64,000 bases of DNA from Candidatus Methylacidiphilales bacterium (GTDB lineage: Bacteria > Verrucomicrobiota > Verrucomicrobiia > Methylacidiphilales > JANWVL01): assembly GCA_025056655.1 (NCBI GenBank), contig JANWVL010000064.1:1-64000 (forward strand). The letters are read 5' to 3'. Of this stretch, positions 1 to 64,000 are shown piece by piece (the first letter of the stretch is position 1; each line of letters starts with the position of its first letter). The notes beneath the pieces were generated by a model. It ran no database searches. It had not been told where the DNA came from and saw nothing but the letters and a program-made list of their open reading frames with translations. A program made the position numbers and the translations under genes.

Positions 1-285
1 AATTTTGCATTCTGACCTAAATATTGCATACGAAACAACAACCGTCAATAAAAATTAACAAAACTTTATGACAATTTTTACCGTAAGGTTGCTTTCTGAG
101 CAGGGGAAATGAGAGACAACATTTTTTAAAATAGCGAATGACTTCTATTAAATCTTATTTTGCGATAAATTTTCTTCTGAAATAAAAAATTAACAAACAT
201 ATTAAGCCATGCACGAAAAATGGCATAGGTTCTGCTTTATTATCAGGATTAATTTTATGGCGAACATTAATTCGCCTTGATACCC
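1..285. other. AT-rich non-coding stretch
   Basis: No convincing gene is visible in this AT-rich stretch, which lies downstream of the minus-strand alkaline phosphatase gene. The only structure seen is a weak 5-bp inverted repeat (GCCAT at 206-210, ATGGC at 220-224) without a good T-tract, so I do not call it a terminator. Confidence 0.4.
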
Positions 286-1560
286 TTATTTTAAGCCGTT
301 GAAGAGGTTACTGCGTATAACTCGGTAAACGTCGGTATTCCACATCTGCCCTTTAATTTTCTCGGCATACTTCCCCTCTCCTCGCACAAGTAAACCGCCA
401 GATGTGTCCGTATGCGAAGCCCAGGCGAGCACGAAACGATGTCGAACTCCATGCCGATCTGGCGCGGATAGAAATGGTCGCCCATCGGAATCTAAGCCGA
501 GAGGCGCGCCATTGGGATCGCGGCCGATTTTAGCCCATATTTTTGTTTCCGTGTGCTCGTCAGGGAATCCAATTACATCCCATCCTCCCGCTTCGCTATC
601 AGCGGCAGTAAGGAGAAGCGTGTTGTTATTTTGTTTAACGAATTTTCTTGCTACACCGATGGCTTGATCAGCGCGCCGAAGGGCTTCCAATGTGCCTGTA
701 GCGTCGTTTATGTTGGCAAAGTTGTCTGAACCTTCTTCCTCCGCCACAATGAGAAACTGCTCTCCGTGCAAACATTCTAGCGCTTTGGCGAGCATTTCGC
801 TGAGCGATGGCGCGTCTGTCTTATAGGGCGAGAGATTGGCCACACGTCTGGCTGATTGGGGGAGATCATGAAAGGTATGCTCATGGGCGAAAACTCCTAG
901 GAGTTTTTTTGTCTGCCGTGGCACGGCGAGTAGTTCTTCACGATCGTGAACAACGACATATCCAGCCTTTCGAGCTTCTTCGATCAAGTTGCGCCCATCT
1001 TTACGGCGCCCTGGGCCATGACGCCCCTCTGTGCCTTCGGGGATCAACCATCCTTCTCCACCCGATAGGATAATATCAGTGCCTGAATGTATGACTTTTT
1101 CTGAGATCAGCTCATGTTGTTCGCGCTCCGGTGCGGTCGCTACAAAAAGAGCCGTGCCAGGCTCGGTGATGCAACCTGAATTGATCAGCGCCGTGCGCAC
1201 TCCACGTCGCTTGGCCTCTTGCATCACACTTTCGGCTTTTCCTTGGAGGTTCGAAATGGGTTTACCTCCTGAGTCCATGCCAAAAGATGAGGTGTGAACT
1301 CGGACACCGTAGGCATGCGCGACAGCTCCTGCATTTGATGATGCTGTTAAGGAGTCAGCGATATGGCCCCTGTAGATGGCCATGTGGGGAAGTTTATCCC
1401 ATTCTGTATCCCCATCGGGACCAACCTGCCAAAAGCGCAACGCTTGCCATTGAGCTAATCCTGCTCCGTCTATGTGTATGAATATCACGCTATTCCGTGC
1501 GTGGGAAAAGAGATGAAAAGTCAACAAGAGAGTGATTCGAATGAAAACCCTACTGGACAT
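286..1560 (-). CDS. Secreted alkaline phosphatase, PhoA superfamily
   Basis: Predicted exported phosphomonoesterase that would release phosphate from organic esters outside the cytoplasm. It is 424 residues long, with a hydrophobic signal-like N-terminus (about 5-22). IHIDGAG gives the metal-binding Asp31. IADSLTASSNAGA aligns with the nucleophile loop, making Ser75 the likely nucleophile. EEEGSDNFAN (274-283), TAADSEAGG (318-326) and SHTDTSGG (382-389) match the later metal-binding segments. Two positions that are zinc-binding His in E. coli PhoA are changed: DxxxH reads D279...N283, and DH reads D321-S322. H383 is kept. The change looks like a subfamily trait rather than decay, because the frame is intact. 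It sits 1.9 kb from pstS, in opposite orientation, which fits a phosphate-starvation role. Confidence 0.85.
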   Translation of the reverse strand: MSSRVFIRITLLLTFHLFSHARNSVIFIHIDGAGLAQWQALRFWQVGPDGDTEWDKLPHMAIYRGHIADSLTASSNAGAVAHAYGVRVHTSSFGMDSGGKPISNLQGKAESVMQEAKRRGVRTALINSGCITEPGTALFVATAPEREQHELISEKVIHSGTDIILSGGEGWLIPEGTEGRHGPGRRKDGRNLIEEARKAGYVVVHDREELLAVPRQTKKLLGVFAHEHTFHDLPQSARRVANLSPYKTDAPSLSEMLAKALECLHGEQFLIVAEEEGSDNFANINDATGTLEALRRADQAIGVARKFVKQNNNTLLLTAADSEAGGWDVIGFPDEHTETKIWAKIGRDPNGAPLGLDSDGRPFLSAPDRHGVRHRFVLAWASHTDTSGGLLVRGEGKYAEKIKGQMWNTDVYRVIRSNLFNGLK

Positions 1561-1792
1561 AGTTCCAACTAACTCCCAAGAAGGATTTCTAGATCTTAAA
1601 AATTTACAAGTTACGATTCTGTGAATTTTACTAGGCCTAGGGATGTTGTGAAATTACCTAGTCTATGGGCAAATTTTACGTTTGAATGGGATGATTTTTG
1701 GGGGTTGAATGACGTGATTTTAAATTTTTTACTTTAAATAATTATTAAGCGTCATATAGTAAAATTTACCGTAATATAAAATAAGTTCACAT

Positions 1793-2740
1793 ATGAAATA
1801 TATTACCTATGCAATTAATATTTTTCTCACATGCTGTAATTTATCCCATGCTAAACTTCCTTTACAAATAACATTTAATGGTGAGGAAGAATTTTTCGAA
1901 TTGCTTGAGCGTGCTGAAATTCAAAATTGGGCTGAATTACCTTTGGGGCAAAGAACGGTTGCAGTGGCAAAGGCTTTACTAAATAAGCCATATGTTAATT
2001 ACACATTAGAGATCGATGATCACATCGAATCCCCATCGGTCAATTTGCATGGGATGGATTGCTGGACGTATTTTGAGATTTCGCTGGGTTTTGCAAGAAT
2101 GCTTCGGGCAAAAAAGAAGGATTACCGTCCAGAGGACCTATTAGCTATGATTGAACTCGAACGGTATCGAGGAGGACGCTGCACAGATAGTTACTTATCT
2201 CGACTCCATCATCTGGAGGATTGGATTTATGATAACGCAAGGCGAGGTTTAGTTGTAGACAAAACACGTGCTTGGGGGCATGCGGAACGGCTTTATCGGC
2301 GAATTCAATACATGGCTGTGGGATGGCGAAATTTCCGTTATCTTAGAAATAATCCACTTGGGTCGCAGGCATAGCTTTGATAGAAAAGATGGTCTCATCA
2401 CGACCTACTTATCACATTCCCAAAGTGCACGTGAAAAAAAATCGAACCCAAACTCCAAGACGGAGATGTGATCTGCATTACGACAAACAGTCCTGGGGCA
2501 TTTACTTCACATGTGGGTATCGCGTATCGAGACTCCAACGGAGTTTTACGCCTAATGCATGCCTCACGCAGTCAACGTCGCACGGTGATAGACTCCAGAT
2601 TGAGTGATTATCTAGCGCGGAATAGGAAACATGCAGGCGTAAGGGTCGCTCGGCCGTTGGAGGTTATATACGATCATACTCATCGCACTGCGTTGCGGGA
2701 CCGAACGCGACGCACGGATCGGGAGTGGGCTTGTCGTTGA
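1793..2740 (+). pseudogene. DUF1460 amidase-like gene with two frameshifts
   Basis: Remnant of an exported DUF1460 protein (NlpC/P60-like cysteine amidase, related to N-acetylmuramoyl-L-alanine amidases). The first open segment (1793-2374, 193 residues) has a signal-like N-terminus and the catalytic-Cys region NLHGMDCWTYFE. Homology continues in another frame at about 2360-2431 (IEKMVSSRPTYHIPKVHV). It then returns to the first frame at about 2433-2740 with LQDGDVICITT, SHVGIAYRD (candidate catalytic His) and LMHAS. Adding one G to the GGG run near 2362 and removing one A from the A-run at 2433-2440 restores a single frame. The two indels compensate and both lie in homopolymers, so this is either recent decay or sequencing error. 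Confidence 0.75.
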
Positions 2741-2782
2741 ATATTGACGACGCACTTGCAAGTTGAATAAATAGCGCTTCTA

Positions 2783-3430
2783 ATGGTGCGGTTTCTGCTT
2801 AAAAAGAGCTCGTTGATTATTCTCACCGCGGCAGTGTTATTGGTGATAATGTTTTTCTTCAGCCAAAAAGAGCCTCTGAGAGACTTTCCATTTGGGACCA
2901 ATTCAAGGTCATCCGAGAATGGAAAGAAGATAGTAGCGGAAATCGAAACGGATTTTGGCGTAATGAAGATAGAGCTTTGGCCGGAAGTAGCTCCGAAGAC
3001 GGTTTCAAATTTCATCAAACTTTCCCAAGAAGGATTTTACGATGGGACTGCTTTTCATCGAATCATTTCAGGGTTTATGATTCAAGGTGGGGATCCCCTC
3101 ACCAAAGATCCTGCTAATTTCGCCCGATATGGGACGGGAGGGCCGGGCTATACGATTCCTGCTGAGTTTAATGATCGACCCCACGTCCGTGGCGTCATCT
3201 CAATGGCCCGGTCAAGCGATCCGAATTCTGCGGGTAGTCAATTTTTTATTTGTCATGGAGATGCCCCATTTCTAGATCGCCAATACACAGCTTTCGGGCG
3301 TTTGATTGAAGGTGATGAAGTGCTGGATAAAATCGCAGCGGTTCCTGTTAATATCTCCCCAAGTGGGGAGCGAAGTCAGCCTACGCAGAGAGTCGAAGTT
3401 CGGAAAATTAGAATTCTTAACTTGCAGTAA
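2783..3430 (+). CDS. Membrane-anchored cyclophilin-type peptidyl-prolyl isomerase
   Basis: Cyclophilin that would catalyse cis-trans isomerisation of prolyl bonds, probably in the periplasm. It has 215 residues. A hydrophobic segment at about 9-26 acts as a signal anchor, followed by a cyclophilin domain from about residue 50. The catalytic stretch FHRIISGFMIQGGD carries the expected Arg, Phe and Gln, and AGSQFFICHGD and YTAFGRLIEGDEVLD are also typical. It follows the broken DUF1460 gene by 42 nt and precedes pstS by 66 nt. A second, tandem-domain cyclophilin lies at 45221-46456. Confidence 0.9.
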   Translation: MVRFLLKKSSLIILTAAVLLVIMFFFSQKEPLRDFPFGTNSRSSENGKKIVAEIETDFGVMKIELWPEVAPKTVSNFIKLSQEGFYDGTAFHRIISGFMIQGGDPLTKDPANFARYGTGGPGYTIPAEFNDRPHVRGVISMARSSDPNSAGSQFFICHGDAPFLDRQYTAFGRLIEGDEVLDKIAAVPVNISPSGERSQPTQRVEVRKIRILNLQ

Positions 3431-3496
3431 GTTATTTTACAATTTGTTTACCTTTCACGGGTAGACATACTTTGGGAAAGAGCTAAATCTTTAGTT

Positions 3497-4342
3497 GTGG
3501 CTATACGTTTAGTGGGAGTTGTCTTTTATTATCTGGGGTGCCTGCAATTGGGGATCATGCTTGGGCGAGAAGGTCTTGTGATCAAAGGGTCGGACACCTT
3601 GGGTGCCAAGATGGTGCCGATGTTAGCTGAGGCATTTAAGCGTCAACATCCAGAGATCCATTTTGAGATTGCAGCGGAAGGATCGACTAGCGGAATAGCA
3701 GCTTTAATAGATGGGACATGTAATATTGCGATGTCGAGTCGAACTGTAAAGGCTCAAGAGGAGAGTGTAGCGATGGGGAAAGGAGTGACGTTTTATCCAA
3801 TAGTTGTCGCTTATGATGCGATGTGTGTGATTGTGAACGTAGACAACCCTATCACGGCTTTGCGGGTGCGAGATGTGGAGGGGATATTTACTGGAGATAT
3901 AAAGGATTGGAGTTTGATTGGCGGACGGAGAGGGCGCATTTCTGTCTATACACGCAATACCAGTTCAGGCACTTACCAGGATTGGAAAGAGTTGGCGATG
4001 CGGAAAAGGGATTATGCTTTACATTCGCAGAAGCTTGCGGGGAATGAACAGATTGCTGCCGAAGTAGCTCGGAATCCGCATGGCATCGGCTATGTCGGAA
4101 TGGCTTATGTTAATTTGCCTGGTGTGCGCACGATATCAGTGGTAAGGGGGGATGGTATTCGGATAGAGCCTACGTTGGAGGACATACAAAAGGGACGCTG
4201 GCCTTACGCCCGTGCGACTTATTTCTACACGAATGGAGAACCCAAAGGAACGGTGCGTCGATTTGTTGAATTTGTCTTAAGCCCAACAGGGCAACGAATC
4301 GTAGAGATTGCTGGGTTTGTGCCAGCTAGAACTTCACGCTAG
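3497..4342 (+). CDS. pstS: Phosphate ABC transporter substrate-binding protein
   Basis: Periplasmic phosphate receptor of the Pst high-affinity uptake system. It is 281 residues with a GTG start. The first 20 or so residues are hydrophobic and serve as signal peptide; YLGC could be a poor lipobox. GSDTLGAKMVPMLAEAF and AAEGSTSGIAALIDGTCNIAMSSR are classic PstS phosphate-binding segments, and TRNTSSGTYQDWK gives the later binding loop. It lies 2 nt upstream of pstC and is the first gene of pstSCAB. I could not find a clear Pho box in the 66 nt before it. Identity rests on motifs plus operon context. Confidence 0.93.
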   Translation: MAIRLVGVVFYYLGCLQLGIMLGREGLVIKGSDTLGAKMVPMLAEAFKRQHPEIHFEIAAEGSTSGIAALIDGTCNIAMSSRTVKAQEESVAMGKGVTFYPIVVAYDAMCVIVNVDNPITALRVRDVEGIFTGDIKDWSLIGGRRGRISVYTRNTSSGTYQDWKELAMRKRDYALHSQKLAGNEQIAAEVARNPHGIGYVGMAYVNLPGVRTISVVRGDGIRIEPTLEDIQKGRWPYARATYFYTNGEPKGTVRRFVEFVLSPTGQRIVEIAGFVPARTSR

Positions 4343-4344
4343 CT

Positions 4345-5910
4345 ATGAGTTTCTATGGGCAGAGAAAACTTTCTGAGAGGATAGCGGCCAGGTTAAGTTG
4401 GGATGCAATAGTTTATTATTTCTTTCGAGGCAACGCGACAGTGGCAATCATTGTGGTCGCGTTGATTATTGTATTTTTATGGCGGGAGGGGGTTGATTTT
4501 TTCCCTGAGCATCGACGTCATCTTGAGCTGTATCGTGAATCTGGAGGAGAGCTGGTAGATTTCTTACTAGTGCCGTTAAGGGAGAGTCAGGAGCTCTTGA
4601 ACGAATGGAATGATTGGTATCAAAAACAAAAAGGCTCGTTTAGGCCTGAACGCTCCATTGAAGAAGTCAACAATCTTTGGCACGAGTGGTGGGATCACAT
4701 TTACGCTACACGGTTGGCGGCAGATCCAATGATTCAACATGTTATGAAGGTTCGCCAACGCGCGAAAGTAGCCGAGGAAGCCGAGCGAAGAAAGAGGAGG
4801 TTGGTTCAGATGGGGAGAAAGAATGAAGCAGAGCTAATTAAGATAGAGCCAGTGGATTGGGTGAGCGAGGAGCAAAAGTTGCGACAATTGTGTTTGAATT
4901 TTATGCAAGACTTACAACATTTTCGCAGTCGCATGGCTTCTTTGCGTACGGTGACCGAGACGTGGTTGATGCAACAGCGGTTACAAGCAAGTGATACGAC
5001 CAAACTTCGATCGATGGTTTCCAAGCTTAGAGCAATTGAGGAACGCTGTGCCAATATAGATTCAGAAAGCGCGCGGAAAGAATTGAAAGAGCCCGTTGGA
5101 CATTTGCAGGCTTTGTCGGCATTTCTGCTAGGCCAATACTGGATTACTCAAAGCTTTTGGATGGATTGGTATGGGCTTTTGCCTGTGTTGGGGGGATCTG
5201 CTTTAGTCTGTATCATTGCGTTGACAATTGCGGTGCCCATTGGGGTGGGCTCAGCGATTTATGTGAATCAGTTTGCTAGTGCACTCGAGCGGGATTTTAT
5301 CAAGCCATCGTTAGAGTTCATAGCTGCGATACCGTCAGTGGTTTTAGGGTTTTTTGGCATCGTCGTCCTTGGAGAGACTTTGCGAGAGATTTCTCAAAGT
5401 CCACTTTTAAGTTGGCTTCCTGGATTTCCATTTAATGAACGCCTAAATGCGTTGACGGCGGGGTGTCTGTTAGCCTTTATGGCTGTGCCGACAATCTTTA
5501 GTCTTGCTGAGGATGCACTACAAAACGTCCCAGGAAGCTACAAGGAGGGAGCTTTTGCACTGGGAGCGACTAAAATGCAAGCAGTGTGGACGATCATTAT
5601 CCCAGCTGCATCGTCGGGCATCATAGCGGCTATTCTTTTGGGACTTGGGCGAGTGATAGGAGAGACGATGGTGGTATTGCTTTGTGCAGGCAATCGACTG
5701 ATGCTGCCGGATTTTGGAAGTGGCTTGGGCGTATTAACTCAGCCTGTGCATACGATGACAGGTCTGATCGCTCAAGAGATGCCGGAAGTTGTGCGCGGCA
5801 GTTTACATTATCGGGCGTTGTTTGTGATCGGACTGACGCTATTTATTATCGCATTGCTAATTAATTTTTCAGTGCAACGGTTGCTTAGATCGTATCAAAA
5901 GCGCGAATAA
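4345..5910 (+). CDS. pstC: Phosphate ABC transporter permease PstC with large extra domain
   Basis: Membrane subunit of the phosphate importer. It is 521 residues, about 200 longer than usual PstC (roughly 300-330). TM1 is at about 30-48. A long, charged, mostly helical region follows (about 50-270, rich in Glu, Arg, Gln and Leu, probably coiled coil) before the remaining helices start at about 277. The permease core is normal: IPSVVLGFFGIVVLG and the EAA loop KEGAFALGATKMQAVWTIIIP for contact with PstB. From the usual PstC topology the extra region would be periplasmic, near the PstS docking face. The start is ATG, 2 nt after the pstS stop. Confidence 0.92.
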   Translation: MSFYGQRKLSERIAARLSWDAIVYYFFRGNATVAIIVVALIIVFLWREGVDFFPEHRRHLELYRESGGELVDFLLVPLRESQELLNEWNDWYQKQKGSFRPERSIEEVNNLWHEWWDHIYATRLAADPMIQHVMKVRQRAKVAEEAERRKRRLVQMGRKNEAELIKIEPVDWVSEEQKLRQLCLNFMQDLQHFRSRMASLRTVTETWLMQQRLQASDTTKLRSMVSKLRAIEERCANIDSESARKELKEPVGHLQALSAFLLGQYWITQSFWMDWYGLLPVLGGSALVCIIALTIAVPIGVGSAIYVNQFASALERDFIKPSLEFIAAIPSVVLGFFGIVVLGETLREISQSPLLSWLPGFPFNERLNALTAGCLLAFMAVPTIFSLAEDALQNVPGSYKEGAFALGATKMQAVWTIIIPAASSGIIAAILLGLGRVIGETMVVLLCAGNRLMLPDFGSGLGVLTQPVHTMTGLIAQEMPEVVRGSLHYRALFVIGLTLFIIALLINFSVQRLLRSYQKRE

Positions 5911-5938
5911 AATCTCGATACTAGGACGCAACTTGCTT

Positions 5939-7042
5939 ATGGCTGAGTATTCTTCCCCATACGATCGAAGAGATTGGTCTGAAGTGGCGCTTGTTTTTGT
6001 GTTGCGGGTTAGCACGTATGCGGTGCTGCTATTTGCTTGTTTTATAATTGGGAAAATCACTTGGGAAGGGAGCAAGACTGTTTTTCAGAAGGAATTTCCA
6101 TGGGTCAATGTTGATTTTTTTACTCAGCCACCTGAGACGCTGCATGTTTTCGAGTTTGAGGGCAAGAGGCGCTCGATGGGAGAGAGGGATTTTCGTGCAT
6201 TTCTAGCAGAAAAGGGGCTGGGCGAGGAATGGCCAAGTATCCCTTATGTATATAGCGCTGGTGGGATCATGCCGAACATTGTTGGCACCGTTCTTTTGTC
6301 CATCGGTGCAATGGTTCTTGCCATGGCTATAGGCATATTTAGTGCGATCTATCTCAGTGAATATGGTCGAGAAGGGCGTTTTATACGTGGTGTGCGTCTG
6401 GCGATCGTGAATTTAGCCGGGGTGCCGTCGATAGTATTCGGACTATTTGGCTACGGACTTTTCGTAACATTTATGCCAGTTATTGAATCCGAACCTAATC
6501 TTGAACGCCTTCATTTACCGCTTCCATGGGGATTGTGGCTGAACTTTGAGGGATGGGGGATCTCGCTTCTATCTGGATGGTTTACTTTAGCGCTTATGGT
6601 GTTACCTATTGTGATCACATCGGTGGAAGAGTCGCTTAGGGCTATTCCCAAAGGTTTTCGTGAAGGGGCTTTAGCTCTAGGAGCTACACGATGGCAAACG
6701 ATATGGACAAATGTATTGCCCTACGCCTGGCCCGGAATTTTAACGTCATCGATTCTCTCCCTTGCGCGGGTGGCTGGTGAGACGGCTCCCATTATGTTCA
6801 CTGCAGCTTTTGTGATTCAGGATCGTCTGCCATGGGAGGTTGATAGATGGAGTGACTTTTTTTTTCAAGGAGTGATGACGCTTCCTTATCATATTTACAC
6901 GGTGAGCATGCGTATTCCGCCAAACGAATATACTCTTCGCACTCAATATGCGTCCGCTTTTGTGTTTCTGATGTTGATTGGTGTGGTGATGACTGTAGCA
7001 ACTGTGTTGCGTTCACGCACTCGAAAGAGGGTGAGGTGGTGA
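5939..7042 (+). CDS. pstA: Phosphate ABC transporter permease PstA
   Basis: Second membrane subunit of the Pst phosphate importer. It is 367 residues from the ATG chosen here; a TTG 6 nt upstream (5933) is in frame and cannot be excluded. TM1 lies near residues 20-40. An extra segment of about 60 residues precedes the conserved core beginning [14 protein letters not shown], so like PstC it has an enlarged first periplasmic loop (usual PstA is about 280-300). [15 protein letters not shown] and the EAA loop [21 protein letters not shown] are typical. It lies 28 nt after pstC and 19 nt before pstB. Confidence 0.92.
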
Positions 7043-7061
7043 TGAAAGACGATGTCGGATT

Positions 7062-7811
7062 ATGATAGAGATTAAGAACTTAAGTTTTGCATACGGGTCG
7101 CAAACTGTGCTGCATGACATTAACCTTGAAATAAGGCCGAGAGAAATCACTGCACTGATCGGCCCCTCCGGATGTGGGAAGTCTACGTTGTTGCGTTGCA
7201 TCAACCGAATGAATGATCTGATCGACGGCGCTCGAGTGACGCAAGGGGGGATTTGGTTTCACGGTCGAGACATAACCAAGCCAGACGTAGATGTTATCGC
7301 ACTGAGAAAACAGATCGGTATGGTGTTTCAAAAATCGAATCCGTTCCCCAAGAGCATATACGAGAACGTGGTCTATGGGCTTCGTTTACAAGGCGAAAAA
7401 TCTCGCGCGAAGCTTGATGAGGTAGTTGAAAAAAGCCTTCGGGGCGCCGCCCTTTGGGATGAGGTGAAAGATCGCTTACACGAATCGGCTTTGGGGCTAT
7501 CTGGAGGGCAACAGCAAAGGCTTTGTATCGCAAGAGCTATTGCAGTTAAACCTGAAGTGATTCTCATGGATGAGCCGTGCTCGGCGTTGGATCCGATTGC
7601 AACGATGAAAATTGAAGAATTAATCCGTGAATTGAAAAAGGAATATACCATCGTCATCGTTACTCACAATATGCAACAGGCTGGACGATGTTCCGACCAG
7701 ACAGCTTTCTTCTTAATGGGACGCCTGGTCGAGCATGGACCTACTGAAAAGATATTTACAAATCCAACCCAAAAACAAACTGAGGACTACATTTCAGGAC
7801 GCTTTGGATAA
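7062..7811 (+). CDS. pstB: Phosphate ABC transporter ATPase PstB
   Basis: ATP-hydrolysing subunit of the phosphate importer, cytoplasmic. It is 249 residues, normal for PstB. Walker A is GPSGCGKST (34-42). [16 protein letters not shown] is the PstB-type Q-loop region. [14 protein letters not shown] is the ABC signature and [13 protein letters not shown] the Walker B and D-loop. It closes the pstSCAB run. No phoU follows, although phoU often sits here; the next gene is pckG, 34 nt on. Confidence 0.96.
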
Positions 7812-7845
7812 TCCTTCATCGGGTGATTTAATTTAGAAAACAGTT

Positions 7846-9618
7846 ATGAAAACGAACCTCAATGAACCCAACATCCGCCTCCCTCAAGCCTTAGAGTGGA
7901 TACAGCAAACCATCGACCATTGTGAACCTGATTTTGTTTATTGGGTCAATGGCTCTGACGAGGAATATGCAGCACTTATCGAACAAGCCGTAGCACAAGG
8001 TGTGCTGATCCGTCTTAACCAAGAAAAGTGGCCAGGTTGCTACTATCATCGCTCCAACCCCAATGATGTAGCCCGTGTCGAGCACTGCACATATATTTGC
8101 ACTCCTTTACAGGACGATGCAGGCCCAACGAACAATTGGGTTGATCCAGAAAAAATGTATAACAAGCTACGTGAAATGACGAAGGGGGCCATGCGAGGAC
8201 GCACGATGTATGTGATTCCCTATTTGATGGGGCCACCGGGATCTCCTCTAGCCAAGGTGGGAATCGAGCTCACAGATTCGATCTACGTGGTGATAAATAT
8301 GCGGATCATGACCCGCGTAGGCCAGGTCGCGATCGAAGAGTTGGAAAAACAAAAGTCGTTTAATAAAGGCTTGCACTGTCTCCTCGATGTCAACCCAGAA
8401 CGCCGAATTATTGCCCATTTTCCACAGGATAATGCTATCATATCAGTCGGCTCTGGATACGGTGGCAACGTCCTTCTAGGCAAGAAATGCCTGGCCCTTC
8501 GTATCGCATCCTACCTTGGACGCAAAGAAGGATGGCTTGCTGAACACATGCTAATCCTCGGTGTTGAATCCCCAGAGGGAGAGCGGACTTACGTGGCCGC
8601 TGCTTTCCCGAGTGCTTGCGGGAAAACAAACTTTGCTATGCTTGTCCCGCCCCCTCGATTCAAAGGCTGGAAGATCTGGACTGTAGGCGACGATATAGCC
8701 TGGATGTATCCAGGAAAAGATGGTCGTCTTTGGGCAATAAATCCCGAGACGGGCTACTTTGGTGTTGCCCCTGGAACAAATTCCAAGACAAATCCAAACG
8801 CCATGATCACCATATCAAAAAATACGATTTTCACTAACGTAGCTCTCACCCCCGATGGCTCAGTGTGGTGGGAGGGAATGGATGGTGATCCGCCCGAAGA
8901 ATGTTTAGACTGGAAAGGCGAACGGTGGACGCCAGCGAGTAAAGAAAAGGCCGCTCATCCAAATAGCCGTTTTACGGCGCCTATGGTCAACAATCCTTCC
9001 CTCGACCCGGCAGTTTATAATCCGGAAGGTGTTCCAATCAGCGCGATAATATTCGGTGGTCGTCGGGCTAACACTCTCCCACTGGTATTTCAAGCTTTCA
9101 ACTGGGTGCACGGAGTCTTTGTCGGCGCCACCATGGGATCAGAGATGACGGCTGCAGCCGTAGGAGGGCAGGGACAAGTTCGCCATGATCCAATGGCGAT
9201 GCTTCCCTTCTGCGGATACAACATGGGGGACTATTTTAAGCACTGGTTACGGATGCGACGGCACATCAAGTTTCCTCCGAAAATTTTTTGTGTGAATTGG
9301 TTTCGCAAGGATAAAAATGGAAATTACATGTGGCCAGGCTTTGGTGAGAATATGCGAGTGCTCAAATGGATAATCGATCGCGCTCACGGCCGCGCAGGAG
9401 CCATGGAGACACCCCTAGGCTGGGTGCCTTATGCTAAGGATTTTGACTTAGTTGGCTTGGAGAACTTTACCGCTGAGCAATTCGATGCGGTTCAAAACAT
9501 TGATGTTGAGGAGTGGAAACGTGAAGTGATACTCGAAAATGAACTTTTCATTCGATTGAAAGACAGCTTGCCAATAGAAATGATTTTTCAGAGGGAGCTA
9601 CTAGTGGCACGGCTCTAG
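7846..9618 (+). CDS. pckG: Phosphoenolpyruvate carboxykinase (GTP)
   Basis: Interconverts oxaloacetate plus GTP with phosphoenolpyruvate, CO2 and GDP: the entry step of gluconeogenesis, or an anaplerotic step in reverse. It is 590 residues, close to the GTP-dependent family. The kinase-1a P-loop reads [16 protein letters not shown], with the reactive Cys typical of GTP-type enzymes. [21 protein letters not shown] is the downstream metal-binding region and [17 protein letters not shown] is also diagnostic. It lies 34 nt after pstB, so read-through is possible, but a functional link to phosphate uptake is not evident. It converges on the AsmA-like gene 6 nt away. Confidence 0.97.
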
Positions 9619-9624
9619 CGAAAT

Positions 9625-10227
9625 CTATAGCTTTCCGATTGCAGCTATAAGTTTCATCAGTGAATCATAAATTTTTGTGTAAGAGTCGAGATAGTGATCA
9701 GTAATTTGAAGATTAACTTGGGCCACGGTAGCTTTGTCGAGGGAGTTAGGATCAATAAATGCAATTTCGCGGAGTATGATGTTGACCTCATCCGCTAAAA
9801 AGGGATGGATCGGCTTTTTGGGAGCATCCCAAGCCTTAATAAGTATGCCTAGCTCATCGAGGTTATCACCTGAGGCTTTTTTAACGATATTCAAACGCTC
9901 GATTGTAAAATGCGCCCGCTTTATATTCCAACGTCCTTTCCAACGGATTGGTGACTTAAAATCAATTTCTATTTTTGAAAAAATTAAACCATCCGATAGT
10001 CCAAAACTGACGGGATTTTTAATCTTGGCCTGACCTATGACGATCCGATCTAGATGAGGCGATAGATAAGTTTCATGTGCCTCAAAGGAAAATGAGTCCT
10101 GAGCCTTAAGGCTATTCAACCAGCTCTCCAATAGCAAACTTCGTGCGAAATATACGACCCCTACAATGCATGTGCCAAAACCTATAATTGCAAATAGGTT
10201 CCTAAAGAATCGATAAAGCTGAAGCAT
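9625..10227 (-). CDS. Membrane-anchored AsmA-like protein
   Basis: Hypothetical protein of 200 residues. A single hydrophobic segment (about 11-30) is followed by a beta-rich region. The stretch IVIGQAKIKNPVSFG resembles the start of AsmA-like domains, where an early Asn-Pro-x-x-Phe element follows the first strands; such proteins bridge the envelope in lipid transport. It is far shorter than AsmA proper, so it would hold only one N-terminal-type module. It lies 29 nt downstream of the COG2345-type regulator on the same strand, so the two may be co-transcribed. The AsmA assignment is a weak inference. Confidence 0.5.
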   Translation of the reverse strand: MLQLYRFFRNLFAIIGFGTCIVGVVYFARSLLLESWLNSLKAQDSFSFEAHETYLSPHLDRIVIGQAKIKNPVSFGLSDGLIFSKIEIDFKSPIRWKGRWNIKRAHFTIERLNIVKKASGDNLDELGILIKAWDAPKKPIHPFLADEVNIILREIAFIDPNSLDKATVAQVNLQITDHYLDSYTKIYDSLMKLIAAIGKL

Positions 10228-10256
10228 TCGCCTAATAAATCTAGGCTGATCGATCT

Positions 10257-10883
10257 TTAGGGTTCAAGCGTGAACACACATTTATATAGCCCGGATATTC
10301 GTTCCTCTTTGCGGTTAACCTTCACGTTAAGAACTTTTTCAAACATTTGAACTTCTAAATCCCGCAAGATCGGGTAACGGTCCATAACTTGAAGGATAGG
10401 CGAGTGATACTCAACAATTTGATGCTTTCGGGTGTTGGCATCAAACTGATATTCACTCATGTAACCTTCTTCATCTCTTAGACCTGCAAGATTTTTGGCT
10501 CGCTCCTCTAAGCTTGTTCCATAAACGTATTGTTGATAGTGAGCCGTCTGATCGCTGTATATGTGGTATAGAATTTTCTCAGGAGCAGATGGTCCATATA
10601 CCTCTCCAATACTATCGAGTATTTTACTCGTTAACTTAGTAAATTCATTAGGGAAATATTCCTGAGCAAGCTCCGTCAGGCGGTATGCCTTTTCAGGCCG
10701 TCCCATCCCCTTAGGACGCCTCCACGTGTCCACGTATCCTTCCCTCTCCAGTGCAATGCAATGTTGCTTGACTCCCATGTAAGAAAGGTTTACTCGGTCA
10801 CACAATTCTTGAACCGACAAACCTTGGCTGCGTTTAATTTCTGATAGTATTTGAAACTTTTGGCTTTTAACCATCTTGTTCAT
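10257..10883 (-). CDS. COG2345-type (SufR-like) winged-helix regulator
   Basis: Predicted DNA-binding regulator of 208 residues. The N-terminus is a winged helix: LSVQELCDRVNLSYMGVKQH, then wing residues RRPKGMGRPEKAYRLTE, the family's GRP element. The C-terminal half matches the sensor domain of SufR-like proteins, but most of the Cys that ligate the Fe-S cluster in SufR are absent; the end reads YKCVFTLEP, leaving one Cys at a matching place. It therefore probably senses something else. The ATG start has GAGAGG 7 nt upstream and a sigma70-like promoter at 10920-10947. ATG codon 4 is an alternative start. Confidence 0.75.
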   Translation of the reverse strand: MNKMVKSQKFQILSEIKRSQGLSVQELCDRVNLSYMGVKQHCIALEREGYVDTWRRPKGMGRPEKAYRLTELAQEYFPNEFTKLTSKILDSIGEVYGPSAPEKILYHIYSDQTAHYQQYVYGTSLEERAKNLAGLRDEEGYMSEYQFDANTRKHQIVEYHSPILQVMDRYPILRDLEVQMFEKVLNVKVNRKEERISGLYKCVFTLEP

Positions 10884-10919
10884 ATTTTATCCTCTCTTTT
10901 CCTCGCTTGGCTAGTAACT

Positions 10920-10947
10920 CTTATAACTCAATTCATTTTTTTGTCTA
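10920..10947 (-). promoter_or_regulatory. Sigma70-like promoter of the COG2345 regulator
   Basis: On the minus strand a -35-like TAGACA (10942-10947) and a -10-like TATAAG (10920-10925) are 16 nt apart, with the -10 box 36 nt before the ATG. CTAGTAA occurs twice on the plus strand (10911-10917, 10945-10951) and TAACTC twice (10915-10920, 10924-10929) around these boxes, possibly an operator for self-regulation. Predicted by eye only. Confidence 0.4.
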
Positions 10948-11174
10948 GTAAATTTTTTTTGTTTGTTAACTTAGATATGGCCATTATCGCACAGAAGCGA
11001 AAGAAAGTTTTTCTTGCAATGCTTAAATTATACTCGCTGCAAAAAATTTACAGGGGGCGTTATTTTCCGTAACTCCATAATAGTCATTAGGTTATTTGCA
11101 CATATATTTATATTTTTAAGTTTGAAATTAGAACATTGACTAATCCCTCCACCAATTTAATCTCCTCTCGCAAG
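10948..11174. other. AT-rich gap upstream of serA
   Basis: Non-coding stretch between the COG2345 promoter and serA. A short plus-strand reading frame here lacks any recognisable protein character. I see no RNA gene or terminator. It presumably carries the serA promoter, but I could not pick clear -35 and -10 boxes. Confidence 0.35.
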
Positions 11175-12770
11175 ATGGAAAAAATCAAAATACTCGTGGC
11201 CGACCCTATTTCACCCAAGGGGATTGAATATCTCAAAAAAAATCCCGCCTTTGATGTCGAAACTCGGGTCGGCCTCTCAGAAGGCGAGCTTGCTGCTATC
11301 ATCCCATCCTATCATGCGATTCTAATAAGAAGCGAAACAAAAATAAGATCATCTCTTATCCAAGTGGCCGAACAGCTCCGTGTAATCGGACGCGCTGGCG
11401 TAGGCATTGATAATGTAGACGTTCCCGCTGCTACTGCGCGCGGCATAGTCGTGATGAACACGCCAGTCGGCAACACCATCTCGACCGCTGAGCACGCCTT
11501 TTCCCTACTCATGAGCCTAGCGCGAAATATTCCTCAAGCCCATCTTTCCATGACTAAAGGAGAATGGGACCGCAAAAGTTTTCAAGGCGTCGAGCTCAAA
11601 GACAAAACGCTCGGCATTATAGGAGTCGGTCGGATAGGTAGCGAAGTCGCCAAACGAGCTCAAGTTTTTGGCATGAGAGTGATTGCTTACGATCCTTTTC
11701 TCACCCACGCCCGCGCTCAGATCCTACAAATCGAGTTATTCGAAACGCTTGAAGAAATGTTGCCACAAGCTGATTTTATCACCCTGCACGTCCCAGGGAC
11801 GCCAGAAACCATGAACCTACTAGATGCAAAACGACTGGCTTGTTGCAAGAAGGGTGCTCGCTTGATCAATTGTGCACGCGGAGGGCTCATCAACGAAGAA
11901 GCGCTACTTCAAGCTATAGATTCCGGGCATATCGCAGCAGCTGCGCTGGATGTCTTTACAATTGAACCCTTGCCACAAAACTCTCCACTGCGCTCCCACC
12001 CCAAAATCATACTCACACCACACCTCGGAGCCTCAACCCAAGAAGCTCAAGAAAACGTAGGCCTCGAAATCGCTGAGGCAGTCGAGGCCTATCTTCTCCA
12101 TGGCATCATACGCAATGCCGTCAATATGCCAAACGTAGAGGCCCGCGCCCTAGCTGTGCTCAAACCCTACATACAAGCCGCTACGCGCCTCGGTTATCTC
12201 GTCGAACAACTCACACCTCACCGACTCGATGCCGTTAAAATCCACTACTCCGGCAAGGTGAATGAACACGACACCACGCCAATCACGCGCGCCGCACTAA
12301 AAGGACTCTTGTTAACTGCCGGCGGCACTTCCGTAAACGAAGTAAATGTCCTGCATCTCGCTGACAATCTCGGCCTCAAGTGGAGTGAACATAAAAATAA
12401 CGATGACGAGGAATATAAAGACCTGATCACCCTCGAAGCCATCTTCGGAAAAGAGCACCTATCCGTCGCCGTGGCCATCTTTGGCAATCGCCCAAGAATT
12501 GTCCGAGTAAATGACAGAAACCTCGAAGCGGCCTTGGACGGAAAATTGCTTGTGATCGAAAATCGAGATCGCCCTGGAATTATAGGCTGGCTCGGCACTA
12601 TTCTAGGACGTCACCACATAAACATCGCGAGCATGGCACTCGGAAGAGCAGAACCAGGCAGTCGCGCCCTTAGCATACTTCATCTCGATAGCGTCCCTTC
12701 TACAGATGCGCTCCAGGAGATCGCCCAAGATAAGGATATTTACAGCGTGAAATTTATCGACCTACGCTGA
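11175..12770 (+). CDS. serA: D-3-phosphoglycerate dehydrogenase
   Basis: First step of serine synthesis: oxidises 3-phosphoglycerate to 3-phosphohydroxypyruvate with NAD. The ATG start chosen gives 531 residues, matching long-form SerA; a TTG at 11136 would add 13 unconserved residues. Order: substrate/NAD domains with GIIGVGRIGSEVAKRA (Rossmann motif), the Arg of CARGGLINEEAL, the Glu of IEPLPQNSPL and the His of TPHLGAST. An intervening ASB-type domain (about 320-450) and a C-terminal ACT domain follow (RPGIIGWLGTILGRHHINIA), which usually senses serine. Its 3' end overlaps the convergent Lrp-like gene by 9 nt. Confidence 0.97.
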   Translation: MEKIKILVADPISPKGIEYLKKNPAFDVETRVGLSEGELAAIIPSYHAILIRSETKIRSSLIQVAEQLRVIGRAGVGIDNVDVPAATARGIVVMNTPVGNTISTAEHAFSLLMSLARNIPQAHLSMTKGEWDRKSFQGVELKDKTLGIIGVGRIGSEVAKRAQVFGMRVIAYDPFLTHARAQILQIELFETLEEMLPQADFITLHVPGTPETMNLLDAKRLACCKKGARLINCARGGLINEEALLQAIDSGHIAAAALDVFTIEPLPQNSPLRSHPKIILTPHLGASTQEAQENVGLEIAEAVEAYLLHGIIRNAVNMPNVEARALAVLKPYIQAATRLGYLVEQLTPHRLDAVKIHYSGKVNEHDTTPITRAALKGLLLTAGGTSVNEVNVLHLADNLGLKWSEHKNNDDEEYKDLITLEAIFGKEHLSVAVAIFGNRPRIVRVNDRNLEAALDGKLLVIENRDRPGIIGWLGTILGRHHINIASMALGRAEPGSRALSILHLDSVPSTDALQEIAQDKDIYSVKFIDLR

Positions 12771-13883
12771 AGCCTGTTGACGGCGCCAAGCTGCGTAGGC
12801 TGAGGGAAGAATTTCTGATGGCTTGATCTCACTCCGTCCGCCCCAGAAGATGTTGGTGTAAAGCACGGGTATCCCCACTTCATTGAGGTGCGCATCAATC
12901 GCAGCTTTGTGAGCCTTCACAAGCTCTTTATCTGTGCCGTGGGCAACCGCCATAATATTCACATTCTTAAACTCAGGCCCAGCCTCACGCCAATAACAAT
13001 GTGTCAGCGCATGAAACCGCCCCACCTCTTCACCCGCTCTTTTCTCCAAGCCTGGCGGCACTGCCCAATGAAAGAGCGCATTGAATTTTGTCACCCTTTC
13101 TCCAGCAGCATTGGGCTTCACATGCTCAAGGAATGTAGAGAAACGCCCAATAATTTTTTTATCCGCAAGCCCCTCAGCAACAGCACAAAAACGCTCATAA
13201 TCTAAACCAGCCTCCTCAGCTCGCCTTAACCAGAGATCATCGCCGATCTCGTGAGGCATGCACTCTCTCTTCAGGTAGCTTAAGACATGCCATTCCTCAT
13301 CGCTCAAGCGGGTGACTTTGATTTCGTGCATCTCTGCAGGTGTATCCGACTTAGAGCCAGGCTTAATTTCGCGACGCCTTACATGCCCCACTCCCAAAAC
13401 AAAGATGCCCTTTGCTGGCATTATCCTGAAAGCCTCCGCACCGATCTTGCGCTGAAGGCACTCGCAGTGCTCCTCTAGAGAGAATCCCTGTGGCACTTTA
13501 AGTGTCGTCCATAATTTATAGGTGCTTCCTGCAGCTTCGGTGTCTGTTGAACGAATAACAATATGCCCGCTAAAAGGATCTTCTTTCCAGAGCCAATCAA
13601 ACGCCGCATCTAGCCTCTCTTGCGCCACACGCCAAGCCACCAATGCACCGGGCGCAAGATCATTCGCTATCAATGTTAACCTGACTCGCCGTATCGTCCC
13701 AGCCTCAAGCATCGCGCGAATCCTTTCAACCACTACATCATAGGGGACACCGCTTAAAGCTGCGATTTGCGCAAATGGCTTGCGATGAAACCCCTGAATT
13801 CGATCTTCCGACACCGCCAATATGGCAGCATTGATCGGATCGTAAGTGCTAACGGGAATCGGAGTGGATGAAGTCGTGGTCAT
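12762..13883 (-). CDS. Double Lrp/AsnC-like protein resembling siroheme decarboxylase
   Basis: Protein of 373 residues made of two similar halves, each a winged helix plus an Lrp-type alpha/beta domain (about 15-170 and 190-350). The second half has RFHALTHCYWRE and NIMAVAHG, which correspond to the HCY-R and MxH elements of the AhbA/AhbB and NirD/L family (siroheme decarboxylases of alternative heme or heme d1 synthesis). The first half lacks these clear His motifs. The family is often annotated as AsnC regulator. Its ATG overlaps the leuB stop by 4 nt, so the two are translationally coupled. It could be a decarboxylase, a regulator or a ligand sensor. I favour the family call and leave the function open. 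Confidence 0.65.
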   Translation of the reverse strand: MTTTSSTPIPVSTYDPINAAILAVSEDRIQGFHRKPFAQIAALSGVPYDVVVERIRAMLEAGTIRRVRLTLIANDLAPGALVAWRVAQERLDAAFDWLWKEDPFSGHIVIRSTDTEAAGSTYKLWTTLKVPQGFSLEEHCECLQRKIGAEAFRIMPAKGIFVLGVGHVRRREIKPGSKSDTPAEMHEIKVTRLSDEEWHVLSYLKRECMPHEIGDDLWLRRAEEAGLDYERFCAVAEGLADKKIIGRFSTFLEHVKPNAAGERVTKFNALFHWAVPPGLEKRAGEEVGRFHALTHCYWREAGPEFKNVNIMAVAHGTDKELVKAHKAAIDAHLNEVGIPVLYTNIFWGGRSEIKPSEILPSAYAAWRRQQASA

Positions 13884-14959
13884 AAAAACTTCTCTATGGC
13901 CAGAGCCATCTCAGCGGTGCTCACCCGCTTCGTCCCTTCGGAATAAATATCTGCCGTGCGATAACCTGCCGTGATCGCTTTGCGGACCGCTTCCTCTATA
14001 CTTTGAGCAGCCTCTTCCATTTGGAAACTGAACCGAAACATCAACGCGGCCGAGAGAATCTGAGCAATCGGATTGGCAATTCCTTTGCCCGCGATGTCTG
14101 GCGCTGTGCCTCCACTTGGCTCGTATAAACCAAAGCTCCCCTCACCTAGAGACGCGCTCGGAAGCATCCCCAGTGAGCCTGCCACAGCAGCCACCTCATC
14201 ACTGATGATGTCGCCAAACATATTTTCGCATAAGAGAACGTCAAATTGTTTCGGGTTTTTTACGACCTGCATCGCAGCGTTATCCACGTAGATGAAGTCA
14301 AGCATGACGTCCGGATAGGACGCAGCGATACGTTTCACAGTCTTACGCCAAAGAAGGCTGGACTCCAGCACATTAGCTTTATCTACGAGGGTGACTTTTT
14401 GGCGACGTTTTTTAGCTGCCATGAATGCCAGATGAGTGATCCGCTCGATTTCTGGAGTCTCGTAGACTAGCGTGTCGATCGCACGCTCGCCGTGCTCAGT
14501 GGAAACCGTTTCCTTAGGCTTGCCGAAATAAATTCCACCAGTCAATTCACGCACAACAAGCAAATCAAAGCCCCCTCGAATTAAATGGCTTTTTATGGGC
14601 GACGCTTCGACGAGCTCAGGATAACACAATGCCGGTCGTAGGTTGGCGTAAAGCTTGAACATTTTCCGGAGCGGCAACAGAGCTGCCCTCTCGGGTTGCT
14701 CCTGTGGCGGCAGGGATTCCCATCTCGGCCCCCCTACGGATCCGAAAAGGATAGCATCGGATTTTTGGCAAACATTCACCGTCTCTTCGGGCAAAGCTTT
14801 TCCACAGGCATCAATAGCCGCACCGCCCACCAGCGCCTCGGAAAATTCCAGTTTACAATCATATTTCTCGGCGACCTTTTTAACAATCGGCAAAGTCACG
14901 GCCATGACTTCCGGGCCGATGCCGTCTCCAGCAAGCACTGCTATGCGATGAACCTTCAT
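13880..14959 (-). CDS. leuB: 3-isopropylmalate dehydrogenase
   Basis: Third step of leucine synthesis: oxidative decarboxylation of 3-isopropylmalate with NAD. It is 359 residues, the normal length. Seen: AGDGIGPEVM at the start, NLRPALCYPELVEAS and VRELTGGIYFGKP (LeuB-type substrate region), the catalytic region around VYETPEIERI and VDKANVLESS, and the NAD-binding GLYEPSGGTAPDIAGKG. The stop overlaps the start of the siroheme-decarboxylase-like gene. No other leu genes are in the window. Confidence 0.97.
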   Translation of the reverse strand: MKVHRIAVLAGDGIGPEVMAVTLPIVKKVAEKYDCKLEFSEALVGGAAIDACGKALPEETVNVCQKSDAILFGSVGGPRWESLPPQEQPERAALLPLRKMFKLYANLRPALCYPELVEASPIKSHLIRGGFDLLVVRELTGGIYFGKPKETVSTEHGERAIDTLVYETPEIERITHLAFMAAKKRRQKVTLVDKANVLESSLLWRKTVKRIAASYPDVMLDFIYVDNAAMQVVKNPKQFDVLLCENMFGDIISDEVAAVAGSLGMLPSASLGEGSFGLYEPSGGTAPDIAGKGIANPIAQILSAALMFRFSFQMEEAAQSIEEAVRKAITAGYRTADIYSEGTKRVSTAEMALAIEKFL

Positions 14960-15100
14960 GGCTTTGAATTAACTTGCGAAGCTAGCCGAAGCAATAAGCC
15001 TTGGTAAACTGAAAAACCAATTTTTCCTAGCCTTGCAGAAAAAAATCTTTAACTGCACGCCAAACCGTGCGAGTATTGCACCCCAATCAACTCATCATCC

Positions 15101-15637
15101 ATGGAAATCAAAGATATTCGACTCGTCATCGAGCTCATGGATAAACATGGGCTTGGGGAATTTGAACTCGAAAAGAAAGATTTCAAAATCAGATTAAAAA
15201 AATCCACTTCTAGTGAGCTGCCTATTTTATCCTTCCCCCCTTCCCTTCCGAGTGGATCTCCACAGCCATCTCCACAGCCTATTGCTAACCTTGCACCGAT
15301 TCCCGTTACAGGCACCACTCTTTCTGCTCCCCCTACGCAAACTTCCACCCCGCCCCCACCCGCAACTCCCTCGCCAAGCGCTCCGAGTAACGCTCAATAC
15401 AAAGAAATCTTGTCCCCGATGGTGGGCACTTTCTATCGCTCGCCGTCTCCCGAAGCTCCTCCATACGTCGAAGTTGGACAAGAAGTCACCGAAGATACCG
15501 TCGTCTGTATCATCGAAGCCATGAAAGTAATGAACGAAATCAAGGCAGAGATACGCGGCACGATCACTGAGATATTGGCTGAAAACGGTAAGCCAGTGGA
15601 TTACGCGAAGCCTTTATTTAGAGTGCGGGTTAGTTAA
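15101..15637 (+). CDS. accB: Biotin carboxyl carrier protein of acetyl-CoA carboxylase
   Basis: Carries the biotin that shuttles carboxyl groups from AccC to the carboxyltransferase in fatty acid synthesis. It is 178 residues. The N-terminal domain occupies about 1-35. A long Pro/Ser/Thr-rich linker spans about 45-98, and the biotinyl domain is at about 100-178, with EAMKVMNEI placing biotin on Lys142. Followed by accC after 53 nt, the usual accBC pair. accA and accD are not in this window. Confidence 0.97.
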   Translation: MEIKDIRLVIELMDKHGLGEFELEKKDFKIRLKKSTSSELPILSFPPSLPSGSPQPSPQPIANLAPIPVTGTTLSAPPTQTSTPPPPATPSPSAPSNAQYKEILSPMVGTFYRSPSPEAPPYVEVGQEVTEDTVVCIIEAMKVMNEIKAEIRGTITEILAENGKPVDYAKPLFRVRVS

Positions 15638-15690
15638 CTCCTTCCAGTCTTCACAAGATTGAGTAACTCAACGGTGTTTTGATAATATCC

Positions 15691-17055
15691 ATGTTTCGAA
15701 AAATTCTAATTGCCAACCGAGGTGAAATAGCCGTCCGCATCATTCGAGCTTGCCGTGAGCTCGGAATTAAAACGCTGGCTGTCTATTCTGAGGCCGACGC
15801 GCAGTCGATGCACGTGCGACTTGCCGACGAGGCGATTTGCATAGGGAAAGGACCAAGCTCCGAAAGCTACCTAAAGATCGAGCGCATCATCAGTGCGGCA
15901 GAGATCGGCAACGTGGATGCGATACACCCAGGATACGGTTTTCTAGCGGAAAACGCACACTTCGCTGAGGTGTGTGAAAGTTGCAATATCAAGTTTATAG
16001 GCCCTAAGCCTTCCGCTATTCGTGCTATGGGCGATAAATCCGTGGCGAAAGAGACGGCCCGTAAAGCGGGCGTGCCTGTTTCCCCAGGCAGCCTGAAGCC
16101 GGTTGAGACCGAGCAGGAAGCGCTGAAACTCGCAAAAGAGATTGGTTACCCTGTGATGATCAAAGCCGTTGCGGGCGGCGGCGGAAGAGGGATGCGGCCT
16201 GTCTATAACGACGTCAGCTTAATACAGGGTTTTGTCTCAGCAAAACTCGAAGCTGAAAAAGCCTTTGGAGACGGACGACTGTATATCGAAAAATTAATCG
16301 AAAACCCTCATCATATTGAATTTCAAATCATCGCCGATGAACACGGAAAAGTCGTTCATGTAGGAGAACGGGATTGCTCCATACAGCGTCGGAACCAAAA
16401 GTTGCTCGAAGAAGCCCCATCGCCGATTCTCACCCCCAAACTGCGTGATAAAATGGGCAAGGCCAGCATTAAGCTAGCTCAAGCTGTCGGTTACACCAAC
16501 GCGGGCACGATCGAATACTTGGTAGATGACGACGGAAACTTCTACTTCATGGAGATGAATACGCGCATCCAAGTCGAGCATCCTGTGACAGAAGAAGCCT
16601 ACGGAGTGGATCTGGTAAAGGAGCAGATTCGGATCGCTGCTGGCAAACCGCTATCAAAGCAGTTCGATGATTTGAAGCCGCTTTATCATGCTATCGAATT
16701 TCGTATCAACGCAGAAGACCCTTCACAGGATTTTCGGCCCTCTCCGGGAAAGATTGAGTTTTATTACCCCCCAGGTGGATACGGTGTGAGGCTAGATTCT
16801 CACGCTTACGAAGGCTACGTTATACCGCCTTATTATGACTCGATGATCGGAAAATTGATCGTCAAAGGTGAAGACCGCGAGGAGGCGATTACGCGGTTAG
16901 ATCGAGCATTGGATGAATTTATTATAAAAGGAATCAAAACGACGATTCCGTTTGGCCAGCAGCTCACTCAAAATAGTCAATTCAGAAAGGGTCAATACAC
17001 GACGGCGTTTATTAGCCAACTATCAAGTCCGAAGCAGCCGCCTTCTCGTTCCTAG
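15691..17055 (+). CDS. accC: Biotin carboxylase of acetyl-CoA carboxylase
   Basis: ATP-grasp enzyme that carboxylates AccB-biotin using bicarbonate and ATP. The ATG start gives 454 residues ([18 protein letters not shown]), the family norm; a TTG 12 nt upstream is less likely. Seen: the Gly-rich ATP loop [14 protein letters not shown], the metal-binding [16 protein letters not shown] with its Glu and catalytic Arg, and the C-terminal FRINAEDP. It is a bicarbonate consumer, which gives some context for the sbtA module at 54.7 kb. Confidence 0.97.
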
Positions 17056-17078
17056 CCTATTCTTGAGGTGGTCAAATT

Positions 17079-18641
17079 TCATTCAGGCTTGGCTTGCACA
17101 TTCAAGCTTGAGCCGTAACGCGCAGCATTCTTATCGCATCGCAGCAAGGCTTCCATACAGGCAAACAAGAAAAGCAGTGTAGGCATGTTTTGGCGGACAT
17201 CCCCATACATCAGCCAAAAGGTTATCGTTAAAGTGATGAATAGTGCAGTGACAGCAGTATGACACATTTTGAGGGTGTTTGAATTCCACTGACTCCGAGT
17301 AAACCTATGATGTCGATAGCAGGCGCAGACCATAAATCCTGCTACGGCTATCAAACCAAATATTCCCAGGCCGAGGAGAGCACTTAGCACACCGTTATGA
17401 TAGTTGCCCGTTACAATGGCCCAAGTATGTTGGTCTTGTAGGTATGTAGAACCATCAGCTGAGCGTCCACGAGCCAGCACACTGATGAGTTCGTTAAATG
17501 AAAATGCATAACCTTTACCCACAAGCCAGTATTTGGGAATCAATTCCATGGCAATCTCCCAAAGCTCTAAGCGCCATAATGCAGACATTTCAGCATCATA
17601 TTCAACATGCCGCTCAACCTTGGCGCCAGGAATCCAAGAAAATGCGCGCTGCCCCGCATCTGGAAGCTTATTCAAATTCATTCCCACGATAATCAGTGCT
17701 ACGAGTGTTACTCCGATAAAGTTGATTAGGCGCTTTATGCTCCAAGCTCTGTGATAAAACAAGATGATACAAAAATACAAAATGAATGCCGTGACACCTA
17801 TCCTGAAGCCCGAAAAAGCAGTTATTGCAAGCAGCATAAGGATAGCTAAAGCATATGCTAACCCATTTATACGGAAAATCTTATTGAAATCAACGTGGCA
17901 GGCTAATGCCATCAAAAGTATGATTCCTGCATCTCTTAAACCCAGCACTCTAAACATTAAGTCGGAGTATGGACCAGAGGATTCCGCATAGATGATTGCG
18001 TTATCGGCCTCAACAAAACGATTGAGTAAATCCCCGCCTATACCTTTCATGATCAAAAATTCCGCAAATGCTCTCAATCCACAAAGCAAGGCCATCACTG
18101 TCAATGCCTTAGGCCATATCTTCTCAGGCAAATTAATGTATGGTAAGAGGAAGACCACACTAATGCTAATAAAAAGCAACACATAGTTCATGCCTCCCCA
18201 AGACTCACTACCAAGCAGGCGAAATCCTGAACCCCGATAAGCCATGGTAAGGGCTAATACCCCAGCAAAAATTATTACAAAAAAATGAGCCCAGCTCTTT
18301 TGGTAATAGAAAGTCTTCGTAAAAGCTAATCGCAGTAGTGTTACAAAAATCAATGCTAAACCAAAAAGATAATGCAAATTCATTTGCCCTGGAATGAACG
18401 GCGCTGTCAGGTTCGACCATGCAAAGGCTACCACTGCAAATGCTATTAACTGATACTTAACAACAGCTACAAAAGTAAAGACTATCGCCGTAATGAAAAA
18501 AATCGGAAGCCAATCGCTTTCTGCGAGTTTCTGCCCAAAATAAATAGCAAGCAATATTCCCAAAACGTGAGCAAAAAATACTTTGACCGCTATTGGCATG
18601 CGTCTTTGCGAAAACAATAAGTTGCTGGCACCAAGCGTCAA
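17079..18641 (-). CDS. O-antigen ligase/polymerase family membrane protein
   Basis: Polytopic membrane protein of 520 residues with about 10-12 hydrophobic segments, resembling the Wzy/WaaL family (PF04932). These join or polymerise O-antigen-like sugars on the periplasmic side. The large periplasmic loop and the NYHNGVLSALLGLGIFG segment contain the conserved His typical of the family. A TTG start is chosen because AGGAGAG lies 9 nt upstream; an ATG 14 codons later (18599) has no ribosome-binding site. Exact activity (ligase or polymerase) cannot be told. Confidence 0.75.
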   Translation of the reverse strand: MTLGASNLLFSQRRMPIAVKVFFAHVLGILLAIYFGQKLAESDWLPIFFITAIVFTFVAVVKYQLIAFAVVAFAWSNLTAPFIPGQMNLHYLFGLALIFVTLLRLAFTKTFYYQKSWAHFFVIIFAGVLALTMAYRGSGFRLLGSESWGGMNYVLLFISISVVFLLPYINLPEKIWPKALTVMALLCGLRAFAEFLIMKGIGGDLLNRFVEADNAIIYAESSGPYSDLMFRVLGLRDAGIILLMALACHVDFNKIFRINGLAYALAILMLLAITAFSGFRIGVTAFILYFCIILFYHRAWSIKRLINFIGVTLVALIIVGMNLNKLPDAGQRAFSWIPGAKVERHVEYDAEMSALWRLELWEIAMELIPKYWLVGKGYAFSFNELISVLARGRSADGSTYLQDQHTWAIVTGNYHNGVLSALLGLGIFGLIAVAGFMVCACYRHHRFTRSQWNSNTLKMCHTAVTALFITLTITFWLMYGDVRQNMPTLLFLFACMEALLRCDKNAARYGSSLNVQAKPE

Positions 18642-18689
18642 ATAAAAAAACTCTCCTGGATTGAAATCCAGCTACGAGACACTACAAAT

Positions 18690-19616
18690 TTATGGAATCA
18701 AAAGTTCCACGGCGTTGTGGTCGCTATAATCAATTGAGGTCGGAATGGCTCGCGCTCGAAGTTTCCCTAGTCCATATGTCATAATATAATCAAATGTAGT
18801 TCCTGAAAAAGCTCCACGCCCCTTCCAGGTGATTCTATCATGTTTTGGAACTTCAGAGAAGGTATTGTAAAAACCCGCTTCTTCGAGGATTGCGATCGCT
18901 CGGTCACCAAATTGTCCGTCATGGTTGGTGTTAAAGTCCCCCCCGATCACAGCCCCAGAGACCTGTTCCCGACCGTAAATGTTCAGCATCCTCTCGAAAT
19001 GCTGAATAAGTTGCCGTGCTGCTTCATTCCTGGCTTCCCAGTTGTCTTGATCAGTATATCCATCTAAAACCCGATTACTCTTAAAATGAACTCCATAAAC
19101 AAAAAGCAACTTTCCCCACTCTCTAGGATCTTCAATTGCAGCAAAAGTAAATCCTCGCCTCAACATCGGCAACTTCGTCGTTTGCCACTCCTCATACCAT
19201 GCTGAATTCACAGGATAACGTGAAGCAATTGCAATCTGCTGTCGTGTCACCTCCCCATTTTCCTTAAATCTAGATATAACCGCTGGCTTCAGCCCAGGAA
19301 CCGCTGAGACGAGTTCTCTAAACGATTTCAAATCACGAATCTCCACGCCGATAAAAATGTCAGGATTCATCCTCCTTAACTCTTGCCTCGCAACCTGCAT
19401 ATGCTTAAGCTCCTGCTTAGGCTTGGGATTAGGTGTCGTGCCAGGGAACCACTCTATATTTGAAACTACGACTTTGATCTCCCCAAAGCTTATTCCTTCC
19501 GTCCCAAACCATAAAAACACGATCGCGAGGACGATCTTCAAAGAGCGCTGGATACATCCTACTAACCCCAATACGGTTCGCATACAAACCCACCGTATAA
19601 CAGAATTATCCACCAT
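18690..19616 (-). CDS. Exported endonuclease/exonuclease/phosphatase family hydrolase
   Basis: EEP-superfamily metal-dependent phosphodiesterase, 308 residues, probably exported: the first 45 residues contain a hydrophobic stretch ending FGTEGISFG. Seen: SNIEWFPG (first metal-site segment), IFIGVEIRD (conserved Glu), YGVHFKSNR, GGDFNTNHDGQFG (the GDFN catalytic motif) and a terminal SDHNAVELLIP (catalytic Asp-His). The substrate (nucleic acid, lipid or sugar phosphate) cannot be told. An ATG at 19583 preceded by GGTGGG is an alternative start giving a more standard signal peptide. Confidence 0.8.
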   Translation of the reverse strand: MVDNSVIRWVCMRTVLGLVGCIQRSLKIVLAIVFLWFGTEGISFGEIKVVVSNIEWFPGTTPNPKPKQELKHMQVARQELRRMNPDIFIGVEIRDLKSFRELVSAVPGLKPAVISRFKENGEVTRQQIAIASRYPVNSAWYEEWQTTKLPMLRRGFTFAAIEDPREWGKLLFVYGVHFKSNRVLDGYTDQDNWEARNEAARQLIQHFERMLNIYGREQVSGAVIGGDFNTNHDGQFGDRAIAILEEAGFYNTFSEVPKHDRITWKGRGAFSGTTFDYIMTYGLGKLRARAIPTSIDYSDHNAVELLIP

Positions 19617-19801
19617 GACAATAGGCCGGATATCCCCTCAATTCCTACCCCATGAGTCAAAAACGCCCGTCAGTGCTAAGGCCTCAACATCTCATCCTTG
19701 GCAAACTCTTACCTCTTCCCCCCCGCAACACCCTTGCTTGCAAATTCTAAAGCTATCGGCTATATAAATCTTTACCCCAAACACCTAGCATCACTTATCA
19801 C

Positions 19802-20500
19802 ATGAATATCATAAAAAAAGTATGCCTATTAGGCACTCCAGGTGTCGGTAAGACCAGCACCGTAGCGCGTTACGTTAAAGGAATTTACTCCGAGGCTTAT
19901 CATTCAACAATAGGCGTAAAAATTGACAAAAAAAACATCCAGTTCAACGGCCTAGATGTCACCTTAGTCCTCTGGGACCTAGCAGGTGAGGATTCATTTG
20001 AAAAATATCGCCAAGCCTACCTCCGCGGAGCTTCAGGTTTGATTTTCATAGCTGACGGCACTCGGCCTGAGACACTTCAGCACGCCCTCGCCATGCAACA
20101 ATCCGCTTTACAAAACATCGAAACTGCTATCCCTCACATCCTCATCATCAACAAGAAAGACCTCGTAGACCAGTGGAAAATTCCACAAACCCTCATTGAC
20201 ACGCTCGCGCAACAACACCCCCTCTTCCTTACTAGCGCAAAAACTGGCGAAACCATAGAAGAAGCCTTCAATTTATTGACTCAATACATGCTATCCAATA
20301 ACCCAGCCCCATATACCCCCACCTCCTTTCAATCTACACCAGCAGCTTCAACACAGTCTCCTCTAGCCCAGGAACCTATCGACCAGATCACCTCATCTGC
20401 CGGATTAAACCCAAACGGTGAAACAGCCACACCCCCCTATCCACACTCACCATTTCTCCCCGTCTCCCCGCAGCCCTCCAGTCCATACCCCCCACAGTAA
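19802..20500 (+). CDS. Rab/Ras-like small GTPase with Pro-rich tail
   Basis: Small GTPase of eukaryotic Rab type, 232 residues. G1 is GTPGVGKTS (11-19), the switch I Thr lies in STIGVK (Thr36), G3 is WDLAGED (58-64), G4 is NKKD (117-120) and G5 is TSAK (144-147). The residue matching Ras Gln61 is Glu63. After the domain (to about 165) comes a tail rich in Pro, Ser and Thr, without a prenylation CaaX box. Bacterial members include MglA and the Rup groups, used in polarity or unknown roles. No GAP, roadblock or MglB-like partner is adjacent; the next gene is an OppA-like lipoprotein 37 nt away. Confidence 0.88.
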   Translation: MNIIKKVCLLGTPGVGKTSTVARYVKGIYSEAYHSTIGVKIDKKNIQFNGLDVTLVLWDLAGEDSFEKYRQAYLRGASGLIFIADGTRPETLQHALAMQQSALQNIETAIPHILIINKKDLVDQWKIPQTLIDTLAQQHPLFLTSAKTGETIEEAFNLLTQYMLSNNPAPYTPTSFQSTPAASTQSPLAQEPIDQITSSAGLNPNGETATPPYPHSPFLPVSPQPSSPYPPQ

Positions 20501-20537
20501 CTGCAATCTCGCCCGCCATCCGCGTCCGTCAAATCAA

Positions 20538-22193
20538 ATGCCCTCCCAACTCTTCGGAGTTGCCTCCATACAAATAACTCTCCCACTAGCCATCATTCTT
20601 GCCCTAGGAATCCCCACTGCCTGCTCTCGATATCCAGAAAGACCAGACTTTACTTTCGTCAATGGCCCCGAGCCAGAAAGCCTCGACCCCCACACCATCA
20701 CCGGGCAACCCGAAATGCGCATCGTTCACGCATTATTCGAGGGCCTCACCACCCGCAACGGCCGCGGCGAAATCGTTCCAGGAGTGGCCCAGTCCTGGAA
20801 AATTTCTGACGACCTGCTCACCTACCGTTTCTATCTCAGACCTGAAGCCCGATGGAGTGATGGATCCCCAGTCACCGCATACCAATTCCATCAAGCATGG
20901 GAACGTGCTCTCCGCCCCAGCACAGCCTCCCTTTACGCTGAAATGTATTACCCGATCGCAGGCGCAGAAGCTTACAACCGAGGACAACTCACCGATTTTT
21001 CCTCAGTCGGCGTCGTCCCTATCGATGCAACCACTCTCGAAATCCGCCTCCATCAACCTTGCCCCTACTTTTTAGACCTCCTGGCCTTCCCCACCCTCTT
21101 CCCAGTTCGCACCGACTTAATTGAAAAATATCCACAAGAATGGATCAAACCGCACCGACTCATTTCAAATGGCCCCTACCGCCTCGCTGGATGGTATCTA
21201 GATGATCGCATCATCCTCGAACGCAACCCTCACTACCACACCCCTGCCCACTTCCAAAGGATTCACGCCCTCACCCTCACCTCGCCTACCACCGCTTTCA
21301 ACCTCTTTTACACGGGCCGCGCAGATCTTGTCCTCGATAAAGGCCTTGTCCCAACATTATTCATAGAAAAAATCCGAGACAAACCCTACTTCCACGCCAA
21401 CCCCTTCCTCGCTACCTACTTCTACCGGTTTAACGTCACTCGTCCCCCTCTCGACAACCCCCTAGTCCGCCGCGCCCTAGCGCTCGCCATCGATAAAGCC
21501 CATCTCACCCGACGAATCACCCGCGCAGGCGAAACCCCAGCTCGATCTTTCGTCCCACCTGGAATCCCCGGTTACACCCCATATCAAGGCCCAGACTACA
21601 ACCCAGAGCAAGCCCGTGCCCTACTCGCACAAGCTGGCTACCCCAACGGGCAAGGCTTCCCTCTCCTCACCCTCCTCTACAATCAATCCGAGCTCAACGA
21701 AAATATCGCCGTCGAAATCCAAGCCATGTGGAAAGAAAACCTCGGCATCACCGTCTCCCTCAAAAAGCAAGAATGGAAAGTATACCTTGCCTCGCTAGAC
21801 CAACTCGATTACCACATCGCACGCTCCTCATGGGTCGGCGATTACAACGACCCCAACACCTTCCTCGATATGTTCGTCACCGGACGCGGCAACAACCGCA
21901 CAGGTTGGTCTCACCCCACCTACGACAGCCTTCTCGCCCAAGCCAATGCCACCGCCGATCCGCACCGACGCATGGAGCTCCTTCGCCAAGCTGAAAAAAT
22001 CCTCATCGAAGACCAAATGCCTATCGTCCCCCTCTACTACTTCGTCGGCATCGCACTCTATCACCCAGACCGCCTCGGAGGATTTCACCCAAACGTCGTC
22101 GACCATCATCCACTTCATGAACTCTTCTGGCTCCCCACACACCGCAAGCCACAAAAGAGCGTTTCCTTGTCCTCCCCTCCCATGTTAGACTAA
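20538..22193 (+). CDS. Peptide ABC transporter substrate-binding lipoprotein (OppA-like)
   Basis: Extracytoplasmic solute-binding protein of the OppA/DppA family (SBP_bac_5). The ATG chosen gives 551 residues; the open frame extends 40 codons upstream but those are low-complexity and overlap the GTPase gene. The N-terminus is hydrophobic and ends in PTAC, a weak lipobox. GPEPESLDPHTITG, VPGVAQSWKIS and YRFYLRPEARWSDGSPVTA are hallmark OppA segments, and NHPLVRRALALAIDK-like text (DNPLVRRALALAIDK) is also present. No permease or ATPase genes are next to it, so it would work with a transporter encoded elsewhere. Confidence 0.88.
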   Translation: MPSQLFGVASIQITLPLAIILALGIPTACSRYPERPDFTFVNGPEPESLDPHTITGQPEMRIVHALFEGLTTRNGRGEIVPGVAQSWKISDDLLTYRFYLRPEARWSDGSPVTAYQFHQAWERALRPSTASLYAEMYYPIAGAEAYNRGQLTDFSSVGVVPIDATTLEIRLHQPCPYFLDLLAFPTLFPVRTDLIEKYPQEWIKPHRLISNGPYRLAGWYLDDRIILERNPHYHTPAHFQRIHALTLTSPTTAFNLFYTGRADLVLDKGLVPTLFIEKIRDKPYFHANPFLATYFYRFNVTRPPLDNPLVRRALALAIDKAHLTRRITRAGETPARSFVPPGIPGYTPYQGPDYNPEQARALLAQAGYPNGQGFPLLTLLYNQSELNENIAVEIQAMWKENLGITVSLKKQEWKVYLASLDQLDYHIARSSWVGDYNDPNTFLDMFVTGRGNNRTGWSHPTYDSLLAQANATADPHRRMELLRQAEKILIEDQMPIVPLYYFVGIALYHPDRLGGFHPNVVDHHPLHELFWLPTHRKPQKSVSLSSPPMLD

Positions 22194-22221
22194 CCCCTCG
22201 TGCAACTCCCATAATACATAA

Positions 22222-23496
<1,275 letters not shown>

Positions 23497-23509
23497 CCTC
23501 ATATCCCAT

Positions 23510-24880
23510 TCAAGGCTGGCTCATATCAGACCCCAAAGCAAAAGGATCGTGAGAACGGAGATTAAAAGATTGCAGCTGATCCAGAAATTTAAAATAAGAA
23601 CCAAAAGTCCTCTCCGGCATCGCTGGCAGATGCGACACTTCAAACCAATTCAAGTAATCATTCAACCCATCCCGATGCTCCTGCATACGCTGAGCCCATG
23701 CTTTAGCCTGAGCCAGCCGCTCTAAATAATCCGCACCGGCTTCTCGAGATAAAATCAACCCCTCCAGCGCCTCACGAAACGAAGCAACAACTGGACGCCA
23801 TGCAAACTGCGCACGAAGCTCAAGATCAATCAACGCTCGAATCTTCTCTCTGATAGCCCCCTCAGCGGCAGGGTGCTCCAGCGCCTCATGAAGACGATCC
23901 AAAGTCGTCAAAACCGGTGTCGAGCCATCAGAATTCTGTAGCACAACCTTCTGCAGACGCATCAATTCCGCCGCCGTCTGATCCCACGTCAAAATTATAT
24001 CAGAAGGACGCTGTAAACCCTTCAAATAATCCTTCCACAGCGGCTCAAGTCTCTCCGGATTAGGCCAAGGGACAGATGAACCACGTGAACCTAAAACCCG
24101 AGGGATATACTGCATAAGTTGCCGCTGAAATTCGGCTCGTGTCATACTGTCCTGCGTTAACCAACACACCAAATGATAAACATGCGCCTGCTGCCAAGCC
24201 CGAAAAAGAGTATCGGGACTAAGCTCCTTCCAACCCAAAATGTCTTTAAGCGACGGCGATCGGCCTATACGATACGCACGCACAACAATAGCCGTCCAGG
24301 TATCGTGCCTCTTATCAAAGAGCGTCTGTGTTAATCCCTCATTCAACCAAAGCGGAAGCGCAGGCAAGTAATCCCCAGGCTCAAATGGAATAAAGCGCGT
24401 AAGAGCCTTCTCATAAATCAAAATACTCACAATCTGCCGAATCAGCTCCTCAGGAGGCTGAGGCCAAGAAGTCGCAGTAAGCTGAAAATCATACGCCCGA
24501 GGACGCAACCACAGATGGATACGAAAAGGCTCTGCCGGCAACACCTTCACCAAACTAGGATCAAATTTTTCATAGAGCACAGCCCCCTCGATCCGAAGAA
24601 GAATACGATCACGCCATGCAGTCTTAAGCCCCAACCGAGGCGCAAGCTCATTGCGAATATGCGTGACCAGCTCAATCAACGGTGGATGCGCCGAGCGGTC
24701 ATGACTCTCGACGACAATCTGCCCACACGAAGAAACATCCTGCCCCCACTGAGGAATGTGATATTGCCCCCAGGCTATGGGTAAAAGTTGAGAAAAAAAC
24801 CATAGCCAAAAACCCTTCTGAAACCGAAAAAGCTTTGGAAGATAATGTTGTAAGACAATCACACTACCGCCATCATCCAT
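23510..24880 (-). CDS. Exported protein resembling a degenerate metallopeptidase (gluzincin-like)
   Basis: Unrecognised 456-residue protein with a hydrophobic N-terminal segment (about 24-38, ending IAWGQ) that looks like a signal peptide. The centre has LPLWLNEGLTQTLFDK, which looks like the P-x-WLNEGLA part of peptidase-MA/M1-type gluzincins, where the Glu is the third zinc ligand. The HExxH expected some 20-40 residues upstream is not present; that region reads ILIYEKALTRF. It may be an inactive relative that kept the fold. Its ATG lies only 4 nt from the glgA ATG on the other strand. GTG codon 7 is an alternative start. Confidence 0.55.
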   Translation of the reverse strand: MDDGGSVIVLQHYLPKLFRFQKGFWLWFFSQLLPIAWGQYHIPQWGQDVSSCGQIVVESHDRSAHPPLIELVTHIRNELAPRLGLKTAWRDRILLRIEGAVLYEKFDPSLVKVLPAEPFRIHLWLRPRAYDFQLTATSWPQPPEELIRQIVSILIYEKALTRFIPFEPGDYLPALPLWLNEGLTQTLFDKRHDTWTAIVVRAYRIGRSPSLKDILGWKELSPDTLFRAWQQAHVYHLVCWLTQDSMTRAEFQRQLMQYIPRVLGSRGSSVPWPNPERLEPLWKDYLKGLQRPSDIILTWDQTAAELMRLQKVVLQNSDGSTPVLTTLDRLHEALEHPAAEGAIREKIRALIDLELRAQFAWRPVVASFREALEGLILSREAGADYLERLAQAKAWAQRMQEHRDGLNDYLNWFEVSHLPAMPERTFGSYFKFLDQLQSFNLRSHDPFALGSDMSQP

Positions 24881-24884
24881 AATT

Positions 24885-26306
24885 ATGGCTATGATCCTCC
24901 ACGCAGCAAGTGAATTGACACCCCTAGCAAAAACTGGCGGCCTCGGCGACGTCCTGAGCGCACTGCCTGCAGAGCAAAGAATACTAGGAAATAAGGTGGC
25001 CTGTGTCCTGCCATTCTACCACGACGTCGATAAACGCTTACCACAAAAGCCGCGGCGTGAGTTGAGCATCAAAGTGCCAGTCGGAGGAGAAGAGATTGAC
25101 GCCCAGATTTATTCAGGGCGACTAGCAAACGGCCTCGTCGTTTTTTTAGTGCAATACGATCCCTTCTTCAAACGCCCTGAGCTCTACGGCGAAAATAATC
25201 GCGACTACCCCGACAATGTGCGGCGTTTTATCTTTTTCTCTAAAGCCGTAGTGCAACTAGCACGGCATGTCCGCCCCATCCCACAAATCCTCCACGTGCA
25301 TGACTGGCAGACAGCACTCGTCCCTGCCTTCGTAAAGGCAGCCGGCTTACCTTTTAAGACAGTGCTCACGATACACAACCTAGCATTTCAAGGTCAGTTC
25401 CCAGGCTATGAATTTGCACTAACAAACCTACCACTGGGCTATTTCCACGCCGAAGGTCTAGAAATGCATGGTGGAATCAACTTCTTAAAAGGCGGCATTA
25501 AATTAGCGGATTGCGTGACGACCGTAAGCCCACGCTACGCCGTAGAAATTCAAACCGAAGAGTATGGCTGCGGCCTAGCTCAAGTCCTAAGAGCACGGAG
25601 CGCAGATGGTTCCCTCGTCGGCATCCTCAACGGCATCGATACCGCCGCCTGGAATCCTGCTTCAGATCCCTTGATCCCAGAAAATTACGGCATCCACAAC
25701 ATGAGTGGAAAAAAGAAGTGCAAAGCTGCCTTGCTCAAAGAATTCAAGCTCACCGGTGTAGACAAGCCGTTATTTGTAAGCATAGGAAGATTAACCGAGC
25801 AGAAAGGATGGCACTTCACACTCGGCTTGATAGACCGAATCGTGGCGCTTGGCGGAAACCTCGTCTTGCTTGGCACGGGAAGCCAAGCGCTAGAGCAAGG
25901 GTTAAAGGAGGCTGCGACGCGCTACCCCAAATCCGTAGGCGTGAAAATTGGTTTTGACGAAGAACTGGCGCACCGGATCGAAGCGGGAGGCGACTTTTTC
26001 CTAATGCCCTCTCGATACGAACCCTGTGGATTAAATCAAATGTATAGTCTCCGCTACGGCACAATTCCAATCGTGCATAAAGTAGGAGGCCTGTCCGACA
26101 CCGTCCAAGAAGGTGAAGGCTACGACAACGGACTTGTCTTTGAGCCCTTTGAATTGGATGCCTACAGTAAAGCGATCGAGCGAGCGTTTAAGCTCTACAA
26201 TGACACAAAACGATTCACTGCAGTAAGACAGCGCGGCATGCAAATGGATTTGAGCTGGAGACGCAGCGCTGAGGCTTACTGCAAGCTGTATTCAAGCTTG
26301 TTGTGA
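24885..26306 (+). CDS. glgA: Glycogen synthase (ADP-glucose type)
   Basis: GT5 enzyme extending alpha-1,4-glucan from ADP-glucose. It is 473 residues, the usual length. ELTPLAKTGGLGDVLSALP contains the KxGG nucleotide-sugar site (residues 16-19), HVHDWQTALVPAF the N-domain His, SIGRLTEQKGWHF the C-domain loop and MPSRYEPCGLNQMYSLRYGT the catalytic Glu region. It starts at 24885, or at 24891 by an in-frame ATG. With the GH13-type fragment at the window end it suggests storage-glucan metabolism. Confidence 0.97.
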   Translation: MAMILHAASELTPLAKTGGLGDVLSALPAEQRILGNKVACVLPFYHDVDKRLPQKPRRELSIKVPVGGEEIDAQIYSGRLANGLVVFLVQYDPFFKRPELYGENNRDYPDNVRRFIFFSKAVVQLARHVRPIPQILHVHDWQTALVPAFVKAAGLPFKTVLTIHNLAFQGQFPGYEFALTNLPLGYFHAEGLEMHGGINFLKGGIKLADCVTTVSPRYAVEIQTEEYGCGLAQVLRARSADGSLVGILNGIDTAAWNPASDPLIPENYGIHNMSGKKKCKAALLKEFKLTGVDKPLFVSIGRLTEQKGWHFTLGLIDRIVALGGNLVLLGTGSQALEQGLKEAATRYPKSVGVKIGFDEELAHRIEAGGDFFLMPSRYEPCGLNQMYSLRYGTIPIVHKVGGLSDTVQEGEGYDNGLVFEPFELDAYSKAIERAFKLYNDTKRFTAVRQRGMQMDLSWRRSAEAYCKLYSSLL

Positions 26307-26358
26307 CAACCAAGAATTCCTCCTAATTTCCCCAACCCCATAGCTCTAAAGAAGCAGG

Positions 26359-27987
26359 CTAACTCTTACTCGCTATTTTGGGCCGTTTTAGAAAACTGAA
26401 AAATTCCTTTGCTTCCTGCATTCTCGTAAGAAAAGCGCAGAAAAAAAAGACTACGGTTGCCAATAAAATCACACTCAGAAGTCGAAGCGCTTGTTCAAAT
26501 AGACTATCAGACCCCGGCCATAGACCAATCGCAACCCAGGCCGTAAGAGCCATCATCAAAGTTGAAAAAAAGAGCGAGCACAAAAATCGACCCCACGAGG
26601 AAAAAAGATGAACCCGGCGGCTTATCATTACAAGAAGCTGTGCAGAGTTAATTAGTGCTAACATTGAAGTCGAAAAAGCCAATCCAATGTGTCCCCACCC
26701 CAGCGCATAAAAAAAAACTGAGTTGAGAATGAGATTGATACCCATGCCCCACAGGCTCACTCTCAATGGCGCTTTCGCTTCTCCTAGTGCGTAGAAGCAA
26801 GGCGTAAGGACCTTTATCAAGGAATAGCCGACAAGCCCCAAAGCATATGCTTGAAGCGCTTGAGATGTAGCAAGCGTATCATTCGAGAGGAACCGTCCAT
26901 GCTCATAAATAACTTGAATGATGGGATAAGCTAACACAGCAAGGCCTGTAGCTGCAGGTAACGTCAAGAAAAGTGTCAGACGAATCGCATGAATTAAAGC
27001 ATGGCTAAATCCCTGCATATCACCCCGTGCTTTCAAAATACTCACTGCTGGAAGAGTGACTGTCGCAATCGCTACTCCAAAGACTCCGATTGGAAATTGC
27101 ATCAAGCGAAATGCGCAATTTAACCACGATATGCCCCCATTGATCATAGATGCAAATACGCCGTTTACCAGCACGTTGACCTGCACAGCCGAGCCTGAGA
27201 TAACACTTGGCAACATTAAACGAAGGACCTCACGTAGATGCCGATCCTTGAGATCCCAGATCCAGCCAGCTCGAAAGCCCTGCTTCCAAAGACTGGGAAG
27301 CTGGATCAAGAGTTGAGCTATCCCGCCTATCAAAACCCCGAGCGAAATTCCGTATAATGCTTTTTCAGTGAAGTGCGGCTTTAACCAGTTTTCTTGAGGA
27401 TCAAAAAGATAAGCCAATGTGACACCGGTAATTACACTGACAATGTTGAAAACAGTCGAAGCTGAAGCCGGCAAAGCAAAGACATGACGAGCATTCAAGA
27501 TGCCCATCACCACTGCAGCTATTGATACGAAAAAAATAAATGGGAACAAAATTCGGGTTAACGCAACGGTCAACTCCCACTTCCCCTCTACAGCATGAAA
27601 GCCTGCGTTTGTAAGACTAATAATCAGCGGTGCCGCAAGAATACCTAGCAGGGTGATGGCCCCCATGAAAACGATCATTAAGGAAAACATCAGACGAACA
27701 AGCCGCCAAGCCCGCTCCGAGCCCTCCTTTTCATGCACTTGCGTAAATACCGTAGTGAAGGCAGTCGATAGTGCACCCTCGGCAAGAAGATCGCGCAGCA
27801 AGTTGGGGATACGAAAAGCCCCATAGAAGGCATCCAGCAGTTTCCCTGCGCCAAACATCGCTGCGAGCACCTGTTCACGAACAAGACCAAAAATCCTTGA
27901 GCCGACGATGGCTAAACCGACCACTCCTACACGACGTGTAGTCTGCCCGCGAATTTGTTGATCAGTTGAGGTTGATAAATTATCCAC
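26359..27987 (-). CDS. murJ: Lipid II flippase MurJ
   Basis: MOP-superfamily transporter that flips lipid II for peptidoglycan synthesis. It is 542 residues with about 14 hydrophobic segments. The N-terminal region GLAIVGSRIFGLVREQVLAAMFG matches the MurJ RxxGxxRd-type motif, and LLRDLLAEGALSTAFTTVF is the next diagnostic block; PIGVFGVAIATVTLPAVS is also MurJ-like. Its start overlaps the end of the upstream glycosyltransferase by 8 nt, so both are in one operon. Confidence 0.95.
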   Translation of the reverse strand: MDNLSTSTDQQIRGQTTRRVGVVGLAIVGSRIFGLVREQVLAAMFGAGKLLDAFYGAFRIPNLLRDLLAEGALSTAFTTVFTQVHEKEGSERAWRLVRLMFSLMIVFMGAITLLGILAAPLIISLTNAGFHAVEGKWELTVALTRILFPFIFFVSIAAVVMGILNARHVFALPASASTVFNIVSVITGVTLAYLFDPQENWLKPHFTEKALYGISLGVLIGGIAQLLIQLPSLWKQGFRAGWIWDLKDRHLREVLRLMLPSVISGSAVQVNVLVNGVFASMINGGISWLNCAFRLMQFPIGVFGVAIATVTLPAVSILKARGDMQGFSHALIHAIRLTLFLTLPAATGLAVLAYPIIQVIYEHGRFLSNDTLATSQALQAYALGLVGYSLIKVLTPCFYALGEAKAPLRVSLWGMGINLILNSVFFYALGWGHIGLAFSTSMLALINSAQLLVMISRRVHLFSSWGRFLCSLFFSTLMMALTAWVAIGLWPGSDSLFEQALRLLSVILLATVVFFFCAFLTRMQEAKEFFSFLKRPKIASKS

Positions 27988-28753
27988 ACTGAAGTCTTCT
28001 AAGTTGACGATATTTCAAATGAGTTTCCCATGCAGAGCCCAAAGCTATTTTCCAACCTAATTTACCGTCTAGAAAGCCCAGTCTTATAATATATCCTCGA
28101 ATAAATCGCCATAAGGCGCGCAGTTCCGGCTCCAGAGGCAATATTTTTCTTCGATACCTCTTAACAGCCGACTCAAGCCATAGACTAACGTAATGTTCGA
28201 TACGCTTACGACGATCGGCCTCATCTCGGTATGAATAGTGGTATAAATGACCATTAAGACGTTCTCTTCTTCCAAAGACTCGGATTTTTTCGTGCACTCG
28301 ACCTCCTACCACTTTGGCTTTGTATTTTTGAAATAGTCGCGGAAGCCAGTCTGGATACCAATCCCCATGGCGAATCCATTTCCCTTCATAAAATGGAAGT
28401 CGACAGACTTCAAAAGCTGAAGGAGGATGGCGACGACCATGCCGCTTCAGACGGAGTATGCTCTCACATAATTCTTCACTGACCTCTTCGTCCGCATCAA
28501 TTGAGAATATCCACCCCATCTGGGCTAATTCAAAAGCATAATTTTTCTGTTTACAGTATCCCTGCCACTCTCGATAAACAAATCGAGCCCCAAATTCCTC
28601 GGCAATCTTTTGTGTGCGATCTGTGCTTCCACTGTCCACTATCACAATCTCATCTGCAAAAGGTTGAACGCTCTTTAAACAACGTGGAAGTGCCTCTTCC
28701 TCATTTAATGTAATGATGCATACAGTGATTTTGATCGCGTCACTGTGACTCAT
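27980..28753 (-). CDS. Family 2 glycosyltransferase, WaaE/KdtX-like
   Basis: GT2 glycosyltransferase of 257 residues. TVCIITLNEEEALPRCLKSV starts the nucleotide-sugar fold, VDSGSTDRT follows and FSIDADEEVSEEL holds the DxD-type metal motif. RLPFYEGKWIRHGDWYPDW and GGRVHEKI closely resemble WaaE/KdtX enzymes that add a sugar to the LPS inner core. It has no membrane segment, so it would act at the cytoplasmic face. It overlaps murJ by 8 nt and follows the two small genes at 28769-29313. Confidence 0.85.
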   Translation of the reverse strand: MSHSDAIKITVCIITLNEEEALPRCLKSVQPFADEIVIVDSGSTDRTQKIAEEFGARFVYREWQGYCKQKNYAFELAQMGWIFSIDADEEVSEELCESILRLKRHGRRHPPSAFEVCRLPFYEGKWIRHGDWYPDWLPRLFQKYKAKVVGGRVHEKIRVFGRRERLNGHLYHYSYRDEADRRKRIEHYVSLWLESAVKRYRRKILPLEPELRALWRFIRGYIIRLGFLDGKLGWKIALGSAWETHLKYRQLRRLQCG

Positions 28754-28768
28754 GATAACTTTGTCCGT

Positions 28769-29071
28769 TCATGAAGCTGCGTTTTCCTTTTGAGCTTCAA
28801 AGTTCGCAAGCACTTCTCCGAGGACCACAGTGAAGCAGATGCCTCCACTCTCCCAGTTCGCATGAGGAAGAAAATCTTCATCAAATGCGCGAAGAAGCCT
28901 TTGAATTTGCTCCTCATTCCATGAGCGAGAACGAAGCAATATTACCGTCCCAGCAATTTGCCCATTGGGTAGATAGTGAATGTCAAATGCAGCCGCATCT
29001 TGGCCATCCAGCTGCGCAACAAAACGTTCTGAACTTAACGTCGATAAAGTTCGTTTCCACGTAAAACTCAT
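28769..29071 (-). CDS. Hypothetical 100-residue protein
   Basis: Small soluble protein I do not recognise. It is mixed alpha/beta with no signal peptide or membrane segment, and its central part (about 40-80) is acidic and aromatic. Its ATG overlaps the stop of the DUF4236 gene by 4 nt, and the glycosyltransferase gene follows 15 nt later, so it is very likely translated as part of this small operon. The function is unknown. Confidence 0.6.
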   Translation of the reverse strand: MSFTWKRTLSTLSSERFVAQLDGQDAAAFDIHYLPNGQIAGTVILLRSRSWNEEQIQRLLRAFDEDFLPHANWESGGICFTVVLGEVLANFEAQKENAAS

Positions 29072-29313
29072 AGAGTTTTCAAAAATGCGACGCTACAAAT
29101 AATGAAAACTACCCCTATGATTAATGAAAAACAACCTCGATTGCTGCGATAATAAACGCCTGTCCCAGGAATACTAAAGGTCGTGTAACGTTTACCTTTT
29201 GCTGTTGTGCCAACTCGAAACCCCCGACCGCCGATTGAGTAACCGACTCCAGACTTACTTATGTTGACTCGAAAAGGACCGAGATTAACTGATCGTCGGT
29301 AGTAGAAACCCAT
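29068..29313 (-). CDS. DUF4236 small membrane protein
   Basis: Small protein (81 residues from the chosen ATG; an ATG 3 codons earlier at 29322 is possible). The N-terminal 50 residues match DUF4236: MGFYYRRSVNLGPFRVNISK, then SGVGYSIGGRGFRVGTTAKG and SIPGTGVYYR, a Gly-rich beta pattern. A hydrophobic C-terminal segment follows (about 58-78) that would span the membrane. DUF4236 has no known function. It is coupled by ATGA overlap to the next gene. Confidence 0.75.
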   Translation of the reverse strand: MGFYYRRSVNLGPFRVNISKSGVGYSIGGRGFRVGTTAKGKRYTTFSIPGTGVYYRSNRGCFSLIIGVVFIICSVAFLKTL

Positions 29314-29406
29314 ACATCTCAAATCCTATTACCACTACATACGCTCATAATCTACGCTGTTTTTTAGTTTCTCCGAAGTGCTCCTCTTTTATAGCTTGGA
29401 AAGTAG

Positions 29407-29856
29407 ATGGAAAAAGAGATCGCCACGAATCGCAAAGCTTATCGGGATTATAAAATCCTGGAAACAGTAGAAGCGGGCATTGTGCTGCGCGGCACAGAGG
29501 TGAAATCAATTCGACAGGGACATGTCCAAATCGATGGAGCATTCGTGAGGATTGAGAAAAATCAAGCTTACCTCTGGCAAGCAAAAATAGAGCCTTACGA
29601 AAATGCGGCCCATGATAATCACGAGCCTCTAGCTCCACGCAAACTTCTACTCCGCAGATCCCAAATTCAAAGGCTTTACTCTCAATCAGCAATCAAAGGC
29701 CGCACTTTAGTTGCTTTGAAAATGTATTGGAAAAACAACTACGTAAAGGTGCTGATCGCCCTCGCTCAAGGCAAACAGCAACACGACAAAAGAGCTGAGC
29801 TAAAGAAAGCTGAAGCTGAACGCGAAATAGCTCGAAGATTTCGACGCAGCAGCTAA
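29407..29856 (+). CDS. smpB: SsrA-binding protein SmpB
   Basis: Partner of tmRNA in rescue of stalled ribosomes. It is 149 residues, the normal length. IATNRKAYRDYKILE, GIVLRGTEVKSIRQGHVQ and AKIEPYENAAHDNHEP are the OB-fold blocks. LLLRRSQIQRL and the basic tail KRAELKKAEAEREIARRFRR complete it. I looked for the tmRNA gene next to it and did not find one in this window. Confidence 0.97.
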   Translation: MEKEIATNRKAYRDYKILETVEAGIVLRGTEVKSIRQGHVQIDGAFVRIEKNQAYLWQAKIEPYENAAHDNHEPLAPRKLLLRRSQIQRLYSQSAIKGRTLVALKMYWKNNYVKVLIALAQGKQQHDKRAELKKAEAEREIARRFRRSS

Positions 29857-29874
29857 CGGGCAGGCAGCAGGCTT

Positions 29875-31056
29875 CTAAAGCAATTCGTCTTTTCCCCTTC
29901 TCTCTTTGATCGCAATTTCATAGTGCCTCCACAATTTAGAAAAGACTTTGTCCCAGCTAAACTTATTGTGCACTTCTCGAGCAGCTTCTGCACCGATTTT
30001 CGCCAAATCTTCATTAAAGATCCTTTCAATCGCATCTGCAAGTGCATGCGAAGAATTATTCCTTGCCCAATACTCATGCCCACCAAAAACATTAGCATCC
30101 ATATAGCTTCCCCGAATCCCTATCACTGGGCATCCACACGCTTGCGCCTCCAGCGTCACAAGGCCAAAAGTTTCACAAATGCCTGGATGAACAAACAAAT
30201 CAGCGCATCGGTAGTATCGTGCCAAGACATTGCTCTCATTCACGTATGAGCGCCAGACAATTTGACCTGTCTTCTCTTGATAGTTTTTTACAAGAGAACG
30301 CAACGGCCCGTCACCAACAACAACAAGCCAGTAGAGGCGATCGGAATCTCTGCAAAGTATTTCAAAAGCTTCGAGCAAGGTATCGATATTTTTTTCTCGT
30401 GCTAGCCTACCTACATATAGCAACACATAAGCATCTGCAGGAATCCCAAGTTGATCTTTCCAAATTAAATCAGGTGCATCGGGATGAAAAATTTGGGTGT
30501 CAACACCCAGTTGAAGTGTGACGGCATTCCGCACCCCCCACCTTCGCAAAAGCTGACGTAGATGATCGCTCGGAACAAACGTAGCATCCATTTGAGAATA
30601 TAATCGCACGATGTATTGCTCACACCATCGCATGAGCTTCCGATAGGCCCACTTTCCTATGTATTTTCCGAGTGTCCTCAAATAGGCCTCCGGAAAATGT
30701 GAATGGTAAAACCCTACAACAGGCACACCTAGCTCTCGTCCCATTTCAAGAGCTGTCCACGCTAAATGGTAAGGATCTCCCGCTTCGATGATATCCGGAC
30801 GTGCCTCGCGAAGGTATTCCTTTACGACTTTTGTATTCAGTAAAATTCGGTAACGAGAGGTCCGGTCTATCCGCGGCGACCATACTGTAAACACCTTTAT
30901 CCTCCCGTGATCCTCCAACCTCGTAGCGTCGCCAGGCACAATTAGAATATGCTCATCCAGTGTCTCTCGCTCGATGTATCGCTGTTTTTCGTAAATGTAA
31001 CGTTTCACTCCACCGCTTTTCGGGGAATAAAATTGAGTCAAGTCGCAAACACGCAC
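29875..31056 (-). CDS. Family 4 glycosyltransferase
   Basis: GT4-type retaining glycosyltransferase of 393 residues with a GTG start preceded by AGAGAG. FYSPKSGGVKRYIYEK is the N-terminal Gly-rich donor/acceptor loop. LLYVGRLAREKNIDTLLEAF starts the C-terminal Rossmann domain, and CETFGLVTLEAQACGCPV is the E-x7-E motif that binds the nucleotide sugar. Relatives include phosphatidylinositol mannosyltransferase-like and sulfolipid-type glycosyltransferases. The acceptor cannot be told. It stands alone between smpB and rpe. Confidence 0.88.
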   Translation of the reverse strand: MRVCDLTQFYSPKSGGVKRYIYEKQRYIERETLDEHILIVPGDATRLEDHGRIKVFTVWSPRIDRTSRYRILLNTKVVKEYLREARPDIIEAGDPYHLAWTALEMGRELGVPVVGFYHSHFPEAYLRTLGKYIGKWAYRKLMRWCEQYIVRLYSQMDATFVPSDHLRQLLRRWGVRNAVTLQLGVDTQIFHPDAPDLIWKDQLGIPADAYVLLYVGRLAREKNIDTLLEAFEILCRDSDRLYWLVVVGDGPLRSLVKNYQEKTGQIVWRSYVNESNVLARYYRCADLFVHPGICETFGLVTLEAQACGCPVIGIRGSYMDANVFGGHEYWARNNSSHALADAIERIFNEDLAKIGAEAAREVHNKFSWDKVFSKLWRHYEIAIKERRGKDELL

Positions 31057-31175
31057 AAATTCTCTCTAATGCCAAAATACTGCTCCTTGCCAAAACAAAA
31101 GCATCAAGACAGACTTACGGAGCTCCCTATGCAATCCTCTGAATTCAAGAGAGGCGTGTCTAATCCAAAACTAAC

Positions 31176-31853
31176 ATGAGAGCCGTCCAGATCGCCCCTT
31201 CGATTCTCGCTGCAGATTTTTCGATACTCAAGGATGAGGTTCGTCGCTGCGAAGAAGCTGAAGTCGAAATGCTTCATTTAGACATCATGGACGGACACTT
31301 TGTCCCCAACATCAGCTTCGGCCCAGATATCGTAAAAACAATACGCCGTCTAACCCGTCTTCCTCTTGACGTCCATCTAATGATTCAACAACCCGACCGA
31401 TATGCTCGGACTTTTATTGAATCCGGTGCAAATATCCTCACCGTGCACCTCGAAGCACATCATGACGTTCGTCGCACATTAGACTTGATTCACAGTCTAG
31501 GCTGCCAGGCTGGCTTGGCGTTAAACCCATTGACTCTATTCGCCCGCTCTATTCCTTATCTTGATCAAATTGATCTTTTGCTCTGCATGACTGTAAATCC
31601 AGGATTCGGAGGGCAAAAGTTTATGCCTGAGGTCCTCGATAAAATAAGACAAGCCAGGCAATATGCTCTGAAACATAACAAGCATTACCGAATTGAAGTC
31701 GATGGTGGACTCAATACCGAAACCACGCGGATGGCGACCGCCTCCGGGGCCGATATCATCGTCGCAGGCACAACCCTCTTTCATAGCCCGAACTTTCGAT
31801 CAAAAGTCCAAGAGCTCCGCCACGCCGCGTCGGAGGCTCTTGCCGCTGGATGA
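31176..31853 (+). CDS. rpe: Ribulose-phosphate 3-epimerase
   Basis: TIM-barrel enzyme interconverting ribulose-5-phosphate and xylulose-5-phosphate (pentose phosphate pathway; also the Calvin cycle where present). It is 225 residues. IAPSILAADFSILKDEV, LDIMDGHFVPNISFGPDIV (catalytic Asp and metal His), DVHLMIQQP, MTVNPGFGGQKF and VDGGLNTE (second catalytic Asp) are all present. lepA follows 79 nt downstream on the same strand. Confidence 0.97.
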   Translation: MRAVQIAPSILAADFSILKDEVRRCEEAEVEMLHLDIMDGHFVPNISFGPDIVKTIRRLTRLPLDVHLMIQQPDRYARTFIESGANILTVHLEAHHDVRRTLDLIHSLGCQAGLALNPLTLFARSIPYLDQIDLLLCMTVNPGFGGQKFMPEVLDKIRQARQYALKHNKHYRIEVDGGLNTETTRMATASGADIIVAGTTLFHSPNFRSKVQELRHAASEALAAG

Positions 31854-31932
31854 GCAATCGAGCAACAAGGTATCTTGATTTCAATTCGTCTTTAATCCAT
31901 TGTCTTGGCCAGACAAGCAATCTGCTTTTAGC

Positions 31933-33738
31933 ATGTCAATCCAGCTTACTCGGAATTTCTGTATAGTAGCTCACATCGACCACGGGAAGACAACCCTCTC
32001 TGATCGCCTTTTACAACTGACAGGAGCGATCAGCGAACGAGAAATGCAAGACCAGCTTCTCGACTCCATGGATCTTGAGCGAGAACGAGGCATTACCATC
32101 AAAGCACACCCTGTCACCTTATTTTACAAAGCTCAAGACGGACAGACCTATCGCCTCAACCTAATTGATACTCCTGGACATGTCGATTTTTCTTACGAAG
32201 TGTCTCGAAGCCTCTCAGCATGCGAAGGCGCCCTTGCCGTAGTAGACGCGGCTCAGGGCGTCGAGGCACAAACCGTAGCCAACGTTCACCTTGCTGCGAA
32301 GCAAGGATTAACACTGATTCCCGTTATCAATAAGATAGATCTTCCAAGCGCAAATATCCCCTCCGTTCAACGCCAGCTTGAAGACATTCTCGCAATTCCA
32401 GCCGATGAAGCTATCCTTTGCAGCGCTAAGACTGGTGCTGGAGTAGATCACATTCTAGAGGCGATTATTAAGCGAATCCCTCCTCCCGCCGAACCTCAAG
32501 ACGATATCTTGCGGTGTCTAGTTTTCGACTCAGTCTACGACGCATATCGTGGAGTAGTGAACTACGTCCGGGTCGTCAGCGGCACACTGAAACCTGGCAC
32601 GCAAGTGCTCCTGATGAGCACAAATATGAAATACGAAGTAAAGGAGGTCGGTATTTTCCGTCCGAAACCCGAAAAATGCCCTTCCTTAAGCGCTGGCGAC
32701 GTAGGTTATGTCATCGCCAACATAAAAAGTCCTAGTGAAGTCAAAATAGGCGATACAATGACTTACGCAGAAAACCCAGCTCCCACTCCGCTGCCGGGAT
32801 TTAGAAAGATCACCCCGATGGTTTTCAGCGGGATCTATCCAATCAACACAGCAGAATTTGAAGCGCTTAAAATCGCATTGAATAAACTACAACTCAACGA
32901 TGCTGCGCTTACTTTTTCCGTCGAAACCTCTGCTGCATTAGGATCGGGTTTTCGCTGTGGATTTTTAGGCCTGCTCCACATGGAGATCGTTCAAGAGCGT
33001 CTTCGCAGAGAATACAATATCGATATTATCACCACTTATCCTAGCGTGGTATATCGAATCAAAAAAACTAACGGCGAAGAGATCTATATCGATAACCCGA
33101 TTAAATGGCCAGACCCTTCGACCATTGATGAGATTTTTGAACCTACGGTAAAAGCGTTCATCCTAGTCCCCAACGAAAACATCGGAGACATCATGGGACT
33201 TGTGATGGAAAAACGCGGCTCCTGTGATCACACCGAGTCGGTTGACTCCAGGCGCGTAATGTTACACTGCACCTTACCCTTGGCTGAAATTCTCGTTGAT
33301 TTCCACGATCGCATTAAAACGATTACCAGAGGCTACGGCTCTATGGATTACGAGCATGGTCCCTATCAAGTGGCCGACCTCGTTAAAATGGACATCCTTG
33401 TAAATGGCGAACCTGTCGAAGCTTTTTCGTGTATTGTCGAGCGTAGCAAAGCCGCAGCTCGCGGACGCGCAATCGCTGCCAAACTTAAAGAGGTTATCCC
33501 TCCTCATCTCTTTAAAATTGCAATCCAAGCTGCCATTGGCGGAAAAATCATTGCACGCGAGGACGTTCGCAGCATCGGTAAAAACGTAACGGCAAAATGT
33601 TACGGCGGCGATATTACAAGAAAGAGAAAGCTGCTTGAAAAACAAAAGGAAGGCAAAAAACGCATGAAGTCCTTCGGCAAAGTCGATATTCCCCAAGAGG
33701 CCTTTATTCAAGTCCTCAAGAACGACTTCTCAACTTAG
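31933..33738 (+). CDS. lepA: Elongation factor 4 (LepA)
   Basis: Translational GTPase that back-translocates or remodels stalled ribosomes. The ATG start gives 601 residues, the family norm; the frame extends upstream to a TTG at 31900 without conserved residues. G1 is AHIDHGKTT, G3 is DTPGHVDF and G4 is NKID. The LepA-specific C-terminal domain contains KNVTAKCYGGDITRKRKLLE, QKEGKKRMKSFGKVDIPQE and a short tail. Confidence 0.97.
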   Translation: MSIQLTRNFCIVAHIDHGKTTLSDRLLQLTGAISEREMQDQLLDSMDLERERGITIKAHPVTLFYKAQDGQTYRLNLIDTPGHVDFSYEVSRSLSACEGALAVVDAAQGVEAQTVANVHLAAKQGLTLIPVINKIDLPSANIPSVQRQLEDILAIPADEAILCSAKTGAGVDHILEAIIKRIPPPAEPQDDILRCLVFDSVYDAYRGVVNYVRVVSGTLKPGTQVLLMSTNMKYEVKEVGIFRPKPEKCPSLSAGDVGYVIANIKSPSEVKIGDTMTYAENPAPTPLPGFRKITPMVFSGIYPINTAEFEALKIALNKLQLNDAALTFSVETSAALGSGFRCGFLGLLHMEIVQERLRREYNIDIITTYPSVVYRIKKTNGEEIYIDNPIKWPDPSTIDEIFEPTVKAFILVPNENIGDIMGLVMEKRGSCDHTESVDSRRVMLHCTLPLAEILVDFHDRIKTITRGYGSMDYEHGPYQVADLVKMDILVNGEPVEAFSCIVERSKAAARGRAIAAKLKEVIPPHLFKIAIQAAIGGKIIAREDVRSIGKNVTAKCYGGDITRKRKLLEKQKEGKKRMKSFGKVDIPQEAFIQVLKNDFST

Positions 33739-33759
33739 CGTTTCATCGCCCTTTTTAAC

Positions 33760-34470
33760 TTAAGGCACCGGTGGTGCTTCTCTCATGCCAGAGAATGCGG
33801 GCTCTCTTTGCTGAAAGGCAAATGAAGGAGAATGAGCATATCGCCAGTAGGACGCCACTTGCAAACGAACTTCCGGGCTTAAAGTCGATAGAAGTGAAAT
33901 CAACACTGGCGTTCCAACATGCACGCGATCATACAAATCAATAACATCACGAGAAGCCATGCGCACACAACCGTAACTCGAGTTGATTCCAAGCGTCGAT
34001 TCCTCTGGCGTGCCGTGTATATAGATTTTGCGGTCGTATGAATTAGAGTTGTGCCACTCTTCGCCACTTAGCCAAAGAATTCGGGTGACGATAGGATCTC
34101 GCCCCGGGGCATTCACCGGAAGCACTTCGCCCGTCCAAACACGATTTTTAAAGACTCCTCCTACTGGCACACCATCACCAATCTTTGCCGCTATCGTGTG
34201 CCAGCCAAGCGGTGTGCCGTAACTTCCACTCCGATTGCTCAACCCAAACTTCGAAGTCGAAATACGATAACGCCTGACGATTCTCCCATCTTCCCATAAT
34301 GTGAGTCGTTGCTCAGGCACGCTCACTAAAATGAATTTAGGAGGCAACCGCAAATCATCTTGCGCTTTACAGTCAATCGTATTCGAGGCCACAAAGAGCA
34401 ATCCACATAAAAAAATCAACAGTAACTTGCCAAAATTTGCATATTTCGGAAAAAAAGCTATGCTTGCCAT
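33760..34470 (-). CDS. Exported L,D-transpeptidase (YkuD family)
   Basis: Cell-wall enzyme that makes 3-3 peptidoglycan cross-links or attaches proteins to the wall. It is 236 residues. A hydrophobic segment at about 14-30 directs export. The YkuD domain starts at about residue 45 (KFILVSVPEQRLTLWEDG). The active site is HGTPEE...SSYGCVRM, with His152, Cys168 and Arg170. It converges with lepA, 21 nt away, and diverges from the peroxiredoxin gene. Confidence 0.92.
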   Translation of the reverse strand: MASIAFFPKYANFGKLLLIFLCGLLFVASNTIDCKAQDDLRLPPKFILVSVPEQRLTLWEDGRIVRRYRISTSKFGLSNRSGSYGTPLGWHTIAAKIGDGVPVGGVFKNRVWTGEVLPVNAPGRDPIVTRILWLSGEEWHNSNSYDRKIYIHGTPEESTLGINSSYGCVRMASRDVIDLYDRVHVGTPVLISLLSTLSPEVRLQVASYWRYAHSPSFAFQQREPAFSGMREAPPVP

Positions 34471-34539
34471 CGAAGGTCACTATTCTTGTGATAGTGTAAC
34501 CGCTAACAATTCAACCTCAACCCTTAATTTTAAAAAAAT

Positions 34540-35016
34540 ATGATTCAAACTGGACAAAAAGCACCACTCTTCACACTCAAAGCCAAAACCTCGGAAGGCC
34601 TAGTTGATGTTAAACTTGAAAACTACATCGGAAAAAACAACGTGCTGCTTTTGTTTTTCCCCCTAGCGTTTACTGGAGTATGCACTCAAGAGCTCTGTGA
34701 AGTCAGCAATGGCCTCGAAGCTTACAAAAACTTAGGTGCAGAAGTCATCGGAATTAGTGTGGATAGTCCATTTGCTCAAGAAGCATGGGCAAAGCAAGAA
34801 AAAATCTCCATCCTCCTAGCTAGTGACCTAAACAAAGAAGTCACCCGAGCATACGATGTCCTTCTACCTGGCCTCGCAGGAATAGGCGATACATCAGCAC
34901 GTGCAGCATTTGTGATTGATCGCGAAGGAATCATACGCTATGCGGAGCAAACCCCCTCCCCAAAAGAGTTGCCCAATTTTCAAGCCATAAAATCCACTCT
35001 TGAAAACCTAAAATAA
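34540..35016 (+). CDS. Thiol peroxidase (peroxiredoxin, PrxQ/AhpE-like)
   Basis: Reduces hydrogen peroxide or alkyl hydroperoxides. It is 158 residues. FPLAFTGVCTQELCEV holds the peroxidatic Cys48 after the conserved Thr45, and a second Cys53 five residues later, the C-x4-C spacing of PrxQ/Bcp, where the second Cys resolves the disulfide. The FPLAFTG wording itself is AhpE-like. Cytosolic, with no signal peptide. It is followed by a strong terminator at 35041-35069. Confidence 0.92.
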   Translation: MIQTGQKAPLFTLKAKTSEGLVDVKLENYIGKNNVLLLFFPLAFTGVCTQELCEVSNGLEAYKNLGAEVIGISVDSPFAQEAWAKQEKISILLASDLNKEVTRAYDVLLPGLAGIGDTSARAAFVIDREGIIRYAEQTPSPKELPNFQAIKSTLENLK

Positions 35017-35040
35017 TCCTCAAATAAATCGTATAAAATC

Positions 35041-35069
35041 AAAAGGCCAAGATCACCTCTTGGCCTTTT
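35041..35069 (+). terminator. Rho-independent terminator after the peroxiredoxin gene
   Basis: A perfect 12-bp inverted repeat (35041-35052 with 35058-35069) encloses a 5-nt loop. The stem core is GGCC and the right arm ends in a run of T. It lies 24 nt after the peroxiredoxin stop and separates it from atpA. The A-run on the left arm means it could also work on the other strand. Confidence 0.92.
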
Positions 35070-35149
35070 TTATTCATTCACTAATCTCCCAGCTTGAAAT
35101 GTTTCGGCCTCTGGCTAGACACAGCTAGACAATCCACCCCTTGATATTT

Positions 35150-36682
35150 ATGAACACCCTTCTCCAGGAAATCGAGCAGCGCATAGCGGGAATCAAAACC
35201 ACCATTACCAAGTCAAATGTCGGCACGGTCCGCCAAATAGCCGACGGCGTCGCGAAAATTGAAGGCCTTTCCGACATAGCATTAAACGAAATGATCGAAT
35301 TTGAGGGCAACATTTATGGATTGGCCTTAAACCTCGAAGAAACTGAAGTCGGGGCGATCATTTTAGGCGATTTTGGAAAAATCAAACAAGGCACACGAGC
35401 TCGAGCCACTGGTCGCCTGCTGCAGGTTCCGGTTGGAAAGGAACTACTAGGCCGCGTCATCGATCCTCTCGGCAATCCACTGGACGGTAAAGGACCGATT
35501 AAAACGAACGTCAGTTACCCCGTAGAAAAAATCGCTCCCGGTATTATCAAGCGAAAACCCGTCTCCCAGCCCGTTCAGACAGGAATCATTGCAATAGACG
35601 CCATGATCCCGATCGGCCGCGGACAACGCGAACTCATTATCGGTGACCGCGCCACAGGCAAAACAACCATTGCCATTGATACCATCATCAATCAATCTCG
35701 TATCAATAGTGCCAACGAAGGCAACCCCAATTTCCGCCCACTCTATTCTATCTACGTCGCCATCGGTCAGAAAAATTCAAATATCGCAAGAGTCCTCGAC
35801 GTGCTATCTGAGGCCAACGCCACCCCATACACAATCATCATCGTAGCCAGCGCTTCCGATAGCGCCACCATGCAATACCTGGCCCCATTCGCCGGCGCAG
35901 CCATTGGAGAGTGGTTCATGGACAATGGCATGGACGCCTTGATCGTCTATGATGATCTTTCCAAACACGCCGTTGCCTATCGCCAAGTCTCTTTGGTCTT
36001 AAAACGCCCCTCTGGCCGTGAGGCTTACCCCGGCGACGTTTTCTACCTTCACTCACGCCTCCTCGAGCGTTCAGCTCGTCTCAACGAACAAAACGGCAAC
36101 GGCTCCCTCACCGCACTCCCAATTATCGAAACACAAGCCGGCGACGTCTCCGCCTACATTCCCACGAATGTCATCTCGATCACGGACGGCCAAATCTATC
36201 TCGAGACTGATCTCTTCTACCAAGGCATACGACCCGCCATCTCAGTGGGACTATCGGTTTCACGTGTCGGCTCCGCAGCTCAGATCAAAGCAATGAAACA
36301 AGTCGCTGGCAAAATCAAAGGCGAATTAGCCCAGTTTCGCGAGCTGGCTGCATTCGCGCAATTCGGCTCAGACCTCGATCCCGCAACAAAAGCTCGCATA
36401 GATCGAGGACAACGCATAGTTGAACTCTTCAAGCAGCCACAATACAACCCCATCCCCGTCGAAATCCAAGTCGCACTGCTCTGGGCTATGCAAAATAATT
36501 TCTTCGATCCCATCCCTCTGGATAAAATCAAAGATTTCCAACATAAGCTCACAGAGCACCTCACCATGCGGCACGAGCCCCTACTTGCTGCTATCCGTCA
36601 AAAAGCCGTGATCGACGATCAGATCGCTCAAGAACTCAAAGCTGCGATCACTCTCTTCGCAGAAAACTACAAGTTAAGCTAA
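35150..36682 (+). CDS. atpA: ATP synthase F1 subunit alpha
   Basis: Non-catalytic nucleotide-binding subunit of F1. The ATG start gives 510 residues; a TTG 9 nt upstream is less likely. The P-loop reads GDRATGKTT, where most AtpA have [42 protein letters not shown] and [13 protein letters not shown] (conserved Arg) are typical. Only atpG follows. atpH is not upstream (terminator and peroxiredoxin instead), and atpD and atpC are not downstream, so the F1 genes are split in this genome. Confidence 0.97.
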
Positions 36683-36718
36683 CCAAAATTTACTCCTTAT
36701 CCCCTCCCCTTAAGCTCT

Positions 36719-37615
36719 ATGGCCAACCTCCGCGAAATCCGTCGCCGCATCAAGTCCATCAAAAACACTGCTCAGATCACCAAAGCCATGCAAATGGTGG
36801 CTGCGTCCAAAATGCGCAAAGCACAACAACAAGCCCTCGCCTCCGCTCCTTACCAACGTATCCTCGATCATATCGCTCGTTCATTACACGAAGCTCGCTC
36901 TGGAGCAGACCTCACCCATCCTCTCCTCGACGCACGTCCTCTCCGTCGCCAGACAATAGTTCTCATCACGACCGATAAAGGGCTCTGTGGTGCTCTTAAT
37001 TCCAACCTTCTTCGGGAAACCCTGAAATACGAAAAGGAAAGCCCAGACGTCTCCTTCGACTACATCACCATAGGCAGAAAAGGTCGCCAATTCATCGCTC
37101 GACTCGGCCGTTCTCTAACCGCAGATTTCGAGCTCAAGGAAAGCTTTGGTTTTCGCGACACCAAAAAAATCAGCCAATTCCTCATCCAATCTTTCTTAGA
37201 TAATCAAACAGACAAAATCATCGTAGCCTATTCTGAATTCATCAATACTTTGGCTCAAAAACCAGTCCTCACTCAGCTTCTTCCTCTTGGCTCAGCCGCA
37301 ACAGTGACGACCTCTGCTTTATCTGATGCCAGCCCCTCGGACAATTCCCCCGTAGCTCAATACCTCTTCGAACCACACCCTGTCGAGCTTCTGAATAACA
37401 TGCTGCCTTACTTCGTCCACTACTCCCTCTACCAAAAAGTGCTCTCCGCAAGAGCTTCTGAACATTCAGCACGCATGGTGGCAATGAAAAACGCCACCGA
37501 CAACGCCCAGACCATTATCAAAGAACTCACACTAGATTATAACAAACAGCGGCAAGCCAACATCACCACAGAGCTCCTAGAAATTGCCACAGCACAAATG
37601 GCTATGAATCAATAG
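36719..37615 (+). CDS. atpG: ATP synthase F1 subunit gamma
   Basis: Central rotor shaft of F1. It is 298 residues. The N-terminal helix has NLREIRRRIKSIKNTAQIT and KAMQMVAASKMRKAQQQ. The Rossmann-like middle has ITTDKGLCGALN, and the C-terminal helix has SEHSARMVAMKNATDNA and ITTELLEIATAQMAM. It is separated from atpA by 36 nt, then converges on the acyltransferase gene 18 nt away. Confidence 0.97.
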   Translation: MANLREIRRRIKSIKNTAQITKAMQMVAASKMRKAQQQALASAPYQRILDHIARSLHEARSGADLTHPLLDARPLRRQTIVLITTDKGLCGALNSNLLRETLKYEKESPDVSFDYITIGRKGRQFIARLGRSLTADFELKESFGFRDTKKISQFLIQSFLDNQTDKIIVAYSEFINTLAQKPVLTQLLPLGSAATVTTSALSDASPSDNSPVAQYLFEPHPVELLNNMLPYFVHYSLYQKVLSARASEHSARMVAMKNATDNAQTIIKELTLDYNKQRQANITTELLEIATAQMAMNQ

Positions 37616-37633
37616 CCGCTCTGAAAAAAGACG

Positions 37634-38365
37634 CTACTTCTCTGCCCGACTTTGTCTCCCACTCCAAAAAAACAACCGACCTCGCCAGCGGTCCCACCTT
37701 TCATGCAAGGAAAGACCCGGCCGCAAAGTCACTCTTGCGCCAGACCAATCCCATACCCCAACTCGCTGATCCAACATCCTCAATAATTGCTCTAGCCGCT
37801 CCACACAGAGACGCTCACGATCTTCGCCGCGCAGTGGTTCACCGAAAGCGCCTGCAATGATAGGTCGCTCATGCTCAGCAAAACCATATCGCAGTCCAAG
37901 AGGCAGAAGTGCTGCATGAGGATGTCGACGGATTAGCCATCGAAATCCCTCTCTCACCTCAAAAGAAGAATGAGGAGGCAAGATTCTACCTTGAGGAAAG
38001 ATCCAGACAAGAGCATGTCTACTACCGATCAATCTACTGGTGTAGCGCAACGAAACGGCCGCTTCAACAGGCCGACTGAGACTGACCGAATAAGCGCCAA
38101 GATGCCTAAAGAAAGGGTAATCCTCCAATCGCTCCATCATGCAATACGACTGGCGTGGCTTAAAAAAGGGTATCAGATGGATCAACACAATCGCATCCCA
38201 CCAGCTTGAATGATTCGCGTATGCTAAGATTGGTTCATCATCCGCTATCCTTTTCCACGATTCCCAACCCCAAAAATAAGCTGCATGAAAATGCCTTCGA
38301 AGATGCCATTCAAAAAACGGTCTTAAAATGTGACGTCCCCACCAGCTCGGTGTCGCCCGAATCAT
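37634..38365 (-). CDS. PlsC-type acyltransferase in terpenoid operon
   Basis: 1-acyl-glycerol-phosphate acyltransferase superfamily member, 243 residues. YANHSSWWDA is the HX4D catalytic motif and WIFPQGRILPP matches the FPEGTR acceptor motif with Gln for Glu. Its start overlaps the upstream squalene/phytoene synthase stop by 4 nt, so it is translated with the terpenoid genes. In some C30 carotenoid pathways such acyltransferases esterify a glycosylated carotenoid. That is a suggestion from context; phospholipid acylation is the alternative. Confidence 0.82.
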   Translation of the reverse strand: MIRATPSWWGRHILRPFFEWHLRRHFHAAYFWGWESWKRIADDEPILAYANHSSWWDAIVLIHLIPFFKPRQSYCMMERLEDYPFFRHLGAYSVSLSRPVEAAVSLRYTSRLIGSRHALVWIFPQGRILPPHSSFEVREGFRWLIRRHPHAALLPLGLRYGFAEHERPIIAGAFGEPLRGEDRERLCVERLEQLLRMLDQRVGVWDWSGARVTLRPGLSLHERWDRWRGRLFFWSGRQSRAEK

Positions 38366-39246
38366 AAATCACTCATTCTCTCAGCACGAAAGGCTTGAAA
38401 TGCCAGCACGATTTTTCGTGGAAAAGAGACGTAGGCTCGCGATGAGAAAATATCATACTCGCGCTCCTCAATAACGTCTAAAATGCCCCCATATACATAA
38501 CGCATAATCCACACAGCCAGACGTATTCTCCCTCGGGGCAACTCTCGAATCCCACGCTCTGCTTCACGGTAATACCCTCGCGCTTCGAATACTTTGGCTC
38601 GAAGATAACCTCGCAGAGCTTTGGTCATGCGACGCGAGGCGATACTTTCCTCATCTACTCCAAAAGCTTTTAATTCACTCTGAGGAAGGTAAATCCGATC
38701 CCGTTCCCAATCCTCTGCCACGTCTCGCAAGATATTCGTTAACTGCATCGCCCGCCCCATAGCCTCAGCATACTGCAACAACTCCGCGCTCGGATTCCGA
38801 ACAAAAATGTGTGTCAACATCATGCCGACCACAGAAGCCACGCGATAACAATACAGCCGCAGCTCCTGGCCGTCCGCAATTCGCACCCTTCCTTGATCCA
38901 TCGCTAAGCCCTTGAGGAGTTCTTCGAAATAGACTATCGGGATATCGTAACGCCTGACAGTAGCTGCCCAAGCCTCCCACCATTTGGGAAGCGCTTCGTT
39001 TTTATCTTTAGGGTCCCCTTGAAGCGCAGATATATAGGTAAAATAAGGTCTTAGGGCTTCTTGCGCAGTCTCGTTTCGTTCTGCAAGAAGATCTACTGCA
39101 TCATCTGCACTTCGACAGAATGCATAAACGGCATAACAAGCATTTCGTGTCTCTGGATCTAAGGCTTTCGAAGCGAAATAAAAACTCCTAGCAAACTTCT
39201 GCGTGATTTGCCGAGCAGCTTCAAAACTCTCATCCACGTGACCCAT
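38362..39246 (-). CDS. Squalene/phytoene (or diapophytoene) synthase
   Basis: Head-to-head prenyl synthase of the trans-isoprenyl diphosphate synthase class, 294 residues. FARSFYFASKALDPETR is the N-terminal block, FCRSADDAVDLL contains the first Asp-rich motif and MQLTNILRDVAEDWERDRIYLP the second. It condenses two C15 or C20 diphosphates to squalene, diapophytoene or phytoene; the product cannot be read from sequence alone. It overlaps the prenyl synthase by 17 nt and the acyltransferase by 4 nt. No desaturase (crtN/crtI) or squalene cyclase is in the window. Confidence 0.88.
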   Translation of the reverse strand: MGHVDESFEAARQITQKFARSFYFASKALDPETRNACYAVYAFCRSADDAVDLLAERNETAQEALRPYFTYISALQGDPKDKNEALPKWWEAWAATVRRYDIPIVYFEELLKGLAMDQGRVRIADGQELRLYCYRVASVVGMMLTHIFVRNPSAELLQYAEAMGRAMQLTNILRDVAEDWERDRIYLPQSELKAFGVDEESIASRRMTKALRGYLRAKVFEARGYYREAERGIRELPRGRIRLAVWIMRYVYGGILDVIEEREYDIFSSRAYVSFPRKIVLAFQAFRAERMSDL

Positions 39247-40324
39247 CGCCTCGAACTAAGACACCCGACAGTTCTACCCCGATACGACTAATAATCGCAT
39301 AGACTCTGCTCTGCATATCGGGATCATTTAGCATCTCTAGCCTTCTGATGCATTCAGACAGAAGACGTTCCTTTTGCCTCTTGATTTCGCCAAGAGCGCC
39401 AGATTTTTCAATCAGTGTAACAATACGAAAGAACGAGCCTTCATGATATGTCGCATCCGAGAGACAGAGCTGCAACAGAGTGCGCTCGACCTCTCCGAGC
39501 CGATCATAAGCGGTTCGCAAAAGGATCGTTTTTATTCCTTCGCTTAGATCCGTCGAATCCAGCTCATTTCGCATACGACGGAAATCGTCAAGGTCGTTTG
39601 CGATCTGAAAAAGTAGCCCCAGTGGCAACAGAGTTTGCTCCAATTTTGAGATCAATGTTTCGTCTGCCTCAGCTAATATTCCTGCCAGACGCAAGGGCGC
39701 GATAAAGGTGTAACGGGTGGTCTTTAGCTCGTAGATTTTCTGTATGATATCCATCGAAGCAGCTTCTAAATCGCGCGCTGCTGTGTATATTTCCAAGACT
39801 TCACCACATCCCGTATCCAGGATAGCGCTCGAAAGATAAAGCAGAGCTTTTACTTTAAGATCTGGTCGAAAAGCGGAAGTCAATAAAGCCTTGTAAGCTA
39901 GGGCGAATAAAATATCCCCGCCGACAATTGCCAGGCTCTCTCCTAATCTGAGACTTTCTTTGTGTTTCCCGAAATGAAGCGCAAGAAGACGGTGAAGAGA
40001 GAGTCGACCGCGACGCTCGACCGATCGATCGATGATATCATCATGCACAAGGATAAAAGAGTGAAGGAGCTCTAAAGCCAATGCTGCGCGCATTACCCCT
40101 GCTTCAGCCCAATTTTCTCTTCCTAGGAGCCGATAGAATTCAGCAAAGAGCCAAGGACGAATGCGTTTGCCGGGACGTTGGGTAAACTCCGTTAAATCAT
40201 GAAAGAGCCTCTCAGCAAAGGTATCGGAGGGGAATTGTTCTTGCACCTCGTCCCAAAAAGCCGCCAGGGCATCACAAAATGCTTTTTGAAAGCTTGATGA
40301 TGGAATCAATCCGTCGCCCTGCAT
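39230..40324 (-). CDS. Polyprenyl diphosphate synthase (FPP/GGPP type)
   Basis: Builds farnesyl or geranylgeranyl diphosphate from IPP, feeding the head-to-head synthase downstream. It is 364 residues, somewhat longer than usual. RPGKRIRPWLFAEFYRLLG is the IPP-binding region and ILVHDDIIDRSVERRG the first Asp-rich motif. The second motif reads FQIANDLDDFRRM, with Asn in place of its first Asp; the Lys of EGIKTILL is present. It is the first of three overlapping terpenoid genes, 9 nt after the Gfo/Idh oxidoreductase. Confidence 0.88.
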   Translation of the reverse strand: MQGDGLIPSSSFQKAFCDALAAFWDEVQEQFPSDTFAERLFHDLTEFTQRPGKRIRPWLFAEFYRLLGRENWAEAGVMRAALALELLHSFILVHDDIIDRSVERRGRLSLHRLLALHFGKHKESLRLGESLAIVGGDILFALAYKALLTSAFRPDLKVKALLYLSSAILDTGCGEVLEIYTAARDLEAASMDIIQKIYELKTTRYTFIAPLRLAGILAEADETLISKLEQTLLPLGLLFQIANDLDDFRRMRNELDSTDLSEGIKTILLRTAYDRLGEVERTLLQLCLSDATYHEGSFFRIVTLIEKSGALGEIKRQKERLLSECIRRLEMLNDPDMQSRVYAIISRIGVELSGVLVRGDGSRG

Positions 40325-40333
40325 GAAAGCTGA

Positions 40334-41368
40334 TTATAAATAACTCGTCCTAGGCAAATCGACCCAGCGTCGCTCACGAGCGCTTTTATGAACCATCTCG
40401 ACAAATTCCATGTATCGGACACCTGTCTCAAAATCTGGCTGGGGATGGCCTTTTGAACGCACGGCTTGTATGAAATCTTCCTCGACATGCCACGAATCCA
40501 CATACTCTTGGGGAACCTGTAGGGCTTTCAAGCCTGAATCAGTCCGCTTAGCTCCGAAGATTTCATCTGTGATAAAGTTATAAACCAGGGTTCCTTCTCG
40601 TCCGTAGATTTCAAGGCATTCCTGAGGCGCATGGCACGCAACGCAACTCCACTCAAGCGTGCCGATTAGATTTTTAGGCCATTCTCCTATCACTTGGACA
40701 AAGTCGGGAATTTGCACGAGGACTTCTCCGCGACGGCGGGTGAATGTCTCGTGGCGTGAGAAGAGCCGTAAGGGCTGGCCAATCCATCTACCGAGCACTT
40801 CAGCATATATGCCTACGGACATGATGTTTAAACCGCTCAACTCGACCCGCTGACGCCAGTGCGCAGGAGCATCAGGATCGCTAAACATGCCGTTCATTGC
40901 GTTTAATCGAAAATGATAGGGTTGCCCGATAAAGCCGCTATCCAAGAGATGTTTAAAATATCTCCCATGTTTCATTCCATGAGGCGCTGGGCACAGCATG
41001 GTGACCAATTTGTTATGGACCCGTGCGGCAGTAAGCATTTCACGAGCTTCGGATAGGTCCATTGCCATGCGTGCTTGGCAAAATACATGTTTCCCCGCTT
41101 GTAGAGCAGCGATCGTTATCGGCGCATGTAGATGAGGTGTCGTGCTAATCCAAATAACGTTGATGTCCTTCAGCGCTATAACGTCCTGCCAATGGTCCAC
41201 AACAATTGGGATTTTATACTCGGCTGCGACTCGCTCGGCGCTTTCTCTTCTGGCGTTACAGACGGCGACAATTTCTACGCCAGGAATTTTTTGAAGATTA
41301 GGTAGATGTCTTTGACGAGCAATAGCACCGGCGCCAATTATGCCGATGCGGATCTTCTGTAGGTTCAT
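40334..41368 (-). CDS. Gfo/Idh/MocA family oxidoreductase
   Basis: NAD(P)-dependent dehydrogenase family acting on sugars or cyclitols, 344 residues. The Rossmann fold starts IGIIGAGAIARQRHLPNL. The segment that usually reads EKP, whose Lys is catalytic, here reads FCQARMAMDL, so the catalytic Lys is missing, as in a known variant group. The C-terminal domain keeps the family beta-sheet pattern, ending EFVEMVHKSARERRWVDLP. It lies 9 nt upstream of the prenyl synthase and may belong to the same operon. The substrate is unknown. Confidence 0.82.
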   Translation of the reverse strand: MNLQKIRIGIIGAGAIARQRHLPNLQKIPGVEIVAVCNARRESAERVAAEYKIPIVVDHWQDVIALKDINVIWISTTPHLHAPITIAALQAGKHVFCQARMAMDLSEAREMLTAARVHNKLVTMLCPAPHGMKHGRYFKHLLDSGFIGQPYHFRLNAMNGMFSDPDAPAHWRQRVELSGLNIMSVGIYAEVLGRWIGQPLRLFSRHETFTRRRGEVLVQIPDFVQVIGEWPKNLIGTLEWSCVACHAPQECLEIYGREGTLVYNFITDEIFGAKRTDSGLKALQVPQEYVDSWHVEEDFIQAVRSKGHPQPDFETGVRYMEFVEMVHKSARERRWVDLPRTSYL

Positions 41369-41418
41369 ATTTCATCAGATTGCAGTGTGACTAAAATTAA
41401 GCAACGTAGATTTTGTCG

Positions 41419-42849
41419 CTAGGAATTTCCCCTTAAGAGTTGCACCATTGGCGGAGCTTCACGGCCGGCTTTATGATTGGAGACGACGACAATTGGTTTG
41501 CCTGAGAGATGCGGATAGCGTTCATGTAGGAGTTGTAGGGCGGCGTTTAGGGTTACTTCTGGATCGGATGAAAATTCTAAGACGATCGGCACGATGCCGT
41601 AATGTAGAAGAAGCTTCCGGGCAAGCGCCACATCGGGAGTGAAAGCGAAGATAGGTGAGTGTCGAGGACGTAAGCTGGCGGCAGTGCGCGCCATAAATCC
41701 TGTGCGTGTAAAGACGCATAAAGCTTCAGCTTGCGTTTCGTCTGCAAGATGAACGGCTGAAGCGATTACTCTCTCTTTATCGTGTTGGAGTTGTATGAGG
41801 CGCGCATAGCCTGCGCCACCGCTTCGTTCGATACGTCGAGCAACACGATCGAGAACGCGGATACACTCTACGGGATATTGTCCAACAGCTGTCTCACCGG
41901 AAAGCATGAGAGCATCAGCTTGTTCATAGACCGCATTAGCTACGTCGGTGATTTCTGCGCGGGTGGGAATGGGATTTTGTATCATGCTTTCGAGCATGTG
42001 AGTGGCAACGATGACGGGCTTTTGTTTTCGTATACAGTTTTTGACAATGCGTCGTTGGACGATGGGGAGTTCCTCAAAGGGGATTTCGATGCCGAGATCT
42101 CCGCGTGCGACCATAACTCCGTCGGCTGCGTCTATGATTTCGTCAATGTTTGTGATGGCGGATTGATCTTCAATTTTGGCGATGACGAGGGCGGAGGAGT
42201 GGTGCGTGTCGAGGATTTGTCGTAGGAGAAAAATGTCGTTGGCTTCACGGGCGAATGAGAGCGCGACATAGTCTACACCGACTTCTACGCCAAGTGCTAT
42301 ATCCTTGAGGTCTTTATCGGTGAGGGCAGGGAGATTGACCTTGATCCCGGGGAGGTTGATATGCCTTCTTGATCCGAGCGTCCCAGGGGTGAGGACTTCG
42401 CAACGCAATTTTTTATTCTCTTTGGCGAGAACTCGCATCTGGATCATGCCGTTGTCTACCATGACGATGTCGCCTACGCAGATGTCATCGATGAGTTGAT
42501 CGTAGTTGGTATCGACAGAGAATTGTTCTTCGTTTTTTTCGCCTCGGACGGTGAAGGTGAAGATGTCTCCGGGTTTAAGGTTGAGTTGTGTAGGAAGATC
42601 GCCTGTGCGAATAGCTGGTCCTTGAGTATCGAGCAAGAAGCCGAGTGGATATTGAAGTTGTTCTGCAATTGATCTCGCACGGTGAGTGATGCTTCGAACC
42701 CACTGGTGGTCGGCATGCGACATGTTGAGACGTAAGATATTTACTCCAGCCTTGATGAGCGCTTCGAGAGTAGCGTCATCACTAGAGCGCGGGCCAAGAG
42801 TAGCGATGATTTTAGTTTTTCGGTGCGAGGGCAGAGGGTGGCTCAACAT
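41419..42849 (-). CDS. pyk: Pyruvate kinase
   Basis: Last step of glycolysis: PEP plus ADP to pyruvate plus ATP. It is 476 residues. KIIATLGPRSSD, RLNMSHADHQW, LLDTQGPAIRTGD, VIAKIEDQSAITNIDEII (catalytic Lys), GVMVARGDLGIEIP and VATHMLESMIQNPIPTRAE are all canonical. The start overlaps the exbD stop as TAATG, so it is translationally coupled to the TonB-system genes, a functionally odd pairing. The C-terminal domain is present in normal length. Confidence 0.97.
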   Translation of the reverse strand: MLSHPLPSHRKTKIIATLGPRSSDDATLEALIKAGVNILRLNMSHADHQWVRSITHRARSIAEQLQYPLGFLLDTQGPAIRTGDLPTQLNLKPGDIFTFTVRGEKNEEQFSVDTNYDQLIDDICVGDIVMVDNGMIQMRVLAKENKKLRCEVLTPGTLGSRRHINLPGIKVNLPALTDKDLKDIALGVEVGVDYVALSFAREANDIFLLRQILDTHHSSALVIAKIEDQSAITNIDEIIDAADGVMVARGDLGIEIPFEELPIVQRRIVKNCIRKQKPVIVATHMLESMIQNPIPTRAEITDVANAVYEQADALMLSGETAVGQYPVECIRVLDRVARRIERSGGAGYARLIQLQHDKERVIASAVHLADETQAEALCVFTRTGFMARTAASLRPRHSPIFAFTPDVALARKLLLHYGIVPIVLEFSSDPEVTLNAALQLLHERYPHLSGKPIVVVSNHKAGREAPPMVQLLRGNS

Positions 42850-43259
42850 TAACGAGGGGCAGGCTCAGTGAAGGTCGGGAGATGAGAGATGCCTGCTTCT
42901 TTAGCAGCGTCCATTACCGCAACAATGATGCTAAATGGCGCATCTTTGCTTGCGCGCATGGCGATGTCTCCTTGTTTTTGTGTGATCAAAATGTTGGACA
43001 ACGCCTTGGGAAGCTCTGCGAGGGTGATCGGCTCAGTGTTGAGATAGATATTTTGTTGAGCATCGACGTAAATGATGTTTGGAGGGGGTTCTCGTTTTGA
43101 TTCGGCATGGCTGGATTGAGGAAGCTCGATTTTAATTGTTGGCTCTTCGCGACGAAAGGTTGTTGTGACGACGTAGAAAAGAAGGACGATTGTGAGAATA
43201 TCAATCAGGGAGACGATAGAAATGGTGGGTTTTCGGCGTTGAGCTTGATAGAATCGCAT
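42849..43259 (-). CDS. exbD: Biopolymer transport protein ExbD/TolR
   Basis: Inner-membrane proton-channel subunit that energises TonB (or TolA). It is 136 residues. RRKPTISIVSLIDILTIVL gives the single helix with the essential Asp20, followed by a periplasmic domain ending at about residue 130. It is preceded by exbB at 31 nt and shares one base with pyk. ExbD rather than TolR is chosen because a TonB gene lies in the same run. Confidence 0.9.
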   Translation of the reverse strand: MRFYQAQRRKPTISIVSLIDILTIVLLFYVVTTTFRREEPTIKIELPQSSHAESKREPPPNIIYVDAQQNIYLNTEPITLAELPKALSNILITQKQGDIAMRASKDAPFSIIVAVMDAAKEAGISHLPTFTEPAPR

Positions 43260-43290
43260 GTGGGCGAGAGCGGTAGGCGAGAATTATCGG

Positions 43291-43935
43291 TTATTCGTTT
43301 ACGAAATTTTCTTCATCATCGGATGAGGTATAAAGTTTCCCGAGTAAGTCTGTGCTCAGGATTTCGAGCTCGACTGCATATGACTCAACGCGACGGCTAA
43401 AAATACCATGTGCCATCATTGAAGGAATGGCCACAACGAGGCCGAAGACAGTGGTGTTTAAGGCTTCTGCAATTCCTTTTGCTAACATAGGACCTTGAGA
43501 GACCATCCCTTGATCAAGGTAGGAGGAGAACACGACAACGAGCCCTGAAACTGTGCCGAGCAGTCCAAGCAGGGGAGCGACGCCTGTTATGATTTCAAGC
43601 CAGACGAGATTGCGCTCCATTGCTGACACTTCAGCACGGGCACGGGTCTGCATGGCTTCGGAGTTTTCGAATTTTGTCCAGTTGAGATGCATGAAGCAAG
43701 TTTTTACAATGCGGCAGAGCGCGGTAGTCTCGCGGGCGCAAAGTTGTTCTAGGGGTGTGGGATCATCGGTGTGGTGGAATTTAAGGATTGCTGTTGCGAG
43801 AGGAGCGTTGATGATGCGATGACGCGCGAGGGAGAAGGCTCGTTCAAGAATGACTGCAAGGGCGATGATCGAGCACAATCCGATTGGTATCATGAAGAAG
43901 CCGCCTTTGACGAAGAATTGCCATAGATTTTCCAT
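43291..43935 (-). CDS. exbB: Biopolymer transport protein ExbB/TolQ
   Basis: Pentameric proton-channel scaffold for ExbD and TonB. It is 214 residues with three hydrophobic segments (about 12-32, 120-145, 160-182). GVAPLLGLLGTVSGLVVVF carries the conserved pore-lining motif, and AEALNTTVFGLVVAIPS the third-helix signature. It lies between tonB (47 nt upstream) and exbD. Confidence 0.93.
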   Translation of the reverse strand: MENLWQFFVKGGFFMIPIGLCSIIALAVILERAFSLARHRIINAPLATAILKFHHTDDPTPLEQLCARETTALCRIVKTCFMHLNWTKFENSEAMQTRARAEVSAMERNLVWLEIITGVAPLLGLLGTVSGLVVVFSSYLDQGMVSQGPMLAKGIAEALNTTVFGLVVAIPSMMAHGIFSRRVESYAVELEILSTDLLGKLYTSSDDEENFVNE

Positions 43936-43982
43936 AGAGGGTTAATGTGTTGAGAGGATTGTGAGGTTATTTTGTAAATTAA

Positions 43983-45131
43983 CTAGCGATAAATAGTAAA
44001 GGTGAATTCTTCTTGGAAGCTATCGCCGAGCTGCTGTCGGACTTGGGGATCAAAAGGTTCAAAAGGACTGGAGGCTCGGAGTGCATAGAGGCACAAATTT
44101 TCAAGCGCAATAATGTTATTGGATGCGCTGCGGGAAACAACTCGTATGTCTGTTATCTCTCCGGTGTGCCGGACTGTGAATGCGATTCTGACTGAACCGA
44201 GGGGCAAAGTGCTTGGGCCGCCGCGGCGGTCAATTTCTTGGTTCCAACGCGAGCCTACTTCTTGGTAGAGTCGATTTTTGTATCGCCCTACGGGTGAAGC
44301 TCTGGATCCGATGGAAGTTGTGTCTCCTCGAGGCGCACTTCCCTGAATTTCAGATCGCCCGCGACTCAGTGTAGGATTCTCTGCGGCAGATGGCGTTTTT
44401 TGAGTAAGAGATTCGCGATGGCCTCGAGATGGAACGGATTGTGGATTTGAAGGAGCAGGTCGGCGCGAGATGGGCTTGGATGTTTGCTGGGAATCCATTT
44501 GTGCCTGCTTTAGGGCCTGGCGAATTTCCGCACGCTTTCTGGCTTCTCGTTCTTCGATTAAAGTGGCTTCATCAATTTTACTTTCGGTGATCAGTTCATC
44601 GGGATTTTCTAGAATGACTTCGGCCGGAGGTTGAGGTTTGGATGGAGTGGGAGTTGAATTTTTGGGGGGAGGAGGCTGAGTTGGTGGATTTACGGGGATG
44701 TTGGTGCGGCCTTCTGTGGGGCTTATAGAGAGGCCCAGCTGAGGATCACCAGACTGTTGTGGAAGATTAGTGGATTGATTTGTCGATTGATCCTCTGTCG
44801 AGGAGAGACGTGTGTTATGGGCTGATTCAAATAATGCATCGGTCACTTCTTGTTCAGAGGCATTTGAAGCATCGGTGTAAACCACCTCTCGCGGGGGCGA
44901 GACAGGCATTTGGGGTGGGAGAGGCGGGGGTTCGAAAAAGATCTGCACGGTAGGAGGAGGGGAAGCTGGAGGCAAATCAAGCTTAAAGGTTAAAAACGTT
45001 CTAACTGGCTCAAGGCTCAATAGAGCAATAATTACAATGTGAAGTAAAATGGACGTGAGGAGATAGCGTCCAACTTTTTGTTTTTTGGAATCTAAGTAGG
45101 CAGTATAGGGATGCTTTAGTGCCTCGAGCAT
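43983..45131 (-). CDS. TonB-like energy transducer
   Basis: Periplasm-spanning protein that transmits proton-motive force to outer-membrane receptors. It is 382 residues. One helix at about 23-41 carries Ser27 and His31 with the S-x3-H spacing seen in TonB, the residues that contact ExbB/D. A long Pro-, Ser- and Gln-rich region follows (about 50-290). The C-terminal TonB domain (about 293-382) ends EEFTFTIYR. The Pro-rich EPPPLPPQMPVSPPREV piece is also typical. It heads tonB-exbB-exbD-pyk. Confidence 0.87.
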   Translation of the reverse strand: MLEALKHPYTAYLDSKKQKVGRYLLTSILLHIVIIALLSLEPVRTFLTFKLDLPPASPPPTVQIFFEPPPLPPQMPVSPPREVVYTDASNASEQEVTDALFESAHNTRLSSTEDQSTNQSTNLPQQSGDPQLGLSISPTEGRTNIPVNPPTQPPPPKNSTPTPSKPQPPAEVILENPDELITESKIDEATLIEEREARKRAEIRQALKQAQMDSQQTSKPISRRPAPSNPQSVPSRGHRESLTQKTPSAAENPTLSRGRSEIQGSAPRGDTTSIGSRASPVGRYKNRLYQEVGSRWNQEIDRRGGPSTLPLGSVRIAFTVRHTGEITDIRVVSRSASNNIIALENLCLYALRASSPFEPFDPQVRQQLGDSFQEEFTFTIYR

Positions 45132-45220
45132 GTAGCCTAAACTCTAACTCCTCTTTTTATCAGATACTAGAGTTAGATTGATGTGCGGTGTTCGTCAACA
45201 CGAGGTTTAAGCTTTCTGGC

Positions 45221-46456
45221 CTATGGCCTTAGACGAGCTTCTTTGGCTGGAATAAGCCGCGCTTCATTTAATATGACCGGTTGGACTGGCTTTGACTTCT
45301 CTCCTGCTTTTCCATAGGTCACTTCAACTCCACTAATGGCATTCAGTGTGGACTCTCCCTTAAAAAGCTGACCGAATAATGGGTAACGATTTTGTATTTC
45401 TGGAAGCTCATCTAAGCAGACAAAAAACTGAGTGCCTATAGAAGATCGGTCGCCCTCTTGTCTGGCCAGTCCGATGAAGCCTCGTTGAGGGACACGGTCT
45501 AGATACTCGAATTCAACACCTTGAGCTTCCTCACGCCCTCCTGTTCCAACCAATCGACTTTTGAAATCTCGGCTAAAGGGACATCCACCTTGTATCATGA
45601 AGCGTGGAATCACCCTGTGTATGGCAGTCTCATCGTAGTAACGTCGGCGAATTAGATTTTTCACATAATTGACAGCATGTGGAGCTTCTTGATCCCACAA
45701 TACAAAACTCATCTCACCTAGCGTTGTTTTAATAAGGAGCACTTCTGTTTCATCAGTAACATTTGGCGGAGGAGGAGTCGCTGCTGGTGGGGCATTGGGA
45801 TCTTTTGTTGTCTTGCCCTTCAGAGCCTCCATGAGTGAGTGATCACGGTGTTGCCGATCAAGACGTGCGATAACCTCAGCGTATTCTTGTTGCTTTTCAA
45901 GTTTTACCAGGTTGAGTCCAACACGAGTAATCGGCAGACTTCTTTCGCCGGCATGATTAAACGTCACTTCTACACCTGCAATTTGGTCTAGGACTTCAAA
46001 ACCTTCAATTACCTTGCCGAATGCTGTATATTTGCCGTTGAGTTCAGGACGATCCTTTAGGCAAAAGAAGAACTGACTGCCTGCAGAGTCCGGGTTTCTT
46101 TCGTCCCTGGCCATAGAAAGAACGCCCTTTGTATGCGGCTGGTTATTATGTTCAGCTTTGATAAAGTAGCCGGGCCCTCCTGTTCCGACGTTGCGGTTTC
46201 GAGGATCTCGACTGAGTGGATCTCCTCCTTGCACGAGAAAATCCTTAATTACGCGATGAAAACTTGTGCCGTCATAGAATTTTTCACTAATTAACTTCTT
46301 AAAGTTGGCTACCGTCGCCGGTGCCTCCTGAGGCCACAAGACGGCCACTATTTTGCCAAATGAAGTTTCAAATACCACTACTTCGTCGTCTAGTTTCGGT
46401 GAGCCGAATACCGCCTGAATCGTAAACATGGCTGCAAGTAAAAGGAGGGATCGCAT
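45221..46456 (-). CDS. Exported tandem-domain cyclophilin
   Basis: Two cyclophilin domains in one exported protein, 411 residues from the ATG chosen, which has AGGCAG 7 nt upstream; a GTG 7 codons earlier is possible. The signal peptide is MRSLLLLAAMFTIQAVFG. Domain 1 (about 24-190) has FHRVIKDFLVQGGDP. Domain 2 (about 235-400) has IHRVIPRFMIQGGCP. Both keep the catalytic Arg, Phe and Gln. A linker rich in Pro separates them. Tandem bacterial cyclophilins are uncommon; it may be a periplasmic folding factor. Confidence 0.9.
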   Translation of the reverse strand: MRSLLLLAAMFTIQAVFGSPKLDDEVVVFETSFGKIVAVLWPQEAPATVANFKKLISEKFYDGTSFHRVIKDFLVQGGDPLSRDPRNRNVGTGGPGYFIKAEHNNQPHTKGVLSMARDERNPDSAGSQFFFCLKDRPELNGKYTAFGKVIEGFEVLDQIAGVEVTFNHAGERSLPITRVGLNLVKLEKQQEYAEVIARLDRQHRDHSLMEALKGKTTKDPNAPPAATPPPPNVTDETEVLLIKTTLGEMSFVLWDQEAPHAVNYVKNLIRRRYYDETAIHRVIPRFMIQGGCPFSRDFKSRLVGTGGREEAQGVEFEYLDRVPQRGFIGLARQEGDRSSIGTQFFVCLDELPEIQNRYPLFGQLFKGESTLNAISGVEVTYGKAGEKSKPVQPVILNEARLIPAKEARLRP

Positions 46457-46536
46457 AGGAAAACTGCCTACCGTCACATGTCACGATAAACAAGTAAAAA
46501 TCACTGGAGAATTCATGAGCCAACGTAATTTACATA

Positions 46537-46564
46537 TTGAATTTATCTCTCTGAAAATTAAAAT
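46537..46564 (+). promoter_or_regulatory. Possible promoter of the Gld-like ABC operon
   Basis: TTGAAT (46537-46542) and TAAAAT (46559-46564) are 16 nt apart and end 27 nt before the ATG of the ABC ATPase. AATTCATG is repeated at 46510-46517 and 46562-46569. This is a weak prediction by eye. Confidence 0.3.
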
Positions 46565-46591
46565 TCATGGCTCGATATAAACCTTTAGGCT

Positions 46592-47533
46592 ATGGTCATC
46601 GTAGACGTTCAGAACTTTTCAAAGCACTACGCGGGCGTAAAAGCCGTCCGCAATATTTCTTTCCAAATACAAAAGGGCGAAATCGTGGGCTTTTTAGGCC
46701 CTAACGGTGCCGGGAAAAGTTCCACGATGCGGTCTATTGCCGGATATTTACCTCCCACCCACGGATCGATCAAAGTCGAAGGATACGATGTTGTCTCCCA
46801 ATCCTTAGAAGTGCGTCGGCGTGTGGGATATATGCCGGAAAACGTCCCGCTCTACAACGACATGCGCGTGCGCCAATATCTTCACTACAGAGCTCGGCTG
46901 AAGGGCGTCCCAGCAAGCAAAGTTCAAGAGGCCGTCCGAAATGCTCTTGAAAAGTGCAGCCTAAAGGATGTTCAAAATAAAATCATTGGTCATCTTTCAA
47001 AAGGATATCGCCAGCGTGTGGGATTAGCAGACGCCCTAATCCACGATCCCAGTGTATTGATCCTAGATGAGCCCACCATAGGCCTAGACCCTCATCAAAT
47101 CCGCGCTGTCCGCGATTTGATCAAGGAAATAGGGAAACAGCATACCATCATCCTCTCCTCACACATACTTCACGAGGTCGAAATGACCTGCAACCGAGTC
47201 ATTATCATTCATCGTGGCAAAATAGAGGCTTCAGACAGCACAGAAAACCTTACCCGCATCGTCAGAAGAGGTGTAGGCGGAATCAATATTGAACTCTCTG
47301 GACCGCTAGACTCCATTCTTGAGGAATTCAAAAGACATCCTCAGGTAGATAATATCCAAACCAAAGACTCCACCGCCGATGGCTGGTTCTCCCTACACCT
47401 GACGACCAAAGATAATTCCGACATACGCGAAGACCTCTACCAAATCGTTCGAAAAAACAACTGGAACCTACGAGAACTTTCCCGCACTCGCACAACGCTT
47501 GAAGATGTATTCGTCGAGCTCACCCAAGATTAG
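46592..47533 (+). CDS. ABC transporter ATPase (GldA-like)
   Basis: Cytoplasmic ATPase of an ABC-2 type system, 313 residues. Walker A is GPNGAGKSS, the signature LSKGYRQRVGLADAL is of the GldA/NatA type, and Walker B is VLILDEPTIGLDP. The C-terminal 90 residues form the regulatory extension seen in GldA-like proteins. It is followed by the matching permease and a GldG-like protein, an arrangement found in many bacteria that do not glide, where the substrate is unknown. Confidence 0.92.
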   Translation: MVIVDVQNFSKHYAGVKAVRNISFQIQKGEIVGFLGPNGAGKSSTMRSIAGYLPPTHGSIKVEGYDVVSQSLEVRRRVGYMPENVPLYNDMRVRQYLHYRARLKGVPASKVQEAVRNALEKCSLKDVQNKIIGHLSKGYRQRVGLADALIHDPSVLILDEPTIGLDPHQIRAVRDLIKEIGKQHTIILSSHILHEVEMTCNRVIIIHRGKIEASDSTENLTRIVRRGVGGINIELSGPLDSILEEFKRHPQVDNIQTKDSTADGWFSLHLTTKDNSDIREDLYQIVRKNNWNLRELSRTRTTLEDVFVELTQD

Positions 47534-47568
47534 CTTTAACCCAACACCATAACTTACCCACCACGACT

Positions 47569-48318
47569 ATGAGTCTAATCATACAATTCCAAAAAGAACT
47601 AAAGGATTACTTCGTTCAACCCCTCGCCTATATCATCCTATTTGTAACCGCACTACTCATCGGGTTAGGGATGAATTTCATGATCATCCTGATCAACGAC
47701 ATGAACCTGAAGGAGTTCACGGTGCTAGAAGCCTACATGAATGGCCCGTTTTTCTGGATTGCACTCCTTATACAGACTCCATTCATCACCATGCGACTTT
47801 TCGCAGAAGAATACAAACTTGGCACGATCGAAATGTTAATGACAGCCCCGATTCGGGCTTGGGAAGTGGTATTGGCCAAGTTCCTTGCTGCCCTCACATT
47901 CTTCATCATCATCTGGCTACCTATGCTGGCAAATCTATTCCTTCTCCAAATTTTCGGGCAGGTCGACGTCCTACAATCCTGGGCCTACTGGATTCTCCCC
48001 TACCTTTTTCTGCTACTATGGGGCAGTGCCTTTATTGCTGTAGGCTTATTCTTCTCTTCCATCACAAAAAATCAAATCATCGCCTCAATATCCTCCTTTT
48101 GCGTTACCTTCGCATTCTTTTTAATGGGATTCCTCCCATACCTGAAAACAGTCAAAACCTCTGCCGATTTCAATAACTACTTTTCAGTATTTGAACAAAT
48201 CGACGGTTTTCTCAAAGCTGTCCTCGACACTCGCCCCATAGTTCTCTACCTCTCCATCACTCTTTTGTTTCTAACCCTCACTCAACGTGCCCTAGAAAGC
48301 CGTCGACTCAACTCTTAA
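47569..48318 (+). CDS. ABC-2 type permease (GldF-like)
   Basis: Membrane subunit of the GldAFG-type transporter, 249 residues with six hydrophobic segments. FQKELKDYFVQPLAYIILF is the characteristic N-terminus, with the short amphipathic stretch before helix 1, and RLFAEEYKLGTIEMLMTAPI is the conserved loop that meets the ATPase. It lies 35 nt after the ATPase and 19 nt before the GldG-like gene. Confidence 0.9.
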   Translation: MSLIIQFQKELKDYFVQPLAYIILFVTALLIGLGMNFMIILINDMNLKEFTVLEAYMNGPFFWIALLIQTPFITMRLFAEEYKLGTIEMLMTAPIRAWEVVLAKFLAALTFFIIIWLPMLANLFLLQIFGQVDVLQSWAYWILPYLFLLLWGSAFIAVGLFFSSITKNQIIASISSFCVTFAFFLMGFLPYLKTVKTSADFNNYFSVFEQIDGFLKAVLDTRPIVLYLSITLLFLTLTQRALESRRLNS

Positions 48319-48337
48319 CCAATAACCGTCCGCGCCT

Positions 48338-49822
48338 ATGAATTCTCCACTCACTCCACATTACAACAAACATTCCTCCCCCTCCGCCATCCGCGTCTCT
48401 TTACTCATCACTGCATTCCTTTCCCTCATCCTCTTCGTAATGTTCAATTACCTCGGATCCAAATTCTACATCCGAAAAGATCTAAGCCCCACTAAAATAA
48501 ACGAACTCTCCCCTCGCACCCTCCAAACCCTAAAAGCACTCTCATCCCCCGTTACCCTGGTCACCTTCTTCGGCACCCTAAACGAAACCAACCCACCCCT
48601 CTTCCATTACGTCAACAATCTACTCAAAGAATATCTCGCCAGAGGTGGAGAAAAAATCAAAATAGAAAACGTTGATGCAGCAAAAGACTTAGCCCGAGCT
48701 GAAGCCCTGGCTAAAAAATACAACATCTACGGCATTGATGATGTCATCATCCTCGACTACCAAGATAACTTCCGCACAATTACAGCTCAAAACCTCGCTG
48801 AATTCTATCCCCAATCCCCATTTGATCCCATACCTAGAATCAAAGCATTCAAGGGCGAACAACAAATTACCTCAGCCCTGCAAGCCCTTATTGAAAAACA
48901 AGAAACCAAGGTCTACTACCTTGTCGGCCATGGCCAACCCCAACTCGACCAAGGCCCATCCAACCGCTCAATCTCTGAACTCCAAAACCGCCTGAAACGT
49001 GAAAACATCCAACTCACACCCCTCAACCTTGCTCAAACTCAAGAAATTCCACAAGACGCTGCTGCCTTACTCATCCTCGGACCCCGCTCCAAATTGTCGG
49101 ATGAAGAAATCTCACTCATAAAAAACTATCTTGAAAAACAAGGCCGCCTCGCCCTCTTTCAAGACCCACAGACCACCTCAGGCTTAGAACCTCTCCTACA
49201 AGAATATGGCCTCAAACTTAACAACGACATCGCCCTAATCAGATTTCCAGGCACTCCCATCATTGCTCGCAACGTCATTGCATCCGAATTCGCAGACCAC
49301 CCATCCACACGAGCACTCCTAGGATTCAACCTGAATCTTCCCATCGCCCGTTCCATCACCACAGGTCTACCACCAAACTCCACAAAAGGAGGCATCAACA
49401 TCGACCTCGTCAAAACCATTAAAAACTATTGGGGAGAAACAAACTTCTCCGAAAATGCCACACCTGAATTCAACACCGGTGCAGACACACAAGGCCCTCT
49501 TACCATTGCAGCCCTCTACACAAGCGCAAACCCAGACAACATGAACGAAACCACCCACGACACCCGCATCATCGTAGTCGGCTCCGCATCCTTTGCACTA
49601 AATTCCTTCATCAATGCTGAGAGCAGCATATTCAGCACCAACCTAATCAGCTGGCTCGCCAAAAAGGCTCCCCTCCTCGACATCCCACCCAAAATCCCCC
49701 AAGAATTCCCACTAAATCTCACCCCACTACAAATACGCACCGTCACCATCTTTACTATTTTTGTCCTACCCAGCATTCCACTAATCTTTGGAATCCTTGT
49801 CTGGTTCTCCCGTAGGCGATAA
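48338..49822 (+). CDS. GldG-like ABC transporter auxiliary protein
   Basis: Membrane-anchored component of the GldAFG-type system (ABC_transp_aux family), 494 residues. The first helix is at about 22-40 (LLITAFLSLILFVMFNYLG). A large periplasmic region with VYYLVGHGQPQLD (the conserved GHGE/Q-like element) and LLILGPRSKLSDEEI follows, and a final helix lies at about 466-488 before a basic end. Coding-strand base use is strikingly C-rich and G-poor, as in the next gene. Confidence 0.85.
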   Translation: MNSPLTPHYNKHSSPSAIRVSLLITAFLSLILFVMFNYLGSKFYIRKDLSPTKINELSPRTLQTLKALSSPVTLVTFFGTLNETNPPLFHYVNNLLKEYLARGGEKIKIENVDAAKDLARAEALAKKYNIYGIDDVIILDYQDNFRTITAQNLAEFYPQSPFDPIPRIKAFKGEQQITSALQALIEKQETKVYYLVGHGQPQLDQGPSNRSISELQNRLKRENIQLTPLNLAQTQEIPQDAAALLILGPRSKLSDEEISLIKNYLEKQGRLALFQDPQTTSGLEPLLQEYGLKLNNDIALIRFPGTPIIARNVIASEFADHPSTRALLGFNLNLPIARSITTGLPPNSTKGGINIDLVKTIKNYWGETNFSENATPEFNTGADTQGPLTIAALYTSANPDNMNETTHDTRIIVVGSASFALNSFINAESSIFSTNLISWLAKKAPLLDIPPKIPQEFPLNLTPLQIRTVTIFTIFVLPSIPLIFGILVWFSRRR

Positions 49823-49848
49823 ACACCATCCTCTACCACACACAACCT

Positions 49849-51771
49849 ATGCAACCCTACAAATCAATCATCATCTATGCCACCCTAGTCACCACACTCG
49901 GCATCTACATCTTCTTCGTAGCCAAAAATCAAAAAAGCACTACAGAAACCATACAAGCTGAAAATAACCTCTTTATCGACGTTCCCTTCTCCAAAGTCAT
50001 AGAAGCCAAACTCATCGCCCCCACCGGCACATTCTCATTCACAAAACAAAACGACAAATGGCGCATCACCGCACCGATCAACACCCCAGCCGACTCCCCC
50101 ACTATTGACATGATCCTCAGTGAAATTGAGTTTTCCCAATCCAAGCGCACCATCCCCTTCGAACAAATCAACAACCCTCAAGAAACACTAGCCCAATGGG
50201 GCCTCAACCCGCCCACTTTCACCTTCGAATTCAAAACACAACAAGACAACAACAAACCTCCCATCACCTATACCCTCCAACTCGGAAGAAAAACAGCCTT
50301 CAGTGAAACCTACTACGCCCGCATCGGCACAGACCCAAAAGCCCCAGTCGTCCTCGTCCCTAGCACACTACATGCCGCACTTAACCGAAAACTCGATGAC
50401 CTCCGCGACCGCACTATCTTCTACGACCTCGATGACCCCCAGTCTGTCGAGACCATCTCTTTCCAAGCTGAATCGCTGCACGCTCCCCCCATCCCCCAAG
50501 AGTTCCTCCTAAAACTTAAAGACAAAAAATGGAGCTTCGAACGTCCTTTCACTGCACGCGCCTCGACCGAAAAAGTAAACGAATTCCTAAACTTTATTAC
50601 CTCTCTCAACTCCGTCCAATTCATCACAGACTCTCAGGAAGAACTCAACAAATTCGGCCTCGACACCCCCACATACCAAATCAACCTTACTACCGCAAAA
50701 GAATCATCCTCCCACACCCTCCTTATCGGTAATCCCATCACAGAACAATCCGAGTTTTACTACGCCAAACGCCTAAAAGACCCCGCCGTCTTCTCAATTA
50801 ACCGCGAGGACGTCAATAAACTCATTAACTTCATCAAATCTCTCCGCGACCTCACCATCGCCACATTTTCCTCAGACCACGTTACCCAACTCACCATCCA
50901 AAAAAATCGAAACACCATCACCTTTATCCGCCAACAATCCAAATGGCTTTTCGCTAATGCTGCCGATACCCTCGCCGATCACGTCAAAATATCCAATCTT
51001 CTCCAACGTCTCCAAAAGACCCCCGCAAACCGCGTCGTAAAAGATGCCGCCACCGACCTCAAACCCTACGGTCTTGACAAACCCTCCACCCGAATCACGC
51101 TCAAACTAGAAATCCCCGCTCCACCCAATCCCACTGCCACTACCAAAGACACACCGCCCCCCGCTCCGACAACACAAACCATCGAAATTCTCGTCGGCAA
51201 AATCGACAAAAACGAAGTCCACCTCTCCAACAACTTCGAAAACACCATCTACGCCTTCCCAACCAACATCCTTGATGACCTAAACTCACTCGACCCCTCA
51301 TCCTGGCGCTCAAAAATCCTTTTCAATCTCGAGTCCAGCCAAATACAAACCCTAAAACTCACCCCCAAAAACCAACCCCCATACACTATCTCCCGACAAG
51401 ACGCCCAATCGTTTACCACCACCCTAGAAAATACCAAACTCGACCCCTTCAAAACCGAGACCCTATTCGTCCGTGCAGCCTCGCTCCAAGCCGTAAATTG
51501 GCTTAACCTCCCCCAACGCACCTTCCAAACACCACATGCCACAATTCAAATCACCACCCAAAACAACACCACATACACACTCACAGTCGGCGCTCCCCTT
51601 GCCAACGGCAATTTCCCCGTCCTACTCACTCCTCAAAACATACAAGCCGAAATCCTAGCTCAAGACATCCTCTCCCTACTCTCAGTCCCCATAGAAACCC
51701 CAGAGAAAAAAACTTCGGTAACCACCCCACCTGTCGAAGCACCCCTCCCACCCCCGACATCACCCCAATAA
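49849..51771 (+). CDS. DUF4340-repeat protein of the Gld-type cluster
   Basis: Large exported or anchored protein of 640 residues. One helix at the N-terminus (about 5-23) is followed by repeated DUF4340 units: FTKQNDKWRITAPINTPADS, YGLDKPSTRITLKLE, FGLDTPTYQINL and similar GL-x-P-x-x-x-x lines recur. DUF4340 genes typically follow GldG-like genes, and the function is unknown. The C-terminus is Pro-rich. One 60-nt line (51121-51180) has 32 C and 5 G, an extreme skew. Confidence 0.82.
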   Translation: MQPYKSIIIYATLVTTLGIYIFFVAKNQKSTTETIQAENNLFIDVPFSKVIEAKLIAPTGTFSFTKQNDKWRITAPINTPADSPTIDMILSEIEFSQSKRTIPFEQINNPQETLAQWGLNPPTFTFEFKTQQDNNKPPITYTLQLGRKTAFSETYYARIGTDPKAPVVLVPSTLHAALNRKLDDLRDRTIFYDLDDPQSVETISFQAESLHAPPIPQEFLLKLKDKKWSFERPFTARASTEKVNEFLNFITSLNSVQFITDSQEELNKFGLDTPTYQINLTTAKESSSHTLLIGNPITEQSEFYYAKRLKDPAVFSINREDVNKLINFIKSLRDLTIATFSSDHVTQLTIQKNRNTITFIRQQSKWLFANAADTLADHVKISNLLQRLQKTPANRVVKDAATDLKPYGLDKPSTRITLKLEIPAPPNPTATTKDTPPPAPTTQTIEILVGKIDKNEVHLSNNFENTIYAFPTNILDDLNSLDPSSWRSKILFNLESSQIQTLKLTPKNQPPYTISRQDAQSFTTTLENTKLDPFKTETLFVRAASLQAVNWLNLPQRTFQTPHATIQITTQNNTTYTLTVGAPLANGNFPVLLTPQNIQAEILAQDILSLLSVPIETPEKKTSVTTPPVEAPLPPPTSPQ

Positions 51772-51795
51772 CATCCCCTCTCCCCACCACCACTT

Positions 51796-52587
51796 GTGGA
51801 TAACCTCCTCCAACTTCTCATCCTCGGCCTAATCGAAGGCGTCACAGAATTCCTTCCCATCTCTTCGACCGCACACTTGCTCATCGCCCAACATTGGATA
51901 GGCCCACGATCAGACGCCTTCAATATTATCATCCAATCCGGTGCCATCCTCGCCGTCCTCCTAATCTACTGGAAAAAAATTTTAGATCTCATCCTCAACA
52001 TCCAAAACCCAGAAAAGTCCAACTACTTAATTAAACTCATAACTGCCTTCCTACTCACATGCCTCATGGGTTATGGCATAAAAAAAATCGGATGGACTCT
52101 TCCTGACACCCTTGCCCCCATCATCCTCTCCCTCCTCGGAGGTTCACTCCTAATCCTCTACGGAGAATATCGTTACGCACAATCCAAAGAAAAAATCACC
52201 GACTCCATCACATGGCCGGTCGTCTTTGCCGTCGCACTCGCTCAAATTTTCGCCGCCATCTTCCCCGGCCTCTCACGCTCAGGCGCCGTCATCCTATTTG
52301 CCATGCTCCTTCACACCTCACGCCCAGCAGCAACTGAATTCTCATTTTTGCTAGGCATCCCCACCATGTTTGCAGCATCGATCCTATCCTATTACAGTGA
52401 AACCCATCATCTCACTCGCCCTCCACAAGAGCCGATTTCCGACATCCTCATCGCATTTCTCATAGCTACCGTCACTGCTTTCATCGCAGTGCGTTGGCTC
52501 CTTCGATACGTTCAGACGCACACCCTTACTCCCTTCGCTTACTATCGTATCGCTATTGCCTTAATCTTAATAACCTTAAGCTACTAG
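51796..52587 (+). CDS. uppP: Undecaprenyl-diphosphatase UppP (BacA)
   Basis: Recycles undecaprenyl diphosphate to the monophosphate carrier used in wall and O-antigen synthesis. It is 263 residues with a GTG start. GLIEGVTEFLPISSTAHLL holds the first catalytic motif (E, and S-S-T-A-H) and FPGLSRSGAVILFAMLL the second (PGxSRSG). Several hydrophobic helices are visible. It sits in the plus-strand run after the DUF4340 gene at 24 nt. Confidence 0.96.
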   Translation: MDNLLQLLILGLIEGVTEFLPISSTAHLLIAQHWIGPRSDAFNIIIQSGAILAVLLIYWKKILDLILNIQNPEKSNYLIKLITAFLLTCLMGYGIKKIGWTLPDTLAPIILSLLGGSLLILYGEYRYAQSKEKITDSITWPVVFAVALAQIFAAIFPGLSRSGAVILFAMLLHTSRPAATEFSFLLGIPTMFAASILSYYSETHHLTRPPQEPISDILIAFLIATVTAFIAVRWLLRYVQTHTLTPFAYYRIAIALILITLSY

Positions 52588-52622
52588 CCCAAAGTTTGAT
52601 TCATATCAGCCCCACCCCCATC

Positions 52623-54305
52623 ATGCCCACCTACGTAATCGGCCACAAAAACCCCGACACCGATGCCATCTGCTCAGCCATCGCATACGCTCATTTATTA
52701 TCTCGCACCACCCTCCCCGACGCAGTCCCCGCCCGCTGCGGAGAACTGAACCAACGAACAGAATTCGTCCTCAGACAAACAGCGCTCCCCGTCCCCCGCC
52801 TTCTCGCTGACGTCCGCCCCACCCTCTCTCACATCATGCAACGTCATCCCATTTCCGCACGCGAAGATGAATCCCTACATGATGTTTTTGAACGCATGAC
52901 CACTCACAATTTCCGCAACATCCCAGTTATAGACTCACACCACCACATTGTCGGCCTTGTCTCCATCGTAAAAATGCTCGAGCACCTCTTCCCACCGCTC
53001 AACTCACACGACAATCTCGCCTCTCGCACCATCCCAACCAACCTCAACCGCATCCTCAAAACCGTTCACGGCACAGCACTCCACCTTGTCGACCCCCTCA
53101 AAGAACAAGACTTTATCCTAACCGTCGCTGCCTCCTCCGTAGACTACTTCGCTGAACGCCTCGAGCACTACCCCCTCGATCGCCTACTACTAGTCGTCGG
53201 CAATCGCCCCACAATTCAACAACTCGCCATCGAAAAAGCCGTCCGTGCCATAATCATCACAGGCAATGCAAAATTAACCCCCACACTTCTCCAGCAAGCC
53301 AAAGATCGCGGCGTCTCAGTCATCTTTACACCAAACGACACAGCCACAACTACCCTCGCTATCAAATGTGCTAAACCGATCCGCCACGCCCTCACCACTG
53401 ACTTTATCAGTTTCCCCGAAAACACATTGATCAAAGAAGCTCAAACAATCGTCGCCACAAAAACACAAGTTCTATTCCCAGTCCTCGACTCAGACGCCCG
53501 CCTAATTGGCGTTTTCTCAAAATCTGATCTCGTTCAATTTCCCCGCACACGTCTGATTCTCGTTGACCACAACGAATTCTCACAAGCTGTCACAGGCGTC
53601 GAGCAAGCCGAAATCATCGAAGTCATCGATCACCATCGACTCGCCGGAAACCTCGTTACAAGAGAACCTATCCGGTATATCAACGAGCCCCTAGGCTCCA
53701 CTTGCACAATCATCGCACAACTCTACAGGCAACATCACCTCACCCCTCCCCCACCTATCGCCTTATGCCTCGCTGCAGGAATCATCTCAGATACACTCAA
53801 CCTCACCTCTCCAACTACAACCCCTCAAGACCAAGAAATCCTTCAATGGCTCAAACCTTATCTCCCCGTAAACCTTTCCCAATTCGCAGAGCAACTCTTC
53901 GCTTGCGGTTCCCCACTACTAAATCTATCCGCCAAAGATGCTGTTCGACTTGATGCAAAAGAATACAACGAAAACGGATACAGCCTGATCGCCGCTCAAA
54001 TCGAAGAGCTAGGATTTGAGCAATTCTGGAAACACCGCCTGGAACTAGCCAAAGCCCTAGAAGAATTTCGCAAAGAAAAAAACGCCCATTTCGCTTGCCT
54101 CATGATCACCAACATCACACTCCATCAAAGCTATCTCCTTGTCACCGGACACAGCGAAATGATCAAAGCCATAGACTATCCACTGTTAGCACCCAACCTT
54201 TACGACCTCGGCAACATAGTCTCCCGAAAAAAAGAACTCCTACCCGTCCTCATCCGCATCGTCCATCAGATAAAGCCCAACCCCAGCCTATCCACCACGA
54301 GCTAA
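52623..54305 (+). CDS. ppaC: CBS-domain manganese-dependent inorganic pyrophosphatase
   Basis: Family II pyrophosphatase, hydrolysing PPi to phosphate. The ATG start gives 560 residues; the frame runs 43 codons upstream inside uppP but without similarity. The DHH domain has [20 protein letters not shown] and VIDHHRLAG. Between the two DHH segments lie a CBS pair (first at about 78-130, second at about 255-310) and a DRTGG-like region (about 150-250), as in nucleotide-regulated enzymes. DHHA2 follows, ending near residue 550. Its 3' end overlaps the convergent regulator gene by 18 nt. Confidence 0.93.
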
Positions 54306-54590
54306 ACGCAACAAGTCCCCAACTCGACGATGCGCCTCAAGCGGATGTCGCAAAGGAATATCTGGACATATCTCATAAGAATTGCAACGTCCTGACTTCT
54401 TCTTTATCAACACACCAGCTTTAATCAGGTCCGCAACAATCTTTTGCACCGCCCTCTCCGTAATCCCCACTGCTTCAGCGACCTCCCGAAGGCGCATCAT
54501 CCGATTCTTCCTAAGACAAATCAACACATGCGTGTGATTCGTTAAAAAAGTCCAGCCAGGTTTATTTTTTTTATTGACGACCTTTTTCAT
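54288..54590 (-). CDS. Winged-helix regulator divergent from sbtA
   Basis: Small winged-helix DNA-binding protein. The ATG chosen gives 100 residues; a GTG at 54653 would add 21, which would run into the shared promoter region. [37 protein letters not shown] and [20 protein letters not shown] fit a known family of stand-alone winged helices that end [18 protein letters not shown]. It has no ligand domain. It faces sbtA across 75 nt of AT-rich DNA and is the likely regulator of the bicarbonate module. Confidence 0.82.
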
Positions 54591-54665
54591 ACGAATAATT
54601 TTTCGTGTAATATAATTCGCTAATAAATGTTCATATATTAACCCAAACCTCACTCACTGCCAAGT
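54591..54665. promoter_or_regulatory. Shared control region between the regulator and sbtA
   Basis: AT-rich divergent intergenic DNA. It carries a 5-bp inverted repeat, ACGAA and TTCGT, separated by 6 nt at 54591-54606, and a -10-like TATAAT at 54611-54616, about 50 nt before the sbtA ATG. No good -35 box stands at the right distance, which could mean activator dependence. Read by eye only. Confidence 0.4.
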
Positions 54666-55640
54666 ATGGAAATGCTCATCAACAACCTCCTGTCGCCTAT
54701 CGTCCTAGCCTTTTTCATAGGGGCTATCGCCACCCTGCTCAAAAGCGACCTTGAGTTCCCTGAACCCGTTCTCAACGCCATCTCAATCTATCTAGTCTTC
54801 TCAATCGCGATTAAAGGAGGCGTAGAACTTTCCTCAAGCCACTTCTTACACATATGGAAGCCATCCCTAGCCACATTATCACTGACACTGCTAATCCCCG
54901 CCGCCGTCTTCTACCTCGCACGACGCTTACTCAAGCTCAACATCGAAGATGCAGCCGGCTTAGCTGCATTATACGGCTCCGTTTCCTCTGTCACCTTTCT
55001 TGCCGCCATGACATTAGCCAACCGACAAATGACCCCACCCGAACCCTTCATGCCCGTCATGGTTAGCATCATGGAGTGGGGAATTCTAGTCGCGCTCTTC
55101 CTCGCAAGATGGTCGCTTCAAACCGAAAAGAAAACTACAGCAGATTTTTCCATCAAAGACATCATTCTAGAAACGCTCCGAGGCCGCAGCGTTATTCTCA
55201 TGCTAGGAGGATTAACTATAGGCTACCTCATCGGTGAAGAAGGCATGGCTCCTATAAAAATTGTCTATGAAGACGCCTTTCGCGGCATCCTAGTTTTATA
55301 CCTCCTCGAGATGGGCATGGTAGCCGCTCGTCAGATTTCTGCATTCGTCCAACTTGGCATCAAAATTATTGCCTTCGCCATATTCCTCCCGATCCTCCAT
55401 GGTTTACTCGGTGTATCGATCGGCACATGGGCTGGCCTTTCCTTAGGCGGTAGTTTTGTTTTAGGAGCGATCGCCGCCAGTGCCTCATACATTGACGCTC
55501 CAGCAGCCGTCCGACACGCACTGCCATCAGCCAATCCTAGCATCTACCTGAACGCATCACTCGGAATCACCTTTCCATTTAATCTCCTTATTGGCCTTCC
55601 CCTTTATTACAAATTCGCTGCTTGGCTTCACCAATCATGA
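54666..55640 (+). CDS. sbtA: Sodium-dependent bicarbonate transporter SbtA
   Basis: Inner-membrane bicarbonate importer, 324 residues with about ten hydrophobic segments. NLLSPIVLAFFIGAIATLLK is the family N-terminus, and AIKGGVELS, AALYGSVSSVTFLAAM and AIAASASYIDAPAAVRHALP match the crossover regions of SbtA that bind bicarbonate and sodium. The usual SbtB (PII-like) regulator is not next to it. Instead a winged helix is divergent and an iota-carbonic-anhydrase-like lipoprotein follows 6 nt later. This suggests co-expression of uptake with CO2/HCO3- interconversion. Confidence 0.93.
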   Translation: MEMLINNLLSPIVLAFFIGAIATLLKSDLEFPEPVLNAISIYLVFSIAIKGGVELSSSHFLHIWKPSLATLSLTLLIPAAVFYLARRLLKLNIEDAAGLAALYGSVSSVTFLAAMTLANRQMTPPEPFMPVMVSIMEWGILVALFLARWSLQTEKKTTADFSIKDIILETLRGRSVILMLGGLTIGYLIGEEGMAPIKIVYEDAFRGILVLYLLEMGMVAARQISAFVQLGIKIIAFAIFLPILHGLLGVSIGTWAGLSLGGSFVLGAIAASASYIDAPAAVRHALPSANPSIYLNASLGITFPFNLLIGLPLYYKFAAWLHQS

Positions 55641-55646
55641 CCACTT

Positions 55647-56270
55647 ATGAAAATAAAAAAACTAATCCCTAAGTCAGTCAGGCTGTTTTCTTCAGCACTA
55701 GTTCTAACTGTCCTGCTAACCTCTTGCCAACCTCCCCATAAGCTGAGGCCACCTAATCATTCTCTCTCCTCAGAGCAACCCATAGATCTGGAGGAGGCCC
55801 TGCGCTTTATCGGAGAGTGGTGCACAGACGTCACAGCCATCTCTCGTGCCCATGCAGAAGGCAAAGACGTGCTCGCACTCGCAGAAAAATTCTTAGACGA
55901 AAAATACGACTACCTTAATGGTCCAGTGCTTTTCAAACCCACCCTCGGTCATGGAGAAAACACCTTCCGATTAAGTCGCCGAGCTGCCCTTTCCTACTTC
56001 ATCGGCGGTGATTCCCTTTATCCAGACGACAGCGGATTCGCCCTTAAACCTTGGCGTGAAGCCCGTTTTGAAATCGGTAAAGGCAAGCAAGGCGAAGTGG
56101 CTTGGCGAACTGAAGGCGCTTTAGCACTGATCATGGGAAATGTCTGGTTCACTGATGAACAAGGGAACACCACAAAGGTCGACAAAAGCTGGGTCTTGAA
56201 AAGAACAGAAGATGGCAAATTAAAAATCTATCTTCATATGTCCTCGCTCCCCTTCACGCCAAAGGATTAA
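55647..56270 (+). CDS. Lipoprotein resembling iota-class carbonic anhydrase
   Basis: Exported lipoprotein, 207 residues, lipobox LLTSC with Cys27. The rest (about 45-207) matches the COG4337/CaMKII-association-like (SnoaL/NTF2 fold) family, often mislabelled phosphoribosyl-AMP cyclohydrolase, that includes the iota carbonic anhydrases of diatoms, Burkholderia and Anabaena. Shared: VLFKPTL (Thr99), ALSYFIGG (Tyr117), DSGFALKPW, MGNVWFTDEQG and the C-terminal HMSSLP, where characterised members read HHSSLP. Thr99, Tyr117, His197 and Ser199 fit the active-site positions I recall for the metal-free enzyme. It lies 6 nt after sbtA. Carbonic anhydrase activity is inferred, not shown; anchoring would place it in the periplasm. 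Confidence 0.78.
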   Translation: MKIKKLIPKSVRLFSSALVLTVLLTSCQPPHKLRPPNHSLSSEQPIDLEEALRFIGEWCTDVTAISRAHAEGKDVLALAEKFLDEKYDYLNGPVLFKPTLGHGENTFRLSRRAALSYFIGGDSLYPDDSGFALKPWREARFEIGKGKQGEVAWRTEGALALIMGNVWFTDEQGNTTKVDKSWVLKRTEDGKLKIYLHMSSLPFTPKD

Positions 56271-56339
56271 CGCATTCTCATTCCTCAACAGGTCCCGTGT
56301 ATGAGCGCATTTTACAATCTTTTATCCTGCTCATTCTTG

Positions 56340-56362
56340 TTATATCGCTGCAAGGGATATAA
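56340..56362. promoter_or_regulatory. Palindrome upstream of the Lrp gene
   Basis: TTATATC (56340-56346) and GATATAA (56356-56362) form a perfect 7-bp inverted repeat with a 9-nt spacer, ending 9 nt before the ATG. Lrp/AsnC proteins commonly repress their own genes, so this is a candidate autoregulatory operator. Confidence 0.45.
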
Positions 56363-56371
56363 AATACTTTT

Positions 56372-56881
56372 ATGAATCCACAACTTCAGATTTTAGCACG
56401 TCTTGAGGAGAACGCCCAGACCCCGTTGGAAAAAATTGCTGAGGAGCTCCACATCCCTCTTTCTGAAGTCCGTGCAACCATCGCCGATCTCGAGAGACAG
56501 AAAATTATCCTCGGCTACAAGACGATCGTGGACGAAGACAAGCTCGACCGAAATACAGTTAAAGCAATCATCAACGTAAAAACTACCCCTGAACGTGGCG
56601 AAGGCTTCGATCGCTTAGCCCGCAGAATCAGCCAATATCCAGAAGTCATCGATTGTTACCTTGTGAGCGGTGATTATGACTTGGTGATCTTTGTTCAAGC
56701 GCCCTCATCTAAAGCGATCGCTCATTTCGTCGCAGAAAAGCTTTCCACCCTTACCGGAATCGTCTCAACAGCTACACATTTCCTCCTCAAAACCTACAAA
56801 GAGCACCACATCCCATTTTTCGATACTGCCTTAGCTGCTGACGACGAAGAAGACTACGAAAGGCTCAAAATAAGCCCATAG
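56372..56881 (+). CDS. Lrp/AsnC family transcriptional regulator
   Basis: Feast/famine regulator, 169 residues. The N-terminal winged helix is EKIAEELHIPLSEVRATIADLERQ, followed by the hinge IILGYKTIVDEDKL. The RAM ligand-binding domain at about 68-145 includes YPEVIDCYLVSGDYDLVIFV, with the usual GxYD-like turn. It is upstream of an aminotransferase gene by 39 nt, so it probably controls that gene in response to an amino acid. Confidence 0.93.
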   Translation: MNPQLQILARLEENAQTPLEKIAEELHIPLSEVRATIADLERQKIILGYKTIVDEDKLDRNTVKAIINVKTTPERGEGFDRLARRISQYPEVIDCYLVSGDYDLVIFVQAPSSKAIAHFVAEKLSTLTGIVSTATHFLLKTYKEHHIPFFDTALAADDEEDYERLKISP

Positions 56882-56920
56882 CTCAGCAGCCATCAGGCAT
56901 ATCCTCCCCTTTTGCCCATC

Positions 56921-58102
56921 ATGTCTCAATCAAGCAGAGCCCCTTTCTCACCACCAATAGCCAAGCACGTCCTCAATATTCCACGTTCTGGCATCCGAGA
57001 TTTCTTTGAAATTGTGCAATCCATGCAAGATGTGATCTCCCTAGGCATTGGAGAACCCGACTTTTCAAGCCCAGAACACATCCGCCAGGCTGCAATAGAT
57101 GGCCTTCGAGCTGGCCGCACCGGTTATACCTCCAACTTAGGCATCCCTCGGCTCCGCAAAGCCATTTCACAATACCTCGCGCAATATTATCACGTCTACT
57201 ATGACCCTAGCTCAGAAATCATCGTCACAGCTGGAGTCTCAGAGGCTCTTGATTTAGCCCTACGCGCTATCATCGATCCAGGCGACGAAATCATTTATCA
57301 CGAGCCCTGTTATGTCTCCTACTCGCCCAGCATTCGGCTCTGTCATGGCATACCAGTGCCTGTGCAAACTCATCCAGAAAATTGTTTCGCACTTAAAGCT
57401 TCCCAACTCGAGCCCCACATCACTCCCCGCACCAAAGCTATTTTACTGAACTTCCCCACAAATCCGACCGGCGCAGCAATGCCTCAAGAAGAGCTAAAAA
57501 AAATCGCCGCCCTGGCTCAAAACAAAAACCTTCTCGTTATCACAGACGAAATCTACTCGGAATTAACTTACGAAGGACAACACACCTCCATCGCCTCCTT
57601 GCCTGGGATGAAGGAGCGGACGATCTTCCTACATGGCTTTTCAAAAGCATTCGCAATGACCGGCTTCCGAATCGGCTATGCTTGCGCACCGCCTGCAATC
57701 ACCGAAGCCATGATGAAAATCCATCAATACGCGATCATGTGCGCTCCAACTGCCAGTCAAGAAGCTGCCATTGAAGCCTTAAACGGCGACCTGACTGACG
57801 TTCAAAAAATGAAAGATCACTACCACAAGCGCCGAGACTACATCGTCTCCGCATTGAATGAAATGGGACTAGATTGTCACATGCCTCGCGGCGCCTTCTA
57901 TGCTTTTCCTTCAATAAAAAAGACTGGCCTAGACGCACAGACGTTTTCTCTTCGCCTTCTAAAGGAAGAAAAAGTTGCGGTCGTTCCAGGCACCGCATTC
58001 GGATCCCACGCTCATCAATACATCCGCTGCAGTTACGCCACCGGCCTTAAACAAATCGAAAAAGCTATGCAAGCCATGAAACGATTCGTAAATCGGCTAT
58101 AA
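56921..58102 (+). CDS. Class I/II PLP-dependent aminotransferase
   Basis: Fold-type I aminotransferase of 393 residues from the ATG chosen; a TTG 9 nt upstream is less likely. ISLGIGEPDFSSPEHIR, NLGIPRLRKAISQYL and NFPTNPTGAAMPQEEL are typical. HGFSKAFAMTGFRIGYA carries the PLP-binding Lys, and RCSYATG the substrate-carboxylate Arg. It is of the aspartate/alanine/aromatic type; the exact amino donor cannot be told. The pairing with an Lrp gene also occurs in archaea and Firmicutes. Confidence 0.93.
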   Translation: MSQSSRAPFSPPIAKHVLNIPRSGIRDFFEIVQSMQDVISLGIGEPDFSSPEHIRQAAIDGLRAGRTGYTSNLGIPRLRKAISQYLAQYYHVYYDPSSEIIVTAGVSEALDLALRAIIDPGDEIIYHEPCYVSYSPSIRLCHGIPVPVQTHPENCFALKASQLEPHITPRTKAILLNFPTNPTGAAMPQEELKKIAALAQNKNLLVITDEIYSELTYEGQHTSIASLPGMKERTIFLHGFSKAFAMTGFRIGYACAPPAITEAMMKIHQYAIMCAPTASQEAAIEALNGDLTDVQKMKDHYHKRRDYIVSALNEMGLDCHMPRGAFYAFPSIKKTGLDAQTFSLRLLKEEKVAVVPGTAFGSHAHQYIRCSYATGLKQIEKAMQAMKRFVNRL

Positions 58103-58112
58103 TTTTATTCTC

Positions 58113-58793
58113 ATGCCAACCCCTGAACTAGCGAAACCTATCGACTCCCTACAACTTCGCATCAACGAAATCTTCTACAGCATCCAAGGAGAAAGCACCT
58201 ATGCAGGACAGCCATGCGTATTTGTCCGTCTAACCGGATGCGATCTACGCTGCACATATTGCGATACACAATACGCATTCTATGAAGGAGAACGTCAGAC
58301 TATCTCCCAAATTTTAGCAACAATAGCCCAATACAATTGCCGCTTAGTTGAAATTACCGGTGGCGAACCTCTCCTACAACATAATGTCATCCCATTAATG
58401 AGCTTACTTTGTGACTTAGGCTACAAAGTTCTGATCGAAACCAGCGGCGCTCACGACATCTCACAGATTGATCCACGAGTAGAACGCATTATGGATCTAA
58501 AGTGCCCAAGTAGCGGCGAAGTGGAACGTAATCTTTGGTCTAATATTGCCCACCTAAAATCACACGACGAGGTCAAATTCGTGATTGGAACACAAGACGA
58601 CTATGAATGGGCCAAAGAAAAGCTCTTTGAATATCATCTCCATGTTCGCGTTCGGGCTGTTCTCTTTTCTCCAGTCTTCGAGACAATGAAGCCCGTTACA
58701 CTTGCTACCGCTATCCTCCGCGATCAGCTTCCCGTCCGCTTCCAAATCCAGCTTCACAAAATCATCTGGCCCTCAGCCACTCGTGGAGTCTAG
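58113..58793 (+). CDS. queE: 7-carboxy-7-deazaguanine synthase QueE
   Basis: Radical-SAM enzyme of queuosine/preQ0 synthesis, ring-contracting carboxytetrahydropterin. It is 226 residues. EIFYSIQGESTYAGQPCVFV is the family N-terminus and TGCDLRCTYCDTQYAF holds the cluster Cys43, Cys47 and Cys50 (C-x3-C-x2-C). EITGGEPLLQ is the SAM-binding GGE motif. It lies 10 nt after the aminotransferase. Other queuosine genes are not in the window. Confidence 0.95.
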   Translation: MPTPELAKPIDSLQLRINEIFYSIQGESTYAGQPCVFVRLTGCDLRCTYCDTQYAFYEGERQTISQILATIAQYNCRLVEITGGEPLLQHNVIPLMSLLCDLGYKVLIETSGAHDISQIDPRVERIMDLKCPSSGEVERNLWSNIAHLKSHDEVKFVIGTQDDYEWAKEKLFEYHLHVRVRAVLFSPVFETMKPVTLATAILRDQLPVRFQIQLHKIIWPSATRGV

Positions 58794-58860
58794 CTACATC
58801 TCAAGCACCCCCTGTTAAACTGAAGTTTATCGTCTATCAAAAAAATGCTATAGAGCTTTC

Positions 58861-60408
58861 ATGACCCCTGAGGATTTTCCTAAAGCCTACGAACCCCAGC
58901 GCGTGCAAGATCGCATCTATCAGGAATGGCTCGAAAAGGGCTACTGGCATGCCAACCCACGAAGCAATAAGCCCCCATTCTCCATCGTCATGCCTCCACC
59001 CAATATCACAGGAGTCCTCACCTTGGGACACGTTTTGAACAATACGTTGCAAGATATCCTCTGCCGCAGAGCTAGAATGCAAGGCTACGAAGTGCTCTGG
59101 CTCCCTGGCACGGATCACGCCGGCCTCGCCACACAGACGGCCGTTGAAAAAAACATTAAAAAAACTGAAGGCAAGACGCGTTTCGATTTCTCACGTGAAG
59201 CCTTTTTAGAAAAGGTTTGGGAATGGCAAAAAAAACACGGCAACATCATCATCGAGCAACTTAAAAAACTCGGATGCTCCTGTGATTGGCAACGCCAGCG
59301 TTTCACCCTCGATGAGGCATACACTCGAGCTGTGCAACGTGTATTCATTACACTCTATGAGCGCGGCTACATCTACCGCGGCTTGCGGATGGTGAACTGG
59401 TGCCCAGCCTCACTTACCGCTATTTCAGACGAAGAAGTGATCCCCAAGGCTCAAAAATCAACCCTATATTATATTGATTATATATTGGAAGACGATCGAG
59501 ATAAACTCACAGTCGCCACTACCCGCCCAGAAACAATCATGGCCGACGTCGCAGTAGCAGTTCATCCCCACGACGAGAGGTATAAAAAATATATCGGCCG
59601 AAACGTTCGCCGTCCCCTTGCTCCAGCTCTTATTCCAATTATTCCAGACCCTGCTATCGACCCAAAATTCGGAACAGGTGTTCTCAAAGTCACACCTGCC
59701 CATGACAAGCTAGACTTTGAAATTGGACAACGTCACAACCTTCCAATCATAGATATCCTCACACCAGACGGAAAAGTATCCTGTCCACAAGAGCCCGAAT
59801 TAGACGGCCTCGACCGCTTTATTGCAAGAAAACGCGCCGCTGAAATTTTACAATCTCGATCACTCCTATCAAAAGAAGAGCCCTACGAAAATAATGTTGG
59901 TTTTTCGGAGCGTGCCGATGTGCCCATAGAACCTCGCCTATCCTGGCAGTGGTTTCTGGATTACAAGAAAATGGCCAATAACAAAATGATTGAGCTAGCC
60001 TTGCAAGTCGTCAGACAGCGATTAATCGAGTTTGTACCATCCCATTGGGAAAAGGTCTACGCGCATTGGCTCGAGAATATTCAAGATTGGTGCATCTCCA
60101 GGCAGGTCTGGTGGGGGCATCGTATCCCAGTTTGGTATGCTCCAGAGGCTCCAGATCCTTCTCATCATGAGGTGCCCAAGCACCTGATTCGTTGCCAGAT
60201 CGAATCGCCTGGAGAAGGCTGGAAACAAGACCCTAACACACTAGACACTTGGTTTTCTTCTTGGCTCTGGGCTTTTGAAACAATGGATGAGGAGACCCGT
60301 CAAAAGTTTTATCCAACCAGCGTTTTAGTCACTGGGCCGGATATCATTTTTCTGTGGGTAGCCCGGATGATCATCGCTGGACTAGAATTCAAGCCAGGTA
60401 AAGTTTAG
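58861..60408 (+). CDS. valS: Valyl-tRNA synthetase, truncated before KMSKS
   Basis: N-terminal part of ValRS, 515 of the usual 880-950 residues. Present: the HIGH-type motif PPPNITGVLTLGHVLNN (TLGH at 54-57), the editing CP1 domain with TTRPETIMADVAVAVHP, and DTWFSSWLWAFE up to LVTGPDIIFLWVARMIIAG. It ends at LEFKPGKV, just before the region that should contain KMSKS, the catalytic end and the tRNA anticodon-binding domain. No other frame continues it, because the next gene starts 14 nt on. It could edit but not charge tRNA. It may be a pseudogene or duplicate, one part of a split enzyme, or an assembly join. Confidence 0.85.
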   Translation: MTPEDFPKAYEPQRVQDRIYQEWLEKGYWHANPRSNKPPFSIVMPPPNITGVLTLGHVLNNTLQDILCRRARMQGYEVLWLPGTDHAGLATQTAVEKNIKKTEGKTRFDFSREAFLEKVWEWQKKHGNIIIEQLKKLGCSCDWQRQRFTLDEAYTRAVQRVFITLYERGYIYRGLRMVNWCPASLTAISDEEVIPKAQKSTLYYIDYILEDDRDKLTVATTRPETIMADVAVAVHPHDERYKKYIGRNVRRPLAPALIPIIPDPAIDPKFGTGVLKVTPAHDKLDFEIGQRHNLPIIDILTPDGKVSCPQEPELDGLDRFIARKRAAEILQSRSLLSKEEPYENNVGFSERADVPIEPRLSWQWFLDYKKMANNKMIELALQVVRQRLIEFVPSHWEKVYAHWLENIQDWCISRQVWWGHRIPVWYAPEAPDPSHHEVPKHLIRCQIESPGEGWKQDPNTLDTWFSSWLWAFETMDEETRQKFYPTSVLVTGPDIIFLWVARMIIAGLEFKPGKV

Positions 60409-60422
60409 CCATAGATTACAGT

Positions 60423-61586
60423 GTGTCAGAAAGAGCGAGAATAAAAATAGCTGGCCTTGGAGCAATATCCGCCGCAGGAAACAGCCCTGAGGCGATCTTT
60501 GAGTCTATAGTCGAAAAACGTCGTCCTTTTACTCAGCGAGCCCAACCGCCCCTCCTCCTAGGATGGATAGATGATACCGCAATCGAGAAGCCACCCGTTG
60601 GCCTAAAAAACTGGCTCGGCACCCCACGTATCGCTAAAATAAGCGCCACTTCTGCCTTCCAAGCTTGGAAAGACAGTCATTGGCCTTTACCTGCTGAGAT
60701 ATTTTATCTCGGCACAGCTAGAGGCTGGAAAGTTAACGAAGAGTCCCCTTGGACAGAAAAGCTACTATGGACTCCCTGGACTTCTCTTACGGGCTACGTC
60801 GCAAGTGCCATCCAATGTTCAGAACAGGTTCTCTCTCTTCAAGCTGCATGCGCCTCAGGAGCCGTAGCCATCATCGAAGCCGCCCTGAAACTTTTAAATT
60901 CTCAGGCCAAGCGTGCTATCGCCGGCGGAGCCGACTCTGCATTATCCCCCGAGCAACTCACACCGCTCCAAAGGATGGGAATGATTGATGAGAGCACGGA
61001 TAAAGACAGACTTTCTTACCCTTTCAGTCAAAGCCCGAAAGGAATGATCCCAGCAGAGGGCGCCGCTTTTCTCGCCTTAGAGAAAATTTCAGACTCATTT
61101 AGCCCGGGTGATATCGAGCTAGCGGGTTGGGCGTGGAGAAGTGATCCTAAATTGCGTTGGGGAGAAAATGGCCAATGGATTGGTGAAGTCCTAGATTGCG
61201 CACTTCAAACAGCAAGGTGTTCACATCTTGAACTCGAAGCGCTCTGGGCGCACGGCTCTGGCACACCTACTAACGACAAACAAGAATGGGAAAACTTAGA
61301 GGCTTGGAGACAGAAGACTGGCTGTAAACGATTGATCCTACTATCCACCAAAGGAACAACAGGGCATGCGTTTGGCGCTACATCGGCAATAGAAGCAGCA
61401 CTGGCTTGTGTTGCCTTGCAAAAGAAAGTCTTGCCTCCCTGGGTAGGAGATCAAAAGGAAACTCGGCCAAGTTCATTGGTACAATTAATATCTAATCCGC
61501 AACCTATCGGCTCTCCATGGATCGCAACTTTATCCATGGGGTTCTGGGGGGAAACAGCAGCTTTGGTTTTCCGACGACACGATTAA
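60423..61586 (+). CDS. Beta-ketoacyl synthase (KAS II-like)
   Basis: Condensing enzyme of the FabF/FabB superfamily, 387 residues with a GTG start. The catalytic triad is present: Cys143 in AACASGAVAI, His277 in WAHGSGTPTNDK and His315 in STKGTTGHAFGATSA, with Lys310. The C-terminal GFGG motif reads GFWGETAALVF. It is divergent from standard FabF and somewhat short; relatives act in aryl polyene or other polyketide-like pathways. No acyl carrier protein or other fab genes are adjacent. It begins 14 nt after the truncated valS, exactly where that gene breaks off. Confidence 0.82.
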   Translation: MSERARIKIAGLGAISAAGNSPEAIFESIVEKRRPFTQRAQPPLLLGWIDDTAIEKPPVGLKNWLGTPRIAKISATSAFQAWKDSHWPLPAEIFYLGTARGWKVNEESPWTEKLLWTPWTSLTGYVASAIQCSEQVLSLQAACASGAVAIIEAALKLLNSQAKRAIAGGADSALSPEQLTPLQRMGMIDESTDKDRLSYPFSQSPKGMIPAEGAAFLALEKISDSFSPGDIELAGWAWRSDPKLRWGENGQWIGEVLDCALQTARCSHLELEALWAHGSGTPTNDKQEWENLEAWRQKTGCKRLILLSTKGTTGHAFGATSAIEAALACVALQKKVLPPWVGDQKETRPSSLVQLISNPQPIGSPWIATLSMGFWGETAALVFRRHD

Positions 61587-61587
61587 T

Positions 61588-62103
61588 TCAACGGAAAATA
61601 TTGATATCTTGCACCCAGCTACATTCGGGGATTCTTCCTTCTTCAAGATAAATTTCCATGATGTCGTAGCGATAATAGAGCTTTTGATGAGCAAAGAATT
61701 CGCGAATAAAAGCTCGCGAGGCCCTGAGCAAGTGCTTGCGTTTGCTTTGATCAACTGCATCGGAGGCACGCAGAAGAGAAGAAGGAGCCCTAGTTTTGAC
61801 TTCGACAAAAACCAGAGTCTTTCCCTGCAGAAAGACCAGATCAAGCTCGCCAATTTTCTGAATTTTGAAATTTCGGCAAACGAGTCGCATTCCTTTTTGG
61901 CGACGCAAAAAAGACTCTGCGACCCGTTCGCCATAGGCCCCGATTTCTTTCGCCGTCTTAAGATTCGGTGCACGCCGCCGATCGAACGGGCGTAAATGAT
62001 CGACGATGCTCTGGACAAGGGCCCCACTTCTTGAGAGCAGCCGCGTGATCTGCTGTGCCGTAGCCTTTGTGACGCGCAAAACCGTATTGAGGATAACGCT
62101 CAT
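61588..62103 (-). CDS. YraN family protein (UPF0102)
   Basis: Predicted nuclease-fold protein of the YraN/UPF0102 family, 171 residues. The conserved domain is about 48-165: EIGAYGERVAESFLRRQKG, CRNFKIQKIGELDLVF and TLVFVEVKTRAPS (the D-x-n-E-V-K nuclease-like motif). The first 47 residues are not conserved. From codon 10 to the domain I find no ATG, GTG or TTG, so translation must begin at 62103, or at the TTG at 62079, inside rnhB in another frame. The overlap with rnhB is 146 nt. Function unknown, often near rnhB. Confidence 0.85.
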   Translation of the reverse strand: MSVILNTVLRVTKATAQQITRLLSRSGALVQSIVDHLRPFDRRRAPNLKTAKEIGAYGERVAESFLRRQKGMRLVCRNFKIQKIGELDLVFLQGKTLVFVEVKTRAPSSLLRASDAVDQSKRKHLLRASRAFIREFFAHQKLYYRYDIMEIYLEEGRIPECSWVQDINIFR

Positions 62104-62590
62104 GCAGTTGCTCCATGATTGAATCCCGTGTCACCTTAGCAAGCACAGAAGCGGCAGCTATCGAAGGAAGTAGATCATCTCCCTTCTTAAAATAGACGGC
62201 ATTCATTTCAAATTGTCTCATGGGATTTCCGTCAATCCAGAGGCCTCCTGGTTGTGCTTCAAGATTTTGAAGGGCCCGATACATCGCAAGTTGCGTTGCT
62301 TTCAAAATATCGGACGCATCTATTTCCTGAGCTGTAGCGATTGCGACACTCCATACAAGCGAAGAGGAAGTTTTGAGTTGATCTGCTACAATTTTTCTTT
62401 GGCGAGGCGAGAGCTTTTTAGAATCACGTAAAAGTGGAACTTGTTCTCGCAGTTGTTTTCGATCGCGAATTAGCACTGCAGCCGCTACAACTGGACCAGC
62501 CCATGGCCCTCGCCCTGCTTCATCGAGTCCGGCAGCGTCTGGCCATCCGTATTTCTGGAGCAATTTGGGCTCAAGCTCCCAGTCCACCAC
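61958..62590 (-). CDS. rnhB: Ribonuclease HII
   Basis: Cleaves RNA in RNA-DNA hybrids, including single ribonucleotides in DNA. It is 210 residues with a GTG start. AAGLDEAGRGPWAGPVVAAAV contains the first catalytic D-E-x-G-R-G, and LLRDSKKLSPRQR follows. SIAAASVLAKVTRDSIM and YPQYGFARHKGYGTADH are conserved, ending in HRRSFTPV. It is 22 nt downstream of rplS. Its last 146 nt overlap yraN. Confidence 0.96.
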   Translation of the reverse strand: MVDWELEPKLLQKYGWPDAAGLDEAGRGPWAGPVVAAAVLIRDRKQLREQVPLLRDSKKLSPRQRKIVADQLKTSSSLVWSVAIATAQEIDASDILKATQLAMYRALQNLEAQPGGLWIDGNPMRQFEMNAVYFKKGDDLLPSIAAASVLAKVTRDSIMEQLHERYPQYGFARHKGYGTADHAAALKKWGPCPEHRRSFTPVRSAACTES

Positions 62591-62612
62591 AATTGCAAAG
62601 CTTTAGGGTAAC

Positions 62613-62987
62613 TTATTTTTTCGCCTTTTTCTCAACAGCCGATTTATCGAGAGTATCGACTGTTGTGGCCTCTTTACCTTTACGTTTCCGGATGTAGTAA
62701 AGCTTTGCTCGCCTGACTTTTCCTCGCTTCTCAACGACGAGCTTCTCTATTCGTGGTGAATGAAGCGGAAACACTCTCTCTATCCCTTCTCCAAAGCTTA
62801 TGCGGCGAACCGTAAACGTCTCATTCAGTCCACTACCTCGTCGCGCAATCACTAACCCAGAGAAAACTTGGATCCGCTCTTTATCTCCTTCGATAACTCT
62901 CGTATGCACTTTTACGGAATCACCGATTGAAAATTCAGGAATTTGCGGACGAAACTGCTCTTTTTCGATTTTCTTAAGTATATCCAT
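62613..62987 (-). CDS. rplS: 50S ribosomal protein L19
   Basis: Ribosomal protein at the 30S-50S interface, 124 residues. [58 protein letters not shown] and [19 protein letters not shown] are all L19 blocks. The C-terminal extension (about 108-124) is Lys- and Asp-rich and variable. It follows trmD by 22 nt, the common trmD-rplS pair; rpsP and rimM are not in front of it here. Confidence 0.98.
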
Positions 62988-63009
62988 AATTGCCTCCTAT
63001 ATTTGAATT

Positions 63010-63684
63010 CTAAGGCTTATTTAACCTAGTTGCCTTTAGATGAGCCTGCTCTTTTCGCCAAGCACGAATTTTCTCATGATGCCCGCTGAGGAGAATTTCT
63101 GGGACTCTCCATCCGCGATATTCTGCCGGCCGAGTATATTGAGGCCCTTCTAACTCAAACGAGGACTCGCTGAAGGACTCCTCCTGAATAGATTTTTCAT
63201 TCCCTAAAACACCAGGTAAGAGTCGCACCGTGGCATCAATAAGAACTGCCGCCGCCAATGCACCATTTGTTAAAACATATGGCCCAATCGAAACTTCTTG
63301 ATCCACGAGATAATCAGCTACTCGTTGATCGACCCCCTCGTAATGCCCGCATATTAAAATCAAACGTTCAAGTTTAGACCATTCATAAGCAGTGGCCTGT
63401 TGAAACTGCCACCCGCTAGCCGAAAGCAGCACGACGTGCGCTTTACGGTTGTCCATAGCCCTCACTGCATCCAGAGCTTGTGCGATCACATCTACCCGCA
63501 AAACCATCCCTGGGCCTCCGCCATATGGAGCATCATCTACCGTCCTATGACGATCAAGAGCATAATCTCTTAGTTGATGAAGATACAGCTCTAGTCGCCC
63601 TTCTTTTCTTGCCCGAGCTATAATGCTCTCTGAGAGGGCTCCCTCTACAATTTGTGGGAACAGAGTGATAACATCTACACGCAT
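63010..63684 (-). CDS. trmD: tRNA (guanine-N1)-methyltransferase TrmD
   Basis: SPOUT methyltransferase making m1G37 in tRNA, which prevents +1 frameshifting. The ATG chosen gives 224 residues; TTG one codon upstream is possible. MRVDVITLFPQIVEGALSES, YGGGPGMVLRVDVI (knot region) and LICGHYEGVDQRVADYLVDQ with SIGPYVLTNGALAAAVLID form the SAM-binding trefoil knot. AEYRGWRVPEILLSGHHEKI is the tRNA-binding block. Confidence 0.98.
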   Translation of the reverse strand: MRVDVITLFPQIVEGALSESIIARARKEGRLELYLHQLRDYALDRHRTVDDAPYGGGPGMVLRVDVIAQALDAVRAMDNRKAHVVLLSASGWQFQQATAYEWSKLERLILICGHYEGVDQRVADYLVDQEVSIGPYVLTNGALAAAVLIDATVRLLPGVLGNEKSIQEESFSESSFELEGPQYTRPAEYRGWRVPEILLSGHHEKIRAWRKEQAHLKATRLNKP

Positions 63685-63713
63685 CAACGCAGAAAAAACA
63701 GCACAGTTAAAAC

Positions 63714-64000
63714 TTAGCGTTTCCCGACGATGTAGGAGGTCTGAGGCGGTATCTCGAGGACCATCTTCCCATTCTCAACCTTAACCGTTTTTCCCGATAT
63801 CAGCTCTTCGTAGTCCCCATCGGAAAACTCTGGAGCAACATCAAGCGTCAGAGTAGCCGGGGATAATTTGCGATTAAACGCTACGAGCACCCGATCCTGA
63901 AAATAAGCCCGCACATACGAATACGTCTCATCTTCAAGATGAACGACTCGCCTATGACCATATCGTAGAGCCGGATGAGCGTGCCTGATCCGCGCCACTC
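63714..64000 (-). CDS. C-terminal fragment of a GH13-like glycoside hydrolase (runs off window)
   Basis: The 3' end of a gene that starts beyond position 64000. The visible 95 residues contain RIRHAHPALRYGHRRVV, as in the end of the barrel of alpha-amylase or neopullulanase-type enzymes. A beta-sandwich C-domain follows (VLVAFNRKLSPATLTLDV), ending EIPPQTSYIVGKR. The first Met-like codon is GTG within the frame, not a start. The specific enzyme and substrate cannot be told; glgA at 24.9 kb makes a glucan role plausible. Confidence 0.6.
   Translation of the reverse strand, partial: VARIRHAHPALRYGHRRVVHLEDETYSYVRAYFQDRVLVAFNRKLSPATLTLDVAPEFSDGDYEELISGKTVKVENGKMVLEIPPQTSYIVGKR

Follow-up and report, generated by a model that had tools for sequence, protein, structure and literature searches.

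ATP binding by class I aminoacyl-tRNA synthetases takes both halves of the Rossmann fold, the one with HIGH and the one with KMSKS, and artificially split members of the class (MetRS and IleRS) assemble into active enzymes. Natural fissions of essential synthetases are, to our knowledge, rare. In Aquifex aeolicus, leucyl-tRNA synthetase (LeuRS), a class Ia enzyme, is an alpha-beta heterodimer encoded by two separate genes, the N-subunit containing HIGH and the CP1 editing domain and the C-subunit containing KMSKS and the tRNA-binding domains. That synthetases can function when split is shown by natural cases, namely Aquifex LeuRS, the alanyl-tRNA synthetase (AlaRS) of Nanoarchaeum equitans, and PheT of the Altiarchaeales (PMC4975002, PMC10036535), as well as by a PheT that was split by engineering and is viable in Mycoplasma pneumoniae (PMC12494982). 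Aquifex LeuRS is split within its leucine-specific domain, to judge by the title of a paper by Ma et al. (2006; cited in PMC4975002); in LeuRS, this domain is inserted beside the KMSKS motif (AgnB2 loop 567-571 compared with Gln573 of KQSKS; PMC5059758). The fissions described in the papers that we found concern LeuRS, AlaRS, and PheRS-beta, not valyl-tRNA synthetase (ValRS); in a search of open-access papers, no split ValRS was found.

The valS gene described here comes from a metagenome-assembled genome (2.44 Mb in 178 contigs, 96.1% complete, 3.1% contaminated) belonging to an order of the Verrucomicrobiota that includes the Methylacidiphilaceae, and it is the one genome of its family in our collection. 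The window, that is, the whole stretch of DNA analyzed, comprises positions 1-64000 of contig C64 (71,236 bp). The features referred to below are as follows; all coordinates are those of the window, except for the last entry, which lies on contig C55 of the same genome.

58861..60408, + strand: valS-N, an ORF of 515 aa, proposed N-terminal subunit of a split ValRS
59020..59031, + strand: HIGH-type signature T-L-G-H (residues 54-57), read from the sequence, in the form usual for the clade
59464..59886, + strand: CP1 editing domain (residues 202-342), from a phmmer match to the isolated Thermus thermophilus ValRS editing domain (1wka/1wk9)
60394..60422, + strand: proposed fission junction, comprising the final residues of the linker (PGKV), the TAG stop (60406-60408), and a 14-nt spacer to the GTG of the ketoacyl-synthase gene, from an alignment of 17 homologues
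60423..61586, + strand: beta-ketoacyl-synthase-like gene (387 aa), complete, with a GTG start, outside the ValRS enzyme
C55:46910-48073, + strand: valS-C, an ORF of 387 aa from the first ATG, in the interior of a contig of 139 kb

The product of valS-N comprises the initial portion of the Rossmann catalytic domain, including its HIGH-type motif, the CP1 editing domain, and the helix and strand that lead to GLEFKPGKV; its C terminus is ...IIAGLEFKPGKV-TAG, the ending of the 515-codon frame also being written as ...ARMIIAGLEFKPGKV-TAG. The original prediction had described a frame open for 515 codons with the HIGH motif and the full editing domain, and the ORF, the match to the valS model TIGR00422 (659 bits; cut-off, 612), and the matches to 1wka/1wk9 agree with that description. 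In the HIGH region, which reads GVLTLGHVL, the first His is replaced by Thr, and GVLTLGHVLNN is the consensus of 28 homologues, so the TLGH form is typical of the clade. It had also been claimed that the gene stops at GLEFKPGKV, lacks its C-terminal part locally, and is followed 14 nt later by a ketoacyl synthase. All of this was borne out: the TIGR00422 match covers profile positions 2-504 of 863, residues 2-507 of T. thermophilus ValRS (1gax; 862 aa) are aligned by valS-N, no remnant of the C-terminal part was found at the valS locus in the window, and a GTG-started ORF begins at 60423. Since valS-N sits 11 kb from the end of its ~71-kb contig, the truncation is no edge effect.

The original prediction reasoned that the genome must contain a complete valS or the missing half in another place, and it is the missing half that was found. 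A search of the genome with the valS model gave one further ValRS-type match, C55:46949-48001, which falls in an open frame of 427 codons; no other ORF in the bin begins around KMSKS. The valS-C frame starts just before that motif and encodes what valS-N lacks of the enzyme. No full-length valS was found by the same search of the bin, which is 96% complete, the other strong matches to the model, in frames of 908, 835, and 524 codons, being taken as other class I synthetases. The valS-C product occupies profile positions 506-860 of TIGR00422 (505-860 in the genome search), matches residues 510-859 of 862 in 1gax, and contains the end of the tRNA-synt_1 domain with the KMSKS loop, the anticodon-binding domain Anticodon_1 (PF08264), and the C-terminal coiled coil, Val_tRNA-synt_C (PF10458). 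The gene is flanked upstream by one encoding a HEAT-repeat lipoprotein, whose stop lies 14 nt before valS-C, and downstream by a DUF2062 gene, both of which are intact. In the 1gax and TIGR00422 alignments, valS-N and valS-C together make up one ValRS, with no overlap and no conserved segment missing. Thus, the domains and motifs of a single-chain bacterial ValRS, and all but one of its invariant residues, are present but are distributed over two chains; whereas the family consists of single polypeptides of ~860-950 aa, and the intact homologues examined have ValRS in one chain, here C64 and C55 each carry one ORF, and the two complement each other along the full enzyme.

Alignment with 17 intact homologues from the same order places the cut in a linker that varies in both length and sequence and that connects AGLEF to (I)PF..VYFTGLIRD..GRKMSKS. 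No other 8-residue region of ValRS is less conserved, only 0.5% of 8-residue windows being as variable, and a random break, from misassembly or from the making of a pseudogene, would rarely hit it; we explain the position of the cut by selection for a working product. Of the positions that are invariant in 52 intact homologues, valS-N retains 119 of 120 and valS-C retains 43 of 43. The exception is residue 459 of valS-N (60235-60237), which is Asn, as against Asp in all 52 homologues (QDP-D-xLDTWFSS). Identity in the C part relative to that in the N part is 0.70, within the range of the intact homologues (0.65-0.76). When the halves were placed in trees of their own, each fell inside the order, with a root-to-tip length close to the median. 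The terminal branch of this genome is the longest of 53 sequences in the tree of the C part and the fourth longest in that of the N part, which fits an isolated family, although these branch lengths would also be compatible with some acceleration. Given that the invariant residues are kept and that divergence has been no faster than that of intact homologues, neither half looks like a pseudogene, and decay of either gene is very unlikely; both parts are under purifying selection, as would also be expected of an intact gene that had been misassembled.

An assembly join was among the causes originally put forward, and it would here have to be reciprocal: valS would in reality be intact, and two wrong joins would have exchanged its halves with the HEAT and ketoacyl-synthase neighborhoods. 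The genome is a metagenome-assembled one of 178 contigs and was judged from the assembled contigs alone, the conservation of both halves says nothing on this point because misassembly of an intact gene would give the same picture, and the halves do not differ in transcriptional order with respect to their flanking genes, so that a HEAT-to-ketoacyl-synthase junction could be the other product of such an exchange. However, assemblers join through repeats, yet the longest word common to the two junctions is 9 nt, each 231-nt junction occurs once in the genome, and neither contains a run of N. The two contigs are also alike in GC content (0.482 and 0.471) and in tetranucleotide composition (r = 0.97, higher than for any other contig-sample pair compared), and the short shared word, the unique junctions, and the equal composition argue against misassembly. 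Furthermore, both joins would have had to spare the HEAT gene, the ketoacyl-synthase gene, and every conserved ValRS residue while falling within the 0.5% most variable valS positions, and a HEAT-ketoacyl-synthase neighborhood was not seen in relatives. We consequently regard misassembly as unlikely. Contamination as the origin of contig C55 was rejected, given its composition and the position of both halves within the same order in the trees.

The original prediction had also raised the possibility of a pseudogene. An intact valS could lie in the roughly 4% of the genome that may be missing, in which case the two fragments would be relics of a disrupted second copy. Both halves are free of frameshifts and internal stops, keep all class-wide invariants but one, and show a normal ratio of C-part to N-part identity and root-to-tip lengths near the median; relatives usually have a single valS; and exact complementarity without overlap is unexpected of two relics. 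The conservation of both halves contradicts this explanation, to which we give only a very small probability. It seems highly improbable that the split is a strain-level or very recent rearrangement carried by part of a population whose species normally has an intact valS: a family represented by one genome and ends that are clean and undecayed would fit a recent event, but the split form was assembled as the consensus at both places, and a strain with the split form only would still need a working enzyme. Trans-splicing after expression, by a split intein or a split group I or II intron, would restore a one-chain enzyme, yet valS-N stops 4 residues past the conserved GLEFK, with the ketoacyl-synthase gene 14 nt farther on, and the 16 residues that valS-C has ahead of IPF are too few for an intein. 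A search for Rfam families, introns included, found none in the window or at the valS-C locus, and with such short termini trans-splicing was rejected as having a vanishingly small chance of being correct.

Of the three alternatives originally proposed, the two-part ValRS, which was singled out as notable, is the best supported, and the rearrangement that was also suggested is probably the way in which it arose. In our judgment, valS-N and valS-C most likely represent a natural gene fission by which rearrangement produced a two-chain ValRS that assembles noncovalently. The rearrangement would have cut an ancestral single-chain valS at the variable linker, leaving two unlinked genes, and a rearrangement-prone genome is a plausible background for such an origin. 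The N-chain would supply HIGH, the ATP- and valine-binding part, and CP1 editing; the C-chain would supply the last Rossmann strand, the KMSKS loop, the anticodon-binding domain with tRNA recognition, and the C-terminal coiled coil. Each chain would be expressed on its own, with no splicing by intein or intron, and the two would associate noncovalently, the active site needing both for activity. Single-chain AlphaFold2 models agree with an obligate complex: modeled alone, valS-N has a mean pLDDT of 85.6, with only its last four residues below 50, and valS-C, for which 1gax was the top Foldseek match, is modeled with confidence over most of the part beyond about residue 45, with residues 1-29 below 50. 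This low-confidence stretch includes most of the conserved strand of valS-C, as expected of a strand predicted to fold only against the N-half, although a shallow alignment may be the cause instead. The whole is likely to be the first natural two-gene ValRS, an obligate heterodimer encoded at unlinked loci with its Rossmann fold divided between HIGH and KMSKS, such that neither chain would activate valine alone.

Such an enzyme would resemble Aquifex LeuRS in being a class Ia synthetase encoded by two separate genes, but it is a different enzyme, and it is cut ~20 residues before KMSKS, so that the C-subunit also carries a conserved strand; presumably, the ValRS split arose independently, in the Verrucomicrobiota. 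The Altiarchaeales pheT (PMC4975002) is similar in several respects: it is an essential gene whose split was inferred from metagenome genomes, its parts lie at nonadjacent loci on different contigs, the break is in a region of poor homology, and nearly all conserved residues are kept. It differs in being a class II, archaeal gene cut just before the B5 domain, outside the catalytic core, and its split was found in several genomes and had read support, whereas the ValRS split is seen in the assembled contigs of one genome. AlaRS of N. equitans (PMC10036535) is also naturally split but is a class II enzyme, and the catalytic domain is intact in its alpha subunit, which by itself charges weakly, in contrast to the ValRS chains, neither of which would have a complete active site. 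A split through a class I active site tests in nature the idea that HIGH and KMSKS lie on separable modules, and it offers a ready-made split point for ValRS engineering and perhaps a marker for the lineage of an uncultured family.

No other internal split of valS was found among 62 genomes of the order or, in a sample of 385 genomes of the class, among the best-scoring matches listed, which are those covered by the frame lengths of that survey. The C-parts covered there sit in longer frames, apart from apparent C-halves in five genomes (G042, G043, G343, G376, and G378), which were short frames at contig ends and were dismissed as edge truncations. In G043, ValRS pieces lie at two contig ends (L118 on C150 and L117 on C100) and overlap in the homologous region, and one has an in-frame TGA; this is probably a fragmented assembly or a strain mixture. 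In G007, a genome of the same order but of family f8, the best match (G007:C12:172459-173829) is 34% identical, lies in an 872-codon frame, and is no close relative of the order's ValRS, which suggests that the enzyme there may have been replaced by a distant type.

The comparison of synteny with relatives that had been recommended at the outset revealed no conserved gene order around valS, whether in the neighbors of valS in 20 stretches of the order, the neighbors of the HEAT gene in 14, or the positions of the DUF2062 gene and trmD, and neither the ancestral locus nor the event can therefore be reconstructed. A trmD-rplS-rnhB-yraN cluster lies 3-6 kb from valS in one relative (G004); in complete genomes, trmD and valS are hundreds of kilobases apart, and the proximity in G004 was therefore taken as chance. 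Promoter scans gave no more sites than expected by chance. The ketoacyl-synthase-like product (60423-61586) has just 25-34% identity to anything in the order; its gene adjoins yraN/rnhB, and its best partial NCBIfam matches are to fabF-like and cispentacin AmcF models. Genes are dispersed in this genome in a further instance: elsewhere in the window, atpA and atpG form an isolated pair (35141-37615) between an upstream peroxiredoxin-like gene and a downstream acyltransferase-like gene on the opposite strand, and atpD is located on another contig (C61:2446-3834), the F-ATPase operon being broken up in this genome.
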